A stretch of DNA of 64,000 nt from Flavobacteriales bacterium (GTDB lineage: Bacteria; Bacteroidota; Bacteroidia; Flavobacteriales; Flavobacteriaceae): assembly GCA_027066365.1 (NCBI GenBank), contig JAMONV010000018.1, positions 1-64,000 on the forward strand. The letters are read 5' to 3'. Under the pieces are notes generated by a model. The model made no database searches and was not told where the DNA came from. It was given only the letters and a program-made list of their open reading frames with translations. Of the stretch, positions 1 through 64,000 are shown piece after piece (position 1 is the stretch's first letter; each line of letters starts with the position of its first letter). Position numbers and translations under genes: made by a program.

Positions 1-112
1 TCGTCCGGTGAACGGATGTGTTGATGGAGTTGAATGTAGCGAAGAGCAATATCAATTGAACCGAAGGACTGAATTTAAGTGGATATGTCCCGAAGACGAT
101 AAGAAAGAATAA
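1..112 (+). CDS. OmpA-family outer membrane protein, C-terminal fragment
   Basis: An open frame enters from the left edge and stops at a TAA at 110-112, giving about 36 residues. It contains NGCVDGVECSEEQYQLNRRT followed by EFKW. The NRRTEF ending is the hallmark of the last strand of the OmpA peptidoglycan-binding domain, and the GVECSEEQHQLNRR form is common in Bacteroidota OmpA/PorE-like proteins. The protein would anchor the outer membrane to peptidoglycan. Only the last part of the domain is visible, so the N-terminal architecture is unknown. A hairpin terminator follows directly, which fits the end of a transcription unit. Confidence 0.75.
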   Translation, partial: RPVNGCVDGVECSEEQYQLNRRTEFKWICPEDDKKE

Positions 113-146
113 TTCCCCCCCCTCTTTCCATTTATTTTCTAAGGAA

Positions 147-180
147 AAGCCTTTCCAATGCAATTTGGAAGGGCTTTTTT
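147..180 (+). terminator. Rho-independent terminator after the OmpA-type gene
   Basis: AAGCCTTTCCA (147-157) pairs with TGGAAGGGCTT (166-176), with one G-U pair and an 8-nt loop, and is followed by a T run. It lies 34 bp after the OmpA stop codon. Confidence 0.8.
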
Positions 181-259
181 ATATGATTTCATTAAATTAA
201 AGATAAATTTGGCCAAATTTGAAAAAAAAATCATTATTACGGTCTATTATGTCGCATTA

Positions 260-291
260 TTTGTAATTGAATAAAAAAAAAATTAAATTTG
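260..291 (+). promoter_or_regulatory. Bacteroidota-type promoter for the TAXI-channel gene
   Basis: TTTG at 260-263 and TAAATTTG at 284-291 are separated by 20 bp, which matches the Bacteroidota -33/-7 consensus TTTG...TAnnTTTG. The -7 box covers the in-frame TTG at 289, so translation cannot sensibly begin there; the ATG at 310 is the better start. Confidence 0.65.
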
Positions 292-309
292 TCATTGAAA
301 ATTGCAAAA

Positions 310-2697
310 ATGAATCGCTATATTAAGTTTGTTTTTTTGTTAATGATAGCCGGATTATATGGCCAGGAAGAAAAGGTGAATTTTTTGATTGCTTCCGGAA
401 GCCGGGGAGGAAATTATTATCGAACGGGACATTTTATAGCGAGACAATACAATACTTATTTAAAGAATGGTCGTTTCAGGTCGATTGAAACGAACGGTTC
501 GGAAGAAAATATCCGTTTATTAAGGAATAATCAAGTTGACTTTGCTGTTGTTCAACGTAATATTCTTTTGAATAATATTTATAATGATGAAGCGGGAATC
601 AAGAATGTGGTGGTCATTACCCCACTATTTGAAGAGAAATTGTGGATTTATATTCATGGTAAAAAATCGGTTCCTTTTCAGGCATTGGACAGTTTGTCGG
701 GCAAAAAGAAATTAAAAGTAGGATTTACGGGGCGCCGGGGATATAGTTATAAGATTTTCAGAACATTGCTGCAATTTTTGGATATAAATTATGAAAATTT
801 TGAAGATTTTATTGCTAATTATGATACTTTGACGGCACGTTTTTTGCGTGACAGTTTGGATATGGTGGTGAGTTTTTCATTACCGTTGGCGTCTTTAGAT
901 ACATTTCCGGGCGTCACAAAAGTATATCTCGAACGAGTTGATGCGGAGGATATTTCGAACCGTTTACGTAATTTGACCGTAACTGTTTTGGATACTTCGG
1001 GCGCTTACACTTTGGGAAGTTGGAGTTTTTTTGTGGGATTGCGTTCCGTATTGGATAGAATTTCGGATGAACATCAATTGGTTAATGCTTTGTTTGTGAA
1101 GACAGACGATTCGGTTTCGAGGAATCTACAAGCCCTTATTAATCAATCTTTCAGGCAATTTTCGGAGAATAAACACCAAGAGGCGGTTTTGCTAAGAAAT
1201 TTACCTTTATCGGCTTCTTTGAGCGATAAAATCGGATTTAGAAATATTAATTGGCGGCCTTATTTTTATGTGTTTTTGCTTTTTTTATTATTGCTTTTTT
1301 TGAATTATTTCAATAACGGTCGCTTTATTCCGCGTATTCGATTGGGTTATATTTGGCAACGCTATAAGCATTTTCAGTTCGGATTTATCGTATTGATTAT
1401 TTTATATTTCGCCGGTATTGAGCTTTTGGTTTATTCCGAAAAAGTATTTTATAAGGATATCGGCATTAAGAGTCAGATTTTAAATATGACACGTCCCGAT
1501 TTGCATTCCTGGCTTTTGGTAACCACTTTGACGGGCAATAGCAATGGGATATTTCCGCTTTCTACACTGGGCAAAATCATGTTGGCACTTAATTCCATTA
1601 ACTTTTGGATAGGGACGGTTTTAATCGGGGTTTCCGAATATGTGACATACACAATCAATAAAAAGCGAAAAAAAGGACTTATGAAAACAAAACATACGGG
1701 ACATTTGGTGATTTTCGGGTGGAATCATACTACCGAAAAGTTTCTTTTGGAGGTCATTAAAGAGTCCAAAGTTTATTTGAAGCGCAATATCGATATTGTT
1801 TGTGTGGTGGATGATGTCGAACGGGTGCGAACGGAGTATGAAAAAGCGAAAGCGTTGCACGATACCAAAAAGCTTGATATGATTAAGGGTGATGCTTTGG
1901 ATCATTATATTCTGGAGATGGCGAATGTGCATAAAGCAGATACGGTAATTTTACTATCGGACGATCGTAGTAAGCATGCCGATGAGCGGACGGTGATGCG
2001 GGCGCACGCCATTTCGCGTTTTGTGAAAAAAATGCGTCATATCGAGGAAAAGAAACCGGAAACCATGAAGGAGAGAATGGTGGAGAGTTTTAAGAAACTT
2101 GTTGAGAGCCGTAGGAAGCGAGCCGGATATGAACATGTGGAAATTTCGGATGACGCCGATTACATTTATATGATTGCCGAAATTAATAACGAAGAATTCC
2201 GGGAAAGTTTAATCGATGCGGACGTGAATGAAATCGTTATTGCGGGAAATTATCGCAAAGCTATCATTAAGCAATCGTTGTTTAATCACGGAATTTCGCG
2301 AGTGATTGATGAAATCATGCAGTATAATGATTATAATGAGTTTTATAAAATCGATTTGGCAGATCCGGCCAACGCTTTTTTGGTGGGGAAAACTTTTGAC
2401 GAATTGTTGATTATTTTGCGAGAGGCGGGGATTTTATTGATCGGATATCATATTATTTTTCACGATAGCAATGATAATATCGTGATTGACCGTCAAGAAA
2501 TCGAACGCTTGTTGAAAGAACATGAGCCGGGTATAACGCGGGATATTATTGTTAATCCTATTGATCCGGCGGAAAAGAGTCGTCCGGTTGACAATGACGA
2601 TCATTTGATTGTGTTGGCGGTTAGTATGAAAGCTTTGGAAGAGGGTTTGGCCCGCTTGCGCGGGAAATTTGACAACCAAAAAAATCCGGTTCATTGA
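310..2697 (+). CDS. TAXI solute-binding domain fused to an ion-channel pore and RCK domain
   Basis: This 795-residue protein (ATG at 310) joins parts usually found in separate proteins. Residues 1-18 are a signal peptide. Residues about 22-300 resemble TAXI-family TRAP solute receptors (FLIASGSRGGNYYRTG, NQVDFAVVQ). Hydrophobic spans lie near 317-336, 354-378 and 421-443. Between the last two is a pore-loop-like segment, TTLTGNSNGIFPLSTLGKI, which aligns by position with a K+ channel filter but lacks TVGYG. From about 462 an MthK-like RCK domain begins (HLVIFGWNHTTEKFL, VILLSDD) and runs into an RCK-C region. The predicted topology (periplasmic receptor, three spans, cytoplasmic RCK) is consistent. 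Inference: a ligand-gated, cytoplasmically regulated channel; the ion and ligand are unknown. Confidence 0.7.
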   Translation: MNRYIKFVFLLMIAGLYGQEEKVNFLIASGSRGGNYYRTGHFIARQYNTYLKNGRFRSIETNGSEENIRLLRNNQVDFAVVQRNILLNNIYNDEAGIKNVVVITPLFEEKLWIYIHGKKSVPFQALDSLSGKKKLKVGFTGRRGYSYKIFRTLLQFLDINYENFEDFIANYDTLTARFLRDSLDMVVSFSLPLASLDTFPGVTKVYLERVDAEDISNRLRNLTVTVLDTSGAYTLGSWSFFVGLRSVLDRISDEHQLVNALFVKTDDSVSRNLQALINQSFRQFSENKHQEAVLLRNLPLSASLSDKIGFRNINWRPYFYVFLLFLLLLFLNYFNNGRFIPRIRLGYIWQRYKHFQFGFIVLIILYFAGIELLVYSEKVFYKDIGIKSQILNMTRPDLHSWLLVTTLTGNSNGIFPLSTLGKIMLALNSINFWIGTVLIGVSEYVTYTINKKRKKGLMKTKHTGHLVIFGWNHTTEKFLLEVIKESKVYLKRNIDIVCVVDDVERVRTEYEKAKALHDTKKLDMIKGDALDHYILEMANVHKADTVILLSDDRSKHADERTVMRAHAISRFVKKMRHIEEKKPETMKERMVESFKKLVESRRKRAGYEHVEISDDADYIYMIAEINNEEFRESLIDADVNEIVIAGNYRKAIIKQSLFNHGISRVIDEIMQYNDYNEFYKIDLADPANAFLVGKTFDELLIILREAGILLIGYHIIFHDSNDNIVIDRQEIERLLKEHEPGITRDIIVNPIDPAEKSRPVDNDDHLIVLAVSMKALEEGLARLRGKFDNQKNPVH

Positions 2698-2793
2698 TCA
2701 ATACCGGCATTATCCCGGTACAGTATGTCCGTTGAGGCGTTTTTATTTGCATTTTCATATTTCGTTCGGAGGTTGATCCAATATAAGGAATGC

Positions 2794-2829
2794 AAAAAAC
2801 CGGGAAGTCATTAAGAGTTCCCGGTTTTT
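2794..2829. terminator. Bidirectional terminator between convergent genes
   Basis: AAAAACCGGGAA and TTCCCGGTTTTT form a 12-bp stem with a 12-nt loop. A/T tracts on both sides would allow it to serve the rightward channel gene and the leftward T9SS gene. Confidence 0.8.
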
Positions 2830-2846
2830 GATGAGGAAAGTTATGA

Positions 2847-5800
2847 TTACCGAATGATTTTTCGAGTGATTGTTCCGTTATTCGTAAAGATTTCCAGGAG
2901 GTAAATTCCGTTGGCGGCTTTTTGTAGATCCAACCGGATATCCGGGTTTTCGTTTCCTTCGACGGTTTGGATTTGCCGGCCGTTTACGGTGGATATTATG
3001 ACACGATTGATTTTTCCACCGGATAAGTGTAAGAAGAATATTCCATCGCCGGTATTTCGAATGCTTAATTTTGTGGAAATGATGTTTTTACCGGATTTGA
3101 GGGCTTGATTGGAGAAGACAATGGCGAAGCGGTTTTCGAAGTTTCCTGCCGTTGAAGAGAAAGCGTAGGCGCCGTTTGCAAAATCGTGCAGTGTATTCAA
3201 ATCATAATCGATCAGGTAGATATGGATGTTTTGCAAATTACCTTCACGACGGTTCAAACGGATGCTATAATTTCCTTGAGTGTCGGCGGTGAATCCAACC
3301 GGGATGGTGTCCGCTTGAAAGTTATTCCAGTCGGCTTCGGTTAGAATGGTAAATTTTTGTTCGTTTTGAATGGCATAGAATCGTAGGCTTATTGCGTGTG
3401 CATCATAAAATCGGTCGGTGTTTGAGGATGCGTTGGGATTATATCCGAGTAGGATTTGTCCGAATTGTTCTCCGTTAACGGATTCGAAGTCAAACCATGC
3501 GCGGTCGGTGGTGTGACGATTAAGGAATTGGTTGTTGATGGTGGTTCGTTGGGAGTTTGAGAAGGTTACGTTTCCTTGTGTGTTGGCTTCCACCATAAAT
3601 CCTTGTCCGGATGCAACGTATTGGGATGCCATGGGTCCCGTTCCGCTGCATGCTGAAGTTGCGCCCGTTTGATTATAAACGGTATAGCCGGCTTCCTGAT
3701 GTTGTCCGTTAGCGTTGAGACCGGCGCAATTAGTCCACAAGTATAAACTTCCTTGGATATTGGCGTTATCCTGTGCAAATAAGTCAAAATTCAACGCCGA
3801 AGGGTAGGGATTACCTAGTAAGTTCCAGTCGTCTCCGTCGCTGGAGCCGTTTCCGTTAACAATTACGGGGGTGGAGATTTGTCCGTTGTTGAAAGGGTCG
3901 TTATTTTTGGTGAAAACGATTTTCAGCTTTCCTCCGTTATAACCGTCGGGAGCTGAGACGGCATATCCGGTTCCGGATTCAAAAATGTCGGTGCTTTGCA
4001 ATTGAGTCCATCCGGCATTCGGTGTGACGGACGGGTCTTGAACGGAAGCATCGAATCGATAATAGCGCCAAGCGTTATTAACCGCATCCGCCATTGTGTA
4101 ATTGTTACCTGAAAGCGGTGAGGAAAGATAGACATAATCATAATAATGTTCGAGGGAATCGGTGGTTCGTTTCATCACATATTTTCCGTTTCCTTCAATA
4201 ACGGAATTGTCGTTTGTTTGCACCAAAGAAGCATTGTTTCTGATTTCCAAGTAGCCGCGATTGTATAAGTCATTGGTTAATTGAATGTATCGTTCATCGC
4301 CGATAACGGTTGTGTTGCCAAGGCGTAACGCAGCGGAACAAGCGGACAAATCATCGGTTTTAAGGTAGAGTAAGTTGTCTGCCAATAGGAATTTATCGGC
4401 GAGATTGGTGATTGAAAGCGTATCGCCGGAAAGGGATTTCCAAAGGTTTCCGTTCCATTGGGCTACGGAGGTGCAATTGTCAAAAACGATAATACCGTAG
4501 TCTTCCACTTCACCGTCATAATCCGTATCGCATGGACCTTGATAGGTATTATAACTGGCGGATATTCGCATTTTGGTTTTTCCGGGGACGGCGTCAGCGG
4601 GCACTTGAATGGTATATGGTGATTCGTTGGTGGGGCCATCGGAAACATTGGTAGCATAGCCGAGGTCGTATTGTTCATTGGCATCATCAAAATCTCCGTC
4701 TTGATTCCAATCTATCCATGCGCGGGCATATACGTCATAATTACCGTCGGTATTGACATTGACGGTCAGTTCGTAATTTTGACCGCGTTTTACCGATGCT
4801 CGGATTTGGTCGTAATTATTATAAGGCAGACTTTTCCCGGAGCTTATGGAGATTTCATTCAAGGTAACACCCGTGATAGAAGTGGCGTAATCCATGTTAC
4901 CATATGATGCGCAATAATTCTCGGTGGAGGGGATGCCGGTGCTTTCTTGAACAATAACATTATCGATGGCTATATCGGATTGATAATCGGAACCCGTATG
5001 ACCGGTAAATTTGATTAAAATCGAAGGGTTGCCTGCATAATCGTTTAGATCGACAATGGCTTCTTTCCATGCATAGCCTTGATTTCCGGCCAAGGACCAA
5101 AGAGAAGATGACCATGTATTTCCGTTGTCGGTAGAAATGTAAACGTCGAGTTGTCCCATATTAGCGCCATACATGAGGTAATTGAAGCGTAATTCGGGTT
5201 GATTTAGGGTGGAAAAATTAAAGGTAGGGCTGATAACGGAAGCGGTTTTATTGTCACATCCCGAGGCTTCCAAATAGATATAGCGTCCTTCCCAGTCGTT
5301 GGCATCGAAGTAAGGTCCTGTTCCGGGTGAAGGGGTGGAGCCGGATATGATATCCCAGTCGGCGTCGTCGCCGGAGAGGTTTTGCCAACAATCGGAAAAG
5401 GTTACCGAACCGTCGCCGGTACAAGCCGATGTGGGGGAACTTTCGGCCCAATCATTGAAAGATTCCAGATAGGGAAAATCCGATATGATATCACAAGCGG
5501 TTCTGAAACTGACGTTATCGCCGTAGGAAGTTCCGTAGGCGTTAGTGGCATATGCACGAACATAATAGGTTGTGGTTGGATTGAGTCCGGTGAGGTTAAC
5601 CGAAAAGTTTCCCGTTCCGCTTCCTGCGGAGGCGTGGTTTCCTGCTATGGTAGGGTTGGGCGAAGTGCTCCAGCAAATTCCGCGTTCGGTTACGCTTGAT
5701 CCGTTTTCGGAAACAACATTGCCGTTGGCAGTGGCGGTGGTGGCACCTACGGCGCTCATGGCTAAGGTTTGAACCGATGGCGGTCCGTCCGTGGTTCCTT

Positions 5801-7730
5801 GCCCGGTTAAGGCGGGTGTCAAGTAGCAATAATCAGCGGATGCATATTCATAAAGGGCAAAATAATAAGTTTGTCCTTGTTGTAATCCGGTCACATGAAC
5901 GTTTGTGCCCGTTCCGTTATACACAACGAAATTGCCGCTTCCTATTTCATCGCCGTTGCCGAATTGGGCATCAGCCGTGTAATTTGTTCCTGAAGAAGGG
6001 TCGGTGTTGACGGCGCTTCCCTCACGGGCCAAAACAAGAATACGGTCCCCGTTGCCTCTTGTCCAGCTAATATCCAAGCTGTTATCCGTGTGGGCGGTTA
6101 TATTAAAACCGGAAGCTTGCGTGTCCGGAGGTGTGCAGGAAGAGGGAAATTCGAAAGAAACAATACGGGTTCCGTGTGTATTGCTTTTCATGTATTCGGT
6201 TGTAAACCAAAAGGTTTTGCCGTTGGGGTCGACGCTCATATTGGCATAATCGCCCCACCGGTTATAATTGGATTGGGCATATTGCCCGTTCAGGATTTGT
6301 GTTGCGTCAATGTCCAAAATACCCGAAGCGTTATTGTTCTCCGCTTGTGTTTGTCCGGTAATATAAATGCTGGGATAGGTATTGTTTGCATCGGAAATAT
6401 TGTAGCCGATGGCTATTTCTTTTTGTGCATTTATGGCGATTGCAGGAAGCCAGCAGGTGGTTCCGTTTAGGTCTATTTGACCTTGTTGTCGAATATTCCA
6501 ACTTCCCGAAGTGTTTTGTAATTCATACCAGCGGATAGCTCCTTCGCTGCTGCTTTGGGCAATGGTGTGTGCAACAACCAGCCTTTGATCGCCGTTGAAA
6601 TTTCGGTAGCAAGCTCTGAACATTAAAACCGTTGAAAGTGCATCTAATTTTTGGGAAGTGCCGGGCTGGGGAACATTATCCCAATCACCGGTGAAATTTC
6701 CGGTAAATGAAGGAATATCAATGGTTTGTGTCCTCTGGAAAGTGGAATTGGAAGGATTGTTCCAATCGACGTTTAATTGATAAATCCATAATTGGTCGGC
6801 GGGATTGTTTTGATCATCGTCCACAACGGTGATGAATTGCCCGGGAGTTCCGGTTGGTGCCCAAGCCCCGTCGTTGTCCAAGGGTATAATGCAATGAAAG
6901 CCGTCGAAGGTGGATGGGCGGTTGGGATTGTCAAATCCGATCATGGCGGGATTGGGGTCGCCGACAATCATTTTACTGCGTTCAAAGACATAGATGTCAT
7001 TGCCGTTGCTATTGTTGGTGGCCATATAATATCCGTCTTGCCAAATTCCGAATTTCATATAATCGGGCATATCGTCCACATCGAAGCTCCACGACCACCA
7101 ATTACCGCGCGGGTCGTCGGTTTGGGAAACGGCAATGAGCATATAATCATTGCTTCCGCTGACGGAAAATTCGGCATAGAACCATTTGCCTGCTTGTTCG
7201 TCCCATAAAACGATCGGATCGCCGTCATTATAATTGGCGCCGGGTAAATTACTGTCGAAAATCGAATTTAAGTCGGACGGCCCGGCTAACAAGTTTCCGT
7301 TTTTATCATAAATGGCATAGGTCGTATTGACCACTTGAAAATAATAATTGGCGTTTACGTCGCCGTTGGCGTCGGGCGGATAAGCACCGGTATTTTGTCC
7401 GTCAAAGTTTTGTAATATCGTGGGCGGATAGGTTTGAATCGATTGGGGTCGGGCGAAATTTTGTCCGGCATAAATATGCACAAAATCGGGAACTTGTATA
7501 TTCGGATTGAGTGTTCTTTCTTCATACCGGTTATAATAAAATTCTTCGTTTTGCAAATGAAAATCCGAGACTACGGGGCGATTGCCCAGTGAATCGATAA
7601 GGGCAAAACCGATAGGGTATTTAATAATCGTAGGATGAACTACGGCACCGCTTTGTGCCGTAATTTCGGGAATGGAAATAAAAATAAAAATCAGGAAGAA
7701 AAATAATTTCTTTCTCATAAGCTTTTGCAT
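2847..7730 (-). CDS. Large secreted multidomain protein with T9SS type A sorting domain
   Basis: This 1627-residue protein has a signal peptide at residues 1-26 (KKLFFFLIFIFISIPEITAQ). Residues about 90-530 form a repetitive beta-rich region, possibly a propeller. Fibronectin type III-like domains follow at about 537-645 and 650-742, then a MAM-like jelly-roll domain at about 745-930. A GEVED domain spans about 938-1080 (WIDWNQDGDFDD, DGEVEDYG). Residues 1550-1627 are a T9SS type A sorting domain ending in GIYLLEIFTNNGTITRKIIR. It should cross the outer membrane by the type IX system and be attached to or released from the surface. No catalytic motif was recognised; adhesin or matrix binding is a guess. 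ATG at 7718 is an alternative start. Confidence 0.85.
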   Translation of the reverse strand: MQKLMRKKLFFFLIFIFISIPEITAQSGAVVHPTIIKYPIGFALIDSLGNRPVVSDFHLQNEEFYYNRYEERTLNPNIQVPDFVHIYAGQNFARPQSIQTYPPTILQNFDGQNTGAYPPDANGDVNANYYFQVVNTTYAIYDKNGNLLAGPSDLNSIFDSNLPGANYNDGDPIVLWDEQAGKWFYAEFSVSGSNDYMLIAVSQTDDPRGNWWSWSFDVDDMPDYMKFGIWQDGYYMATNNSNGNDIYVFERSKMIVGDPNPAMIGFDNPNRPSTFDGFHCIIPLDNDGAWAPTGTPGQFITVVDDDQNNPADQLWIYQLNVDWNNPSNSTFQRTQTIDIPSFTGNFTGDWDNVPQPGTSQKLDALSTVLMFRACYRNFNGDQRLVVAHTIAQSSSEGAIRWYELQNTSGSWNIRQQGQIDLNGTTCWLPAIAINAQKEIAIGYNISDANNTYPSIYITGQTQAENNNASGILDIDATQILNGQYAQSNYNRWGDYANMSVDPNGKTFWFTTEYMKSNTHGTRIVSFEFPSSCTPPDTQASGFNITAHTDNSLDISWTRGNGDRILVLAREGSAVNTDPSSGTNYTADAQFGNGDEIGSGNFVVYNGTGTNVHVTGLQQGQTYYFALYEYASADYCYLTPALTGQGTTDGPPSVQTLAMSAVGATTATANGNVVSENGSSVTERGICWSTSPNPTIAGNHASAGSGTGNFSVNLTGLNPTTTYYVRAYATNAYGTSYGDNVSFRTACDIISDFPYLESFNDWAESSPTSACTGDGSVTFSDCWQNLSGDDADWDIISGSTPSPGTGPYFDANDWEGRYIYLEASGCDNKTASVISPTFNFSTLNQPELRFNYLMYGANMGQLDVYISTDNGNTWSSSLWSLAGNQGYAWKEAIVDLNDYAGNPSILIKFTGHTGSDYQSDIAIDNVIVQESTGIPSTENYCASYGNMDYATSITGVTLNEISISSGKSLPYNNYDQIRASVKRGQNYELTVNVNTDGNYDVYARAWIDWNQDGDFDDANEQYDLGYATNVSDGPTNESPYTIQVPADAVPGKTKMRISASYNTYQGPCDTDYDGEVEDYGIIVFDNCTSVAQWNGNLWKSLSGDTLSITNLADKFLLADNLLYLKTDDLSACSAALRLGNTTVIGDERYIQLTNDLYNRGYLEIRNNASLVQTNDNSVIEGNGKYVMKRTTDSLEHYYDYVYLSSPLSGNNYTMADAVNNAWRYYRFDASVQDPSVTPNAGWTQLQSTDIFESGTGYAVSAPDGYNGGKLKIVFTKNNDPFNNGQISTPVIVNGNGSSDGDDWNLLGNPYPSALNFDLFAQDNANIQGSLYLWTNCAGLNANGQHQEAGYTVYNQTGATSACSGTGPMASQYVASGQGFMVEANTQGNVTFSNSQRTTINNQFLNRHTTDRAWFDFESVNGEQFGQILLGYNPNASSNTDRFYDAHAISLRFYAIQNEQKFTILTEADWNNFQADTIPVGFTADTQGNYSIRLNRREGNLQNIHIYLIDYDLNTLHDFANGAYAFSSTAGNFENRFAIVFSNQALKSGKNIISTKLSIRNTGDGIFFLHLSGGKINRVIISTVNGRQIQTVEGNENPDIRLDLQKAANGIYLLEIFTNNGTITRKIIR

Positions 7731-7746
7731 TTGGAAATTTAAATCA

Positions 7747-7754
7747 CAAATGTA
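7747..7754 (-). promoter_or_regulatory. -7 promoter box for the T9SS type A gene
   Basis: TACATTTG on the minus strand fits TAnnTTTG and ends 16 nt before the ATG at 7730. The -33 element is not clear. Confidence 0.45.
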
Positions 7755-7839
7755 AAAACATTTTGCGTGTCGAAAAAATTTAAGGTTATTATTAAAGTGT
7801 TAAACTCAAATGAGCCCATCCGTTGAAATTCTATTTGAT

Positions 7840-7889
7840 GAAAAACAAAAAACCGTTAATCAATGTTTAGTGAACACATTGATTAACGG
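7840..7889 (-). terminator. Terminator of fumC
   Basis: CCGTTAATCAATGT (7853-7866) and ACATTGATTAACGG (7876-7889) make a perfect 14-bp stem with a 9-nt loop. On the minus strand it is followed by TTTTTTGTTTTT. Confidence 0.9.
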
Positions 7890-7916
7890 CCGTATGATTC
7901 AAAAGTAGTTCGGCGT

Positions 7917-9317
7917 TTAGATTTGGATTTTTCCTACCATTTTTTCGGGGCGAACATATTTATCGAATTCTTCTCCGGTCAGATAGCCTAAGGTCAGTGC
8001 CGCTTCTTTGAGCGATGTATTTTCCTTGTAGGCTTTTTTGGCGATTTCGGCGGCTTTTTCATATCCGATAACGGGATTAAGTGCAGTGACGAGCATCAAC
8101 GAATTGTCCACCATTTGTTTGATGCGTTCCGTATTGGGACGGATGCCCGTTACGAGTTTATCGGTGAACGATACGGCAGCATCGGCCAATAATTCCGCCG
8201 ATTGCAAGGCATTGGCAATCATCATCGGTTTGAAAACATTCAGTTCGAATTGGCCTTGCATACCGCCTACGGAAATAGCTACATCATTACCCATTACTTG
8301 TGCGCAAACCATGGTTAATGCTTCCACTTGGGTGGGATTGACCTTGCCCGGCATGATGGAACTTCCCGGTTCGTTGGCAGGAATAATGATTTCGCCTATG
8401 CCCGAGCGCGGTCCCGATGCCAGCATACGAATATCATTAGCGATTTTGTTAAGTGATACGGCTATTTGTTTCAAGGCCCCGTGGGTTTCCACAATGGCGT
8501 CGTGTGCGGCCAAAGCTTCGAATTTATTTTCGGCGGTTTTAAAGGGAAGACCGGTAAATTCGGCAATGTATTGCGCTACTTTTTCGGCGTAACCTTCGGG
8601 GGTGTTGATGCCGGTTCCTACGGCGGTTCCGCCCAGTGCCAGTTCGCTCAAATGATTCAAGGTGTTTTTCAAGGCACGGAGGCCATGGTCAATTTGTGAA
8701 ACATAGCCCGAAAATTCTTGCCCCAAGGTTAAGGGAGTTGCGTCCATAAAATGCGTGCGTCCGATTTTGACAATGTCCTTGAATTCAATGGCTTTTGCGT
8801 GTAATGCGTTGCGTAGTTTTTCGAGGGCGGGAATGGTTTTTTCTACCAGTTTTTTGTAGAGGGCGATGTGCATGGCCGTAGGGAAGGTGTCGTTTGACGA
8901 TTGCGATTTATTGACGTCGTCGTTGGGATGCAGAAGGCGCTTGCCTTCGCCCAGTTGATGGCCTTGAAGAACGTGAGCACGGTTGGCAATTACTTCGTTA
9001 ACATTCATGTTGGATTGTGTTCCCGATCCGGTTTGCCAGATGACCAGCGGGAAATGATCGTAGAGTTTTCCTTCGAGAATTTCGTCTGCCACTTGTGCTA
9101 TTAAATTGCGTTTTTCTTTGGACAAAATGCCGGCATCGTGGTTGGTATATGCCGCCGCTTTTTTCAGGATAGCGAAAGCGTCGATGATTTCCCGCGGCAT
9201 GGATGCCGGCGGACCTATCCGGAAATTTTGTCGTGAACGTTCGGTTTGAGCGCCCCAATATTTGTCGGCCGGAACCCGGACCTCACCCAAGGTATCGTGT
9301 TCGATTCGATATCTCAT
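7917..9317 (-). CDS. fumC: Fumarate hydratase, class II
   Basis: This 466-residue protein interconverts fumarate and malate in the TCA cycle, in the cytosol, and should be a homotetramer without an iron-sulfur cluster. The family signature [13 protein letters not shown] carries the catalytic-loop serine, and [13 protein letters not shown] and [16 protein letters not shown] are the other two conserved blocks of the fumarase/aspartase superfamily. The length is close to other class II fumarases (about 465). It stands alone, with its own -7 box upstream and a strong terminator downstream. Confidence 0.96.
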
Positions 9318-9342
9318 GACTTTTGTTTTTTTTGGTTTTATA

Positions 9343-9350
9343 CAAATTTA
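9343..9350 (-). promoter_or_regulatory. -7 promoter box for fumC
   Basis: TAAATTTG on the minus strand fits TAnnTTTG and ends 25 nt before the fumC ATG. No convincing -33 TTTG is visible. Confidence 0.4.
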
Positions 9351-9478
9351 AGGGCTTGGGAATCTATCTCTTATGTCATATCTCATTTTCTTGCGAAAAA
9401 GAAAAGCGAATTAGAGTTTTTTTTGATTATATAAATATTTGTTTTATGCTGATTGATAATGAAATCTGTAAATTAAAC

Positions 9479-9509
9479 TTGACATTTTGTAAAATATATT
9501 TTACATTTG
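9479..9509 (+). promoter_or_regulatory. Promoter for the membrane protein/HTH pair
   Basis: TTGACA at 9479-9484 and TACATTTG at 9502-9509 are separated by 17 bp. The ATG at 9530 begins 20 nt after the -7 box. Confidence 0.6.
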
Positions 9510-9529
9510 TATTCTAAAAAACATGTTTT

Positions 9530-10012
9530 ATGACAAGTGATGTGCTTTTTCCTTATCGATACAAACGTATTGGAATGTATATTTTTTTGATGGGAATTGT
9601 ATTGGGAATTTGGTATTTGATTAATCAGGAGGGGCCTCCTTTTTTGAATTGGCGTGTGCCGGCATTGTGGTTTGAAGGATTGGATTTATCCGGCGCGGTT
9701 TTTTTTGGCCGGATTACCGATAATGTATTGGATGAATTGGCTTTAATTCTGATTATTGCGGGTGGTATTTTGATAGGATTTTCACGTTGCCGGGATGAGG
9801 ACGAATACATTCGGAAATTACGTTCCGATTCGTTGATTTGGGCGTTTTATGTGAATTACGGAATTTTAGCGGCAAGTATTATTTTTGTTTACGGTTTGTC
9901 ATTTTTATGGATTATGACTTTCAATATGTTAACTCCGTTATTGTTTTTTCTTTTCAGGTTTTATTATTTGTTATACCGTGAAAAAAAATCCATGTATCCG
10001 GATGAAAAATAA
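9530..10012 (+). CDS. Small integral membrane protein of unknown function
   Basis: This 160-residue protein has about four hydrophobic spans: near residues 14-31, 65-84, and two more between about 100 and 150 (YGILAASIIFVYGLSFLWIM, MLTPLLFFLFRFYYLLY). The tail is basic. No enzymatic motif is visible and I do not recognise the family. Its 3' end overlaps the start of an XRE-type regulator by 11 nt, so the two are almost certainly translated from one message. Membrane protein/small HTH pairs of this kind are common in Firmicutes and Bacteroidota; the membrane partner may sense or be controlled by the regulator, which is inference. Confidence 0.7.
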   Translation: MTSDVLFPYRYKRIGMYIFLMGIVLGIWYLINQEGPPFLNWRVPALWFEGLDLSGAVFFGRITDNVLDELALILIIAGGILIGFSRCRDEDEYIRKLRSDSLIWAFYVNYGILAASIIFVYGLSFLWIMTFNMLTPLLFFLFRFYYLLYREKKSMYPDEK

Positions 10013-10193
10013 CATAAAAATTCAAAGGGCGATATATCAATTAACGCAAGCGGAGTTGGCCGAAAGGGTAGGGGTTAGTCGTCAAACGATTCATGCCATA
10101 GAGACGGGTAAATACAATCCGTCTGTGGTTTTGGCCATTAGAATTGCAAGGGTTTTTCAAAAGCCGGTCGAGGAGATTTTTTTGCTCGAGTAA
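10002..10193 (+). CDS. XRE-family HTH transcriptional regulator (YozG/YgzD type)
   Basis: This 63-residue protein is almost entirely one helix-turn-helix domain: LTQAELAERVGVSRQTIHAI followed by ETGKYNPS. It ends with VFQKPVEEIFLLE, as in the small standalone regulators related to YozG. I chose the ATG at 10002; a GTG at 9978 would add eight residues before the conserved start. It overlaps the upstream membrane protein gene by 11 nt, which implies translational coupling. Likely role: DNA-binding repressor of its own operon or of targets elsewhere. Confidence 0.85.
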   Translation: MKNNIKIQRAIYQLTQAELAERVGVSRQTIHAIETGKYNPSVVLAIRIARVFQKPVEEIFLLE

Positions 10194-10194
10194 A

Positions 10195-12942
10195 CTATGG
10201 AAAGTATTTTTTTTCTTGGGGAAACGGTTTTCCGAAGGAGATATCGGGATTGAGCATTTCTTCTATGATTTCCGAAAGGAAAGTTTCGAATTCAACTATT
10301 TCTTCATTTGTGATTTCTTTACTTATTTGGACGGGGTTGGCACGCGAGGAATAAATATAAATGATTGGGTTGTGAGCGGATGAAAGGTGATTTTTAAGAA
10401 GCAGGGCGTAAAAGAGCAATTGCAATAAATAGGATTTTTCTTCTTTTCGTAAGCTTTCCTTGAGATTATTCCGGTAGGTGAGTCCTTCGGCTTTTCCGGT
10501 TTTATAATCGATAATGCGAATATGATTTTCATATAAATCGATTCGGTCTATGAAGCCTTTTAGGAGAATTTTTTCGCCATATGCGGTGGTAAATTCCGTT
10601 TTATATTCTTTTTCGAGTGATTGGATGATTAGATTTTTTCCTTGTTCCACAAGTTTTTTATCATGGCGGATATATTTTTTAATCATGTTTTCGGCTGCCG
10701 ATAAAGCCAATAAATCTTTTCCGGAGATATCGGGATTATTCAGGGATTTTTGATTTGTTTTGAGGTATTTATCGAAAAAGACGTTTTGTATTGTTTGGGG
10801 AACTTGTGTCAATATTTTCTCTAAATTGGAAACGGTGAGGGGCTTTCCGATATAGGGTCTATAGAGTGTTTCCATGACATCGTGGACAATCAAGCCGCTC
10901 CAGCGGGCGCTCAGGCTTTCTTCGGGTTCTTCGAGAGATTCCAGATCCAAAACGAAACCGGTATAAAAATCATAGGGACGGTATAGGTAATTTTTCAGTG
11001 CCGAAGCGGATAATCCCCGATTTTGCAGACGTTTTCGAAGTATTTCCGATAGGGTTTTGTTTTTGGGGATGCTGTCGGGTTCGGGAATGCTTTGCGTATG
11101 GCTTTCTATAGTGATTTCTTGGGGCTGAATATTATGTCCGGGTAATTTTTGTTCCAGTTGTGTCAAAAAACGGCTTTTTTCGCCTGAGAACAAACCGGAA
11201 GGGTTGCCGTTGAATAGCCAGTAAGAAGTTTTTGAATGGCCGAATAAGCGATAGACATGGTAGGCATAAATGGCGTTTTTATCTTCCCAAACCGGTAAAT
11301 TGTTATGTTTTCGGACGTCATAGGGAATAAAACTGTCCTGTGTTTTTCCCTTGGGGATGATGCCTTCGTTCATGCCGGTCATAATAATCCGGTCGAATGA
11401 CAAGGCGCGTGTTTCGAGCAAGCCCATGATTTGCAATCCTTTCAGCGGTTCGCCTTCAAAGAAGAGCCGGACTTCTTTCACAAGCTTTTGGAAAAATCCT
11501 TCAAGCATGTCGAAATTTTGAAAGATGGAGTAGCGGTGTTGGATTTCCATGCTCTTTCGTATTAAAGTCTGAAGCTCGATGATGACCGGTTGCCGGGTTT
11601 TTTCCCGGATGTTTGATATGGAAGTTTCCAGGATTCGGTTTATATTTTCGAGGAATTCATGTGGTTTTTGAGCCGAAAGTGTTTGTTGGAGATGTGTAAT
11701 ACCGGCTTGTTCGAGGTAGGTTAGGAATGTTTTTATGAAAAAGCGTTTTCGGTGCGATGCTTGTATAGTATTTTCCAATTTCTCGAGTGCATGGCCGGGA
11801 ATGGTGAGTTGAAATAATTCGTCGCTAATAAGATTTTTAATTTGCTCCCAATCGATGTATCCGTTTCGTTCGATTAAGGTTTTGATGCGAAATAAGTTTA
11901 GCATTCGCCGGGTTTCGTTGAAGTGGGATAGGGGTAATCCGAAAGTGATGTTTAGGGCTTCGGGTTGTGGTGGAAGCGAATGGATGAGCGGTAAACCGAG
12001 CGCCGGATCGTTCACTACCACGGCTGTTTTGAGCCAAAAATCGTTGTCGTCTTTATACTCTTTTTGCCATTGTTTGATTAAATGACTCACAAAATGGAGT
12101 TGTTCGGTGTCATGAAGGGTTTTGACCACAATCACTTCTTTAGGGGGCTTGACTCGGTCAAACAGGGGTTGAACCGTAGGTCCCAAAACCGGATCTCGGG
12201 TGTATTTTCTAAAATATTTTCCCGCTTCGAAAGGTTTATTCACATAGAATCGGTCAATGTCCCAATAAACATCGGCTTTTTTTTCTTGCACCAGTTGACG
12301 GATGATGATACGCTCCGTTTCGCTCAATGCATTGAAACCGGCGAAAATCAATTGCTGTTTGCCGAAATTTTTCGACCATACGTCATAGGTTTTCATTGCC
12401 TGCCGGTAGATCATTCCTTCATAGGCCCAAGATTTTTCGATTAATTTCCGCTTGAAGGTTCGGTATATTTGCGGTAAGGATTTAAAGAATTTTAAATATT
12501 CCGATTTCAAATCCTTTTTGGTCGCATCGATATTTTCGGCCCATTCTTCCAATTCTTTAATATCGTGCAATGAAGTGAAAATTTGTCCGGGGTTTACGTT
12601 AAATTTATCGATTTCGTCAAAATCATTAAGCAATACAGGTCCCCAACCGAGGAATTTTTCGGCGGTTTGCGGATGTAATCCGGCTTGATTCATAGACTCG
12701 CGATAGGCTTCCAGCAGCGTGAAAAGCAAATCGTAATATTCGGCTTTTTGCCAACCAGTCACGCGTGAAAAAAAACTCGAAACGGAAAGGATTTCAGGAA
12801 AGATAAAATCTTTTGAAATTATTTGTTGAAGCCGGTGTTTCAAGAATAATCCGGCTCTTTTATTGGGAAAAACGACCGTTTTGAATGCCATTTCCGGATC
12901 TTCGGCCAAACGAACCGCCAGATAATCGATAAAATCGCTCAT
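10195..12942 (-). CDS. PD-(D/E)XK nuclease family protein, AddB-like
   Basis: This 915-residue protein resembles the AddB-like subunits of Bacteroidota recombination enzymes. The N-terminus (FKTVVFPNKRAGLFLKHRL) and the middle block (IIMTGMNEGIIPKG) match inactivated-helicase portions of AddB/RexB-type proteins. The C-terminal RecB-type nuclease has a histidine block (SGLIVHDVMETLYRP, near residue 690), GFIDRIDLY, IIDYKTGK near residue 810, and the Q motif SYLLQLLFYALLL. No Walker A motif was noticed. It probably works with an AddA-type helicase encoded elsewhere to process DNA ends. Its start overlaps the stop of the upstream lipoprotein gene by 4 nt, so the two form an operon. Its 3' end is 1 bp from the convergent HTH gene. 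Confidence 0.85.
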   Translation of the reverse strand: MSDFIDYLAVRLAEDPEMAFKTVVFPNKRAGLFLKHRLQQIISKDFIFPEILSVSSFFSRVTGWQKAEYYDLLFTLLEAYRESMNQAGLHPQTAEKFLGWGPVLLNDFDEIDKFNVNPGQIFTSLHDIKELEEWAENIDATKKDLKSEYLKFFKSLPQIYRTFKRKLIEKSWAYEGMIYRQAMKTYDVWSKNFGKQQLIFAGFNALSETERIIIRQLVQEKKADVYWDIDRFYVNKPFEAGKYFRKYTRDPVLGPTVQPLFDRVKPPKEVIVVKTLHDTEQLHFVSHLIKQWQKEYKDDNDFWLKTAVVVNDPALGLPLIHSLPPQPEALNITFGLPLSHFNETRRMLNLFRIKTLIERNGYIDWEQIKNLISDELFQLTIPGHALEKLENTIQASHRKRFFIKTFLTYLEQAGITHLQQTLSAQKPHEFLENINRILETSISNIREKTRQPVIIELQTLIRKSMEIQHRYSIFQNFDMLEGFFQKLVKEVRLFFEGEPLKGLQIMGLLETRALSFDRIIMTGMNEGIIPKGKTQDSFIPYDVRKHNNLPVWEDKNAIYAYHVYRLFGHSKTSYWLFNGNPSGLFSGEKSRFLTQLEQKLPGHNIQPQEITIESHTQSIPEPDSIPKNKTLSEILRKRLQNRGLSASALKNYLYRPYDFYTGFVLDLESLEEPEESLSARWSGLIVHDVMETLYRPYIGKPLTVSNLEKILTQVPQTIQNVFFDKYLKTNQKSLNNPDISGKDLLALSAAENMIKKYIRHDKKLVEQGKNLIIQSLEKEYKTEFTTAYGEKILLKGFIDRIDLYENHIRIIDYKTGKAEGLTYRNNLKESLRKEEKSYLLQLLFYALLLKNHLSSAHNPIIYIYSSRANPVQISKEITNEEIVEFETFLSEIIEEMLNPDISFGKPFPQEKKYFP

Positions 12943-13496
12943 GGATTGTCAAAAAATACCGTTACGTTAGCGGGTTTCGAATTGTTTTTAATCCAATCGG
13001 GTTCCACTTTTGTCAGGGGACGGTGTTGGGCAGTATAAGGCAAGTCTTCTTCAGTGAAGGTTAAAGTGGCGTTTAGGTCGTCCACATAAACAATGATATG
13101 TTTGAGTGTTCGGTCGGCTTTGGTGATTTTGTGTTTGGATTTCCAGTCTTTGAACGGTGCATAAGCCGGAACGCCGCGCTCACTGATATATTTTTTGGAA
13201 AGGATTTCGACGGCGTGCAATTTCAAACTATCGTCTTTATTTTGAAAGATTAATGCAAGCAAAGGTTGCCCTGTTTTTTTGTCGAAGATTTTCAGCGTTT
13301 TTTGAGTGACGATTCCGTTTTGTTCTTTCAGTTTGCCGATACTGTCGTTAGGGAACAAAGATTTTACTTCGCCGGGTTGGATGCCGGGACGAAGAGGTCC
13401 CACATGATTTTTTCCGAATTCAAATTTTTGATTTTCCTTGGAGCAGGATATAAAAATGAAGAGAAGAAACGAAATAAAAAAAACGGTTTTTTTCAT
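12939..13496 (-). CDS. Putative lipoprotein of unknown function
   Basis: This 185-residue protein begins with a lipoprotein signal, VFFISFLLFIFISCSKEN, with the lipobox cysteine near residue 18. The mature part is soluble and has no motif I recognise (GPLRPGIQPGEVKSLFPND suggests a small alpha/beta domain). It is likely anchored to the outer or inner membrane on the periplasmic side. It is translationally coupled (4-nt overlap) to the AddB-like nuclease gene downstream, although no functional link between a periplasmic lipoprotein and that nuclease is evident. Confidence 0.75.
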   Translation of the reverse strand: MKKTVFFISFLLFIFISCSKENQKFEFGKNHVGPLRPGIQPGEVKSLFPNDSIGKLKEQNGIVTQKTLKIFDKKTGQPLLALIFQNKDDSLKLHAVEILSKKYISERGVPAYAPFKDWKSKHKITKADRTLKHIIVYVDDLNATLTFTEEDLPYTAQHRPLTKVEPDWIKNNSKPANVTVFFDNP

Positions 13497-13560
13497 GGAA
13501 AATTTTTTTGAAATCTTCGTTCAAATATAAGCTAAAAATTGATTAGAATTGCCCGCAAAT

Positions 13561-14286
13561 TCAAGCGGGAAGAATGTCTACATACCAGAAATCCGTTTCC
13601 CAGTTTCGTTTGCTTGTATTGTTGTCGATGGATTCGTCTTTGGAACACGGTTTATAGCTTCTGAGGATTTTTTCGCCGGTTTTATACGGAACGGGTGATT
13701 TGAAAAAGGGCGCATTGTGAACGAAAGTGTGAAATTCGCCGTTTTCGCCGCACCAATCAACGTCCGAAGGTAAATCACATAGAAAACGACGGTCAAAATT
13801 TCTTCCCACATAGGATTGATCCAATTTTTTTGCACTCACTGTGACGACGATAGCTTCGATTTCATGATCGATAATTTCCATGGCCATTTCCCGCGTGTCG
13901 TATCCCCAAACAGGGAATTCGGCTTTCATACCGATTTTTTTCAACTGGTTTTCTCTGAATTTTCTTAAATCTTCTAAAAAAATATCACCGAAAAAAACCG
14001 TGTCGAAACCCAAGTCCTTGAGATGAGTCAAATTTTTTTCCATGATGCGGCTATATTCTTCCATGGAAACGTTTTTATCCAGTTTAATTTCCCACAACGG
14101 AATATCGATCGCTTGTGCCTGCTTACGCAAAATCGCTGTTCTGAGACCGTGCATGGATACACGTCCAAAGTCATGATTGACGGTAGTCAAAAGTAAATCG
14201 GGTTTAATATTGTTTTTGATTAGTTGAAGCAGCGCAAAAGAGGCGTCTTTTCCCGAACTCCAGCTCAAAAGTGTTTTCCCGCGCAC
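13561..14286 (-). CDS. Dph6-type ATP pyrophosphatase (adenine nucleotide alpha hydrolase)
   Basis: This 241-residue protein has the PP-loop SWSSGKDASFAL near its start, which binds ATP and releases pyrophosphate. The downstream blocks FFGDIFLEDLRKFRE, FPVWGYDT and ENGEFHTFV match the diphthine-ammonia ligase (Dph6) superfamily. Bacteria lack diphthamide, so the bacterial members have an unassigned amide-forming or thiolation-like role; the substrate cannot be read from sequence. It follows a 58-residue proline-rich membrane peptide by a single base, which suggests co-expression. Confidence 0.85.
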   Translation of the reverse strand: MRGKTLLSWSSGKDASFALLQLIKNNIKPDLLLTTVNHDFGRVSMHGLRTAILRKQAQAIDIPLWEIKLDKNVSMEEYSRIMEKNLTHLKDLGFDTVFFGDIFLEDLRKFRENQLKKIGMKAEFPVWGYDTREMAMEIIDHEIEAIVVTVSAKKLDQSYVGRNFDRRFLCDLPSDVDWCGENGEFHTFVHNAPFFKSPVPYKTGEKILRSYKPCSKDESIDNNTSKRNWETDFWYVDILPA

Positions 14287-14287
14287 G

Positions 14288-14464
14288 TTAAATACGCTTA
14301 TTTTTTTTGTTGGAAAAATAAAAAATCAATGTAATTAGAGCCGGGATAAAATAGAACCAATCCAATCCGAGGGGGACACCGGGAGGAGGCGGGGGTAATT
14401 GTGCCCATCCGGAAGCCGGTATCAAACTTATTCCTATCCAGATAAAAACTGCGCTTTTTTTCAT
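14288..14464 (-). CDS. 58-residue membrane peptide with pentaproline motif
   Basis: Reading from the ATG at 14464 gives a 58-residue peptide with a stop at 14288. It has a signal-peptide-like start (KKSAVFIWIGISLIPASGWA), then QLPPPPPGVPLGLDW, a second hydrophobic span (FYFIPALITLIFYF) and a basic tail (SNKKNKRI). The layout (signal, polyproline, short transmembrane helix, basic end) resembles the short PID-CTERM-like proteins common in Bacteroidota, where a PPPPP-PID motif precedes a terminal helix. Here the PID is replaced by PLGLD. The stop codon is 1 bp before the Dph6-type gene, so they are probably one operon. Function unknown. Confidence 0.7.
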   Translation of the reverse strand: MKKSAVFIWIGISLIPASGWAQLPPPPPGVPLGLDWFYFIPALITLIFYFSNKKNKRI

Positions 14465-14501
14465 AGCTTATTGCTTAATACCCAATTTATTACATTCGCC
14501 G

Positions 14502-14575
14502 TGGACCCAGCAGGGCTCGAACCTGCGACCCCCTGATTATGAGTCAGGTGCTCTAACCGGCTGAGCTATGGGTCC
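14502..14575 (-). tRNA. tRNA with CAU anticodon (Ile2 or elongator Met)
   Basis: The minus strand reads GGACCCA-TAGCTCAG, the anticodon arm CCTGA-CTCATAA-TCAGG, a T arm with GGTTCGAGCC, and the acceptor end GGGTCC plus discriminator A at 14502. All four stems close. CCA is not encoded. The anticodon CAU fits elongator Met or the lysidine-modified Ile tRNA. C4 and C5 in the acceptor are as in E. coli tRNA-Ile2 rather than tRNA-Met, so Ile2 is slightly favoured. Confidence 0.95.
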
Positions 14576-14589
14576 TTTTCTTACAAATG

Positions 14590-14597
14590 CAAAGATA
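14590..14597 (-). promoter_or_regulatory. -7 promoter box for the tRNA gene
   Basis: TATCTTTG on the minus strand fits TAnnTTTG and ends 14 nt before the mature tRNA 5' end. Confidence 0.5.
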
Positions 14598-14629
14598 AAT
14601 TATTTTTTGAAAATACGTAAAAAATTATT

Positions 14630-14962
14630 TTAATACCCGAATTTTTTTTTCCAATATTGCGGACTTGTATTTTCGGTTTCTTGAAACCAATAGGATTGAG
14701 TAACAATTTTTCCGTCGGGTGTTTTTAATTTTCGTTCATAGATCCAAATGGTGGGATTGAAAATCAAATCCGTTACGCCTACGGTATATTTAACCGGATC
14801 TTCTTCCGATTTTTGCTTTTCTTCTTGAATCAATACTTCGAATCCGTTGAATTCCAGTAGTGTTTTCAAAAATTGCATACGTTCTTCACTTGCACCTTTT
14901 TCCACAATAGTGCCGCGCTTTCCGTCGATCTCTCCGAATTGATGTTTTCCCGGCAGTTTCAT
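14630..14962 (-). CDS. Conserved-looking small protein at the end of the nuo operon
   Basis: This 110-residue protein has no signal peptide or membrane span. It mixes charged segments (LIQEEKQKSEEDPVKY) with an aromatic, beta-like C-terminus (WIYERKLKTPDG, YWFQETENTSPQYWKKKFGY). I do not recognise the family. It begins 10 bp after nuoN ends, so it is probably co-transcribed with complex I; a role in complex I assembly or expression would be speculation. A tRNA gene follows downstream. Confidence 0.7.
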   Translation of the reverse strand: MKLPGKHQFGEIDGKRGTIVEKGASEERMQFLKTLLEFNGFEVLIQEEKQKSEEDPVKYTVGVTDLIFNPTIWIYERKLKTPDGKIVTQSYWFQETENTSPQYWKKKFGY

Positions 14963-14972
14963 AGGCTTTGGT

Positions 14973-16397
14973 TTAGAAAATTTTACTGATTTCGGCTATG
15001 TATTCGTAAACGGGCGAGTAGAGTCCCAAGAACAAAATTCCCAGCACCAGAATCACCAAACCGATTCGGGTGTAGATATCCGATTTGAAGTGGGGAATAG
15101 GGTTTTCGCTTTTGCGCAAAAATGCCGCTCTCACCGGCAATAAGTAGTAATATAAGGAAATGGTCACGTTAATAACGGCAATAAATACGAGCCAATAATA
15201 ACCTTTTTCCGCCGCAGTGGCATAAAGGAAAAATTTTCCGAAAAAGCCGGCAAGGAACGGAATTCCGGCGAGTGAAAATAATGCCAGCATCAATACTAAA
15301 GAGATTAAAGGATTGGTGCGGTATAGCCCTTCGTAATCTTTCATATTTTCCTTACCCGAATGCATGGCAATTACATGAACGGCTCCGAAGGCGGCTACGT
15401 TGGAAAAGATGTAAATCAAAATAAAATAAATCACTGTCTCCAATGCCCTGACGTTTCCTCCGATCACGCCCAGCAGTATAAAACCGGCTTGGGCAACGGA
15501 CGAATAAGCCAGAAAACGTTTCATATTCTGTTGGCGCAATGCGAAAAAGTTTCCTGTAAACATGGTTAAAACGGCCAATACATAGAGCATAATCGTCCAT
15601 GTTTGTTCATAGCGGCGTAGCGGAATAAAAAGTAAAATCATAAGGATGAATACGGCGGCTCCTTTGGAAATAACCGATAGATAATTGGAAATAACCGTTG
15701 GCGCTCCTTCATAAACGTCCGCCGTCCAAAAGTGAAACGGAACCAATGAAATTTTAAAGGCCACTCCCGAAACCATCATCACAAATCCGATTAATTCCAA
15801 CAAGGGCATTTCTTTCGTATTGACGATGTCATGGAAATAAATACTTCCGCTGGTTGCATAAATCAAGGAAATGCCGAAAAGCATGATAGCGGATGACATG
15901 GCGGCCAACATGATATATTTGATAGCGGCTTCGGCCGAGCGTTTACGGAAAAATTCAAAGGCTACGGCAGCGGCAATCGGTAATGCGGAAAGTTCCAGCC
16001 CTAAATAAAACATCAGAAAATCGCCGGAAGAAATCATGTAATTTAATCCGAGCAATGAGGCCCAAATCAAAATGTAGAATTCCGATGCAAAACCTTGCGG
16101 AATTAAATCGCGTTTAATCCAGTTGACGGCTTGAAGCATTATCAACATGACGCCGATGTTCATAATGGCTTTAAAAAAGTTTATCAGCGGATTGGTCAGG
16201 TAGGAATGCCCGAAAAGATATCCCGTTTTTCCGGGTAGTAAGCTCCATATTAATATAACGGCAAAAAGTAAATGTGCCAGCCGGATTACATGGTGTTTTT
16301 TGTTCTTTGACAGGAACAAATCCACCGTCATTACCGTAAGGATGGCAATGATTATCAAAATTTCGTTTCGCATCAAATGAAATATGTCCCAATACAT
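14973..16397 (-). CDS. nuoN: NADH-quinone oxidoreductase subunit N
   Basis: This 474-residue protein has about 14 hydrophobic spans and is one of three antiporter-like proton-pumping subunits of complex I in the cytoplasmic membrane. The conserved segment LVPFHFWTADVYEGAPTVIS and the following VISKGA carry the family's central lysine region. The length is as expected (E. coli NuoN 485). It is the last nuo gene, 15 bp after nuoM, and is followed by a small unknown gene. Confidence 0.95.
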   Translation of the reverse strand: MYWDIFHLMRNEILIIIAILTVMTVDLFLSKNKKHHVIRLAHLLFAVILIWSLLPGKTGYLFGHSYLTNPLINFFKAIMNIGVMLIMLQAVNWIKRDLIPQGFASEFYILIWASLLGLNYMISSGDFLMFYLGLELSALPIAAAVAFEFFRKRSAEAAIKYIMLAAMSSAIMLFGISLIYATSGSIYFHDIVNTKEMPLLELIGFVMMVSGVAFKISLVPFHFWTADVYEGAPTVISNYLSVISKGAAVFILMILLFIPLRRYEQTWTIMLYVLAVLTMFTGNFFALRQQNMKRFLAYSSVAQAGFILLGVIGGNVRALETVIYFILIYIFSNVAAFGAVHVIAMHSGKENMKDYEGLYRTNPLISLVLMLALFSLAGIPFLAGFFGKFFLYATAAEKGYYWLVFIAVINVTISLYYYLLPVRAAFLRKSENPIPHFKSDIYTRIGLVILVLGILFLGLYSPVYEYIAEISKIF

Positions 16398-16412
16398 AAG
16401 GCTATCGGATTT

Positions 16413-17903
16413 TTAATGTAAAAACGGTTTAAGAAAATTTTCCACGCCCGGTTCGATGAATTTAATCCAGAACGATGGAATCATTCCTATGGCCGAGATG
16501 AAGAAGATAAGAATATAAATGGCGGTTTTTTCATACCATTGCGCTTGGGGAATTCCACGGTACTCTTCTTTAGGTTTTCCGTAGATCATCATCCCTACCA
16601 CGCGAAGAATATACACGGCGGTTACCACAATCGAGGATGCGGCAAGCACGGTCATAGTTTGCTTGAATAGGTCATTATTCAAAAAACCGCCTACAAAGAT
16701 GTTCATTTCGGCTACAAATCCCGAAAATCCGGGCAAACCGAGATTGGCCATACCGGCAATGATATAAGCGGTGGCTATAAACGGAATAATACGTAAAATA
16801 CCGCGCATTCGGGTTACATCACGCGTGTGAGTGCGCCCGTAAATCATGCCGATTAATGCAAAAAACAAGGCGGTGATGAAACCGTGTGATAATGACTGTA
16901 ACATGGCTCCGTTCCATGCGGTTTTATTGAGCATGAGCAAGCCGAAAAGTACAAGTCCCAAATGGCTCACGGAAGAATAGGCATTGATATATTTCAAGTC
17001 CGTTTGGCGAATGGCAGAATAAGCTCCGTAAACCACACCGATAACGGCAAGCACAAGGAAAAAATCTGTCCAGAAGAGGGTTCCTTGCGGCATTAAATAC
17101 ATAACGACACGGAAAATACCGTAACCCCCCAGTTTCATCAATACGCCGGCATGTAGCATGGATACCGCCGTAGGTGCCGAAGCATGACCGTCGGGCGACC
17201 AAGTGTGGAACGGAAACAAGGCGCCGATGGTGCCGAAACCGATAAAGGCCAGAGGAAAAAAGATTTTTTGCATGGCGGGTGGAATCGCGGCATTTTTCGC
17301 TATTTCCAAAATGTTGAACGTATAATGTCCATCCGGTGACGAATGAAAATAAATACCTAAAATCGCTACCAATAGTAATGCCGAAGCTCCCATCAACATC
17401 AGGGTCAATTTCATGGCGGCATATTCACGCGGTCCGCTTCCCCAAATACCGATTAACAAATACATGGGAATGACGGCGATTTCATAAAACACGAACATGG
17501 TGAATAAATCCAAGGAAATGAAAAACCCGAAAACCCCCGTGGCCAACATAATCAAGGAAATGAAAAATTCTTTCGGCAAGTCGTCGATTTTCCACGATAC
17601 GAAAATACCGGCCACAACGATCAATGAAGTAAGCATAATCATTAAAACCGAAATGCCGTCCACTCCTATATGATAATGAATACCCCATGTAGGAAACCAC
17701 AATTTGTCTTTGGTGAACAGCATCACGGCATCGTTGCCGGCCGAACGTTCTTGCCAATAGCGCCAAAGCAAGTGAAAAGCCATGGCCGTTTGAATTAACA
17801 TGCCTGCCAATGCTGTCAATCGTGCCTGACGAAGGTTCTTGGTAAATAGCAATATACCCACCGTAAGTGCCGGAACGATAACAAAAAGCGTCAGTATATC
17901 CAT
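16413..17903 (-). CDS. nuoM: NADH-quinone oxidoreductase subunit M
   Basis: This 496-residue antiporter-like subunit of the complex I membrane arm shows FPFHTWSPDGHASAPTAVSM and LHAGVLMKLGGYG, the segments that carry the channel lysine and the ion-path residues, plus the N-terminal YHIGVDGISVLMIMLT motif. About 14 membrane spans are visible. It lies between nuoL (12-bp gap) and nuoN (15-bp gap). Confidence 0.96.
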   Translation of the reverse strand: MDILTLFVIVPALTVGILLFTKNLRQARLTALAGMLIQTAMAFHLLWRYWQERSAGNDAVMLFTKDKLWFPTWGIHYHIGVDGISVLMIMLTSLIVVAGIFVSWKIDDLPKEFFISLIMLATGVFGFFISLDLFTMFVFYEIAVIPMYLLIGIWGSGPREYAAMKLTLMLMGASALLLVAILGIYFHSSPDGHYTFNILEIAKNAAIPPAMQKIFFPLAFIGFGTIGALFPFHTWSPDGHASAPTAVSMLHAGVLMKLGGYGIFRVVMYLMPQGTLFWTDFFLVLAVIGVVYGAYSAIRQTDLKYINAYSSVSHLGLVLFGLLMLNKTAWNGAMLQSLSHGFITALFFALIGMIYGRTHTRDVTRMRGILRIIPFIATAYIIAGMANLGLPGFSGFVAEMNIFVGGFLNNDLFKQTMTVLAASSIVVTAVYILRVVGMMIYGKPKEEYRGIPQAQWYEKTAIYILIFFISAIGMIPSFWIKFIEPGVENFLKPFLH

Positions 17904-17915
17904 TTTTTTATCGTT

Positions 17916-19856
17916 TTAAAAGTTAAAGAAATAATATACCATCACCAGAAATACTACACCGTAGATGAAATACATTCCGTATTCTTGCATGCGTCCCGAT
18001 TGAATAAATTTGATTTTTTCCGATATCCAAAGGGTCGTATTGCCTATGGCATTCATCATGCCGTCCACCACATGTCGATCGAACCATGCAAAAGGTCGTG
18101 CGATTTTGTCGAAAATGATTTTCTTGGTAACGAATAGATAGAATTCGTCCACATAGAATTTATTTTTCGCCCAAAAGTATAGTTTCCCGAAGGCACGAGC
18201 TACTCGGGATGGATAGTCGGTCGGCTTGTAATACATCAGATATGCCAAGCCTATTCCGGTCAATGCCACGAGAACGGACCCCAGCACCAACGGACTGAAA
18301 TAATGTACTTCGTAGCTGAAGGGTTCACGTGTCGGTGAAACGTACAAGGAAAAAGGTGTAAATATCCAACCGGCCGAAATCGTAAGAATTCCCAAAAATA
18401 CGACCGGAAATAACATAAACTTGGAATTTTCTTTCGGCGGATGTTCATAGGTGCGTTCGCCATTGTAGAAAATTCTGAAGAACAGACGGAACATATAGAA
18501 AGCGGTCAAGCCGGCTACGAAAAAGCCCGTAAACCAAATGATGGTATTATATTTAAAAGCCGCATGTAGAATTTCGTCTTTGCTGTAGAATCCGGCAAAC
18601 GGAGGAATGCCCGAGATAGCCAGAGCTGCAAACAAAAACATCCAATGGGTTACGGGTAAATATTTTTTCAATCCGCCCATGTCTTTCATGTAATTCGAAT
18701 GAACGGCATGGATAATGATACCGGCCGCCAAAAAAAGCAAAGCTTTAAACATGGCGTGTGTGAATAAATGAAACATCCCCGCCATATAGCCCATGCCTTC
18801 GTGTCCTTCGTAACCCGAAACCCCGAGTGCCATCATCATATATCCGATTTGCGACATGGTGGAATAGGCCAGAACGCGTTTAATGTCTTCTTGGGTCAAA
18901 GCGATTACGGCGGCAAATAATGCCGAAAAAGCGCCTACAACGGCCACAATACGCAAGGTAAATCCGTCGCCCGTGAAATAATACAACGGAAAGAGTCGAG
19001 CCACCAAAAATACACCTGCAACCACCATTGTGGCGGCGTGAATCAAAGCGGAAACGGGTGTGGGACCCTCCATGGCATCGGGCAACCAAATGTGCAATGG
19101 AAACATGGCCGATTTTCCGGCACCGCCGATAAATATCAAAATTAATGCCCAGGTTACAGCCGACAAACCCATAAAGACGGGCCCCGGATGCGCGCCTATC
19201 CATTTCAGGGTTTGCATGCTGTTGAGTGTTTCAATGTCAAATGTGCCGGCAAAATAGCCGATCAACAAAATCCCCGTCAGGAAAAAGAAATCCGCGAAGC
19301 GTGTAACGATAAACGCTTTTTTGGATGCCGCAATAGCCGAAGGCTTTTCAAAATAATAACCGATAAGCAAAAAGGACGAAACACCCACCAATTCCCAGAA
19401 AATGTAAATTTGAAACAGGTTATTGGCCAATACCAAAGATAACATCGAGAATGAAAACAGCGATAAATAGGCATAGAACCGGGCAAATCCCGAATCACCG
19501 TGCATATAACCGCGGCTATAAATTTGCACCATAAACGATATGGTTGTTACCACAACCAGCATCATAACCGATACGGGATCGATCAATGTACCTAATTCGA
19601 TGCTTAAATGATCGCTGAATTGAAGCCATTCCCAACGGAAAGGCAAATAAGGAATATATTTTCCGTTTTGAATACCCGAAACAAAGTAGTATTGATAAGC
19701 CGTATAAAGCGACAATACCCAAGCAATGCCCAAGCTCAACATTCCGATATATGCCGCTATAGGCTCTTTGCGAAAATACCGGTTAAACAAGCCCAATAAT
19801 AAGAAGCTCGCCAGCGGTAAAACAGGTATCCAAATAACCCAACTATAATCGCTCAT
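17916..19856 (-). CDS. nuoL: NADH-quinone oxidoreductase subunit L
   Basis: This 646-residue protein is the distal antiporter-like subunit of complex I. The block KSAMFPLHIWLPDAMEGPTP and the following VSALIHAATMV hold the key lysine and histidine residues. The C-terminal part contains the amphipathic lateral-helix region and a final membrane span (YGMYFIYGVVFLVMVYYF). The length agrees with E. coli NuoL (613) plus a modest extension. It begins 6 bp after nuoK stops. Confidence 0.96.
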   Translation of the reverse strand: MSDYSWVIWIPVLPLASFLLLGLFNRYFRKEPIAAYIGMLSLGIAWVLSLYTAYQYYFVSGIQNGKYIPYLPFRWEWLQFSDHLSIELGTLIDPVSVMMLVVVTTISFMVQIYSRGYMHGDSGFARFYAYLSLFSFSMLSLVLANNLFQIYIFWELVGVSSFLLIGYYFEKPSAIAASKKAFIVTRFADFFFLTGILLIGYFAGTFDIETLNSMQTLKWIGAHPGPVFMGLSAVTWALILIFIGGAGKSAMFPLHIWLPDAMEGPTPVSALIHAATMVVAGVFLVARLFPLYYFTGDGFTLRIVAVVGAFSALFAAVIALTQEDIKRVLAYSTMSQIGYMMMALGVSGYEGHEGMGYMAGMFHLFTHAMFKALLFLAAGIIIHAVHSNYMKDMGGLKKYLPVTHWMFLFAALAISGIPPFAGFYSKDEILHAAFKYNTIIWFTGFFVAGLTAFYMFRLFFRIFYNGERTYEHPPKENSKFMLFPVVFLGILTISAGWIFTPFSLYVSPTREPFSYEVHYFSPLVLGSVLVALTGIGLAYLMYYKPTDYPSRVARAFGKLYFWAKNKFYVDEFYLFVTKKIIFDKIARPFAWFDRHVVDGMMNAIGNTTLWISEKIKFIQSGRMQEYGMYFIYGVVFLVMVYYFFNF

Positions 19857-19862
19857 AATTTC

Positions 19863-20180
19863 CTAATATTTCAAATCTTTAACTTCTTTTACATCCGTAG
19901 AACCTGTCATTTTAAATACTTGTAAAATAATGGCCAGCGCCAATGCCGTTTCGGCGGCTGCCAATGCGATGATAAACAGGGAAAAAATCGATCCCTGTAA
20001 TTTGCCCGGATACAAGTATTGGTTGAAAGCTACAAAGTTCACCGCTTCGGAATTGAGCATTAATTCAAGTGAAATCAACATTCCGATCAAATTGGTGCGG
20101 GTCAAAAATCCATACAGACCAATAAAAAACAAGAGGGTAGTAAAGGTTAAAATCAGCTGTATGCTAATTCCTTCAATCAT
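19863..20180 (-). CDS. nuoK: NADH-quinone oxidoreductase subunit K
   Basis: This 105-residue subunit has three membrane spans. The conserved glutamates sit in GMLISLELMLNSEAVNF and in ALAAAETALALAI, which form part of the proton path from the quinone site. Its ATG at 20180 overlaps the nuoJ stop by 8 nt, so the two are translationally coupled. Confidence 0.96.
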   Translation of the reverse strand: MIEGISIQLILTFTTLLFFIGLYGFLTRTNLIGMLISLELMLNSEAVNFVAFNQYLYPGKLQGSIFSLFIIALAAAETALALAIILQVFKMTGSTDVKEVKDLKY

Positions 20181-20691
20181 GATTTTCTATTTTTGATTTT
20201 TTACTTTTTGCAATGACAATGGCACCGACCATGACGCTTAATAGCAGCACCGAAATGACTTCAAACGGCAAAATAAATCCGCCGTCGCCGGTTGACAACA
20301 ACACTTCACCCACTCGGTTGATTGTAGTAGGTTTGTTATTGCTAGCGGTAGGAAAATCGAAATTCCAGATGGCATATAAAGCCAATCCCATGAGAAGCAA
20401 TACGGTAACCGCGGCAATGATGCGGCGAAAAAGGGCTATTTTTCGGACCGGTTCGCCCACTTTTTCCGTTAGCATCACCGCATAGACAAACAAGACCATT
20501 ACGCCTCCGGCATACACCGATAGTTGCACGGCACCCATAAAATCATAATCCATCAGAAAATATAAGCCGGCAATGCCCAGCAATGCTATCAGCAAATAAA
20601 GCACCGCACGATATATTTTAACGGTTGTTACGGTGAACAAGGCGGCGGTCAGAATGATTACGGCTAATATGTAGAAAAGTATGCTTTCCAT
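20173..20691 (-). CDS. nuoJ: NADH-quinone oxidoreductase subunit J
   Basis: This subunit (172 residues from the ATG at 20691) has five hydrophobic spans. YFLMDYDFMGAVQLSVYAGG is the conserved third-helix region that changes shape during quinone reduction. A GTG at 20718 would add nine residues but would overlap nuoI; the ATG is 13 bp after the nuoI stop and is preferred. The next gene, nuoK, overlaps its end. Confidence 0.94.
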   Translation of the reverse strand: MESILFYILAVIILTAALFTVTTVKIYRAVLYLLIALLGIAGLYFLMDYDFMGAVQLSVYAGGVMVLFVYAVMLTEKVGEPVRKIALFRRIIAAVTVLLLMGLALYAIWNFDFPTASNNKPTTINRVGEVLLSTGDGGFILPFEVISVLLLSVMVGAIVIAKSKKSKIENHD

Positions 20692-20704
20692 ATTCCTAAA
20701 ATTT

Positions 20705-21184
20705 TTATTCTTCGACACCGGCCATTAATTTGGAACCCGGGCGATTCAATACTTTGGTTAGCGTGGAACGATCGTAGGTGGCCGCATGAAAATTGGTTGA
20801 CCACATTATGGCATTGGTCGGACAAGCTTGGATACACAGCGAACAACTGGTGCACATACCCAAGTGGTAGATATGCTTGTCGATCATTTTTTTTCTTTTT
20901 CCGGTTTCAGGATCCGGTTCCCGTTTCCAGATAATTTCAATCGAACCGTTAGGGCAGGCAATTTCGCAGGCTTGACAGCCGGTGCATCGATGTTCGTTAT
21001 TTTCGTTATGCCACATCACCACTTCACCTTTGAACCGTTCAAATACTACGGGCGGTTCATCGGGATATTGGCGAGTGATTACGTATTTTCTTTTTAAAAT
21101 ATTCGGAAAGAAATAATGTCCCGTTACGCTCATGCCTTGCAGAAGCGTTTTTATGGCGATTGCTATTTTCTTGAAATAATTCAT
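20705..21184 (-). CDS. nuoI: NADH-quinone oxidoreductase subunit I
   Basis: This 159-residue ferredoxin-like subunit carries clusters N6a and N6b. Two canonical binding motifs are visible: RCTGCQACEIACPNGSIEI and GMCTSCSLCIQACPTNAI. It links incoming electrons to NuoB at the membrane interface. With NuoE, F and G absent from this locus, NuoI is the most exposed electron-entry subunit encoded here. Confidence 0.96.
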   Translation of the reverse strand: MNYFKKIAIAIKTLLQGMSVTGHYFFPNILKRKYVITRQYPDEPPVVFERFKGEVVMWHNENNEHRCTGCQACEIACPNGSIEIIWKREPDPETGKRKKMIDKHIYHLGMCTSCSLCIQACPTNAIMWSTNFHAATYDRSTLTKVLNRPGSKLMAGVEE

Positions 21185-21204
21185 TTTCCGTATGCTTTAT
21201 TATT

Positions 21205-22284
21205 TTATGAGCCGAAAATTTTTCCTAAATCAATCAGCCAGTCTTTCCATACGAATAATGCCATCACTACCGTATTAACCAATCCGACGGGAAGTAAATA
21301 TTTCCATTCGAGCGTGAGCAATTGGTCGATTCGTAAGCGCGGAAAAGTCCAGCGAAACCACATGAGTAAAAAGATGATAACGCCGGTTTTGAGGAAAAAC
21401 CAAAACATTCCCCAGAACCATTGCGCCGGCAATCCGTCGGTTATGCCGAATGGTGCCAGCCAGCCGCCGAGAAACAATGTGGAAGTAAGTGCGGCAATTA
21501 TGAACATGTTAATAAATTCGGCCAAGAAGAAATAGGCAAAACCCATTCCCGAATATTCCGTATGGAACCCGGCTCCCAATTCCGATTCCCCTTCCACTAA
21601 ATCGAAAGGAACGCGGTTGGATTCGGCCGTTCCGGCAATAATGAAAATCATAAAGGCGATAATTGCCGGTAAATGGCCTTTGAATAAAAACCAAGTGCTT
21701 TGTTGGGCCTCCACAATTTCGGTCATTTTCAACGAGCCTGCCATTAAAACTACGGTGACCACGGCAAATCCGGCGGATAATTCATAGCTCACCATTTGCA
21801 ATCCGCTACGCATGGCGCCTATCAATGAATATTTATTGCGGCTTCCCCATGCGCCGAACAAAATTCCCAGCACACCCACCGATGAAACGGCGGTGATAAA
21901 GAAGATTCCCACATTGATATCGAAACCTTGAATTTGGCGTGAAAACGGAATTACACCAATACCGATTAGTGCGGCTATTATCACAATATAATATCCGGCT
22001 TTGTAGAGGAATTTATCGGCCTGTTTGGGAATAAAAATTTCTTTGGATACGAGTTTTAATGCATCGGCAATGGTTTGGAATAATCCCCAAGGTCCTACGC
22101 GATTAGGACCCAATCGGAGCTGAAAAAAACCGGCTACGCGCCGTTCCATAAGCACCAGCATCAGACCGGCTACGGCAAAAAATCCCAAATACAGGGCGGC
22201 TATCAAAATCAGAACGAGGACATAACCAAGACCGCTTGTGCTTTCCAACCATTGAGAAAATATATTGGCATTGCTTAATATCAT
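21205..22284 (-). CDS. nuoH: NADH-quinone oxidoreductase subunit H
   Basis: This 359-residue membrane subunit helps form the quinone chamber. LMERRVAGFFQLRLGPNRVG and the loop ESELGAGFHTEYSGMGFAYF are the conserved acidic and arginine-rich stretches. I chose the ATG at 22284; a TTG at 22293 is also in frame. It follows nuoD at once, exactly where nuoE, nuoF and nuoG sit in 14-gene operons. Confidence 0.95.
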   Translation of the reverse strand: MILSNANIFSQWLESTSGLGYVLVLILIAALYLGFFAVAGLMLVLMERRVAGFFQLRLGPNRVGPWGLFQTIADALKLVSKEIFIPKQADKFLYKAGYYIVIIAALIGIGVIPFSRQIQGFDINVGIFFITAVSSVGVLGILFGAWGSRNKYSLIGAMRSGLQMVSYELSAGFAVVTVVLMAGSLKMTEIVEAQQSTWFLFKGHLPAIIAFMIFIIAGTAESNRVPFDLVEGESELGAGFHTEYSGMGFAYFFLAEFINMFIIAALTSTLFLGGWLAPFGITDGLPAQWFWGMFWFFLKTGVIIFLLMWFRWTFPRLRIDQLLTLEWKYLLPVGLVNTVVMALFVWKDWLIDLGKIFGS

Positions 22285-22296
22285 AACTTGCAATTT

Positions 22297-23424
22297 TTAT
22301 CGGTCGATATCGGGAATAACGAAGTCGAAAGTGGACATGATGGCTACCAAATCGGCGATTTTCCAACCCAAACCTACTTTAAGCAAAGCATTCAGGTTGG
22401 AAAATCCCGGCGAACGGAATTTTACGCGATACGGATTTTTCTTTCCGTCGCTCACGATAAATACACCCAATTCGCCCCGTGCGGTTTCCACGCGTTGATA
22501 GAACTCTCCCTTGGGTAGTTTAATCAAATTTCTCATGGGCATTTGATAAGGTCCTTCGGGGATATTATCCACCAATTGTTCCAATATATCGAGGGATTCG
22601 TACATTTCGCGCATGCGCACTTGATAGCGGGCCAAATTGTCGCCCCCTTCTTCGACGGCTTCTTCAAATTCTACCCGGTCGTAGGCGCTGTAGGGGAAGC
22701 GTTTTCGAATATCGGTATGCAATCCCGAACCGCGGGCCACCGGACCGGTGGCGCCCCAGTTAAGTGCGTCTTCTTTTTTCAAAATACCGACTCCTTTCAT
22801 CCTTTTTTGGAAGATGATATTGCCGGTCAGCAAGCGGTCGTATTCGGGTAATACTTGGCGCATGTGCTTGATAAATTCTTTGACGCGTTTCGGGAAACCG
22901 GGATGCAGGTCAAACATTACACCGCCCGGAATATTGTAGCTCATGGTCAGTCTTGCGCCGGTGGTTTCTTCCATGATTTCATTAATCATTTCCCGATCGC
23001 GGAAGGCATACATAAAAGTTGTTAATGCGCCGATGTCCATACCCATAACGCCCCACCAGAGCAAATGGGAAGCAATACGCGTGAGTTCGTCCATCATGGT
23101 GCGAATGACCTTAATCCGGTCGCTCACTTCCACCTCCAGTGCTTTTTCCACGGCCAGCGCTACGGCTTCGTTGTTGATGTGCGACGATAAATAATCCATG
23201 CGGTCGGTCAAATGGATAATTTGCCTATAGGTATCGTATTCACACATTTTTTCGATACCGCGGTGAATAAATCCCAAATCGGGCTCGATTCCTACAACGG
23301 TTTCGCCGTCCAGTTTTAGAATGAGACGCAAAACTCCGTGTGTGGCGGGGTGTTGAGGCCCCATATTAAGAAAATATTCCTGGGTTTTTATGTCGGATTG
23401 AACGGAATTTTTCAGGTCGATCAT
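22297..23424 (-). CDS. nuoD: NADH-quinone oxidoreductase subunit D
   Basis: This 375-residue subunit (ATG at 23424; a GTG at 23430 is also open) forms the quinone-reducing site with NuoB. The N-terminal MGPQHPATHGVLRL loop provides the quinone-binding histidine, and RMDYLSSHINNEAV carries the conserved tyrosine. It is homologous to the [NiFe]-hydrogenase large subunit but lacks metal-binding cysteines. It is separate from NuoC, not fused. Confidence 0.95.
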   Translation of the reverse strand: MIDLKNSVQSDIKTQEYFLNMGPQHPATHGVLRLILKLDGETVVGIEPDLGFIHRGIEKMCEYDTYRQIIHLTDRMDYLSSHINNEAVALAVEKALEVEVSDRIKVIRTMMDELTRIASHLLWWGVMGMDIGALTTFMYAFRDREMINEIMEETTGARLTMSYNIPGGVMFDLHPGFPKRVKEFIKHMRQVLPEYDRLLTGNIIFQKRMKGVGILKKEDALNWGATGPVARGSGLHTDIRKRFPYSAYDRVEFEEAVEEGGDNLARYQVRMREMYESLDILEQLVDNIPEGPYQMPMRNLIKLPKGEFYQRVETARGELGVFIVSDGKKNPYRVKFRSPGFSNLNALLKVGLGWKIADLVAIMSTFDFVIPDIDR

Positions 23425-23431
23425 ATTCACT

Positions 23432-23935
23432 TTATTTGCGGATTATCATATAGTCGTCTTCGTAGTCTTTGCGTAGGGGAAATCCTTCAAAATCCGGCGT
23501 GAGGAATAGACGTTTGAGCCCGTTGTGTCCTTCGAACCGGATACCGAACATATCGTATATTTCGCATTCGTGCAAATGAGCGGCAAACCATAAGTCGGAA
23601 ACGGTGGGAAGTAACGGGTTTTCCCGGTCTTCGGATTGGACACTCACCGTGATCGCATGTTTTTTCGTATAACTTTCGAGGAAATAAATAACGCCCAGCG
23701 TTTTTCCCCAATCCATACCGGCCATATTGAACAGAACGTCGAAATCCAATTCCGGATCTTCCTTGAGGCGTTGGAGAAAAGTTTTTAAATGCGATGCCGG
23801 TATTTCGATGTTTAAAAATGGCGAAGGAATATCTTCCAATATACCGATTAATTGGTTCTCACCGGTAGCCGGCAATTGAAATTCGGCGTCTTGATTCCAA
23901 GCGGAGATATAATTGATCAATTCTTCGTTGGTCAT
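23432..23935 (-). CDS. nuoC: NADH-quinone oxidoreductase subunit C
   Basis: This 167-residue subunit of the peripheral arm ends with the family signature HECEIYDMFGIRFEGHNGLK and RLFLTPDFEGFPLRKDY. The ATG at 23935 lies 7 bp after the nuoB stop and is preferred over a TTG at 23968 inside nuoB. It is a structural subunit that holds NuoD. Confidence 0.94.
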   Translation of the reverse strand: MTNEELINYISAWNQDAEFQLPATGENQLIGILEDIPSPFLNIEIPASHLKTFLQRLKEDPELDFDVLFNMAGMDWGKTLGVIYFLESYTKKHAITVSVQSEDRENPLLPTVSDLWFAAHLHECEIYDMFGIRFEGHNGLKRLFLTPDFEGFPLRKDYEDDYMIIRK

Positions 23936-23942
23936 GGTAATA

Positions 23943-24551
23943 TTAGTTTTTGGCTTTGCCTTCGTCAAATCCGTCGATAGGATTTTTTCGGGTTCTGAGG
24001 CTTTCGCGTTCGATTTTTTTCTGTAATAGCATCATGGCGTCGAGCAGCGCTTCGGGACGCGGCGGGCATCCCGGCACATAAACGTCCACGGGAATCACAT
24101 GGTCGGCACCGCGCACTACGGAATAATTATTGTAGTAAAACGGTCCGCCGGAAATAGCGCAAGCACCCATGGCAATCACGTATTTCGGCTCCGACATTTG
24201 ATCGTAAAGACGTCGTAGCACGGGTGCCATTTTTCCTACAATGGTTCCGGCTATGATAATCAAATCCGCTTGACGGGGCGAAGGGCGTGCCACTTCAAAT
24301 CCGAAACGCGACCAATCGTATTTGGCGGCGCCGGTTTGCATCATTTCTATGGCGCAACAACTCGTCCCGAAATATAGCGGCCAGAGGGAATTTTTGCGGC
24401 CCCAATTGATGATTTTATCCAAGGTCGTTATAACAATATTGCCGCCGTTTCCCGCAGGAATTACTTGACCGGGAAAATCTTCCGGCACTTGCGGCGAATA
24501 AGGATTATCCGGTGTATCACCAATAAAAAATTTTTTTTCTTCTACTCCCAT
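23943..24551 (-). CDS. nuoB: NADH-quinone oxidoreductase subunit B
   Basis: This subunit (202 residues from the ATG at 24551) binds cluster N2, the direct donor to quinone. The ligands are visible: tandem cysteines in [10 protein letters not shown], one in [10 protein letters not shown] and one in [15 protein letters not shown] at 24572 would extend it by seven residues. It overlaps the nuoA stop by 10 nt. Confidence 0.95.
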
Positions 24552-24892
24552 TTTAAAGCGTCTTTTTTCCAAGCGTATAGCAATCCTAATCCGAGGATGA
24601 ACAGGAAAATCACGATTTCCGCAAAAGCCATAGCACCCGCTTTTTTAAAAACGGTTGCCCATGGAACCAGATATACGATTTCGATATCGAAAATCAGGAA
24701 AACCAAAGTAAACAAATAATAGCCCACGCGGTAGCGTATCCAAGTGGGGCCGATGGTTTGCATTCCCGACTCATAGGGTTGCCTTTTATCGGGATTATCG
24801 GATTTGTAGGAAATCAAATTCGAAAGGCTGTTAGCGATTAAAACAAGCGCTATGCCGGCCAAAAGAAATACGATAATGGCTATTTTTCCCAT
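24542..24892 (-). CDS. nuoA: NADH-quinone oxidoreductase subunit A
   Basis: This 116-residue membrane subunit has three spans. The conserved loop [18 protein letters not shown] and the acidic third helix ([15 protein letters not shown]) are characteristic. It is the first gene of the complex I operon, with a -7 promoter box 22 bp upstream. Its 3' end overlaps nuoB. Confidence 0.95.
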
Positions 24893-24914
24893 AATTAAAG
24901 TTCAATTCTATGCG

Positions 24915-24922
24915 CAAATATA
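24915..24922 (-). promoter_or_regulatory. -7 promoter box for the nuo operon
   Basis: TATATTTG on the minus strand fits TAnnTTTG and ends 22 nt before the nuoA ATG. A well-spaced -33 TTTG is not evident. Confidence 0.45.
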
Positions 24923-25192
24923 AAACCTACAAATAGAGTAAAAATGATTTAAGTCAGGTATACGACGATACTCTTGCAGGATATTATGTTTTGATGGTTT
25001 GAAAAAAATCCATGTATCGAATATTTGAATTTTATTTCTAAATAAAATGCCGGGGAAGATTATCCGGGTTTAAGGAACCGAAGGATTGGCAATGTGGTTT
25101 TACAATACGGATGGAAATAACCCCGGTTAACGGTTGGAATGTAAATTTTGATATTATTGTTCGAGTTTTTATATCTTTCATTATTATATCAA
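24923..25192. other. Intergenic stretch between nuoA and the R-M gene
   Basis: About 270 bp without a credible gene. I see no strong hairpin, RNA motif or repeat here. It marks the boundary between the conserved nuo operon and an accessory restriction-modification gene. Confidence 0.5.
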
Positions 25193-28100
25193 TTATCCGA
25201 AGATCACTTCTTCCTCCACTTGCTCGTAAATCTTGTCTATCTCTGCTTGCAAGCCGATTGTATGGTGCAGGGCTGTGGCTATTTTTTGATAGGTGCGTAT
25301 CTCTTCGCTTGTAAGTTCGCGGCCTTTGCGGTCCTTGAGCCATTTGCCCAGCACTTGATAACCGCCGATGTAATAATTCCACAGTTCGGGATAAATGCCG
25401 GTAAAGTATTTGTCCGGGTTGATATAAACTTGCCGGTTCTTGGCGTCGTAGCGGATTTTTTCCACCGTAAAGTTATCGCCTTCGCCTTCAAATTTGCTTG
25501 CGGGCTCTTCCAGAAGCGGACTTTTGAGCAAATGCAAGTATGCCAACTGACGACCCAGCTTTGCCATTTGTTTGAACAGTTTGTAATTTGCCGTAAACGG
25601 CACGCGCGGAAAGTCTATTTTCAGGTTTTCCCGGTATTTGGTGCGGTATGTGTTGCTGTAAAGGACGGCATAAACATAATAAAGAATTTCTTCCGGCACG
25701 GGACGGACGCCGTAAGCTTCCGCCAGACGGTCATAAACCGCTTGGCTGATGTTTGGCTCCCGCTCTCTTGTGGGGTCTGCAAACAAATCGCTTTTCGTCG
25801 TGTCGGGGTAAATGTAGAGGGGGAAAAGATAATTTATATCATAAATGCTAACTGTTTTATGTGCTACAATGTTTTCTGAAATAAAAGCGCCCGGTTGTTC
25901 TTTAAATTGTTTAGGTGTTATCAATCCCAAATTTTCTCCGGCTAGCATGTGGGACATAACATTGTCCCGCATTCGAAAAACAATATTATTTTGGTAAAAA
26001 ATGTAGCGAATATCAAAAGGTCTGTAAAGAATTTTTTTGATATAATTATTTATGTCGGTTAAATTTTGAATTAACTTTCTTTGCTCTTTAATTTTCCATT
26101 GATAATTATCTTTAACTTTAAAACTCTTTTTAATTATTTCGTCATCAAGATTCAAATTTTTGAACATTAAAATTTTGTTTTTCAGCTTTTGCCTTTCAAA
26201 ATCAATTGCTAAATTATCACGAGCCGTCACAATTCCAGTAACATTCACCGGAAAAATTTCATTAATTTTTTTCCATTTTCTATATTGTTCAAAGGCTTGA
26301 TTGTCAAACGGCACAAAAAAATACCAAGGCGATTGCGGTTGAATCTCTGTGTAATGTTTCGTGTCAAACATGTTTTGCTTGAGCCAGTCGTATTTTTCTT
26401 CACGCAGTCCCCACAAATCGCGGTAAAACACACGGGCATTGCCTTTGCCGTCTTTTTTCTTAATAAAAAGCGCTATTGCTACTCCTTGGCGAATGTCAAA
26501 TACATTTTCGTCTTTGCCGCCTTCGGGTGTTTTTTCTTTTTTCAGGCTGTTACCGTGCAAGTTCAGAATATAAATCTCGTCAAAGGTTTTCATCAGGCTC
26601 TGACGCATTCCACGGAAAGTGGGATTGTCCAAATAGCTGTGATTGGTAATCATTCCCACGACCCCGAAGCCTGCTTGAGCTATTTTCCACTGTGCAAAGC
26701 GCAAAAATTTCACATAATCGTCTTGCAACCAAAGTTTTTTCTCATTCAAAGGCTGTTCGTCCACCTTGTAATAGCTTTGCACATGCACGCCTTCCACTAT
26801 GTCTTTCTTTAAGAGTTGCTCTGTCCATTCGTTTATATTGGCGGAAATGCCACTATAAGGCGGATTACCGAGAATAACGAGTATGTTTTCCTGCCGTTTG
26901 ACCTGTGCCGCATGGCGGCTTTCTTCGGCCAGAGAACGGAAGAACGGTAGGTTTTGCTGGCGGATTTCTTCCATCTCCAGCGTGTTGGTGAGGTAAAGCT
27001 TAAAACGCTCGTTTTCCGTAAGTTCCACGCCAAGGTCTTCGAGGATGAAACCAATCTTGAGGTGTCCTATGGCATAGGGTGCCATCATCAGCTCAAAGGC
27101 AAAATAATTTTCGAGAATATGCTGTTTTATCCAGCTTGTAAGGTCGCCTTTGCCCCAACGCTCCGTATGTTCCTTTACCGCAAAATCTATTGCTTTGGCC
27201 GGAAAAGTCAAAGTGCCCGCCGCAGGGTCGAGCAGCTTTACATTATTGCTTGCCAGACCTTGATTTAGTCCGAAATGGCTTTTCAGGATTGTGTTTATCG
27301 CCCGCACAATGTATTTTACCACCGGTTCGGGTGTGTAGTAAACGCCCCTTCGTTCCCTGACTTCCGGGTCGTATTTGCTCAAAAAGGTTTCGTAGAAGTG
27401 CAAAATGGGGTCTTGCCCTTTGGCTTGTTCGTAATACTGCTGCAAAATATTTTTTATGTCCGACACATTCAGCACTTCGGCAATATCATCGACAATTACG
27501 CGCATTTGCTCCGACAGTTCGCCCAGTGAAATGAATTTAAACACATCGTGCAGAATACCAATGCTTTTGGGTATGTATTTGAAAGCCAGTTCGCGGTTAA
27601 AGTCTTTGCCTGCCCTTGTCCTTGCGGCAAACAGTCCGTATGTGATTGTTTGTGCGTAGAGGTCCGAAAATTGTTTTTCCGTAAGTGTATGTATGAGGTT
27701 GTCTCTGAATACATCGAAAAATGCGTGAATTTCGCTTTGGGGATTTCCTTGCAATTCTTCTTCGTAAACCAAATCTCGCAAAAAACGGGTTCTTTTTGCC
27801 AGCTCAACGGCCAAACTTTCGGCCCTAAACAGGCGGGGCAATGAGAAGTCGAAGAACTTTTGCCACAGTTTAAGAAAATCTTCTGCGTTTTCAACCGGCG
27901 GTACCTGCCCGAGCTTTTGACTGACAAAGGGACGTGCCGCTTGTACACGGTCAACCAAAACTCCGTCACGATAAAGGCGGAATTCGTAAAAATCGGTGAG
28001 GATAAGGTTCGGAAAAGTCGTAAGATAACGCTGCAGCTGTTCGGTTGTTTCTATATGGTCAAGATTTGTTTGCGGTTGTTTGGCTTCGATGTATCCTACG

Positions 28101-28315
28101 ATGTTCAGCTTGCCGTCCCATACACGGAAATCGGGGTTGCCCGCTTCGGTCTTTTTGGGCAGAACGGTAACATCAATTTGCTTTTTGCCAAGCTCTGCGG
28201 CCAAATTTTCAATCAGGCTTTTGAGAGACGGATAAAAACTTTCTTCACGAGCATCTCCACGTTGCATAAGCGCATGGAGGTTGGCGAGATAAATTTTAAT
28301 GAAATTACCGGGCAT
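25193..28315 (-). CDS. Single-chain restriction-modification enzyme, type ISP/IIG-like
   Basis: This 1040-residue protein should both methylate and cut DNA. An N-terminal PD-(D/E)XK nuclease is visible: acidic D62 in GNPDFRVWDG, then E77 and K79 in GYIEAKQP. An adenine-N6 methyltransferase follows, with SAM motif I (LLDPAAGTLTFPAKAI, near residue 363) and the catalytic NPPY (VILGNPPYSGIS, near 483). The C-terminus (GGYQVLGKWLKDRKGRELTS) matches the type ISP recognition domain. Full type ISP enzymes also carry a helicase between nuclease and methyltransferase and are about 1500 residues long. No helicase motifs are seen here, so it behaves structurally like a type IIG enzyme. It stands alone; recognition site unknown. 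Confidence 0.85.
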   Translation of the reverse strand: MPGNFIKIYLANLHALMQRGDAREESFYPSLKSLIENLAAELGKKQIDVTVLPKKTEAGNPDFRVWDGKLNIVGYIEAKQPQTNLDHIETTEQLQRYLTTFPNLILTDFYEFRLYRDGVLVDRVQAARPFVSQKLGQVPPVENAEDFLKLWQKFFDFSLPRLFRAESLAVELAKRTRFLRDLVYEEELQGNPQSEIHAFFDVFRDNLIHTLTEKQFSDLYAQTITYGLFAARTRAGKDFNRELAFKYIPKSIGILHDVFKFISLGELSEQMRVIVDDIAEVLNVSDIKNILQQYYEQAKGQDPILHFYETFLSKYDPEVRERRGVYYTPEPVVKYIVRAINTILKSHFGLNQGLASNNVKLLDPAAGTLTFPAKAIDFAVKEHTERWGKGDLTSWIKQHILENYFAFELMMAPYAIGHLKIGFILEDLGVELTENERFKLYLTNTLEMEEIRQQNLPFFRSLAEESRHAAQVKRQENILVILGNPPYSGISANINEWTEQLLKKDIVEGVHVQSYYKVDEQPLNEKKLWLQDDYVKFLRFAQWKIAQAGFGVVGMITNHSYLDNPTFRGMRQSLMKTFDEIYILNLHGNSLKKEKTPEGGKDENVFDIRQGVAIALFIKKKDGKGNARVFYRDLWGLREEKYDWLKQNMFDTKHYTEIQPQSPWYFFVPFDNQAFEQYRKWKKINEIFPVNVTGIVTARDNLAIDFERQKLKNKILMFKNLNLDDEIIKKSFKVKDNYQWKIKEQRKLIQNLTDINNYIKKILYRPFDIRYIFYQNNIVFRMRDNVMSHMLAGENLGLITPKQFKEQPGAFISENIVAHKTVSIYDINYLFPLYIYPDTTKSDLFADPTREREPNISQAVYDRLAEAYGVRPVPEEILYYVYAVLYSNTYRTKYRENLKIDFPRVPFTANYKLFKQMAKLGRQLAYLHLLKSPLLEEPASKFEGEGDNFTVEKIRYDAKNRQVYINPDKYFTGIYPELWNYYIGGYQVLGKWLKDRKGRELTSEEIRTYQKIATALHHTIGLQAEIDKIYEQVEEEVIFG

Positions 28316-28345
28316 TTGTTCAATAATATATTACGACTATATATA

Positions 28346-28353
28346 CAAAGGTA
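28346..28353 (-). promoter_or_regulatory. -7 promoter box for the R-M gene
   Basis: TACCTTTG on the minus strand fits TAnnTTTG and ends 30 nt before the R-M ATG. Confidence 0.4.
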
Positions 28354-28469
28354 TAAAAAACGGGTTTTATAAAGAAAAATATTTCCCGAATCAAATCTTT
28401 GATGGTGATAAGAGGGTTTTTCGTCCGGTTCCGGGTTAACTCGTTCGGGCATCCGGAAAAGCTCTCGTA

Positions 28470-29195
28470 TCAATTAACATTCGACAAAAAAAGAAGCCGG
28501 TCGAAATCCGCAATTTCCACGATTCGCCCGTTGGTTTTGATAATCTTTTCGCGCCTGAGTTCCGAAAAAATACGGATAACGTTTTCGGTAGACATATGAA
28601 TGATTTCAGCGATTTCCCTGCGTGTCAGCGGTAATTCGAAAACCCGGCTTTTGTAAATTTCTTCCGCCAACAAAAGAAGAATAAAAGCCACCCTTCCGCG
28701 CAAATTCCGCCGGTTGAGTTCCACGTTGATCAACAGGGCATTATTACAACTTTCACTTATCTTACGAAGCAATTCCAAGCCGAAGTTTCCGTTGCGGCTC
28801 ATCACTTCTTTGATTTTTTCGAAATCAAAAAAACAAACGGTGGCAGACGTAATCGCCTTGATTGAATACGGAAACGTCTCATGAGCAAAATTGGCCGATA
28901 CCGACAGAAAATCCAAAGGCTTGGACAAACGAAGTATCCGTTCGCCGTCGCGCGATTTGATGTATATCTTGGCCAATCCGCTTTTCAAATACAAAAACTT
29001 ATCCGACCGCTCGCCTTGAAGGACAATATCATCGCCTTTGGCAAAATCTTTCTGAAATTTATATGAACAAACCTCACGATATTCCGCATGCGTCAAACTG
29101 CGAAACAATACCTCGCGAAATTTACATTGATCGCACGAACATAATTCCACCGAAGCGGAAAATTCAGCCCTTTGGGTATGGATTTTTTTCTGCAT
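28470..29195 (-). CDS. Crp/Fnr-family transcriptional regulator, FNR-like
   Basis: This 241-residue regulator has a cyclic-nucleotide-binding-fold sensor (about 45-150) and a C-terminal winged HTH (LTRREIAEIIHMSTENVIRI followed by FSELRRE). Cysteines at 19, 21 and 24 near the N-terminus plus Cys121 closely resemble the FNR arrangement (Cys20, 23, 29 and 122 in E. coli), so a redox- or oxygen-sensitive [4Fe-4S] cluster is plausible. The recognition helix MSTENVIRIFSELR resembles FNR-type helices. It is divergent from the SQR-led sulfur operon, and two TGAT-N4-ATCA boxes lie in the shared upstream region. Inference: it senses oxygen, NO or sulfide-linked redox state and controls that operon and perhaps itself. 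Confidence 0.88.
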   Translation of the reverse strand: MQKKIHTQRAEFSASVELCSCDQCKFREVLFRSLTHAEYREVCSYKFQKDFAKGDDIVLQGERSDKFLYLKSGLAKIYIKSRDGERILRLSKPLDFLSVSANFAHETFPYSIKAITSATVCFFDFEKIKEVMSRNGNFGLELLRKISESCNNALLINVELNRRNLRGRVAFILLLLAEEIYKSRVFELPLTRREIAEIIHMSTENVIRIFSELRREKIIKTNGRIVEIADFDRLLFLSNVN

Positions 29196-29217
29196 CCACC
29201 TTTTCTTATTGACTTAT

Positions 29218-29249
29218 CAAAGTTAACAAAAATCATTTATCGATATCAA
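29218..29249 (-). promoter_or_regulatory. Promoter of the FNR-like regulator
   Basis: On the minus strand a TTG (29249-29247) and TAACTTTG (29225-29218) are separated by 21 bp. The ATG begins 22 nt after the -7 box. Confidence 0.55.
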
Positions 29250-29276
29250 TTTCTATCAAATATCATAACGCGGATA

Positions 29277-29305
29277 TGATGAATATCACAATATGATAAA
29301 TATCA
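29277..29305. promoter_or_regulatory. Two tandem FNR/CRP-type operator boxes
   Basis: TGATGAATATCA (29277-29288) and TGATAAATATCA (29294-29305) both have the form TGAT-N4-ATCA, the inner part of the FNR consensus TTGAT-N4-ATCAA. Their centres are 17 bp apart. They lie between the FNR-like regulator and the SQR operon, upstream of the likely SQR promoter. Confidence 0.65.
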
Positions 29306-29317
29306 CACGCCAAAAGT

Positions 29318-29348
29318 GGACAAACGCACCACAAAGGAATTAATTTAG
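29318..29348 (+). promoter_or_regulatory. Probable activator-dependent promoter of the sulfur operon
   Basis: TGGACA (29318-29323) and TAATTTAG (29341-29348) are separated by 17 bp; the second differs by one base from TAnnTTTG. The deviation fits a promoter that needs an activator bound at the upstream TGAT-N4-ATCA boxes. Confidence 0.4.
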
Positions 29349-29377
29349 CAACAAAGATTACCGAAAAAATTACCGTT

Positions 29378-30610
29378 ATGAAAAAAATCGTCATACTCGG
29401 AGCCGGAACGGCCGGAACCATGATGGCCAACAAGCTCAGAAAAGCCTTGCCCGAAAACGAATGGAATATTACCATTGTGGACAAGGAACGAACTCATTAC
29501 TATCAACCCGGATTTTTGCTGATCCCTTTTGGTTTCTACAAAAAGGAAGACGTTATCAAACCCAAAACCCAGTTTATCCCGAAAGGGGTAAATATGATTT
29601 TTGCCGAAATCGACCGGATCGTAGCCGATGAAAACAAAGTGCTCCTGAAAGACAACGTGCATGTCTTACACTACGATTATTTGATCATCGCCACAGGCGT
29701 TCGTATAGCGCCCGAGGAAACCGAAGGCTTGAAGGGACCGCTTTGGCACAAGGAAATTTTCGACTTTTACACCATCGAAGGGGCTACGGCTTTGGCTGGT
29801 TTCTTCAAAACTTGGAAAGGCGGAAAACTGGTGGTCAATATCGCCGAATTACCTTACAAATGCCCGGTGGCCCCGCTGGAATTCGTATTCCTGGCTGATG
29901 CATTCTTTACCGAACGCGGCTTGCGCAATAAGGTGGATATTACACTCGTTACTCCGCTTCCGGGTGCCTTCACCAAACCGCGTGCTACCAAAATGTTAGG
30001 CGATTTGCTCGAACGAAAAAATATCCGTTTGATTCCCGACTACAACATCGCCGAAGTGGATAACCGAAACAAAAAAATCATCGATTACGGAGGCAAGGAA
30101 GTGGATTTCGACGTGTTGGTTTCCATACCTACCAATTTAGGCGACGAACTCATGGAACGCAGCGGATTGGGCGACGACATGAATTTTGTCCCCACTGATA
30201 AACACACGCTTCAATCCAAGTCATACGAAAATATCTTCGTCCTGGGTGATGCCAGCGACATTCCTACCTCCAAAGCCGGTTCGGTGGCTCATTTTGCATC
30301 CGAAGTGCTTTTTGAAAACCTCATGTGCGCCATCGAAGGACGTCCATTCACCGCCAACTTCGACGGTCATGCCAACTGCTATATCCTCACCGGACACGGC
30401 AAAGGAACCCTCATCGACTTCAATTACGATACCGAACCCTTGCCCGGAACTTATCCGCTCCCGGGTATCGGACCTTTCTCCCTGTTGAGAGAAACACGGA
30501 TGAATTACTACGGAAAAATCATTTTCCGCTGGATGTACTGGCATATGTTACTCAAAGGAAAAGAGTTGCCCGTTACTTCGGAAATGCTTCTGGCCGGTAA
30601 AGAAATCTAA
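29378..30610 (+). CDS. Sulfide:quinone oxidoreductase-like flavoprotein
   Basis: This 410-residue flavoprotein has the FAD dinucleotide motif VILGAGTAGTMMANKL at the start, YLIIATGVRI near 101-110, and the second FAD contact VLGDASDIPTSKAGSVAHF near 288. Cys162 (PYKCPVAPLE) and Cys334 (HANCYILTG) correspond in position to the redox cysteine pair of sulfide:quinone oxidoreductases; the third SQR cysteine is not seen. The amphipathic C-terminus (GKIIFRWMYWHMLLKG) fits monotopic membrane attachment. Likely reaction: sulfide or another reduced sulfur donor to quinone, with sulfane sulfur passed on. It leads an operon with DUF1641, TusE and DsrE2 proteins, which supports a sulfur role over a plain NADH dehydrogenase. 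Confidence 0.82.
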   Translation: MKKIVILGAGTAGTMMANKLRKALPENEWNITIVDKERTHYYQPGFLLIPFGFYKKEDVIKPKTQFIPKGVNMIFAEIDRIVADENKVLLKDNVHVLHYDYLIIATGVRIAPEETEGLKGPLWHKEIFDFYTIEGATALAGFFKTWKGGKLVVNIAELPYKCPVAPLEFVFLADAFFTERGLRNKVDITLVTPLPGAFTKPRATKMLGDLLERKNIRLIPDYNIAEVDNRNKKIIDYGGKEVDFDVLVSIPTNLGDELMERSGLGDDMNFVPTDKHTLQSKSYENIFVLGDASDIPTSKAGSVAHFASEVLFENLMCAIEGRPFTANFDGHANCYILTGHGKGTLIDFNYDTEPLPGTYPLPGIGPFSLLRETRMNYYGKIIFRWMYWHMLLKGKELPVTSEMLLAGKEI

Positions 30611-30621
30611 AACTTGGCACC

Positions 30622-31239
30622 ATGAACGAAGAAACTTTGCAACAAATCAATCGAAAATTGGATCGTCTGATCGAATACGTGGAACAACAGGACAAACGCA
30701 TTAAAGTCCTCGAAGACCTTGCCGAAGACTTGAACCTAATCATGTTTTCGGCCAACACGGCTTTGATTCAATCGTTGGAAGACAATCAAATCAAAGTGGA
30801 TCAAGAGGAAATCGGCAAGCTTTTTATCATGTTTTTGCGCAACCTCGAAAACTTTAAGGAAATGCTTGCTACACTGGAAAATATTTCGGATTTGGTGAAA
30901 GACTTGGGATATGTATTCGGAAGTGTGGGGCTCAATTCCTTATACACTTTCGAACAATTGGAGAAAAAAGGCGTTTTTGATATACTGAACAATCTTAAAC
31001 AAACTGCCGGAAGTCTTTTGAATATCTCCAAAAAACTCACCGACCCCGCTTTGATCGCCAAAGCCGAAAAAGCCGTGAATATTATCACCTCCTTCCGCGT
31101 CGACGAACAAAAAGATAAAAAATCTTTATTCGGATTGCTACGCGAACTCAACCGGCCGCAAAACCGTATGATGCTTGCAGCGGCGTTACGCACCTTAAAT
31201 GAATTGAATTCCGAAATGAATAACCTTAAAAATCAATAA
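30622..31239 (+). CDS. DUF1641 family protein
   Basis: This 205-residue, mostly helical protein begins with a coiled-coil-like stretch (LQQINRKLDRLIEYVEQQDK) and contains LGYVFGSVGLNSLYTFEQL and TDPALIAKAEKAV. The pattern fits DUF1641, a family of unknown biochemistry often encoded beside SQR-like flavoproteins and sulfur carriers in archaea and sulfur-oxidising bacteria. It has no cysteines and no membrane span, so it is more likely a scaffold or docking subunit than a sulfur carrier. It starts 11 bp after the SQR gene and ends 2 bp before the TusE gene. Confidence 0.75.
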   Translation: MNEETLQQINRKLDRLIEYVEQQDKRIKVLEDLAEDLNLIMFSANTALIQSLEDNQIKVDQEEIGKLFIMFLRNLENFKEMLATLENISDLVKDLGYVFGSVGLNSLYTFEQLEKKGVFDILNNLKQTAGSLLNISKKLTDPALIAKAEKAVNIITSFRVDEQKDKKSLFGLLRELNRPQNRMMLAAALRTLNELNSEMNNLKNQ

Positions 31240-31241
31240 AA

Positions 31242-31553
31242 ATGGCACAAAAAGAAATTTTAGGAAAAACAATTGAATTTGACGATGAAGGTTACTTCGT
31301 AAATGCCGGCGACTGGTCGGAAGAAATCGCCCGAGAAGTGGCCAAGCAAAACGGTTTCGACTTAACCGACGAACACCTGAAAGTCCTGAATTGGATGCGC
31401 CGGCAAGTGGAAGCCGGAAAAACCCTGTCGATACGCGCTATCGGCAAGTCCGGAGTCGTGGACGTAAAGACGTTCTACAAGCTGTTTCCGGGCGCACCGT
31501 TGAAGCTCGCTACCAAATATGCGGGTTTGAAAAAACCGCAAAGTTGTATCTAA
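31242..31553 (+). CDS. TusE/DsrC-family sulfur relay protein, single-cysteine form
   Basis: This 103-residue protein matches the DsrC/TusE fold (GYFVNAGDWSEEIAREVAK, HLKVLNWMRRQVEAG). The flexible C-terminal arm ends KKPQSCI, with the conserved penultimate cysteine that carries persulfide. In true DsrC a second cysteine sits 11 residues earlier; here that position is a threonine (ATKYAGL), which puts it in the TusE-like class. It probably receives sulfur from a DsrE-type donor; the DsrE2 gene lies 19 bp downstream. Because the operon is led by an SQR, it may serve sulfide-derived sulfur handling rather than tRNA thiolation. Confidence 0.88.
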   Translation: MAQKEILGKTIEFDDEGYFVNAGDWSEEIAREVAKQNGFDLTDEHLKVLNWMRRQVEAGKTLSIRAIGKSGVVDVKTFYKLFPGAPLKLATKYAGLKKPQSCI

Positions 31554-31572
31554 GTATCCAAATATTCGTCTC

Positions 31573-32067
31573 ATGAGCGACAAACAAATCAACAAGGTAA
31601 GCATTATCTGTTCCAAAGGCCGTCTGGAAGATGTATATGCCGCACTTATCATGGCCAACGGAGCCGTGATGGAAGGTATCGAAACCAACCTTTTCTTTAC
31701 TTTTTTCGGTTTGGATGCCATTACCAAGAAGAAAATGAACCGCTTGCATACGCCCACGGTGGGGAATCCCGCATTGCGTATGCCGGGCGACGTACCTTTC
31801 CCGACGCTCTTGGGCGCGCTTCCGGGGGTGGAATCCATGGTTTCGTCCATGATGCGCAAGCAAATGGAAGCTTTGGATATTCCGCCTGTGGACGAATTCC
31901 TCGAATTGATTACCGCCGGCGGCGGACATGTGTATGCTTGCAAGTTGGCTGTCGAAATGTTCAAATTAACAAAAGAAGATTTGTGGGATGACCTGGAGGA
32001 CGTTCTCACCGTAGGCGAATTTTATGAGAAAGCAGGCGGCGAAAATGCACATATCGTGTTTATTTGA
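31573..32067 (+). CDS. DsrE2-like sulfur carrier (DsrE/DsrF/DrsH-like family)
   Basis: This 164-residue protein begins with a beta-alpha unit (KVSIICSKGRLEDVYAALIM) and has FFTFFGLDAITKKKMNRLH, typical of the DsrE2/peroxiredoxin-like group. A conserved cysteine sits in GGGHVYACKLAVEMF, the position that carries sulfane sulfur in DsrE2. The methionine-rich middle (ALPGVESMVSSMMRKQM) is also typical. It is the last gene of the operon, before a strong terminator. Likely role: transfer of sulfane sulfur between the SQR product and TusE, inferred from family and neighbours. Confidence 0.85.
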   Translation: MSDKQINKVSIICSKGRLEDVYAALIMANGAVMEGIETNLFFTFFGLDAITKKKMNRLHTPTVGNPALRMPGDVPFPTLLGALPGVESMVSSMMRKQMEALDIPPVDEFLELITAGGGHVYACKLAVEMFKLTKEDLWDDLEDVLTVGEFYEKAGGENAHIVFI

Positions 32068-32088
32068 CGGAGGTTATGTTTATGTTAC

Positions 32089-32124
32089 AAAAAAGAGGAC
32101 TCGTTTTCGGGTCCTCTCTTTTTT
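32089..32124. terminator. Bidirectional terminator after the sulfur operon
   Basis: AAAGAGGAC and GTCCTCTC-TTTTTT form a stem of at least 7 bp around a 10-nt loop, with an A run before it and a T run after it. It lies between convergent genes. Confidence 0.8.
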
Positions 32125-32143
32125 CGGTTGATTTAAAAATTTC

Positions 32144-32938
32144 TTATACCTGTGATCCGAACCGCTCGAAAATTTCTTGCATTCGTTCTCTTTCTTCTTT
32201 CGCCAATTCGGGATCCACGAGAATACGTCCCGTGTGTTCGTCCACAATAATTCGATCACGTTCGCGAATTTCCAATTGCATTTGCGGAGGAATAACGAAA
32301 TAGGATCCGCCGGCTACACTTTGGTCGTAAGTGACCACGGCCAAACGGTTTTTGAATTTTTTTACCAAACGTTCATAAGCTTTCAATAGCCGTTCGGGCA
32401 ATTGCTTGCGGAATTCTTCCGTTAGTTTTTTGAGTGCTTCTTCTTCGCGTTCCGTATCTTCCAATATCGCTTGCAATTCGTCTTTTTTGTGCTTAAGTTC
32501 TTGGCGTTTTTCGTCCAGAATTTTTTCCAATTCGGCAATATCTTTTTCCACTTGGGCTATTTCCACAAGTGCTTCTTTGGTTTTTTTATCGGCCAAAACG
32601 ATTTCGCCTTCGAAGAAATCGATTTCGTCTTGCAAAGAGCTGAATTCACGATCGTTGCGTGCGTTTTTTTGCATTTCGGTGTAGCGCTCGACGTTTTTCT
32701 GCGATTCGGCCTTGATTTGTTTATACTTATTGATAGCGGCATTGAGTTCGGTAATACGGTTCTGAAATTTTTCCAAGCGCGTTTCCAATCCGGCGATTTC
32801 GTCTTCAAAGTATTTGACTTCCAAGGGTAATTCGCCGCGCATTTGCTCCAATTTCAGGATGCGCGTATCGGTGAGTTGTAAGTCGTATAATAACCGCAAT
32901 TGGTCTTCAACACTTAATGTTTTGGTTTTTTGTGCCAT
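32144..32938 (-). CDS. CT398/DUF164-type coiled-coil protein with cysteine-less zinc-ribbon region
   Basis: This protein (264 residues from the ATG at 32938) has a long antiparallel coiled coil at about residues 20-180 (many EI..LE..L heptads), then the C-terminal domain that normally binds zinc through two CxxC pairs. Here the pairs are replaced: AGGSYFVIPPQ takes the place of CGGCF..IPPQ, and VDEHTGRILVDPEL the place of VCEHCGRILVDPEL. All four ligands are lost although the surrounding sequence is kept, so the fold may be retained without metal. The family is linked to secretion or motility in some bacteria; function here is unknown. A longer start at 32992 would overlap nif3. It is last in the ndk-nif3 operon. 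Confidence 0.88.
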   Translation of the reverse strand: MAQKTKTLSVEDQLRLLYDLQLTDTRILKLEQMRGELPLEVKYFEDEIAGLETRLEKFQNRITELNAAINKYKQIKAESQKNVERYTEMQKNARNDREFSSLQDEIDFFEGEIVLADKKTKEALVEIAQVEKDIAELEKILDEKRQELKHKKDELQAILEDTEREEEALKKLTEEFRKQLPERLLKAYERLVKKFKNRLAVVTYDQSVAGGSYFVIPPQMQLEIRERDRIIVDEHTGRILVDPELAKEERERMQEIFERFGSQV

Positions 32939-32942
32939 GGTT

Positions 32943-34037
32943 TTATGTATAATTAATCGGGTTGGTTTGGATCTGCGTTTTCGAGACTGCAAAGTTAGGA
33001 AATTTTTCCGAAATTATACGGACAAGCTCATCCGCTACAAAACGTTCGCTTTCGTAATGTCCGGCGTCGATGATTAGCATTTTTCCTTCGGCTTTAAAAA
33101 AATCGTGGTATTTTAAATCGCCACTGATGAATGCGTCGGCTCCGGCTGCCATGGCGTAATCGATGGCGAAAGCACCGCTTCCGCCTAAAATGGCTACGGT
33201 TTCGACATTTTTTTTCGTCAAAGCGGAATGGCGTAATACGGGTGTTTTCAAAATCTTTTTGACATGCTTCAAAAAATTTTCGGGCCCCATGGGGGAGGGT
33301 AATTTTCCTAAGCTTCCCAATCCGGTTTCAGGGTTCGGGTTTTGAAGCGACAAAATTTCATAGGCGGGTTCTTCGTAGGGATGGGCATGTATCATGGCTT
33401 TTGTCACGGCGCTTTGTAAATGCGCCGGAAAGACCACGCTGATGCGGGTTTCCGGCTCTACGTGGCGGGTGCCTTTTTGTCCGGTATACGGATTGGCATT
33501 TGCCGAAGGCCGAAAAGTGCCTTTTCCTTTGATATTGAAGCTGCATTCGTCATATTCGCCTATTTTCCCGGCGCCGGCCGAAAAAAGCGCTTGGCGGACT
33601 TGTTCTGCTTGATCGTGAGGGGCATAAGTGATCAATTGCATCAGGCTGCCGGATTTCGGAATCAGGACTTTTCTTTCGGTCAAACCTAATGCATGTGCGG
33701 TTAGGTCGCTAACACCGCGATAGTGATTGTCCATAGCCGTATGGGGCGAGTATATGGCAATGTCGTTTTTGATGGCTTTCAAAACGATGCGTTCCACATA
33801 ATTTCGCCCGGTGATTGATTTCAGTCCTTTAAAGATGATGGGATGAAAACTTACGATCAGGTTTTTATCCGTTCGAATGGCTTCATCCAAGACTTTGGAT
33901 GTGACGTCATGCGTAACCAAGACGCCGCTCGCTATGCGATCTTTATCGCCTATGAGCAACCCCGTATTGTCGAAATTTTCCGCATAAAAAGGCGGAAAAA
34001 TCTTTTCCAAATAGCGGATAATATCCTCGATAAGCAT
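32943..34037 (-). CDS. Nif3-like dinuclear metal center protein (YqfO/DUF34 family)
   Basis: This 364-residue protein has the Nif3 N-terminal block (FPPFYAENFDNTGLLIGDKD, LIVSFHPIIFKG) and the C-terminal metal-binding block (DAFISGDLKYHDFFKAEG, DAGHYESERF). A middle insert of about 110 residues makes it the long, YqfO-like form. Family members are metal-binding hexamers sometimes annotated as GTP cyclohydrolase I type 2, but the true reaction is unsettled. Its ATG overlaps the ndk stop by one base (TAATG). Confidence 0.92.
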   Translation of the reverse strand: MLIEDIIRYLEKIFPPFYAENFDNTGLLIGDKDRIASGVLVTHDVTSKVLDEAIRTDKNLIVSFHPIIFKGLKSITGRNYVERIVLKAIKNDIAIYSPHTAMDNHYRGVSDLTAHALGLTERKVLIPKSGSLMQLITYAPHDQAEQVRQALFSAGAGKIGEYDECSFNIKGKGTFRPSANANPYTGQKGTRHVEPETRISVVFPAHLQSAVTKAMIHAHPYEEPAYEILSLQNPNPETGLGSLGKLPSPMGPENFLKHVKKILKTPVLRHSALTKKNVETVAILGGSGAFAIDYAMAAGADAFISGDLKYHDFFKAEGKMLIIDAGHYESERFVADELVRIISEKFPNFAVSKTQIQTNPINYT

Positions 34038-34459
34038 TAATTAAAAATTTCGCGTCCGGCAAAATGAAATGCAATTTCAATGGCCGCATTTTCATCGCTG
34101 TCGGAGCCGTGGATGGCATTTTGAGCTTTGCTTTCGGCAAATTTTTTGCGGATGGTTCCTTCAGCGGCTTCGGCCGGATCGGTGGCGCCAATCAAGGTGC
34201 GGAAATCTTCCACGGCATTTTCTTTTTCCAAAACTGCAGCCACGATGGGTCCGCTGCTCATAAATTCTACCAGTTCACCGAAAAAGGGGCGTTCCTTGTG
34301 AACGGCATAAAATTTTTCGGCGTCGGATGGGGTCATTTGGGTCATTTTTAAAGCTATGATTTTAAAGCCCGCTTTGGTGATTTGAGCCAAAATTTCCCCG
34401 GTATGTCCCGCTGAAACGGCATCGGGCTTAATCATGGTAAATGTTTTGTTTCCTTTCAT
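34037..34459 (-). CDS. ndk: Nucleoside diphosphate kinase
   Basis: This 140-residue enzyme moves the gamma-phosphate from ATP to nucleoside diphosphates through a phosphohistidine. [10 protein letters not shown] carries the ATP-contacting lysine and [12 protein letters not shown] the catalytic histidine. The length is typical (about 140). It is the first gene of an operon with nif3 and the CT398-type gene and is divergent from sppA. Confidence 0.97.
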
Positions 34460-34496
34460 ATCGACATTGTGATTTTTTTGCTAAACGGATTTTTCG

Positions 34497-34504
34497 CAAA
34501 AATA
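34497..34504 (-). promoter_or_regulatory. -7 promoter box for ndk
   Basis: TATTTTTG on the minus strand fits TAnnTTTG and ends 37 nt before the ndk ATG. Confidence 0.4.
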
Positions 34505-34586
34505 GTTTTTTTATTTCAACTATTATTTCAACCTCGTTTATTCGTTTATTTTACGTAATTTTACGCTCGTAAAAAGTTTTAAATCA

Positions 34587-36401
34587 ATGAGCTTGAAAAA
34601 ATTTTTTACTTACGTTTTAATGATTGTGGCCAGTACGATATTAACTTTGGGAACTTTGTTTTTCCTGTTTTTAGCTTTGATTTCCGCTATGGTTGCTTCG
34701 GTCAAGGGTTCGATGGAAGAAGATAATATTCCTTTAAAGGCGCATAACGTATTGATGCTACGATTGGATTATCCGATAAAAAACAAGCCGGGTTCCCCTT
34801 TTGAAAATTTTGATCCGGCTACGTTTAAATTTAATCCGCCGTTATCTTTGCCTCAATTGTTGACGGTGATCGATGAAGCGGGCAAGGATGATAAAATCGA
34901 CGGTATCATATTGAATACGGGAATCATACAGGCCGGTTTTGCAACGGTGGAAGAGCTTCGGGATGCTTTGCGAAAATTCAAGGCAGGGGGGAAATTCGTT
35001 TATGCTTTTAGTGAGATTTATACGCAAAAATCTTATTATTTGGCTACCGAGGCCGAGAAGATTTTTATGCATCCGGCGGGAATTTTCGAGTGGCGCGGGT
35101 TGGCGGCTCAAATCATGTTTTACAAGGATTTGTTGAATAAATTGGGAATCAAGATGCAAGTAATCAGGCACGGTAAATTCAAAAGTGCCGTGGAACCTTT
35201 TGTCAAACGTCGAATGAGCGAAGAGAACCGTTTGCAGACCCGAACGCTTGTTTTCGATATTTGGAATAGCATATTGAAAACGATTCAACTAGACCGGGAT
35301 ATCGATACTTCCGATTTGAATTTGTATGCCGACAGCTTAATGGTGGATTCACCCGAAATTGCTGTAAAATTACATTTTTTCGATGCATTGAAATATGCCG
35401 ATCAAGTGGAGGATTTTGTTCGGGATGAGATAGGAAAAAAAGTGAATTTTATTAATGAGAGGGAGTATTTTAGAAAAATAAAGGCGCGAAATATTATAAA
35501 TCAATTGACCAAGAAAGAAGAAATTGCCGTTTTGGTGGCTGAAGGAGAGATTGTTCCCGGTGAGGGAGAAAAAAATCAAATCGGTTCGGCTCGACTGATT
35601 CGCAGAATCAAGGCATTGCGAAAAAAAGACAAGGTAAAGGCGGTTATTTTGCGGATTAATTCACCGGGAGGCAGTGCATTGGCTTCGGAAAGTATTTGGC
35701 GTGAATTGAAACTTTTGTCACAAGTTAAGCCTTTAGTGGTGAGCATGGGTGATGTGGCGGCTTCGGGCGGTTATTATATTGCCGTGCCTGCGGATAAGAT
35801 TTTTGCCGAAGAAAATACGATTACGGGAAGTATCGGCGTATTCGGTTTGATTCCGGATGTGAAAGATTTAATGGAAAAGAAATTGGGTATTTATGTGGAT
35901 ACGGTCAAAACCAATGCACACGCCGATATGGGCATTATGCGTCCGATGGATGCTCAAGAGAAGCAATATATGCAAAAGATGGTGGAGCAGACCTACCGGA
36001 TTTTTGTTAAGCGAGTATCGGAAGGGCGAGATATGACCGAAGCGAAAGTGGATTCGATAGGCCAGGGTAGAGTGTGGACGGGTAAGCGCGCCGTTAGCTT
36101 GGGTTTGGTGGATGGAATTAAAAATTTGGCTCAAACGATAGATTATGTTCATGCCGAATATGAGTTGGAAGACGCCAAAGTGACCTTTTATCCGGCATTG
36201 GACAATCCGTTCCAAGCGTTGTTTGATATGGAAGCCGAGCAGATGCAAAAGATACGTTTTTTGATGTATTTGTTTTTTTCTTCGCGAAATTTTGAAATGT
36301 TTTCTGCCGATACCTTCCTAAACCGCAAGGAAATGCTTTTTAAGCCGCGGGAAAGGTTACGGATGCAGATGCCTTATCGTATAGAATTTGTCAATCCTTG
36401 A
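34587..36401 (+). CDS. sppA: Signal peptide peptidase SppA, 67-kDa type
   Basis: This 604-residue membrane-anchored protease has two tandem S49 domains. One N-terminal span is visible ([20 protein letters not shown]). The catalytic lysine is in [18 protein letters not shown] of the first domain, and the serine in [19 protein letters not shown] of the second, followed by TGSIGVFG. It degrades released signal peptides at the periplasmic face. It is 4 bp from a LolD-type ATPase gene, so the two form an operon. The length matches E. coli SppA (618). Confidence 0.95.
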
Positions 36402-36405
36402 AAAG

Positions 36406-37083
36406 ATGGCGGTTATCCGGGCGAAAAATATTAAAAAGCAATACGGAACTTTGGAAGTGCTTAAAGGTATCGATATTGAAGTTCCGCAAGGAAAAGTGGT
36501 AAGTATAGTGGGGCCGTCGGGAGCGGGGAAAACGACTTTGTTGCAGATTTTGGGAACCTTAATCAAGCCGTCCAATTACGATTATCGATTGGAAATCAAC
36601 GGAAAGGAAACCAATCGTTTGTCGTCGAAAGAAACTGCCGTATTGCGCAATTGTGAAATCGGTTTTGTGTTTCAGTTTCATAATCTTTTGCCTGAATTTT
36701 CAGCATTGGAAAATGTGGCCATTCCCGCTTATATAGCCGGCGTGAAAAAAAAACAGGCCGACGAAAAAGCCGCATTTTGGCTCGAAAAATTGGGGCTGCA
36801 TCATCGAATGAGCCACAAACCGGCGGAATTATCGGGTGGCGAACAGCAGCGGGTGGCGGTAGCCCGGGCGTTGATTAACGATCCGGCGGTGATTTTGGCC
36901 GATGAACCGAGCGGAAATCTTGATACGGTCAATGCGAGACGTTTGCATGAATTGTTTTTCGGTTTGCAAGAGGAAACGAAAAAAACCTTTGTTATAGTGA
37001 CGCATAATACCGAATTGGCGGGAATGTCTCATCACCTTTTTAAAATGAAGGACGGCCGGATCATCGAGGAAATACGAAATTAA
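36406..37083 (+). CDS. lolD: ABC transporter ATP-binding protein, LolD-like
   Basis: This 225-residue ATPase has Walker A ([13 protein letters not shown]), the Q loop ([20 protein letters not shown]), the signature [15 protein letters not shown], Walker B (VILADEPSG) and the switch histidine (VIVTHN). The length and the [10 protein letters not shown] sequence fit the LolD/MacB group, which power lipoprotein release from the inner membrane. The permease partners (LolC/E) are not in the window. A start six codons upstream (36388) would overlap sppA; the ATG at 36406 gives the conserved N-terminus. Confidence 0.9.
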
Positions 37084-37112
37084 TTTTTATATTTGCTTTA
37101 AAGAACCATGAG

Positions 37113-37409
37113 ATGAAAAAAATATTTTCCGTTTTGCTCTTGAGCGTCTTTTTAAGCACTGCTTGTTCTTCCTCCAGGAAAGTTTCCGTATCCGCCGAAG
37201 GAATGTCCTTTAAAACGGCCGTTCGGGTTAATAGTGTGGAAGAAGAATATCAATATATCAAGCGGCAGTGTGCGAACTGTCGCATTGTTAAGCAGACTTT
37301 GCGTTTTTATAAAGGAAAACCTTATGACGTGCTCGATGCACATTCGCAAACGGATGGAGACAAGACTTATTATTTTGATATTTCTTCATTCTACGGAAAG
37401 AATTTTTAA
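37113..37409 (+). CDS. Small putative lipoprotein with a CxxC motif
   Basis: This 98-residue protein has a lipoprotein signal (KKIFSVLLLSVFLSTACSSS, lipobox cysteine at residue 18). The mature part is charged, with a CANC motif at 53-56 (KRQCANCRIVKQ), and ends with aromatic residues (YYFDISSFYGKNF). I do not recognise the family. It follows the LolD gene by 29 bp and may share its transcript; lipoprotein export and a lipoprotein side by side may or may not be meaningful. Confidence 0.7.
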   Translation: MKKIFSVLLLSVFLSTACSSSRKVSVSAEGMSFKTAVRVNSVEEEYQYIKRQCANCRIVKQTLRFYKGKPYDVLDAHSQTDGDKTYYFDISSFYGKNF

Positions 37410-37546
37410 CTTCGGGTGTTTTCCGAGGTTTTCCAAATGGCGATTGGTTGTGCCATTCGATTGAAACGGATGTTTCCGCTTAAATGAGTTTTCGAATCAT
37501 TTTGGGAAACGATTTCCATTTGACGAAAGTCAATTTTCAGGCGGGA

Positions 37547-38302
37547 TTAATAGAGCCACAGTTTAATGGCCAGTAAAAGCACGAGTAGAGCAATTATTCG
37601 TTTGAGTTTGTTTTCTTTTATTTTGACCGACCATCGACTCGTTAACCAAGAACCGGTTGCGGTTCCTGCGGCCAGCAAAACGGCTTCGGACCAGCGCACT
37701 TGCCCGAATGACGAAAACATGAGCAAGGAAGGAATACCCGATAGAAAAATCACCATGGCTTTAATACTGTTGGCTTGATTGAGATTCATTTTTTCCACCG
37801 AGTGGAGGACGGTCAGGATGAGAAATCCCAAACCCGTTTGAATAAATCCGCTATAGATGCCCAGAAAGAAAAAAAGAATATAGGTTAAGGTTCGCCGGTT
37901 TTTGCTATCGGCATTGCTTTTTTTTTCGATTTTATTTCCTCCGGCATGCCAAAAACCTGCAACGGTGGTCAAGGCAATAATTAAGGCAATGATTTTTTTA
38001 TAAATTGTGCCGTCAATTGCCAGACCTATTCCGGCACCGATGAAAGCACCCGAAGCGGCAATCAATCCCGAATACAGGTTAAGCGGAAACAAATAAAAAC
38101 CTTTTGAACGGAAACCTAAAATTCCCGAAATCCCTTGGGTGAGAAATGCCAAGCGCGATGTTCCTACGGCTTGGTGTGGTGAGAATCCCATAAAAATAAG
38201 TAGCGGATATAAAATTGACGATCCGCCTCCGGCTATCGTGTTAATGGCACCGACGGCAAAACCGGTTGGAATAAGTAAACCGTAAAAAAGCCATTCGTTC
38301 AT
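37547..38302 (-). CDS. TSUP-family permease (TauE/SafE)
   Basis: This 251-residue membrane protein has about eight spans and the TSUP pattern of two related halves: GAINTIAGGGSSILYPLLIF with HQAVGTSRLAFL in the first, and GIYSGFIQTGLGFLILTVLH in the second. Members export sulfite, sulfoacetate or other organic anions. The substrate cannot be told from sequence; a link to the sulfur module 6 kb away is possible but unsupported. Its start touches the der stop (no gap), so it is the third gene of dsbD-der-TSUP. Confidence 0.88.
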   Translation of the reverse strand: MNEWLFYGLLIPTGFAVGAINTIAGGGSSILYPLLIFMGFSPHQAVGTSRLAFLTQGISGILGFRSKGFYLFPLNLYSGLIAASGAFIGAGIGLAIDGTIYKKIIALIIALTTVAGFWHAGGNKIEKKSNADSKNRRTLTYILFFFLGIYSGFIQTGLGFLILTVLHSVEKMNLNQANSIKAMVIFLSGIPSLLMFSSFGQVRWSEAVLLAAGTATGSWLTSRWSVKIKENKLKRIIALLVLLLAIKLWLY

Positions 38303-39610
38303 TTATTTTTTGCGTAAATAAATTTCAAGGGGAACACCGTGAAAATCCCAATTTTTGCGAATTTGATTTTCCAAGAAACGTTTGTAAGGTTCTTTGACAT
38401 ATTGCGGAAGGTTGGCAAAAAAGGCGAACTTGGGAGAGAATGAAGGCAATTGCGTGATATATTTGATTTTGATGTATTTTCCTTTGACCGCCGGCGGAGG
38501 GTTTTGTTTGATAACGGGTAATAATACTTCGTTCAATTCCGAAGTTTTGACGCGTCTTTTCCGGTTGTCGGCTACTTTGAGCGCTTCGTCTATGGCCTTA
38601 AGTATCCGTTTTTTTTCTTTGGCCGATATAAAAACGATAGGGTAATCGGTGAAGGGAGCCGTTTTGTTTTTAATGGTTTCTTCGTATGTTTTGGCGGTGT
38701 GGGTAGTTTTTGCCACCAAGTCCCATTTGTTGACCAAAACAACGATGCCTTTATTGTTTTTACGCGCGATTTCAAAAATATTGAGGTCTTGACTTTCAAA
38801 TCCTCGTGTGGCGTCAATCATAAGCAACACGACATCGGCATTTTCGATGGCGCGTATTGCCCTGAGCACCGAGTAGTATTCCAAATTGTCGTTGACATTT
38901 TTCTTTTTACGCATGCCAGCAGTGTCGATGATATCGAATGTCCTGCCGTATTTGTTGTAGCGCCAACGAATGGCATCGCGCGTGGTTCCGGCGATTTCGG
39001 TTACCATATTGCGATTTTCGCCGAACAAGGTATTGATAAAAGTCGATTTTCCGGCGTTGGGACGTCCGGCAACGGTGAAAACGGGGATTTTGTTTTCGGC
39101 TTCATCTTCCTCTTCTTTTTCGGGAAGCAAATCAACGATGGTATCGAGTAATTCGCCCGTACCGCTTCCGTTGATGGCGGAAATCGGCATAACGGTTTCC
39201 AGGCCTAATCCGTAGAATTCCCAAATGTCGTTCAAGCGTTTGTTGTTATCCACTTTATTGACTGCCACCACCACGGGTTTCTCGCTTTTGCGCAATAAAC
39301 CGGCTACTTCCTGATCCAAAGAAGTGATGCCTGCGGTGACATCGGTAACGAAAATCACCACATCGGCTTGTTCTAATGCAAGCTTGACTTGTTCACGGAT
39401 TTCACGGTCAAAAATATTGTCGGAGTCGGATACGTAACCTCCCGTATCAACGACGGTGAATTCTTTTCCGTTCCAATCGCTTTTTCCGTAAATACGATCA
39501 CGTGTGACACCTTCGATATCGTCCACAATGGCTTTTCGTTCACCGATAAGCCGGTTAAATAGTGCCGATTTTCCTACATTCGGTCTTCCGACTATTGCAA
39601 CAACGGCCAT
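38303..39610 (-). CDS. der: Ribosome biogenesis GTPase Der (EngA)
   Basis: This 435-residue protein has two consecutive GTPase domains and a C-terminal KH-like domain. The two P-loops are GRPNVGKSALF (residues 7-17) and GRPNAGKSTFI (near 183). DTGGYVSDSD and DTAGMRKKKNVND are the matching G3 regions, and NKVD and NKWD the G4 motifs. It acts in maturation of the large ribosomal subunit. The length is normal for Der. It sits 3 bp after dsbD. Confidence 0.97.
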   Translation of the reverse strand: MAVVAIVGRPNVGKSALFNRLIGERKAIVDDIEGVTRDRIYGKSDWNGKEFTVVDTGGYVSDSDNIFDREIREQVKLALEQADVVIFVTDVTAGITSLDQEVAGLLRKSEKPVVVAVNKVDNNKRLNDIWEFYGLGLETVMPISAINGSGTGELLDTIVDLLPEKEEEDEAENKIPVFTVAGRPNAGKSTFINTLFGENRNMVTEIAGTTRDAIRWRYNKYGRTFDIIDTAGMRKKKNVNDNLEYYSVLRAIRAIENADVVLLMIDATRGFESQDLNIFEIARKNNKGIVVLVNKWDLVAKTTHTAKTYEETIKNKTAPFTDYPIVFISAKEKKRILKAIDEALKVADNRKRRVKTSELNEVLLPVIKQNPPPAVKGKYIKIKYITQLPSFSPKFAFFANLPQYVKEPYKRFLENQIRKNWDFHGVPLEIYLRKK

Positions 39611-39613
39611 TTT

Positions 39614-41830
39614 TTATTGGTGTTTTTTGAATTTTTCAATGCCATTTTCCAGCCACCGGGCATAAGCTTCGGGGTCGTCCAAATAGGCTACGGGTTGATT
39701 GAGCACTTTTCCGTCGGGAGAAAGGAGAACATAATACGGTTGTGAATTGGATTTATATTCATAAATTTCCAATTCAGCCCATTTGTCTCCGGCCAATGTA
39801 ATTTTCTTTCCCGAATATTTGGAAATATATTGTTCGTTCTCGGGCAACGTTCTTTTATCGTCTACATATAAGGAAATTATAATCAATTCGTTTTTCATTA
39901 ATTGATGAACACGCGGGTCCGTCCAGACATTATTTTCCATTTTGCGGCAATTAACACAAGCAAATCCGGTAAAGTCGAGCATGACGGGTTTGTTGATTTT
40001 TCGGGCATATGCCATACCTAGGTCATAGTCATTGAAAACGATCAATCCACCATGTAACCATTCGGCGCCTTCGGGAAGGGGATTGGTTGCATGATGAGCG
40101 GCTTCCGTTTTGGCCGAATAACCTACGCCGTGTGGCGATTCGGCATATTTTTGATAAGGCGGAAATGCGCTGATCCATTTGAGCGGTGCGCCCCAAAGTC
40201 CCGGTAACATATAAAAGGTGAAAGCCAAGGACAACAAGGCAAACATAAGGCGGGTTACACCGATCCGGTCGTTATTGTCGTCGTAAGGAGTTTTGAACAG
40301 GCCCAAAAGATATAAGCTCAATCCGAAGAATATGGCAATCCAAACGGAGAGGAAAACTTCACGTTCGAGTAGGTGTAATTGAAGCACCAGATCGGCATTG
40401 GAAAGGAATTTAAAGGCCAAAGCGATTTCGATAAAACCGAAACTGACTTTCAGGGTATTGAGCCAACCGCCGGATTGAGGCATGGCATTGAGCAATGCAG
40501 GGAAGAAGGCTAGCAACGTAAACGGAAGTGCTAATCCTAATCCGAAACCGAGCATGCCCACCGTAAGCGCCCATGCGCCCGAAGTGAGAACGCTGCCAAG
40601 CAATGCACCCAAAATCGGACCGGTGCAGGAAAAAGATACGAGAATCAAGGTTAATGCCATGAAAAAGATGGCAATGGCGCCGGAAGTTTTATTGGAATAT
40701 TCGTCCGACTTGGAAATCCATTTGCTCGGAATAAGTCTTTGCGGGTCTAATTTGCTGACACCCAAAAACGAAAGTCCGAATATGAAGAAGATGATGAAGA
40801 AAATTAAGTTTAACCAAACATTTGTAGAAATTTTATTGAAAATATTCGGATCGATGCCGTTGAGAAAATGAAAAGGTAAGCTCAAAAGTACAAAAATGCC
40901 TACGATAAAAAATCCGTATAACAAAGCATTGAATTTTCCGCTTTCGGTTTTTTCGTGTTGTTTAGTGAAAAAGCTAATAGTGAGCGGAATCATGGGATAG
41001 ATACAAGGCATGAGCAAGGCCAATAATCCGCCCAAAAAACTCATAAAAAAAATCCACCATAAACTTTTTTTACCGGCTTCTTCGATTTGGACGGATTCCA
41101 AAGTCTTGGGGTTTGTATTATTTTTATGGATTTCCGCTTGAGACGCGGGATTTGAAGCGTTTTCGGTTTTGTTTGTTTGATCGTTTGCCTTGATTTGTTT
41201 GCCGGAATTATTTTCTTGAAATTGGCCGGTTTGATTATTTTTTTCGTTCTTGCCGGTATCTACGGATTTATTTTGAAGGTCATCGGGTTTGGATAATTTT
41301 TTTTTGTCTGGCGATGCAACGATATTACCGGGTTGCTTCGTTTGATTGGATTTTTCGTTTATTCGGGCACTTTTTGTCGCTTCGGATAAATCGAATCGAA
41401 GGTTTTCCTTGATCATAATGCAAGCTTCTTTGCACGCTTGACCTTCCAAATAAACGTCGATGTTTTGAATGGCTTTTTTGAGCTTGACACGTTGCACCAT
41501 TTTAGCTTTTCCTGACCAAAAAGTTTCGGTTACTTCAAAAATATCGTTATAAGCTTTTTCGGTGCCGAATTCTTTGGTTTTACCAATCAATTCATAATCT
41601 TCGCCGGCTTTTTGCCATTGAAGCACTACGGGATTGGAACCGTTCGGGTCGTTAAATTGCGAATAAAGGTGCCAGCCGGGTTCAATATCGGCGGTGATGA
41701 CGAGATCGTAAGTTTTGTCGTTGATTTTTTCCGCTTGGGTATGAAAAATGACAGGTTGAACGATTTGTGCATTGAATAAACCAATGTTCGAAAAAATCAA
41801 GCCGAATATCCACCAAATCGATTTTTTCAT
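39614..41830 (-). CDS. dsbD: Thiol:disulfide interchange protein DsbD
   Basis: This 738-residue protein carries reducing power from the cytoplasm to the periplasm. After a signal peptide, residues about 25-135 form the N-terminal DsbD-alpha-like domain with cysteines in EGQACKEACIMIKEN. Next is a long polar linker rich in Asn, Gln and Lys (about 140-245), then eight membrane spans with the paired cysteines in LMPCIYPMIPLT and SFSCTGPILGALLG, and a C-terminal thioredoxin-like domain with DFTGFACVNCRKMENNVW. Clients may include cytochrome c maturation or outer-membrane proteins. It is first in an operon with der and a TSUP permease. Confidence 0.93.
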   Translation of the reverse strand: MKKSIWWIFGLIFSNIGLFNAQIVQPVIFHTQAEKINDKTYDLVITADIEPGWHLYSQFNDPNGSNPVVLQWQKAGEDYELIGKTKEFGTEKAYNDIFEVTETFWSGKAKMVQRVKLKKAIQNIDVYLEGQACKEACIMIKENLRFDLSEATKSARINEKSNQTKQPGNIVASPDKKKLSKPDDLQNKSVDTGKNEKNNQTGQFQENNSGKQIKANDQTNKTENASNPASQAEIHKNNTNPKTLESVQIEEAGKKSLWWIFFMSFLGGLLALLMPCIYPMIPLTISFFTKQHEKTESGKFNALLYGFFIVGIFVLLSLPFHFLNGIDPNIFNKISTNVWLNLIFFIIFFIFGLSFLGVSKLDPQRLIPSKWISKSDEYSNKTSGAIAIFFMALTLILVSFSCTGPILGALLGSVLTSGAWALTVGMLGFGLGLALPFTLLAFFPALLNAMPQSGGWLNTLKVSFGFIEIALAFKFLSNADLVLQLHLLEREVFLSVWIAIFFGLSLYLLGLFKTPYDDNNDRIGVTRLMFALLSLAFTFYMLPGLWGAPLKWISAFPPYQKYAESPHGVGYSAKTEAAHHATNPLPEGAEWLHGGLIVFNDYDLGMAYARKINKPVMLDFTGFACVNCRKMENNVWTDPRVHQLMKNELIIISLYVDDKRTLPENEQYISKYSGKKITLAGDKWAELEIYEYKSNSQPYYVLLSPDGKVLNQPVAYLDDPEAYARWLENGIEKFKKHQ

Positions 41831-41860
41831 GTTTTTACGTATTTAATTTATGAATGAATG

Positions 41861-41868
41861 CAAAAATA
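41861..41868 (-). promoter_or_regulatory. -7 promoter box for the dsbD operon
   Basis: TATTTTTG on the minus strand fits TAnnTTTG and ends 30 nt before the dsbD ATG. Confidence 0.35.
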
Positions 41869-41978
41869 AGTTTTTTTGCAAAATTGGATTTATTGTGCAT
41901 CCGGGAATTTTGTTTTATAGTTGTAAGTTGTTTATAATCATGTTGTTGTGAAAAAAAAACGATGGGGGATAAAATAGC

Positions 41979-43133
41979 TTAAGTGGTTTTCAATACGGTA
42001 TTTTCCATAATTTCCAAGTCGAAACCTTTCAAAGCCGGTTTTTCGGGCAGATGTTCGCTGTGGGTTAGATAATTGATTTTTTTGATGCCCAGATCATGAA
42101 GGATTTGTGCACCGATACCGTAATCTTTTTCGTCGGGTGGAATGGCGGGTAGTTCTTTGCTTTTGTCTTTGGTATTTCGTGCGAAGGTGTGGATTCGATC
42201 GATCATTTCGTTCCAATTACGACCGTTATAGACAAACAGGACGGCGCCTTTACCCGCTTGGTTGATATAATCGAAAAAAACTTTGACGAACCGGTCGGGC
42301 GAAAATTGTAAAAATGATAATAAATCGAATAGATGTGTTAGGGGAAAAACGCGGACGGGGACGATGTCGTCCGGATTCCATTGTCCTTTGGTGAGTGCAA
42401 AGTGGATATGGCGTTTGTTGGTTTGGCGGTAAACGTGCATTTGAAAATTTCCGAACCGGGTTTCGATCCGGAATTTTTCGATGGGTTGGATAAGCATGTC
42501 TTTTTCGAGGCGATAGCGAATAAGGTCTTCGATGGAAATGATTTTCAGGTTAAATTTTTTGGCTAATTTAATGAGATCCGGGAGGCGTGCCATGGTTCCG
42601 TCGGGATTCATGATTTCCACGATTACACCGGCGGGTTTCAGCCCGGCCAATCTGGCTAAGTCGATAGCGGCTTCGGTGTGTCCGGGGCGTCTTAGCACGC
42701 CGCCGTCTTTGGCACGAAGGGGAAAAACATGTCCGGGCCGTCGAAAATCGTATGCGGTTTTTTCCGGGTTGGTTAGTGCGCGAATGGTTTTTGCACGGTC
42801 TTCTGCGGAGATACCCGTACTGACGCCTTCGCCGATGAGGTCTACCGAAACGGTAAAGGCGGTTCCCAACGGATCGGAAATGCGATTCACCATGAGCGGC
42901 AAATTCAATTCGTCGGCGCGTTCTTCGGTGATGGGAGCGCAAATCAATCCGCGTCCTTCGGTGGCCATAAAATTGATAAGTTCGGGGGTTACTTTTTCGG
43001 CGGCGGCCACAAAATCTCCTTCGTTTTCTCGCGCTTCGTCGTCTACGACAATTACCGGTTTACCCGCGCGAATATCTTCCAATGTTTCTTCAATGGAATT
43101 TAACGCTACGGTTTTTTTTGTTGTGCGTTTCAT
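41979..43133 (-). CDS. ribB: 3,4-dihydroxy-2-butanone-4-phosphate synthase with degenerate GTP cyclohydrolase II domain
   Basis: The first 205 or so residues of this 384-residue protein are an intact DHBP synthase ([39 protein letters not shown]), which makes the four-carbon riboflavin precursor from ribulose 5-phosphate. The C-terminal half aligns with GTP cyclohydrolase II ([30 protein letters not shown]) but the zinc motif region reads [16 protein letters not shown], with no cysteines. That half is probably inactive. A separate RibA should be encoded elsewhere. Its ATG lies only 4 nt after a -7 box. Confidence 0.92.
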
Positions 43134-43137
43134 GGCG

Positions 43138-43145
43138 CAAATTTA
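43138..43145 (-). promoter_or_regulatory. -7 promoter box immediately before ribB
   Basis: TAAATTTG on the minus strand fits TAnnTTTG and ends 4 nt before the ribB ATG. Transcription from it would begin at or very near the start codon. Confidence 0.45.
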
Positions 43146-43165
43146 CATTAATTCTACATAACGGA

Positions 43166-43197
43166 TTTGTTTTCGCCGGCGGAAAGGTTTAACTTTG
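43166..43197 (+). promoter_or_regulatory. Promoter of pcm
   Basis: TTTG (43166-43169) and TAACTTTG (43190-43197) are separated by 20 bp, an excellent Bacteroidota -33/-7 pair. The in-frame TTG at 43195 lies inside the -7 box, so the ATG at 43222 is the real start of pcm. Confidence 0.7.
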
Positions 43198-43221
43198 AAA
43201 GTTAAATGGAGCGATAAAGTT

Positions 43222-43869
43222 ATGTTGAATAATGACGATTTGATTTATGTGAAGCCTCGCACCGATTTAGTGGAGATTTTAAGGCGGAAAGGCATAACTG
43301 ACCGGCGGGTTTTGGAGGCTATCGGCCGGGTTCCGCGGCATTTTTTCGTAGAGCCTGCACTACGGATGTATGCTTATGAGGACAGGCCGCTTCCCATTGG
43401 CGAGGGTCAAACAATTAGTCAGCCGTTTACGGTGGCATACCAAACGCAATTGTTGGATGTGAAACCGGGGATGAAAGTCTTGGAAATCGGTACCGGATCG
43501 GGATATCAGTCGGCCGTTCTAATGGAATTGGGCGCTAAACTTTATACGGTTGAGCGTATTCGTTCGCTATTGGAGGAAACCCGAAAGCGATTCGAGAGAT
43601 TGGGATACCGACCGGAATTTACGGCTCACGCAGACGGATATGAAGGCTTGCCGCATTTTGCTCCATTTGATAGAATCATTGTTACGGCGGCGGCGCCGGA
43701 AATCCCCGTAAATTTGCTTCGGCAATTGACTGCGAACGGAAAAACGGTTATTCCCGTCGGGAAAAACACTCAAATCATGATGCGCATTATACGTCAACCC
43801 GACAATACGTTTGTCAAGGAAGTGTTTGATCGCTTTACTTTTGTGCCGATGCTACGGGGTAAGAAATAA
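43222..43869 (+). CDS. pcm: Protein-L-isoaspartate O-methyltransferase
   Basis: This enzyme (215 residues from the ATG at 43222) methylates L-isoaspartyl residues in damaged proteins using SAM. Motif I, VLEIGTGSGYQSAVLMELG, is clear, preceded by the family's PIGEGQTISQPFTVAYQTQL substrate-loop block and followed by FDRIIVTAAAPEIP. The length matches the family (about 210). It is divergent from ribB and has its own strong promoter. Confidence 0.95.
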   Translation: MLNNDDLIYVKPRTDLVEILRRKGITDRRVLEAIGRVPRHFFVEPALRMYAYEDRPLPIGEGQTISQPFTVAYQTQLLDVKPGMKVLEIGTGSGYQSAVLMELGAKLYTVERIRSLLEETRKRFERLGYRPEFTAHADGYEGLPHFAPFDRIIVTAAAPEIPVNLLRQLTANGKTVIPVGKNTQIMMRIIRQPDNTFVKEVFDRFTFVPMLRGKK

Positions 43870-43882
43870 TCCGGACTTCCAA

Positions 43883-44056
43883 TTATTCGGCGTCCGGATC
43901 GTATTTTTTGATAATTCTTCTGGCTCCTGCCGGCGAGTTGGCGGATTTCCACGATTTTCCGTCTTTGTAAATATAATAACTGTCGCTGAAAATACCGCTT
44001 TTTCTTTTGATTTCATACACACCGTATTTTCCGTAAAGTTTATCTATTGTTTGCAT
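43883..44056 (-). CDS. 57-residue basic protein of unknown function
   Basis: Reading from the ATG at 44056 gives a 57-residue protein with a stop at 43883. It is rich in Lys, Arg and Tyr (KLYGKYGVYEIKRKSGIFSD, YYIYKDGKSWKSAN) and ends KKYDPDAE. The alternating pattern suggests a small beta-sheet protein. There is no signal peptide or cysteine. The regular composition and position, convergent with pcm, support a real gene, but I do not recognise the family. Confidence 0.5.
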   Translation of the reverse strand: MQTIDKLYGKYGVYEIKRKSGIFSDSYYIYKDGKSWKSANSPAGARRIIKKYDPDAE

Positions 44057-44258
44057 GGCCTCGAATTTTTGTACAAAATTACTTACTTATTTGTTATTTC
44101 TCAATTTTTGATGAAAATTTATTTTGTTTTAGTGAAATTTTGTGAATATTGCGTGCTGAATTTTTTTCTTTATTCCATAAATTTAAACCGGGCTAAATTG
44201 TCCGTTCTTTCATGGATGCAAGGGGTATGGATTTGTGTATGGGACATTAAAAGTGATT

Positions 44259-44298
44259 ATAAAAAACGGCAGACATATCATATTATGAGCCTGCCGTT
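44259..44298 (-). terminator. Terminator of the dodecin gene
   Basis: AACGGCAG (44265-44272) and CTGCCGTT (44291-44298) form an 8-bp stem. On the minus strand it continues into a T run (comp. of 44259-44266). Confidence 0.75.
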
Positions 44299-44326
44299 GA
44301 TAAGTAAATGTAAAAATTTCGTAGAC

Positions 44327-44527
44327 CTATTTAACTTCGAAACTCACTTTGAGTGTAACACGATAGGCCACGATTTCTCCTTTTTGCACAACAACACTTT
44401 GGTCTTGAACGTAGGCGGAACGAATTCCTTTCACCGATTGTGATGCTTTTTTGATGGCTTTGGCGGTGGCGTCTTCCCAGCTTTTTTTGGATTGCGCCAT
44501 GATTTCGATTACTTTGATAACAGACAT
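44327..44527 (-). CDS. Dodecin-family protein lacking flavin-stacking residues
   Basis: This 66-residue protein (ATG at 44527) has the dodecin fold signature: VIKVIEIMAQSKKSWEDATA, AIKKASQSVKGI and YRVTLKVSFEV. Dodecins form hollow dodecamers that bind flavins. The tryptophan that stacks on the flavin, expected after GIR, is a serine here (GIRSAYVQ), and the glutamine before VTLKV is an arginine (YRVTLKV). The cage is likely kept, but flavin binding is doubtful. A longer start at 44581 would touch the upstream TonB-receptor gene and is less likely. Confidence 0.88.
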   Translation of the reverse strand: MSVIKVIEIMAQSKKSWEDATAKAIKKASQSVKGIRSAYVQDQSVVVQKGEIVAYRVTLKVSFEVK

Positions 44528-44581
44528 AACGATTAATTTTAAAAGTTTGTTTAACAAAAGTAGAAAAAATGTTTTAATCAT

Positions 44582-46531
44582 TTAAGTTTTTGATTTTAAA
44601 CGAAATCCTGCGGTAATCCAGCGTCCGGGAAGGCTTACGTGTGACAATTCATAATATTTGCGGTTAAACACATTTTCTATTTGGAGGTATAAATCCGTTT
44701 GTTTTGTCGGTTGGTAATTGATTTTGAGATCCAAAGTCCAGTAGGGTCGATATTCAAACACACGATATTCACCGTTTTGATAAAGGATGTAATTTCCTGC
44801 ACGGTTTTTATAATTCCATAGCCACGAGACGGTGATTTTTTGAAAGGGTTTTTGTGCCCAAGCCAATGTGAATTTTTGTTTTAGGTAATCCAATACGTAT
44901 TTGGAATAGAATTCGCTTTTGTTTTTTTGCATGTTTTGGACTAATGTCGAAAATATCAGGGTTTTAATCCATGGGGACCGGTTTTCTAGTTTCAATTGTG
45001 CATACCAACCGCTGGTATTCAACCGGGTGAGGTTTTCCGGCTTCCATTTGTCTTGAGGATTGAATTTAATCCAATCGATGGTATTTTTTCCTATGCGGTG
45101 GTAAATACCGGTTTTCCAAGTGAGTTTTTTGTGATTTCCGGAGAGGAAGATTTCGGTAGACACTGATTTTTCAGGCATAAGGGATGGATTTCCTTCGTTT
45201 AGGGGTCCTTGATAATATAAATCGGTGAAGGTGGGAATTCTGAATGCCGTTCCGGCATGCAAGCCGGTTGTCAAATGCTTTCGAAGATATTGTACGGCGA
45301 TACCGGGAAAGAAATACCAATGGTTTTGATAATGTAAAATATTCAATCCGGGTTTGATTCGGAGTTTTCGGTTTGTTTGTGTATAAGAAAAAATCCATTG
45401 ATTGTAGTTTCTACGCGCATATTTATTCAGTAGGATGCCGTCTATGGTTTTGTGTTGGCACGGTGTGACCGTTTCGCCTAATTTATTTCCGGTTATCCGG
45501 GTTTCGGTGTAGCGCCAATCCATTGAAAATCCTTTCCATGACCAGCGAATTCCACCTGCAAAAGCGCGGCTCAAATGCAAATTGGCACCGCGGTAATAGA
45601 TGCCGGGTGCGTAAGCGGCCGTATCGTTGCCCCGAATGTAGTAATCTCCTTTTTTTAGAAATACGCTTTCCCGGAAGAGTTCAAACCGGTCTTTAAAAAA
45701 ATTCAAGGATCCGTAAAATTCTGCGGAAATCTGTCGTGTGTCGTAGCGTATTTTGGTGCCGGTGTATTGTCCGGAAATATGTTCAAATTGCCATGGAAAT
45801 TGTGAAGTGTAGAAACTGTTCGCTCCAAAGGATTTGTCGAGTAATCCGGCTTGCCAAAGCAGGGTGAATTTTCCCCGTTTAACGTGGAAATATGCAAAGT
45901 GATTGCGGGAAAAAAAATCGGTGTTATTGATGTTTTCATTGATTAAATAACCGTTGGATCGAGCAATGGAGGATGCAAGTAACAGGTTTGCATTTTTAAA
46001 TTTTTTATTCCAAAATCCGTCAATATGGCCATAGCCGAACTGTCCGCCGGAAGCATTGATTTCCCATTGCTTGGATAAAGGTTCGGTTTTAAAATTTATT
46101 AATCCGGCATAGGCATTGGCGCCGGCGAAGTAGGAAGCGGCACCCAAGTAAATTTCTACGGTTGAGAAAAGCCCGGATGAAAAGGGAAGTTGAAATCCGT
46201 GATGTCCGGTTTGTGGGTTCAAATATGGCAGCCCGTTAATAAAAATGGCGGTTTGATCGAAATTTCCGCCGCGTAATTGTAAATCGAATTGGATGTCTTT
46301 GGGGCCCCGGGTGCGGATATCGGTTTCGGGTAAAAGTCGTAGTAACTTTGCCGTTTCTGTTACGGGGAGAAATGCCAAACTGTCAGGTATCAGAGTGTCG
46401 GTATTTTGAATAAAGGGAAAAGACGATTTGGTTTCGGTTTTAACAGGGATGGTAATTTCATTTAAATAATCTGTTTGTGCAAAAACAAAGTTGACATACC
46501 CTAAGAAAAGCAAGAGTAATTTACTTTTCAT
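44582..46531 (-). CDS. TonB-dependent outer membrane receptor
   Basis: This 649-residue protein has a signal peptide (KSKLLLLFLGYVNFVFAQ), a plug domain (LRLLPETDIRTRGPKDIQFD, LRGGNFDQTAIFINGLPYLN, FSSGLFSTVEIYLG) and a 22-stranded barrel ending in the BtuB/FecA-type terminus (LYLQIENVFNRKYYELSHVS, LPGRWITAGFRLKSK). The short plug without a carboxypeptidase-like extension is nearer BtuB than SusC. The substrate (cobalamin, siderophore, metal or other) is not evident. It begins 38 bp after accA ends and may be co-transcribed with it. Confidence 0.9.
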   Translation of the reverse strand: MKSKLLLLFLGYVNFVFAQTDYLNEITIPVKTETKSSFPFIQNTDTLIPDSLAFLPVTETAKLLRLLPETDIRTRGPKDIQFDLQLRGGNFDQTAIFINGLPYLNPQTGHHGFQLPFSSGLFSTVEIYLGAASYFAGANAYAGLINFKTEPLSKQWEINASGGQFGYGHIDGFWNKKFKNANLLLASSIARSNGYLINENINNTDFFSRNHFAYFHVKRGKFTLLWQAGLLDKSFGANSFYTSQFPWQFEHISGQYTGTKIRYDTRQISAEFYGSLNFFKDRFELFRESVFLKKGDYYIRGNDTAAYAPGIYYRGANLHLSRAFAGGIRWSWKGFSMDWRYTETRITGNKLGETVTPCQHKTIDGILLNKYARRNYNQWIFSYTQTNRKLRIKPGLNILHYQNHWYFFPGIAVQYLRKHLTTGLHAGTAFRIPTFTDLYYQGPLNEGNPSLMPEKSVSTEIFLSGNHKKLTWKTGIYHRIGKNTIDWIKFNPQDKWKPENLTRLNTSGWYAQLKLENRSPWIKTLIFSTLVQNMQKNKSEFYSKYVLDYLKQKFTLAWAQKPFQKITVSWLWNYKNRAGNYILYQNGEYRVFEYRPYWTLDLKINYQPTKQTDLYLQIENVFNRKYYELSHVSLPGRWITAGFRLKSKT

Positions 46532-46569
46532 TGTTGTTTTCTTTGAAAATTATAAAAAACGATAGGGGT

Positions 46570-47523
46570 TTATTCGGAATAGACACCCATGGCATTGAAT
46601 TTGTCTACGCGTTTTTCAACCATTTCGTCCGGATGAATATTTTTCAATTCGTTATATGCTTTGAGGACGGCATTTTTCCAGTTGACAAATGTTTCGTTCC
46701 AATTACGATGTGCCCCGCCCACGGGTTCTTTGATAATTTCGTCTATGAGTTTGAGTTTTTTCATGTCTTTGGGTGTAAGCTTTAGCTGTTCGGCGGCGGT
46801 TTCTTTAAAATCCCAGCTACGCCAGAGGATGCTTGAGCAAGATTCGGGCGAGATAACGGAATACCAAGTATTTTCCATCATCATGACTTTGTCGCCAACA
46901 CCGATGCCCAGCGCTCCGCCGGAGGCTCCTTCACCGATAATGGTAACGATAACGGGGGTTTTTAGTTGACTCATTTCTTTAATATTGCGAGCAATGGCTT
47001 CGCCTTGACCTCGTTCTTCGGCTTCGATACCGGGGAAAGCGCCCGGTGTGTCAATCAGCGTGACTACGGGGATATGAAATCGTTCTGCGAGTTTCATTAG
47101 GCGTAGGGCCTTCCGGTAACCTTCTGGATTCGGCATACCGAAACGGCGGTATTTCCGTTCATTGGTGTTGCGTCCTTTTTGCATGCCGATAAACATGAAT
47201 GTTTGTCCGTCAAGTTTTCCCAATCCGCCCACCATGGCTTTGTCGTCGCCGAAATTACGGTCGCCGTGCAGTTCGAAAAAGGTATCTCCCGCCAGCGCTT
47301 TGATATAGTCCAATGTGTAGGGTCGCTGCGGATGGCGGCTCAATTGAACCCGTTGCCAAGGCGTGAGGTTCTTATGTATTTCCTTTAATTTTTTTTCGAT
47401 TTCTTTCTTGATTTTAATGCAAGCGTCCGTTACATCCACGCCGCTTTTTTCGGCGACTTCCATGCATTGTTTATAATGATTGTCGAGTTCTTCGATTTCC
47501 CGTTCAAATTCCAAATATTCCAT
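46570..47523 (-). CDS. accA: Acetyl-CoA carboxylase carboxyltransferase subunit alpha
   Basis: This 317-residue protein forms with AccD the carboxyltransferase that makes malonyl-CoA for fatty acid synthesis. The conserved stretches [56 protein letters not shown]-like (here [20 protein letters not shown]) and [16 protein letters not shown] form the oxyanion-hole region. The length equals E. coli AccA (319). AccD is not in the window. Confidence 0.97.
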
Positions 47524-47557
47524 ATTGAGGGTCTTTTGGAAGCGAAATTAAAAAAAA

Positions 47558-48457
47558 TTATTCAATAGGTTTGCGCATCGAGCGGATTTTTATCAGACTT
47601 TCCAGGGTTATAACGGTCAAAATCGCTGCCGCGCCAATATAAAACCGTGATGACATTTTTTCGCTTTCTCCGAAAAATATCAAGGCTAGAATTATTCCGT
47701 AAACCGGTTCCAAATTTACGGAAAGAATAAGCGTGTAGGGAGTGATTTTCTTTAGAATTTCCAAGGAAGCCGTATAGGCGAACGACGTGCAAATCAGACT
47801 CAGAATTAATAAAAGAATCAAGTCGGTGGCCGATAAATTGAAGGCATGTGTGAAATGGCCGCCGGATATCATAAAAAGCGTCAGAAAAATAAATGCAAAG
47901 AGCAATTGGTAGAAAGACAGATTCACGGCGCCGGTTTTGTGGATGAAACGTCCGTTGATGAGTGTGAATAAAACACCGGCAAACGAGGCTCCCAAAGCGA
48001 GAATAACCGGTAGCCAATGCACTTTTTCCACCCTGAAAATATAGCCTAAACCCGCTATTACCAACAACCCGAATATCATTTCATACCAGCGAAATGGGCG
48101 TTTGTAAAATACGGGTTCGAGCAGGGACGTAAAGAATGCCGACACCGACATGGTAATCAAAGTCAAAGAGACACTGCCCGCTTTGATGGAAGCAAAAAAG
48201 GATAACCAATGCAATGCCAATAAAAAACCGAGCATAATAAATGCTTTCCACTCCCTTATTCCGAATTTTTGTTTTATTTTTTTGATATGCTTATATAGCG
48301 ATAGTGCAAAAACACTTAAGCCGACACGCCACCATGTGAGTGGAAGTGCTTCCAATGAAATCAATTTTCCCAATACGGCCGTAAATCCCCATAGAAAAAT
48401 AATGAAATGCATCAACAGGTAAAAGTGTCCGGTGCGATAATTTTTATCGTTGTGCAT
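47558..48457 (-). CDS. EamA/DMT-family transporter
   Basis: This 299-residue membrane protein has about ten spans in two EamA repeats (FYLLMHFIIFLWGFTAVLGK in the first; YQLLFAFIFLTLFMISGG in the second). The second repeat holds the usual LEPVYGIILALIFFGE motif. Drug/metabolite transporters export metabolites or amino acids; the substrate is unknown. Its start overlaps the end of the lptF/G-type gene by 14 nt, so it is the last gene of tgt-lptF/G-EamA. Confidence 0.9.
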   Translation of the reverse strand: MHNDKNYRTGHFYLLMHFIIFLWGFTAVLGKLISLEALPLTWWRVGLSVFALSLYKHIKKIKQKFGIREWKAFIMLGFLLALHWLSFFASIKAGSVSLTLITMSVSAFFTSLLEPVFYKRPFRWYEMIFGLLVIAGLGYIFRVEKVHWLPVILALGASFAGVLFTLINGRFIHKTGAVNLSFYQLLFAFIFLTLFMISGGHFTHAFNLSATDLILLLILSLICTSFAYTASLEILKKITPYTLILSVNLEPVYGIILALIFFGESEKMSSRFYIGAAAILTVITLESLIKIRSMRKPIE

Positions 48458-49532
48458 TGCGTAGCAAATAGAGCGCCAAAATTACAAAAAAGATATTGGG
48501 AAGCCACGCCGCCCAGAAGGGACTAAAACCGGCTTTTACCGATAAAATGCCGAAGATTTTGTCGAAAAATATGTAAATAAATGCCACCACAATTCCCAGT
48601 GCCAGATTCATGCCTATTCCGCCGCGTCTTTTGCGTGAAGCTACGGCCACGGCAATAAATGTCAGAATAAAAGCCGAAACGGGTAAACTGATCCGGCGGT
48701 ATTTTTCAAGCAAATAGCGGTTGATGTTTTTGGAGCCGCGTAATTTTTCCTTCTCGATAAATGTGCGTAATTCCGGAGTGGGTAATCCTTCGGCAATGTA
48801 ATTTAAAGGTGTCAGATCGTCCAATGAAAAAGGTAGAATCGTATCCTTGGTTGTATAATGCACGACCGAATTGGTTCCGTCGTTATGAAAAATGCGTTTC
48901 GTTACATTGAACATACGATAATGATGCTTGCCGGTGCTGTCTTCGACCAGTTTTATCCGGGTTGAATAAAGCCTTGACTTCAAATGTTCCCCGTCGATTT
49001 CTTCGATGATGAAATCATAAACCGTTCCCGCATTATGGTTGATGCTTGAAGCATAAATGTAATGTGTCCCGTCCACTTGCCTGTAAACATTATTTTTATC
49101 ACGGTATTGGGCGTGCTTATAGACATATTTGCTCCAAAATTCATTGTAAGTCATACGCGCCTTGGGAATAATGTTTGTATTCAGATAAACAACCGTTGTT
49201 GCCACGATCAGTGCACCTGTGAAATAAGGAACCATAAATCGCTTGAAAGACATGCCGCCGTTGAGTATCGCAATGATTTCGGTGTTTTGCGCCATGCGGG
49301 AAGTAAACCATAAAATCGATAGAAACAGAAAAATAGGAAATAAAATATTGAAAAAAGTAAGCAGAAAAGATTTATAATAAACGATTATTTCACTTGCCGG
49401 AACTTTGTTTTCGGAAAAATCCTCGATTCTTTCGCTGAAATCGATTAAAATGCTTACGGGAATAAATACAAGCAAAAGCATCAAAAAAGTGCCGAAATAT
49501 TGTTTCAATATGTATTTATCGAGGATTTTCAT
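48444..49532 (-). CDS. LptF/LptG-family permease (YjgP/YjgQ)
   Basis: This 362-residue protein has the LptF/G layout: an N-terminal DKYILKQYFGTFLMLLLVFI span, a second and third span, a periplasmic beta-jellyroll (about 130-260: YRQVDGTHYIYASSINHNAG) and three C-terminal spans. The LptBFG transporter extracts lipopolysaccharide from the inner membrane. Which of LptF or LptG it equals cannot be told from one gene. It starts 1 bp after tgt ends. Confidence 0.92.
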   Translation of the reverse strand: MKILDKYILKQYFGTFLMLLLVFIPVSILIDFSERIEDFSENKVPASEIIVYYKSFLLTFFNILFPIFLFLSILWFTSRMAQNTEIIAILNGGMSFKRFMVPYFTGALIVATTVVYLNTNIIPKARMTYNEFWSKYVYKHAQYRDKNNVYRQVDGTHYIYASSINHNAGTVYDFIIEEIDGEHLKSRLYSTRIKLVEDSTGKHHYRMFNVTKRIFHNDGTNSVVHYTTKDTILPFSLDDLTPLNYIAEGLPTPELRTFIEKEKLRGSKNINRYLLEKYRRISLPVSAFILTFIAVAVASRKRRGGIGMNLALGIVVAFIYIFFDKIFGILSVKAGFSPFWAAWLPNIFFVILALYLLRNAQR

Positions 49533-49533
49533 G

Positions 49534-50664
49534 CTACAATTTACGCGATAATTTGGGGATCATAATGCTTTTCCATGAAGCGAAATCGCCTTCGAGAATA
49601 TGCTTGCGTGCTTCCTTCACAAGCCACAAATAAAATGCCAAATTATGCACCGATGCGATTTGTTTGGCCAGTAGTTCGTTTGCTACAAATAAATGCCGTA
49701 AATAAGCTTTGGAATACATGGTGTCTACATAACTGATACCGAGCGGATCAAGCGGACTGAAATCGTCTTTCCACTTGGCATTGCGAATGTTAATGGTTCC
49801 TTCCGATGTAAAGAGCATGGCATTTCGTGCATTACGCGTGGGCATGACACAATCGAACATATCGACACCCAAAGCAATACTTTCCAAAATGTTAGCCGGC
49901 GTGCCCACGCCCATTAAATAGCGTGGTTTGTCATCGGGTAAAATCGCGCATACGATTTCCGTCATTTCATACATTAATTCCGCCGGTTCACCTACCGATA
50001 ATCCTCCGATGGCATTTCCGTCGGCATTCCTTGAAGCGATATATTCCGCCGATTGCTTGCGCAGGTCCTTGAAAGTGCTTCCTTGAACAATGGGAAACAA
50101 ACTTTGTTCATAACCGTATTTCGGCGGCACTTTTTCAAGATGTTGAATACAACGGTCGAGCCAGCGGTGGGTCATTTCCATAGACGCTTTGGCATAGTTA
50201 TAATCCACCGGCCAATCGGTGCATTCGTCAAAAGCCATGATGATGTCGGCACCGATGGAACGTTGAATTTCCATGACTTTTTCCGGAGTAAAAAAGTGAT
50301 ACGATCCGTCAATATGCGACTGAAACCGGACCCCTTCTTCTTTGATTTTACGTCGACCGGATAAGGAATATACTTGAAATCCTCCACTGTCGGTTAAGAT
50401 GGCACCGTCCCAATTCATAAACCGGTGTAAACCGCCGGCTTTTTCCAGAATCCCGGTTCCGGGACGCAGATAAAGATGATAAGTGTTGCCTAAGATAATT
50501 TCGGCTCCGATATCGGTTTTTAATTCCCGTTGATGCACGGCTTTAACGCTGCCGACCGTTCCCACCGGCATGAAAACCGGAGTGTGGATTTTCCCGTGTG
50601 CAGTTTCCAAAACACCCGCCCGCGCCTGCGATCCCGGATCCTTCTTTTCAATCCTGAATTGCAT
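49534..50664 (-). CDS. tgt: tRNA-guanine transglycosylase, zinc-ligand-less
   Basis: This 376-residue enzyme exchanges guanine for preQ1 at the wobble position of tRNAs with GUN anticodons. The substrate-binding ILTDSGGFQVYSL, IMAFDECTDWPVDY, AIGGLSVGEP and YLMGVGTPANILE, and the nucleophile region MFDCVMPTRNARNAM, are all present. The zinc site usually reads DPxCxCYxC; here it is DPLGISYVDTMYSKAYLRHL, so the three cysteines are lost, although the later histidine (VHNLAFY) remains. The length is normal (E. coli 375). First gene of an operon with an LptF/G permease and an EamA transporter. Confidence 0.95.
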   Translation of the reverse strand: MQFRIEKKDPGSQARAGVLETAHGKIHTPVFMPVGTVGSVKAVHQRELKTDIGAEIILGNTYHLYLRPGTGILEKAGGLHRFMNWDGAILTDSGGFQVYSLSGRRKIKEEGVRFQSHIDGSYHFFTPEKVMEIQRSIGADIIMAFDECTDWPVDYNYAKASMEMTHRWLDRCIQHLEKVPPKYGYEQSLFPIVQGSTFKDLRKQSAEYIASRNADGNAIGGLSVGEPAELMYEMTEIVCAILPDDKPRYLMGVGTPANILESIALGVDMFDCVMPTRNARNAMLFTSEGTINIRNAKWKDDFSPLDPLGISYVDTMYSKAYLRHLFVANELLAKQIASVHNLAFYLWLVKEARKHILEGDFASWKSIMIPKLSRKL

Positions 50665-50832
50665 AAAACTTTTTCAAATCCGTTGCGAAAATACGATTTT
50701 TCGACCAACCTTGTTATACCGTCTTTTTAAATCGATTTTTAGGCAATTTTTTTGCGGGAGAAATATTTTCCGTAATCCGGTTTTTTGTGGTGTAACTAAC
50801 TCTTGAAAAATCTGATTGGAAGATTTAGATAA

Positions 50833-50859
50833 AAAGAAAACCGTAAAATAATACGGCTT
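50833..50859 (-). terminator. Terminator of the DUF1573 gene
   Basis: AACCGTA and TACGGCTT (with a G-U pair) form a 7-8-bp stem around a 6-nt loop. On the minus strand it continues as TTTTCTTTTT. Confidence 0.6.
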
Positions 50860-50901
50860 CCTTGAAATAATTTGATTCGATTTTCGGTAAATTCCGTTGA
50901 A

Positions 50902-51348
50902 TCAACGGGTTTGAAATACGGGGCTGGTTTCTTTTTTGCGGTTTAAATCCACTTTATTCGGATCGATTACCCGTCCTTTTATTTTGAGAATAATTACACC
51001 GTTCGGCACGTTGGTCGCGTTGCTATAGACCGTAACGGTTTTTCGGAAAGGTCCTATATGATTGGTATTGTAGTGCACGCGGATTCTGGCGGTTTCGCCC
51101 GGCATAATCGGTTTTTGAGGACGTTCGGCAATGGTGCAGCCACAACTGGATTTTACCCGGTTGATTACCAATGGTGCATTACCCGTGTTAGTAAATTCAA
51201 AGACACGATACCCGTCGGCGCCTTTATTGATTTCACCGTAATCGATAGTGGTTTCTTTGAATTCGATTTTCGGCCCGTTAGCTTGTGATTGTTGTGCTAT
51301 TCCCCAAAATCCGGTCAGTAATAATAGGAATGTAATGACTTTTTTCAT
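50902..51348 (-). CDS. DUF1573 secreted protein
   Basis: This 148-residue protein has a signal peptide (KKVITFLLLLTGFWGIAQQ) and one DUF1573 domain, an immunoglobulin-like fold: FKETTIDYGEINKGADGYRV, FEFTNTGNAPLVI, VKSSCGCTIAERPQKPIMPG, then TVTVYSNATN. The CGC motif after SS is the family hallmark. The proteins are periplasmic or surface associated; function is unknown. It has a good promoter and its own terminator, so it is monocistronic. Confidence 0.9.
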   Translation of the reverse strand: MKKVITFLLLLTGFWGIAQQSQANGPKIEFKETTIDYGEINKGADGYRVFEFTNTGNAPLVINRVKSSCGCTIAERPQKPIMPGETARIRVHYNTNHIGPFRKTVTVYSNATNVPNGVIILKIKGRVIDPNKVDLNRKKETSPVFQTR

Positions 51349-51384
51349 GACTCGTTTAAATTTGAGTTACACTGATATTAAAAA

Positions 51385-51417
51385 CAAATATAATACCAAA
51401 CTTATAAATTAAACAAA
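51385..51417 (-). promoter_or_regulatory. Promoter of the DUF1573 gene
   Basis: On the minus strand TTTG (51417-51414) and TATATTTG (51392-51385) are separated by 21 bp, and the ATG begins 36 nt after the -7 box. Confidence 0.6.
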
Positions 51418-51512
51418 TTTAAATGGGATTTTTGTAGCTAACGGGTTTTTAGGACGGGAAAGTCCCGAAAAATTTGCATTTTTGCTTGTTCGTAATTATT
51501 GATTGAATTTTT

Positions 51513-54137
51513 ATGGAAATACCGGCCAAATACAGTCCGCAAGAAGTCGAAAGAAAGTGGTATGAATTTTGGGAAAAACAAGGATTTTTCAATTCCGATC
51601 CCGATGACCGGGAACCGTATGTGATTGTGATTCCTCCGCCTAATGTTACCGGCGTTTTACATATGGGTCACATGCTCAATAATACTTTGCAAGACGTTTT
51701 GATTCGTAGAGCGAGGCTCAAAGGATATAATGCACTTTGGGTTCCCGGCACCGATCATGCATCCATTGCCACCGAAGCCAAAGTGGTGGCCAAACTGAAA
51801 TCCGAAGGAGTCGAGAAAAAAGATTTGACTCGCGACGAATTTTTGAATCATGCCTGGGATTGGACACATAAGCACGGGGGTATTATCTTGAAACAATTGC
51901 GATATTTGGGCGCTTCGTGCGATTGGCGACGCACCAAATTTACGCTTGATCCCGATATGTATGAAAGCGTTATCAAGGTTTTTGTGGACTTATATAATAA
52001 AGGTAAAATATACCGGGGTTATCGTATGGTGAATTGGGATCCCGAAGCCCGAACCACTGTTTCCGACGAAGAAGTGATTTATGCCGACGAACAAGGTAAA
52101 CTTTATTATTTGCGTTATCCGATTGCCGGTTCCGATGGCGAATATATCGAGATTGCCACCACACGTCCCGAAACCATTCTGGGCGATACAGCTATTGCCG
52201 TAAGTCCCGAAAACGAGAAATACCGGAAATTTGTCGGGAAAAAAGCTATTGTTCCCATAGCCAATCGTGAAATACCCATCATTGCGGATGATTATGTGGA
52301 TCCGGAATTCGGGACGGGTGCATTGAAAATTACACCGGCACACGATCCTAATGACAAGGAAATCGGCGACCGGCACGGATTGGAAGTAATTGATATCTTC
52401 AATGAAGACGCTACGCTCAACGAATACGGTTTGCATTATGAAGGTATGGATAGATTTGAAGTGCGCAAAGCCATTGTTAAAGAGTTGGAAGCAAAAGGAT
52501 ATTTGGTGAAAACCGAAGCACATATGCACCGGGTAGGACGAAGCGAGCGTACTAAAGCGGTAATCGAACCGAGATTGTCGAGGCAATGGTTTTTGAAAAT
52601 GAAGGAATTGGCGCGTCCGGCAATAGATGCCGTTCGGAATGGCGATGTAAAACTCATTCCGAAAAAATTTGAAAACACGTATTTCCACTGGATGGAAAAT
52701 GTGCGCGATTGGAATATTTCGCGACAGCTTTGGTGGGGCCATCGAATTCCGGCTTATTATTACGGCGAAGGCGAAGATGATTTTGTGGTGGCGGAAAATC
52801 TTGAACAAGCCGTTCGGTTGGCTAGGAAAAAAACCGGAAATCAATCGTTGACGGACAAGGATTTGCGCCAGGACGAAGATGTGTTGGATACATGGTTTTC
52901 TTCATGGCTATGGCCGATTACGGTTTTTGACGGCATTCGTAATCCCGGTAATACGGATTTTCAATATTATTATCCTACAAATGATTTGGTGACGGCACCG
53001 GAAATTTTGTTTTTCTGGGTGGCGCGAATGATTATGGCCGGATATGAGTTTGCTGCTGAAAAACCTTTTGAAAATGTTTATTTAACCGGAATTGTCCGGG
53101 ATAAATTGGGGAGAAAAATGTCCAAATCCCTCGGAAATTCTCCCGATCCGATTATGTTGATTGAAAAATACGGTGCCGATGCCGTTCGTGTGGGGATGCT
53201 GCTGACTTCGCCGGCGGGAAACGATTTACCTTTTGACGAACAATTGGTGGTTCAAGGACGGAATTTTGCCAATAAAATTTGGAACGGCTTTCGGTTGGTT
53301 AAATCTTGGAAAATCGACCAAACGAAGGAGCAACCGGATTATGCGGCGATGGCCGTGGAATGGTACCGTAACCGCTTTGCACAAATTTTCGGCCAAATCG
53401 AGAAAGATTTCGAGCAATATCGTATTTCGGAAGCACTGAAGAAGATTTATTCTTTGATTTGGGATGATTACAGTTCTTGGTATTTGGAAATGATCAAGCC
53501 CTATTATGGTGAAAAGACAGATCGAAAAACTTATGCGGCAACGATTGAGATTTTGGAGAATAATCTGAAAATATTGCATCCGTTCATGCCGTTTATAACG
53601 GAAGAAATTTGGCAACATATTCGTGAACGTCGTCCGGAAGAGGCTTTGATCGTGTCGAATTATCCTGAAATGAAGGAATATTCGGATTCGGTAATACGGG
53701 CGGGAGAACATATGAAGGAAATCATTTCGGGTGTTCGAAAAATCAGAAAGGAAAAGCAAATTTCACCTAAAACACCGTTGAAACTTTATGCTTTGTTGCA
53801 TGAAGAATTTGATGAGCGTTTTTGGCCGGTTATCAAAAAAACGGTTCATTTGAGCGAGCTGGAAGAAGGGCAGCCGGAGGGAGATTCTATTTCGTTTCGT
53901 GTTGGCAAGAATGAATATTTTATTCCGTTGGAAGGTTTGGTGGATCCCGAAGAAGAAAAACGAAAAATCAGGGAAGAATTGGAGTATTTGGAAGGGTTTT
54001 TGGCTTCGGTTCGTAAGAAATTGCAAAACGCCCGTTTTGTTCAAAATGCACCGCCTGCCGTTGTGGAGAAAGAGCGTAAAAAAGAATCCGACGCCATGCA
54101 GAAAATATCGGTTTTGCGCCGTCGATTGGGTGAATGA
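51513..54137 (+). CDS. valS: Valyl-tRNA synthetase
   Basis: This 874-residue class I synthetase attaches valine to tRNA-Val and edits mischarged threonine. The HIGH motif lies in PPPNVTGVLHMGHML (residues 41-55) and the KMSKS motif in GRKMSKSLGNS near 534. The editing domain is visible between them (TTRPETILGDTAIAVS). A C-terminal coiled-coil arm (EEEKRKIREELEYLEGFLAS) ends in SVLRRRLGE. The last 58 bp of the gene, with sequence after it, are repeated 541 bp downstream, which suggests a local rearrangement behind the gene. Confidence 0.97.
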   Translation: MEIPAKYSPQEVERKWYEFWEKQGFFNSDPDDREPYVIVIPPPNVTGVLHMGHMLNNTLQDVLIRRARLKGYNALWVPGTDHASIATEAKVVAKLKSEGVEKKDLTRDEFLNHAWDWTHKHGGIILKQLRYLGASCDWRRTKFTLDPDMYESVIKVFVDLYNKGKIYRGYRMVNWDPEARTTVSDEEVIYADEQGKLYYLRYPIAGSDGEYIEIATTRPETILGDTAIAVSPENEKYRKFVGKKAIVPIANREIPIIADDYVDPEFGTGALKITPAHDPNDKEIGDRHGLEVIDIFNEDATLNEYGLHYEGMDRFEVRKAIVKELEAKGYLVKTEAHMHRVGRSERTKAVIEPRLSRQWFLKMKELARPAIDAVRNGDVKLIPKKFENTYFHWMENVRDWNISRQLWWGHRIPAYYYGEGEDDFVVAENLEQAVRLARKKTGNQSLTDKDLRQDEDVLDTWFSSWLWPITVFDGIRNPGNTDFQYYYPTNDLVTAPEILFFWVARMIMAGYEFAAEKPFENVYLTGIVRDKLGRKMSKSLGNSPDPIMLIEKYGADAVRVGMLLTSPAGNDLPFDEQLVVQGRNFANKIWNGFRLVKSWKIDQTKEQPDYAAMAVEWYRNRFAQIFGQIEKDFEQYRISEALKKIYSLIWDDYSSWYLEMIKPYYGEKTDRKTYAATIEILENNLKILHPFMPFITEEIWQHIRERRPEEALIVSNYPEMKEYSDSVIRAGEHMKEIISGVRKIRKEKQISPKTPLKLYALLHEEFDERFWPVIKKTVHLSELEEGQPEGDSISFRVGKNEYFIPLEGLVDPEEEKRKIREELEYLEGFLASVRKKLQNARFVQNAPPAVVEKERKKESDAMQKISVLRRRLGE

Positions 54138-54162
54138 AGTTACTCAAAAGAATAAAATCCCT
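54080..54162 (+). repeat. 83-bp direct repeat, copy 1 (3' end of valS)
   Basis: This stretch covers the last 58 bp of valS and the next 25 bp. It recurs at 54621-54703 with two mismatches (81 of 83 identical). Confidence 0.9.
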
Positions 54163-54300
54163 CCTGTTTTCCGCATTTTTTTATTAACATTTTCTTTATT
54201 GTTAATATCCAATAAGTTGCATTTTGATTTTATGTATTTCGGGTGTCCCGGAATTTTTTATCCTTTTACCTTATTTCATAGATAATAAGATTTTTAAAAA

Positions 54301-54355
54301 TCCGCCGTCAAAGGCGGATAGGCGCGTTGGCCCGGCAAAAATGCTGGCCGGCTGC
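54301..54355 (+). repeat. GC-rich repeat block, copy in element A
   Basis: The block begins with the hairpin TCCGCC-gtcaaa-GGCGGA (54301-54318). The next 37 nt (54319-54355, from TAGGCGCGTTGGCCCGGC onward) match 59668-59704 at 35 positions. Confidence 0.85.
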
Positions 54356-54367
54356 GGGCGGGAATTT

Positions 54368-54450
54368 CCTGCCATGTTAGAAAATCACCAAAGTGCTTGT
54401 CATTTAATTCCGAAGGAATTTTGTCTTTGGTTAGATTTTCTCATGACAGG
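54368..54450. repeat. 83-bp imperfect palindrome inside element A
   Basis: Arms 54368-54393 (beginning CCTGCCATG) and 54425-54450 (ending CATGACAGG) are nearly complementary over 26 nt, with a small bulge and few mismatches. The centre holds a second hairpin, AATTCC-gaa-GGAATT (54406-54420). It could form a long RNA hairpin or a DNA cruciform. Confidence 0.85.
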
Positions 54451-54477
54451 AAAGGGCGGGCGGAAGCATATTTTTGC

Positions 54478-54515
54478 CTTGATTTTTTGTTACTTTTTCA
54501 TCAAGGAAAAAGTAA
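54478..54515. ncRNA. Pseudoknot-capable repeat end, copy in element A
   Basis: CTTGAT (54478-54483), TTACTTTTTC (54490-54499), ATCAAG (54500-54505) and GAAAAAGTAA (54506-54515) follow one another. The two 10-mers pair perfectly with ATCAAG as the loop, and ATCAAG is complementary to the upstream CTTGAT, which is the layout of an H-type pseudoknot. Element B has the same layout with different stem sequence. Whether it is transcribed is unknown. Confidence 0.45.
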
Positions 54516-54620
54516 AAAGAAAACACTATTGTTTGGGAATGATTAAAGAACCATAACGCGGACATACTCTTTTCAATCAAGTACATGACTAATTACGGGT
54601 GTCCTAATGCGGAAAACAGG

Positions 54621-54703
54621 AAAAAAATCCGACGCCATGCAGAAAATACCGGTTTTGCGCCGTCGATTGGGTGAATGAAGTTACTCAAAAGAATAAAATC
54701 CCT
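54621..54703 (+). repeat. 83-bp direct repeat, copy 2
   Basis: A second copy of the valS 3' end and following bases (81 of 83 identical to 54080-54162). It has no upstream coding context, so it is a non-functional gene-end remnant. It ends 12 bp before the stop codon of the T9SS type B gene. Confidence 0.9.
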
Positions 54704-54715
54704 GTTTCCTGTCGA

Positions 54716-57430
54716 TTATCTGATTAATGAGAAATGCCCCTTGACGGTTTTTCCGCCTCTGCTTTCGGGTAATTCGATAATATACCAATAGTCGTCGGAA
54801 GGTTGAGGGACACCGTTGTATGTTCCGTCCCAGCCGGGGGAAGTTCCGTTGAATGCAGTCATGAGTTTTCCGAATCGGTCATATATATAAACCTTACTTT
54901 CAGGCGCCAATTGAATATTGATTACTTGCCAAAAATCGTTTCTGCCGTCTCCGTTAGGGGTAAAGAAAGGCATAATGCCCATAATAAAGACCTCTTGGGT
55001 GCTAATGCCACATCCGTTTTTATCCCGAACGTAAACAGTATAGGTGCCTGCTTGTAAACCGTCAAAAGTATTGCTGTCTTGATAATTGATGCCGTCAAGG
55101 GAATATTCGTAATCGCCTGGACCGGAAACGATGATGGTGATACTGTTGTTGTTGCCGTTAAAATCGGTCGTATAGACCGTGTCGATTTCCGCCGGCGCCG
55201 ATTCATAAACGCTAACGGTTTTGGAATTGGAGCAAGTATGTTGGTCGGTGACGGTGACGGTGTATTGTCCTTCTTGCGAAACATAAATTCCTTGGCCGGT
55301 TTCTCCCGTTGACCAGTCGTATTGAACAAAACCTGAAGGGGCTTCCACATAGACCGAATCATTTCGGCAAAAGATATAATCGTCGTCCATGTTAATTTCG
55401 GGTATGGGATGAACAATAAGATCGAAATTTCCGTAATTAATACAACCGGTAACGGTGTCGGTGATGGTATAGTAAACGGTTTGTTGATAGGGTGTGGTGT
55501 TGGTATAGGAAGAGGATAAGGGATGTGTTTGGTTTTCGGCATCCGCTTGAGTTTCATAATAAACAACAGGATATGCTAAAGAGTCGCGTCCGTTTAAAAT
55601 GTCGGGGAGTGCTTCATTGAGATTAAATTGTGCCAATCCGTCATCGTTGTCGTCGCAAGTTTCGAGTGGCGGGACCTGATTGATATCAGGGAGAGGATTT
55701 ACCACCAATTCGACGGTTCCCATATTTTCACAGCCCGTATCTTCATTAACTATCACTACGTAAATTTCCTGGTTATAAGGCGTTGTATTTGTATACGGGT
55801 CTTGAATTTCGTTAGTGTGATTTTCGCCATCGGTCTGGGTTTCATAATAATGAGCCGTATAAGTTCCTTGATATGATTGAATTCCGATTATATTAATATC
55901 GTATGCATGCAGGTTAAAACTTTGGATGCCGTTTTGATCGATGTCGCATGTTTCTATTTGTAAATTGTTCTGTATTTCGGGAAGGGGATAGATCGTGATA
56001 TTGGTGGTAATGGTTGAATTATTGTTGTTGGTGGTATAAATAGTTGCCGACACGGTGAAGTTTCCGTCTTGATTATAGACATGATTCGCTTCCGCTGTTT
56101 TCAAATCGGAAGGGTCGGGTTGAGTGGTGGCGGAATTTCCGTCACCGAAAACCCAATCCACATGATCGATGTCGATATTGCTTTGCACACTGAAATGAGC
56201 CGTATCGCCGACGCAGATATTATTGGTGGCGATTTGCACGAAGAAAGATTGAATAAATTGAGGCAGTCCTTGTCGTGAATTTCGACCGTTAAGATTAACG
56301 GAGTTGTATTGAAAATTACAACCGGTGCCTAGTAAATCGGGATTTTCGATAGTGCTAAGGAATGGGCGTCCGGTGTCATAGTTGTATGATTCGGTTACAT
56401 AAATTTTTCCGTCAATCCCGAGTTGCAATGCGCCTCTATAGCCGCTATGGGCATCGATTTGTTGTGTAGCATTGCCGTTCGTAAGGTCTATTTGGTAAAT
56501 TCTTCTGGTGCCACCGCTTGTACTTCCGGAATCACATGATAAAACATATAATAATTCTCCGTTGGGAGAAAATTCAATGCCATAGGGATAGAAATTGGAA
56601 GTTGGAGCGGGAAATTGAGTCAAATTGGAAGCTCTACCCGTATTGATATCGAAGTCGCACAAATACAAAGTGCCGTCGTAATAATTAGCAATGGCTATTT
56701 TGTTTCCTGTGGGCGATATTTTAATGTATCCGTTTAGTGATGAAATATTGAGTGCCTGCGTTCCTCCCGATCCGTTGAAGGTGGTATAAACCACTTGCGA
56801 GTAATTATTTAATCCGGAGCTGTCTATTTTGACTGCATAGATGGTATTATAAGGAGATAGATAGGTGTTTACGGGGATTGAGGGGTTTGAATTTGTGGGG
56901 GCAGGTCCTACGGTAATAACCCAAACAAAATTTTGACTTAAATTGGCTATAGCCGTTACTTTTTCTTTAACATTCTCAATAAGCGGAACATTTTTCCTTA
57001 AGGAATTGACTCGGCCTAGTCCGCTGTTGGCAGCCATATTTACTTCCGAATAACGCAAACCGTAATTTCCGATATCATCCACCGTAATGATGTAATAAAT
57101 GTTCGAATCGCCGGGTTTGGGAACGATTAAACCGGATTGTGAAGAAGAAGGATCTCCGTTTAGTCCGGTTCCGTTTGCCATAACCGTGTGATTTCGGTTA
57201 TATACGGTGACCCCATCCGTGTAAAATAATAAATTTCCTTGGATGTCGGAAATGGAAGAACAGCCTTCAATGGTATTTAATTGTCCTGAAATATCGGCAG
57301 AAACGGGATTGGTTAAAAAATCCAACCCTGCTCGTTCGCCAAAATACCAATGAGCGGCTTCCAATTGTGCATGGAGAGGGGCTGCTCCCCAAATAAGCGG
57401 TAAGATTATGTAAAGGAAAATTTTTTTCAT
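54716..57430 (-). CDS. Secreted protein with PKD domain and T9SS type B (gliding-motility) sorting domain
   Basis: This 904-residue protein has a signal peptide (KKIFLYIILPLIWGAAPLHA). Residues about 22-390 resemble a WD40/propeller-like region (WYFGERAGLDFL, IYKISPTGNKIAIANYY-like repeats). A PKD domain spans about 395-485 (DWVFGDGNSATTQPDPSDL). Two related 90-residue modules follow, each opening with ETCD..D (near 495 and 590) and containing YYETQ and TTPY. The C-terminus FFTPNGDGRNDFWQVINI and GKMTAF-like region to FSLIR is the CHU_C/type B T9SS sorting domain. It should be secreted by the type IX system and retained at the surface. No enzymatic motif seen; a surface or adhesion role is inferred. 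Confidence 0.85.
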   Translation of the reverse strand: MKKIFLYIILPLIWGAAPLHAQLEAAHWYFGERAGLDFLTNPVSADISGQLNTIEGCSSISDIQGNLLFYTDGVTVYNRNHTVMANGTGLNGDPSSSQSGLIVPKPGDSNIYYIITVDDIGNYGLRYSEVNMAANSGLGRVNSLRKNVPLIENVKEKVTAIANLSQNFVWVITVGPAPTNSNPSIPVNTYLSPYNTIYAVKIDSSGLNNYSQVVYTTFNGSGGTQALNISSLNGYIKISPTGNKIAIANYYDGTLYLCDFDINTGRASNLTQFPAPTSNFYPYGIEFSPNGELLYVLSCDSGSTSGGTRRIYQIDLTNGNATQQIDAHSGYRGALQLGIDGKIYVTESYNYDTGRPFLSTIENPDLLGTGCNFQYNSVNLNGRNSRQGLPQFIQSFFVQIATNNICVGDTAHFSVQSNIDIDHVDWVFGDGNSATTQPDPSDLKTAEANHVYNQDGNFTVSATIYTTNNNNSTITTNITIYPLPEIQNNLQIETCDIDQNGIQSFNLHAYDINIIGIQSYQGTYTAHYYETQTDGENHTNEIQDPYTNTTPYNQEIYVVIVNEDTGCENMGTVELVVNPLPDINQVPPLETCDDNDDGLAQFNLNEALPDILNGRDSLAYPVVYYETQADAENQTHPLSSSYTNTTPYQQTVYYTITDTVTGCINYGNFDLIVHPIPEINMDDDYIFCRNDSVYVEAPSGFVQYDWSTGETGQGIYVSQEGQYTVTVTDQHTCSNSKTVSVYESAPAEIDTVYTTDFNGNNNSITIIVSGPGDYEYSLDGINYQDSNTFDGLQAGTYTVYVRDKNGCGISTQEVFIMGIMPFFTPNGDGRNDFWQVINIQLAPESKVYIYDRFGKLMTAFNGTSPGWDGTYNGVPQPSDDYWYIIELPESRGGKTVKGHFSLIR

Positions 57431-57582
57431 GATGAAAATTTGCGATTAAATATACGGAAAAATTTCGGTTTGTAAAAATATGTCAATTTGGCATAAAAAA
57501 AATATTTTGGAGTTAAATTTTCGGTTGAATAAACTCTGGCATAATCATTGACGAAACCAAAACGAATAAAAATCAAAAAAAT

Positions 57583-59508
57583 ATGAGTGAAAAAGGACAC
57601 AAAATAATAGGAATAGATTTGGGAACCACCAATTCGGTGGTAGCCGTGCGTGAAGGTAACGATACGGTGGTTATTCCCAATCCCGAAGGAAAACGAACCA
57701 CTCCTTCGATGGTGGCATTTACGGATTCGGGTGAAATCAAAGTGGGTGATCCGGCCAAACGTCAAGCGGTTACCAATCCCGAGCGAACCATTTTTTCCAT
57801 CAAACGTTTTATGGGAAAATCTTTTTCGGAATTGAAAGAAAAAGGAGAAATCGACCGTGTACCCTATAAAGTGGTGCAAGGACCTAATGATACGCCGCGT
57901 GTGGTGGTGAACGGAAAAGAATATACCCCTCAAGAAATTTCGGCCATGATTTTGCAAAAGCTCAAAAAAATGGCTGAAGATTATTTGGGTCAGGAAGTGA
58001 AAGAAGCCGTTATCACCGTTCCGGCATATTTCAATGACGCTCAACGTAAGGCAACCAAAGAAGCCGGAGAAATTGCCGGTTTGAAAGTCAGACGAATTAT
58101 TAACGAACCGACTGCTGCCGCTTTGGCATACGGGCTTGACAAGAGTGAAGGCGAAAAGAAAATTGCCGTTTACGATTTGGGTGGCGGAACCTTCGATATT
58201 TCCATCCTCGATATCGGCGACGGTGTAACCGAAGTGCTTTCCACTGCAGGAGATACACACTTGGGTGGTGACGACTTCGATCAACGCATCATCGATTGGC
58301 TCGCCGATGAATTTCAAAAGGAAGAAGGTGTGGATCTGCGAAAAGACCCTATTGCACTTCAACGATTGCGCGAAGCGGCCGAAAAAGCCAAAATCGAATT
58401 GTCGTCTGGTAGCGAAACCGAAATCAACTTGCCTTATATCACGGCAACGGCTAGCGGGCCTAAGCATTTGGTGAAAAAAATCACTCGTTCGCAATTTGAA
58501 AAATTGATCGACGATTTGGTGAAACGTACCATGGAACCGGTGAAAACCGCCATGGATAAAGCCGGCCTGAAACCTTCCGATATCGATGAAGTTATTCTCG
58601 TGGGAGGTTCCACACGTGTGCCCAAAGTGCAAAAAGCCGTGGAAGATTTCTTCGGCAAAAAAGCTTCCAAGAACGTGAACCCCGACGAAGTGGTTGCTAT
58701 CGGAGCGGCTATCCAAGGCGGTGTATTGAGCGGTGATGTCAAAGATGTATTGCTTTTGGATGTTACCCCACTGTCGCTGGGTATAGAAACCTTGGGCGGT
58801 GTAATGACTAAATTGATTGAAGCGGGAACCACTATCCCTACGAAAAAATCGCAAATTTTCACCACTGCCACCGACAATCAACCGAGTGTGGAAATCCATG
58901 TGCTACAAGGCGAACGACCTATGGCGAAAGATAACAAAACCATTGGACGTTTCCACTTGGACGGTATCCCGCCGGCACGACGCGGCGAACCGCAAATCGA
59001 AGTTACGTTTGATATCGATGCCGACGGAATTATTCACGTGACGGCAATGGACAAAAAAACAGGAAAGAAAAAAGACATTCGCATTGAAGCTTCTTCGGGT
59101 TTGACACCGGAAGAAATCGAACGTATGAAAAAAGAAGCCGAAGAAAATGCCGAACGTGACCGCATCGCCAAAGAAAACGCCGAAAAACTCAACAAGGCGG
59201 ATGCTACGGCTTTCCAATTGGAGAAACTAATCGAAGAACATAAAGATAAACTCGGCGAAAGCACCAAAAAAGCCATGGAGGACATTATCAAAGAATTGAA
59301 AGAAGCATTTGATAAACGCGATCCCGAAAAAGCCGAAGCGGCTACCCGAAAAGCCGAAGAAATCCTCAAGCAAGCATCCGCCGATATCCAAAATGCCGCA
59401 CAAGCACAAGCTGGCGCACAAGCACAACAAGAATCCGGAAAACAAACCGGAGGAGATAATAACGGTGGCGATGACGTGGAAGATGTGGATTATGAGGAAG
59501 TGAAATAA
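57583..59508 (+). CDS. dnaK: Chaperone DnaK (Hsp70)
   Basis: This 641-residue chaperone has the N-terminal ATPase with [35 protein letters not shown], the phosphate-2 loop [16 protein letters not shown] and the adenosine loop [14 protein letters not shown]. The linker is [20 protein letters not shown]. The substrate domain and lid follow, and the C-terminus is a Gln/Ala-rich tail ending [12 protein letters not shown], as in most bacterial DnaK proteins. It works with DnaJ and GrpE, which are not in the window. Codon use is more C-ending than its neighbours, as expected for a highly expressed gene. Confidence 0.98.
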
Positions 59509-59531
59509 TCCTTGCTCGAAATGTATATAAC

Positions 59532-59572
59532 CAAGAGGGCCGCTGAAGGTTCGGCGACTCTCTTTTCTTTTC
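59532..59572 (+). terminator. Terminator of dnaK
   Basis: AGAG-g-GCCG pairs with CGGC-ga-CTCT around a 9-nt loop and is followed by a T-rich run (CTTTTCTTTTC). It starts 24 bp after the dnaK stop. Confidence 0.75.
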
Positions 59573-59651
59573 TTGAATTAGGCGCTTAAATAATACGCAG
59601 AAAAACATTAAATAAATAATGTAAATGGGCAAAGAAGAGAAAAAACCTAAA

Positions 59652-59960
59652 TCCGCCCCACGGAGGATAGGCGCGTTGGCCCGGCAAAAATGCGGGCCGG
59701 ATGCCGGTGGGAAAAGGCGCATGGAAGCATCGAATACGCAATGACATGCATCTTTTTGGAAGGAGAAAATGTTGGGATTTTTCGATTAATCAAGGAGGAA
59801 AGCGCAAGTACTAGCCACTGCTATAAACGGGCATTTTCGACGCCGGGTAAGTAAAAAACGCATTTTATCACCGGAAGGATGCGTGTCATTGCGTATCAGT
59901 CTTGATTTTTCGGTTCTTTTGTATCAAGCCTGTCCCTGCTTTTGCCGGGAACAAAAGAAC
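59652..59960. repeat. Palindrome-rich non-coding element B, related to element A
   Basis: The 559-bp gap between dnaK and the glycosyltransferase has no credible gene. It holds a repeat with the same block order as element A: a GC-rich block (TCCGCC hairpin at 59652-59667, then 59668-59704, 35 of 37 nt identical to A); an inverted repeat with 19-nt arms (59734-59752 and 59878-59896, one mismatch); and a pseudoknot-capable end. In that end CTTGAT (59901-59906) and ATCAAG (59923-59928) flank GTTCTTTTGT, which pairs with ACAAAAGAAC (59951-59960). It lacks the valS repeat and the 15-bp terminal inverted repeats of element A. Confidence 0.7.
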
Positions 59961-60034
59961 ATAAATAAAAATTACTTATTTAACAGTAGCGAAGTTGTTT
60001 TTACAAAGCACTTAATTCATTTCTTTTTTTTGGC

Positions 60035-60042
60035 TAAATTTG
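60035..60042 (+). promoter_or_regulatory. -7 promoter box for the glycosyltransferase operon
   Basis: TAAATTTG fits TAnnTTTG. It lies 1 bp before an in-frame ATG at 60044, so transcripts would start at or after that ATG; this supports the ATG at 60068 as the real start. Confidence 0.45.
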
Positions 60043-60067
60043 AATGCTTAAGAATGGATTCGGATTT

Positions 60068-61093
60068 ATGTCAAAAACAAAATCGATTTCTTTTATCATT
60101 CCCGTTTATAATCGGCCCGATGAGATCAAAGAGTTATTGAAAAGTTTTTTGGTTTTGAAAAAAAACGGATGGCATTACGAAATTATTATAGCCGATGACG
60201 GATCAAATCCGAGATTGGAAGGTACGGTTAATGCGTTTAAACGAAATTTGCCGGTCGAATATTTTTACAAGCCCAATTCGGGCCCCGGCGATACAAGAAA
60301 TCAAGCGATGAAAAAGGCCAAGGGAGATTATTTGGTGATTTTGGATTCCGATGTGGTTTTGCCCGATGATTATATGCTGAAATTGCAAGATTTTATCGAA
60401 GCCAATCCCGGCATTGACATGTTCGGCGGACCCGATACGGATTTGCCATCCTTCGATTTTTTTCAAAAAGCCGTTAATTTGAGTATGACTTCGTTTTTGA
60501 CCACGGGTGGTATCAGAGGAAAAAAGCAAAATCTTCAACGCTATGTGCCGAGAAGTTTTAACATGGTTTTAAAACGCGAAGTATTCGATCGAACGGGCGG
60601 ATTCGGTAATATGCATCCCGGTGAAGATCCCGAATGGGTTTATCGCGCTTGGCGGAAGGGTTTTCGAACCGGATTTGCGCCGGAGTTGAAAGTTTATCAT
60701 AAACGCCGGATTGATTGGAAGAGTTTTTCGAGACAAATAACAAAATTCGGCATAACGCGTTGTATTCTCAACCGGCTTTATCCCGAAGCAAAATCCGTCG
60801 TATATTGGGCGCCGGTTTTGTTGGTCGGCTTTGCGTTGCTCTCTATTGTATCGACTTTTCGATTCGGTATTGTCGCATTGCTGCCGTTTGGATTATACCT
60901 TTTGGCTGTTTATTTGGAGTTTCTTTGGAATGTACGCCGTCTGGTTTTGGCTTTAGCGGCATTAGGAGTGTTTGCCGTCCAAACCTGGTCCTATGCAAAA
61001 GGATTTTTGACGGCTTGCATAAAATTTCTTTTTTCGGCAAAACCGCCCGATGAACTTTTTCCTGAACTTTTTTTTAAAACGGATGAAGCATGA
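60068..61093 (+). CDS. Glycosyltransferase family 2 membrane protein
   Basis: This protein (341 residues from the ATG at 60068) has a GT-A catalytic domain: SFIIPVYNRPDEIKELLKSF, IIADDGSN, NSGPGDTRNQAMKKAKGDY and the LVILDSDVVLPDDY acceptor-side acidic motif, then a conserved ED in HPGEDPEWVYRAWRKGFRTG. After the catalytic part come two or three membrane spans (VVYWAPVLLVGFALLSIVST, LLPFGLYLLAVYLEFLWNVR). It probably transfers a sugar to a lipid or polysaccharide acceptor. It overlaps the YbbR-like gene by 4 nt. Confidence 0.9.
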   Translation: MSKTKSISFIIPVYNRPDEIKELLKSFLVLKKNGWHYEIIIADDGSNPRLEGTVNAFKRNLPVEYFYKPNSGPGDTRNQAMKKAKGDYLVILDSDVVLPDDYMLKLQDFIEANPGIDMFGGPDTDLPSFDFFQKAVNLSMTSFLTTGGIRGKKQNLQRYVPRSFNMVLKREVFDRTGGFGNMHPGEDPEWVYRAWRKGFRTGFAPELKVYHKRRIDWKSFSRQITKFGITRCILNRLYPEAKSVVYWAPVLLVGFALLSIVSTFRFGIVALLPFGLYLLAVYLEFLWNVRRLVLALAALGVFAVQTWSYAKGFLTACIKFLFSAKPPDELFPELFFKTDEA

Positions 61094-61977
61094 AAAACAT
61101 TCGTTTAATCTTGGATTTTATTAGGAAGGAAAATGAATGGAAAACTTTGGTTTTCTTCATTTTTGTTTCGGCGGTGCTATGGTTTTTTATGAAAATGAAT
61201 GAAAATTATCGTGTTCGCCGGGTGTGGATTGTCCGGTATGAAGACCATGAAAAAACCTTGCCCGACAGCTTGTTTTCCGACACCTTGTCCGTAGTATTAC
61301 AAGGAATAGGTTGGCATTTAATAAAAATTCCTTCGCCGGGTTATTTAACATTCCCTGCGGAAGCTTTGAATGATACGACTTTATTTTATAAAAAATTAAA
61401 AAAGTATTTGAACAATTCGTTTGTATATGACCTTGAACTTAAGCGGAATAAGCATAAACCTTTCATTAAGGAAGTGAAAATAAAAACCATTTTGCATACT
61501 CCCAATCAATCGGGTTTACGTTTGAAAAAGTTGAAAATTTTTCCATCGACTTTATGGATTTGGGGGGCGAAAGCTGAAATCGATACTTTGTCGGAAATAG
61601 AAACCATTCCGGTAACGGTGCATAACAGGTCCGGAGAAATAGTGGTTAAGCCGAATCTTCCGGGGGGGGTGAAGACTGTTTTCGAAAAGATTCGTGTTGA
61701 CTACCAACTGTCCGAATATTTGAGTGGCGAGGTTAGAGTGAAGCCCGAACTTCCCGATTCATTACGGGGGAAATTGATTTTGTTTCCGCCGCAGGTGAAT
61801 ATATATTATGAACAATGGATAGACAAGGATTCTAAAAAAAATCAATGGAAAATAGGGGTGGCGTTCGATCCCGGTCAAAAATTATTGCTTCCTGTAGTCA
61901 AGAAAAAACCTGACAATGTATTTCATTATAAGATTCTTCCCGAAAAATTGGATTATTTGATTGAAAATGAAAAATAA
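61090..61977 (+). CDS. YbbR-like domain protein
   Basis: This 295-residue protein has one N-terminal membrane span (WKTLVFFIFVSAVLWFFMKM) followed by beta-rich repeats (PDSLFSDTLSVVLQGIGWHL, TLSEIETIPVTVHNRSGEIV, LSGEVRVKPELPDSL). The pattern fits YbbR-like domain proteins placed between a glycosyltransferase and coaE in flavobacteria. The domain is thought to act at the cell surface and may regulate cyclic-di-AMP synthesis elsewhere; the role here is unknown. It overlaps the glycosyltransferase at its start and coaE at its end, which indicates an operon. Confidence 0.8.
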   Translation: MKNIRLILDFIRKENEWKTLVFFIFVSAVLWFFMKMNENYRVRRVWIVRYEDHEKTLPDSLFSDTLSVVLQGIGWHLIKIPSPGYLTFPAEALNDTTLFYKKLKKYLNNSFVYDLELKRNKHKPFIKEVKIKTILHTPNQSGLRLKKLKIFPSTLWIWGAKAEIDTLSEIETIPVTVHNRSGEIVVKPNLPGGVKTVFEKIRVDYQLSEYLSGEVRVKPELPDSLRGKLILFPPQVNIYYEQWIDKDSKKNQWKIGVAFDPGQKLLLPVVKKKPDNVFHYKILPEKLDYLIENEK

Positions 61978-62563
61978 TATCAAAGTTCTTTGTGTCACGG
62001 GCCCTATCGGGAGCGGAAAATCCACGGTAGCTGATTTTTTTGGAAAAACTTATGGCATTCCAATTTATTATGCCGATCATGAAGCGAAAAAAGCTTATTT
62101 CGATATTTTGATTAAACCTCAAATTGAAGCTTTGCTGGGTAAAGAAGTTTATCGGGACGGCTTACCCGATTACAAGTTAATAGGAGAAAAAGTTTTTCCC
62201 CGCCCCACCATATTGAAAAAATTGGAAAATCTAATCCATCCCTTTGTGTATGAGGATTTTAAAAATTGGTTAAAGCGTCAATGTATGCCGTATGTGATAT
62301 TGGAAAACGCCTTGTTGCCGGCAAGCGAGTTTAAATTTTTTTGTGACGAAACCATAGTGATGCAACTTCCGCAAGAAGAACAAATAAACCGTATCGTGAA
62401 GCGCGACGGGTTAAGCCGTAAGGCTATTTTAGACCGGTTGGCCCGTCAAACCGGTTTGGATTATCGATCTATAAATGCAAGATGGTATTTGGAAAATTTA
62501 CAATCTTTTAAAAAACTTATTCCTATTCTGCATGAAATTCATCGTTTTATGGTAAAAAAATAA
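61967..62563 (+). CDS. coaE: Dephospho-CoA kinase
   Basis: This enzyme (198 residues from the ATG at 61967) carries out the last step of coenzyme A synthesis, phosphorylating the 3'-OH of dephospho-CoA. The P-loop VTGPIGSGKSTVADFF and the following YADHEAKKAY (substrate lid) are characteristic, with LENLIHPFVYEDFKNWLKRQ and the ENALLPASEF block. The length is normal (about 200). It overlaps the YbbR-like gene by 11 nt. Confidence 0.94.
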   Translation: MKNNIKVLCVTGPIGSGKSTVADFFGKTYGIPIYYADHEAKKAYFDILIKPQIEALLGKEVYRDGLPDYKLIGEKVFPRPTILKKLENLIHPFVYEDFKNWLKRQCMPYVILENALLPASEFKFFCDETIVMQLPQEEQINRIVKRDGLSRKAILDRLARQTGLDYRSINARWYLENLQSFKKLIPILHEIHRFMVKK

Positions 62564-62632
62564 ATTTTTTGTATTGATGAGTTTTGATATTTAAAAAGAT
62601 TGGCTCATTTTAAGTAAAAAAAGTATAAGATA

Positions 62633-62664
62633 TTTGTCCTGATTAAAAAAATGTTATAACTTTG
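62633..62664 (+). promoter_or_regulatory. Promoter immediately before the histidine kinase
   Basis: TTTG (62633-62636) and TAACTTTG (62657-62664) are separated by 20 bp. The ATG of the kinase begins 4 nt after the -7 box, so the transcript would start at or next to the start codon. Confidence 0.6.
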
Positions 62665-62668
62665 TGGT

Positions 62669-64000
62669 ATGAAAAAAGTGGTGAGCTTTAGCGGGTATGT
62701 TTTGGCTTTTGCATTATTGGGGATAATATTCGTTCAGGTAGTATTTATAAAAAAGGAAAAGGAATTGATTATCCGGCAGTTTAACAGGGCTGCAGGAGAC
62801 GCCATATCGGATGCCGCCAATAAAATTTCGGAATCGGCTAAGGAAAAAGTGATAAATCTTTATCGTTCGGATAACCGTATGCTATTGGATTTACTTTCCG
62901 AAAAAGATACTTCTTTGCCGCTGGAGCCGAATCCGGAAAATTTAAAACATTTTTTTGGTCAATTGGCTTTGCGTCGTTATTTGGATAAAAACGACGTGCA
63001 GGAAATCATCGAACGTGAATTGGACAAGCGAAGTATTGATTATCCTTTTGAGTTTGCCATAACCTACAATGGTGTTCCAACGAATGTTAAAACGTTGAAA
63101 TATCAAAAAAAGAAAATAGAGATTAACGTACCGTTATTTAAAAATATCGATGCCGGTACGCGCTATCGTTTGTCGGTGACTTTTGACAGTTCCGATGTTT
63201 TCGGAACCTCGTTTTTGCTGCTAGAAATATTGGGTTTCATATTTATTTTTATCATCTTAACCATTTATTTATTCACCTTGTTTCAGTCGATGAAGAATAA
63301 GCATTTGATTGAAATGAAAAACGATTTTATCAATAATATAACCCATGAGTTTAAAACCCCTATTGCTACCATAAATTTGGTGATTGATTCGATGAAAAGT
63401 CCGGCGGTGATTAGCAATCCGGAGAAATTGAGAGAATATTTAAACATTTTGAAGCAAGAAAACAAACGCATGCTCGATCAGGTGGAGAAAATTTTGTTTT
63501 TGGGAAAATTGGAACAAAACAAAGTGCTATGGAATGAAACCGAAGTGGAATTGCATGAGATCATCCAAAAGGCAGTGGAACAAATCAAGTTTATTTTGAA
63601 GAAGAAAAACGGAAAAATCATTGCCGATTTGGAGGCGGAAAACGATTTGGTGAAAGGCGACCCGCTCTTTTTGATGAATCTTTTTGTGAATTTACTTGAT
63701 AATGCGATTAAGTATAATAATAACGAACCGGTTATTGAAATAAGAACTTATAACAAAAATAATTTTATTGTGGTGGAAATTAAAGACAACGGAGTGGGGA
63801 TGAACCGTCAGGTGCAAAGCAGGATTTTTGAAAAATTTTATCGTAAACCCAGTGGAGACGTCCATTCGGTTCGCGGTCACGGTATAGGTTTGACGTTGGT
63901 CAAGCAAGTAATGGATAAGATGAACGGACATATTTATGTGGAAAGCGAAGAAGGAAAAGGGACGGAATTCAGTCTTTATTTTCCGCTAATTGGTAAAGAA
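62669..64000 (+). CDS. Sensor histidine kinase, truncated by the window end
   Basis: The frame from the ATG at 62669 is open for 444 codons to the window edge, with no stop. Two membrane spans (FSGYVLAFALLGIIFVQVVF near residues 7-26; LLEILGFIFIFIILTIYLFT near 190-210) flank a periplasmic sensor region. The cytoplasmic part has the H box NDFINNITHEFKTPIATINL with phospho-acceptor His226, the N box NLFVNLLDNAIKYN, and the ATP-binding G boxes DNGVGMNRQVQSRIFEKFYR and HGIGLTLVKQVMDKMNGHI. It should pair with a response regulator just beyond the edge; such a pair after coaE is common in flavobacteria. The stimulus is unknown. Confidence 0.92.
   Translation, partial: MKKVVSFSGYVLAFALLGIIFVQVVFIKKEKELIIRQFNRAAGDAISDAANKISESAKEKVINLYRSDNRMLLDLLSEKDTSLPLEPNPENLKHFFGQLALRRYLDKNDVQEIIERELDKRSIDYPFEFAITYNGVPTNVKTLKYQKKKIEINVPLFKNIDAGTRYRLSVTFDSSDVFGTSFLLLEILGFIFIFIILTIYLFTLFQSMKNKHLIEMKNDFINNITHEFKTPIATINLVIDSMKSPAVISNPEKLREYLNILKQENKRMLDQVEKILFLGKLEQNKVLWNETEVELHEIIQKAVEQIKFILKKKNGKIIADLEAENDLVKGDPLFLMNLFVNLLDNAIKYNNNEPVIEIRTYNKNNFIVVEIKDNGVGMNRQVQSRIFEKFYRKPSGDVHSVRGHGIGLTLVKQVMDKMNGHIYVESEEGKGTEFSLYFPLIGKE

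Follow-up and report, generated by a model that had tools for sequence, protein, structure and literature searches.

A single gene in Bacteroidota joins a TAXI-type periplasmic receptor, a predicted K+-channel-type pore with a noncanonical filter, and an RCK domain

The bacterial 2TM-RCK K+ channels, MthK among them, consist of a helix, a pore loop, and a second helix, followed by one cytoplasmic RCK domain. In bacterial glutamate receptor channels of the GluR0 type, a two-lobed periplasmic binding domain and a P-loop channel share one polypeptide (PMC2950845), and the glutamate receptor pore is described as inverted, with the binding domain split around it (PMC6385376). The Ca2+ channels CASTOR, POLLUX, and DMI1 are also RCK gated but have a pore without the TVGYG signature; the filter of CASTOR is given as AD265S(A)GNHA (PMC6697748). 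TAXI solute-binding proteins, such as VcGluP and TtGluBP, can in turn be attached to membrane proteins other than TRAP permeases, as in the TAXI-GltS fusions, where TAXI is joined to a Na+/glutamate carrier instead of a channel (PMC12344293). Among the literature matches listed (titles and the starts of abstracts; bioRxiv and subscription journals aside), a fusion of a TAXI domain to a channel or to an RCK domain is undescribed.

One gene of a Bacteroidota member with a small genome encodes such a protein. It occupies positions 310-2697 of the forward strand of the window, by which we mean the whole 64,000-nucleotide stretch of DNA that was analyzed, and its 795 codons run without interruption from an ATG at 310 to a stop codon at 2695-2697, with a TTG at 289 as a possible alternative start; the gene is complete though it lies near the contig edge. 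Its product comprises, in order, a signal peptide, a TAXI-type solute-binding domain, one transmembrane helix (TM0), a helix/pore-loop/helix unit of K+-channel type, and an RCK domain (Table 1). An initial annotation had proposed that a TAXI receptor, a channel pore, and an MthK-like RCK domain are combined in this one protein. Profile, structure-prediction, and comparative evidence agree with it, and the three-module fusion is real. A phmmer search against solved structures aligned a TAXI protein with residues 12-82 and MthK with residues 401-490, while the top Foldseek matches of the predicted model were glutamate-bound VcGluP and MthK.

How is this chain threaded through the membrane? Two AlphaFold2 models bear on the question. 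The first, made from an alignment of five family sequences, has a mean pLDDT of 63 and a pTM of 0.36, with better confidence in the receptor and RCK parts and poor confidence in the membrane part. The second covers residues 306-795, was made from 27 sequences (7 family members and 20 K+ channels), and reaches a pLDDT of 85.7 and a pTM of 0.73. The K+ channels in its alignment favor a K+-channel-like pore; the first model, made without them and of low confidence in this part, has the same helices: spans at 316-336, 345/353-384, and 419-454, plus a pore helix at 395-408. The three spans of the annotation thereby hold up in both models, and the pore fold between the spans, on which the proposal had been made to depend, is predicted by AlphaFold2. 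The models support a topology in which the TAXI domain lies outside, TM0 runs inward, the outer helix runs back out to a turret, the pore helix and filter follow, and the inner helix leads in to an RCK domain on the cytoplasmic side; the modeled pore orientation is that of K+ channels.

Table 1. Features of the fusion gene and its upstream region, with positions in the window
Feature	Position	Strand	Basis
Promoter-like element, TTG - 20 nt - TAAATTTG	261..291	+	Match to what we take to be the Bacteroidota-type -33/-7 consensus
Signal peptide, residues 1-21	310..372	+	By eye: charged N end, hydrophobic helix 2-16 in AlphaFold2 model
TAXI-type solute-binding domain, residues 22-300	373..1209	+	Pfam PF16868 and structural match
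Y36, equivalent of VcGluP Y45 (ligand)	415..417	+	Profile alignment to 8s4j; invariant in 6 full-length copies
S64, equivalent of VcGluP S75 (ligand)	499..501	+	Profile alignment to 8s4j; invariant in 6 full-length copies
Q82, equivalent of VcGluP Q93 (ligand)	553..555	+	Profile alignment to 8s4j; invariant in 6 full-length copies
E109, equivalent of VcGluP E125 (ligand)	634..636	+	Profile alignment to 8s4j; invariant in 6 full-length copies
TM0, anchor helix, residues 316-336, out to in	1255..1317	+	Helix in both AlphaFold2 models
Basic cytoplasmic linker WQRYKHF, residues 349-355	1354..1374	+	W349 and RYKHF 351-355 invariant in 7 copies
Outer pore helix, residues 356-384	1375..1461	+	Both AlphaFold2 models
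Pore helix, residues 395-408	1492..1533	+	Both AlphaFold2 models; hhalign to K+ pores
Selectivity-filter position TGNSNG, residues 408-413, replacing TVGYGD	1531..1548	+	Gap-free alignment and hhalign
Inner pore helix, residues 419-454	1564..1671	+	Both AlphaFold2 models
Single RCK domain with C lobe, residues 463-790	1696..2679	+	Pfam Slo-like_RCK; MthK RCK structure match
Variable family-specific RCK insertion, residues 571-616	2020..2157	+	37-48 residues in 7 copies; missing from 20 related K+ channels

The receptor domain is recognized by Pfam NMT1_3 (PF16868, the TAXI family) at residues 27-185 with 51.6 bits against a cut-off of 27, a match that covers just the first half of the domain, and by the NCBIfam model for the TAXI TRAP subunit, TIGR02122, with 46.2 bits, below its cut-off of 84.35. 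The predicted receptor has the two-lobed TAXI fold. In VIA-align comparisons, it gave a Z score of 22.9 to the TAXI protein 9ibp over 272 residues, about 20 to the TAXI proteins 8u79, 1us4, and 9ibo, and about 14 to other solute-binding proteins. Entry 1us4, presumably TtGluBP, was deposited as a “putative GluR0 ligand binding core.”

Likeness to VcGluP and TtGluBP extends from the fold (Z about 20) to the ligand residues Y45, S75, Q93, and E125. In the profile alignment to VcGluP (8s4j), the chain positions of these residues differ from the published numbering by 28 throughout, so that the spacing of all four fits. The six full-length copies of the fusion described below show no variation at any of them, in a domain where 64 of 279 positions are invariant. 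The TAXI alignment and the invariance counts did not include a shortened seventh copy (L010), the Y and S that align there being unrelated sequence, and its receptor part was left out of the seven-copy family alignment, which is what the 6/7 count for NMT1_3 there reflects. In VcGluP, alanine mutants of these residues lose glutamate affinity to different degrees (213-fold for Y45A, 14-fold for S75A, 990-fold for Q93A, and 1.3-fold for E125A), and Y45 and Q93 are reported in 78% and 54%, respectively, of TAXI proteins generally (PMC11574862). The mapping included two more VcGluP residues, S40 and H123, with Y200 and M201 of lobe 2 lying outside it. Neither of the two is kept: S31, at the position of S40, is S in three copies, R in one, and K in two, while F107, at that of H123, is F or Y in all six. 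S40 and H123 of VcGluP hold waters around the side-chain carboxyl of the ligand, so the side-chain pocket differs here and glutamate itself is not assured. Judging from these residues, the ligand may well be amino-acid-like, with glutamate as just one candidate.

Besides the altered pocket, what sets this domain apart from other TAXI proteins is that it is joined covalently to a channel in a genome without a detected TRAP permease. No DctM TRAP permease scored above the cut-off in any of the seven genomes that carry the fusion (all drafts, with completeness unstated for two); the only hits, at 17.7 and 17.4 bits, were weak ones in G000. The sole TAXI match at an E value of ≤0.001 in each of these seven draft assemblies was the fusion itself, with PF16868 above its cut-off in six and at 23.3 bits, below it, in the shortened copy. 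Because TAXI matches are confined to the fusion and DctM is absent above the cut-off, the domain probably does not serve a TRAP transporter. The window's genome also has a GFG-type channel.

Could the TAXI domain instead feed its own membrane part? In binding-protein-dependent uptake, as proposed for the TAXI-GltS fusions, it would pass its ligand to the attached module, and this fits both the lack of a TRAP permease above the cut-off in 7/7 genomes and the precedent of TAXI-GltS proteins, which join TAXI to a non-TRAP transport protein (PMC12344293). Here, however, the attached membrane part consists of about 110 residues of P-loop channel followed by an RCK domain, not of an elevator-type carrier. 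P-loop pores pass ions, not solutes the size of glutamate, and we regard uptake as very unlikely.

The pore itself escapes the usual profiles. With the membrane region alone, no Pfam channel family was found at an E value of ≤10 in 7/7 members, and Ion_trans_2 was unmatched. Since Pfam gave no channel family and the alignment behind the second model contained K+ channels, the pore was tested separately by hhalign, in which the membrane regions of the seven family members matched those of 19 Bacteroidota K+-channel pores with a probability of 78 and a P value of 1.8e-5; the best P value among a small number of controls (10 column shuffles and 1 reversal) was 0.024. All but one of the K+ channels came from a phylum sample described below. 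Their alignment comprised 19 of 27 partial matches, plus L007 from the comparison with 60 relatives, and omitted one TAXI-only protein (L017), the CASTOR-like L020, L028, L032, L034, L040, and L041, and L036, which had no BLAST match at 0.01; the 19-pore hhalign set was additionally without L026, a near-duplicate of L025. Prediction and profile thus both give the helix-P loop-helix of the MthK type, in the same orientation and followed by one cytoplasmic RCK domain. The fusion differs from that type in its TGNSNG filter, N-terminal receptor, anchor helix, longer turret, and RCK insertion of 37-48 residues.

Both hhalign and the alignment with 20 K+ channels place the filter in gap-free register, TGNSNG against TVGYGD. 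The annotation had pointed out that the pore loop keeps the frame TxxG...P..T.LGKI without TVGYG, and the gap-free alignment to TVGYGD...P.T..GR confirms this. No TVGYG-type signature filter is present in any of the seven copies: five have TGNSNG, one (L013) has TGNSDG, and one (L012) has TSNSQG, while GYGD is found in 20/20 related Bacteroidota channels. In all seven, G, Y, and G are each replaced and the next D is G; of the two filter glycines, one has become N and the outer one N, D, or Q. The filter has the usual length and flanks (T-T-x-T ... P, G), with no gap in the alignment. From this alignment, the loss of classical K+ selectivity would be the natural expectation.

Might the protein still be a K+ channel, of MthK type with a periplasmic receptor, whose unusual filter keeps K+ selectivity? 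The filter length and flanks kept without gaps speak for this, as does the finding that the closest nonfamily proteins among those compared are GYGD K+ channels of Bacteroidota, and asparagine can take the backbone shape usual for glycine. The changes of G, Y, and G in 7/7 copies, of D to G in all, and at the outer position to N, D, or Q speak against it, as do the retention of GYGD by 20/20 related channels and the GFG-type channel that the genome already possesses. On balance, a K+-selective pore is unlikely.

The annotation had likened the protein to bacterial glutamate receptor channels with an unrelated receptor. The receptor is indeed of a different family, and no glutamate receptor family is among the four Pfam matches of the window protein at an E value of ≤1; “unrelated” goes too far, however, in that both receptors share the same broad two-lobed periplasmic-binding fold (Z about 14 for other binding proteins versus about 20-23 for TAXI). 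In contrast to the GluR0 type, the receptor is unsplit, with a contiguous TAXI domain (about residues 20-298) ahead of all membrane helices, the pore is uninverted, and an RCK domain is present. Because the modeled pore has the K+-channel orientation and the glutamate receptor pore is inverted, the resemblance would be one of function, not layout. With CASTOR, the fusion shares putative RCK gating, a non-TVGYG pore, and a G-N in the filter, which at the sequence level is too short to indicate kinship. The fusion has one RCK domain where CASTOR and DMI1 have two in tandem, it lacks the essential filter aspartate, and its periplasmic receptor has no counterpart there. Castor_Poll_mid is unmatched by the window protein at an E value of ≤1 and matched by 3/7 members (best E value, 0.0067), versus 65-102 bits in 6/6 Bacteroidota CASTOR-like proteins. 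On the best reading, the protein falls outside both the classical K+ channels and the glutamate receptor family.

The survey of other genomes that the annotation had called for found relatives with the same fusion, and not the separate genes or frame error that would have spoken against it. The fusion is present at seven distinct loci (the window and L008 to L013), six of them full length, with 42-65% amino acid identity. A frame error or chance joining, considered as an explanation, was ruled out by the six other genomes that carry the fusion uninterrupted, five of them at full length. The shortened copy, L010, lacks about the first 73 residues, including those corresponding to Y36 and S64; tblastn found no remnant of the missing N terminus upstream, and the copy may be either a shortened gene or a misassembly.

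Four of the other six carriers are labeled Flavobacteriales in the database, one Chlorobiota, and one Bacteroidetes. Within the genus, 5/9 genomes and 5/6 near-complete ones have the fusion; the four without a match are G002, G003, and G005, all <90% complete, and G008, 96% complete, in which a true absence is possible. Two more carriers, the genomes of L010 and L012 (G775 and G776), are of unstated kinship. Among 60 relatives, there were six matches, of which five ran nearly end to end (in the window's own genome and in the carriers of L008, L009, L011, and L013) and one, in G011, was confined to the RCK part. In a sample of 395 genomes from the phylum, only the window's own genome matched over the whole length and 27 others matched partially, and in 395 genomes of the order, there was no match beyond the window's own at an E value of ≤1e-12; the fusion did not turn up in any other family or genus of these samples. 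PF16868 had no listed match in a frame of >494 residues, except that of the window, in the 395 phylum genomes and 371 genomes of another class, two samples that overlap; in part of the genomes of the first, just a portion of the candidates was scored. Plasmid records held one ordinary TAXI gene next to a TRAP permease and no fusion, and viral contigs held nothing matching the fusion. Other phyla were covered by a contig scan with two short peptide patterns, a search that would miss distant fusions. In other Bacteroidota (L017, L065, and L054), a TAXI-like protein carries one hydrophobic span, judged by eye, and a cytoplasmic-looking coil.

Just upstream of the gene, the element at 261-291 resembles what we take to be the -33/-7 promoter consensus of the Bacteroidota type. 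A TAnnTTTG box starts 24-33 bases before the start codon in 5/6 full-length copies and 13 bases before it in L012, where, as in L013, the start used is simply the opening of the frame; such a box falls at -50 to -20 in 0.7-3.8% of shuffled upstream sequences. The complete TTG-spaced form is present in two of the six, the window and L012. The gene downstream is convergent, and no neighbor gene is common to the fusion loci (E value of 1e-4, frames of ≥90 residues, within the available flanks), a comparison that could miss a common neighbor because the window offers hardly any sequence upstream of the gene, the L009 contig is 4.3 kb, and L010 has no downstream flank. Given the promoter-like box just upstream and the lack of a shared neighbor, the gene most likely stands alone.

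What do the copies say about which parts matter? Differences by codon position follow the order second < first < third in 21/21 pairs of copies, an ordering that indicates constraint at the protein level. An RCK domain behind the inner helix, as in MthK, is found both by Pfam (Slo-like_RCK, residues 463-576, 37.8 bits versus a cut-off of 24) and in the second predicted model, which matches the MthK RCK domain 2aem with a Z score of 14.7 (2.9 Å over 202 residues) and MthK 6u68 with a Z score of 18.3 over 298 residues. Invariance across six copies is highest midway through the RCK domain, at 37/64 residues, while the insertion at 571-616 has 0/46. Between receptor and pore, TM0 has 0/24 invariant residues at 312-335, compared with 12/24 in the pore helix and filter and 15/33 in the inner helix. 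These last two counts indicate that the pore is under strong constraint. A dead pore would not be expected to stay so well conserved.

The same numbers weigh on the idea of a nonconducting pore, in which the signal of the periplasmic ligand would be relayed to the RCK domain and from there to some other partner. A noncanonical filter would suit such a protein, the RCK insertion could be a docking site, and the high conservation of the middle RCK would agree as well. A scaffold, however, would not need 12/24 and 15/33 invariant residues in its pore helix/filter and inner helix, the putative docking site is variable throughout, and no neighbor gene common to the loci is found within the available flanks. 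We consider this quite improbable.

We favor instead a tetrameric, RCK-modulated cation channel gated by a periplasmic ligand, which is probably what the fusion gene encodes; tetramer formation, conduction, the ligand, selectivity, and the path of coupling are parts that we infer. In such a channel, flytrap-like closure of the TAXI domain would capture a small amino-acid-like ligand, for which glutamate is one candidate. Closure would pull on TM0 and on the invariant basic linker W.RYKHF, which lies on the cytoplasmic side beside the outer pore helix, and this pull would alter the opening probability of the inner helices. The RCK domains would form an inner gating ring and receive a second, intracellular input, perhaps a nucleotide or a divalent cation. 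As both filter glycines are replaced in the TVGYGD register, the pore may be expected to be nonselective, Na+ permeable, or divalent permeable and not K+ selective. How could such a layout arise? A TAXI-plus-one-span protein placed before a 2TM-RCK channel would give exactly the layout of the fusion. A bolder and rather doubtful reading is that bacteria have arrived for a second time at a cation channel gated by an amino acid (perhaps glutamate), now with other parts, namely, a TAXI receptor, an uninverted MthK-type pore, a non-K+ filter, and an RCK ring; this channel would be of the excitatory type, dually gated, and independent of the glutamate receptor lineage.

Overall, a ligand-gated channel that carried its receptor outside and its RCK ring inside on the same polypeptide would enable a single protein to compute on two signals. 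The family also puts to the test the idea that, in evolution, joining a solute-binding protein to a K+-channel pore readily yields a ligand-gated channel. In the laboratory, a viral K+ channel bearing a glutamate receptor binding domain is reported to have been made to work (PMC6385376); the fusion described here appears to be a natural counterpart, with a different receptor and an uninverted pore. Finally, a filter that reads TGNSN exactly where TVGYG would stand, and that a family has kept, is a natural experiment in the loss or change of selectivity.

How does the RCK domain of the fusion differ from that of its relatives? An insertion of 37-48 residues interrupts it in all seven copies of the family and is absent from every one of the 20 related channels with which they were aligned. 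One copy, L010, lacks its N-terminal end, with no remnant of the absent residues upstream of the gene; this is either a shortened gene or a mis-assembly. Judged by eye, the product of the gene convergent with the channel gene resembles surface proteins exported by type IX secretion.

Features at the channel locus and at related loci
Feature	Location	Strand	Remarks
RCK-domain insertion	window 2020-2157 (residues 571-616)		variable, partly helical
1627-residue protein	window 2847-7730	-	signal-like N-terminal stretch
2TM channel with TrkA_N and TrkA_C	L001:1459-2520 (G000, the window's genome; contig C19)		Ion_trans_2 match
Fusion copy without first ~73 residues	L010:5932-8130		
TAXI-like domain protein	L017:1345-2772		one hydrophobic span, then charged tail of ~80-100 residues
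TAXI-like domain protein	L065:1135-2523		as L017
TAXI-like domain protein	L054:1090-2505		as L017

The 2TM channel, the sole Ion_trans_2 match in the genome, has the filter TTIGFGE where TVGYGD is usual. Bacterial CASTOR/POLLUX-like proteins of 638-664 residues (L020, L028, L032, L034, L040, and L041) match Castor_Poll_mid at 65-102 bits, and no TVGYG was seen in the four of them whose sequences were inspected.

TAXI-like domains also occur outside the fusion, in three proteins hosted by other Bacteroidota. These are orphan TAXI proteins of a receptor-like kind, and such a domain with its single span is a possible precursor of the TAXI-channel fusion.
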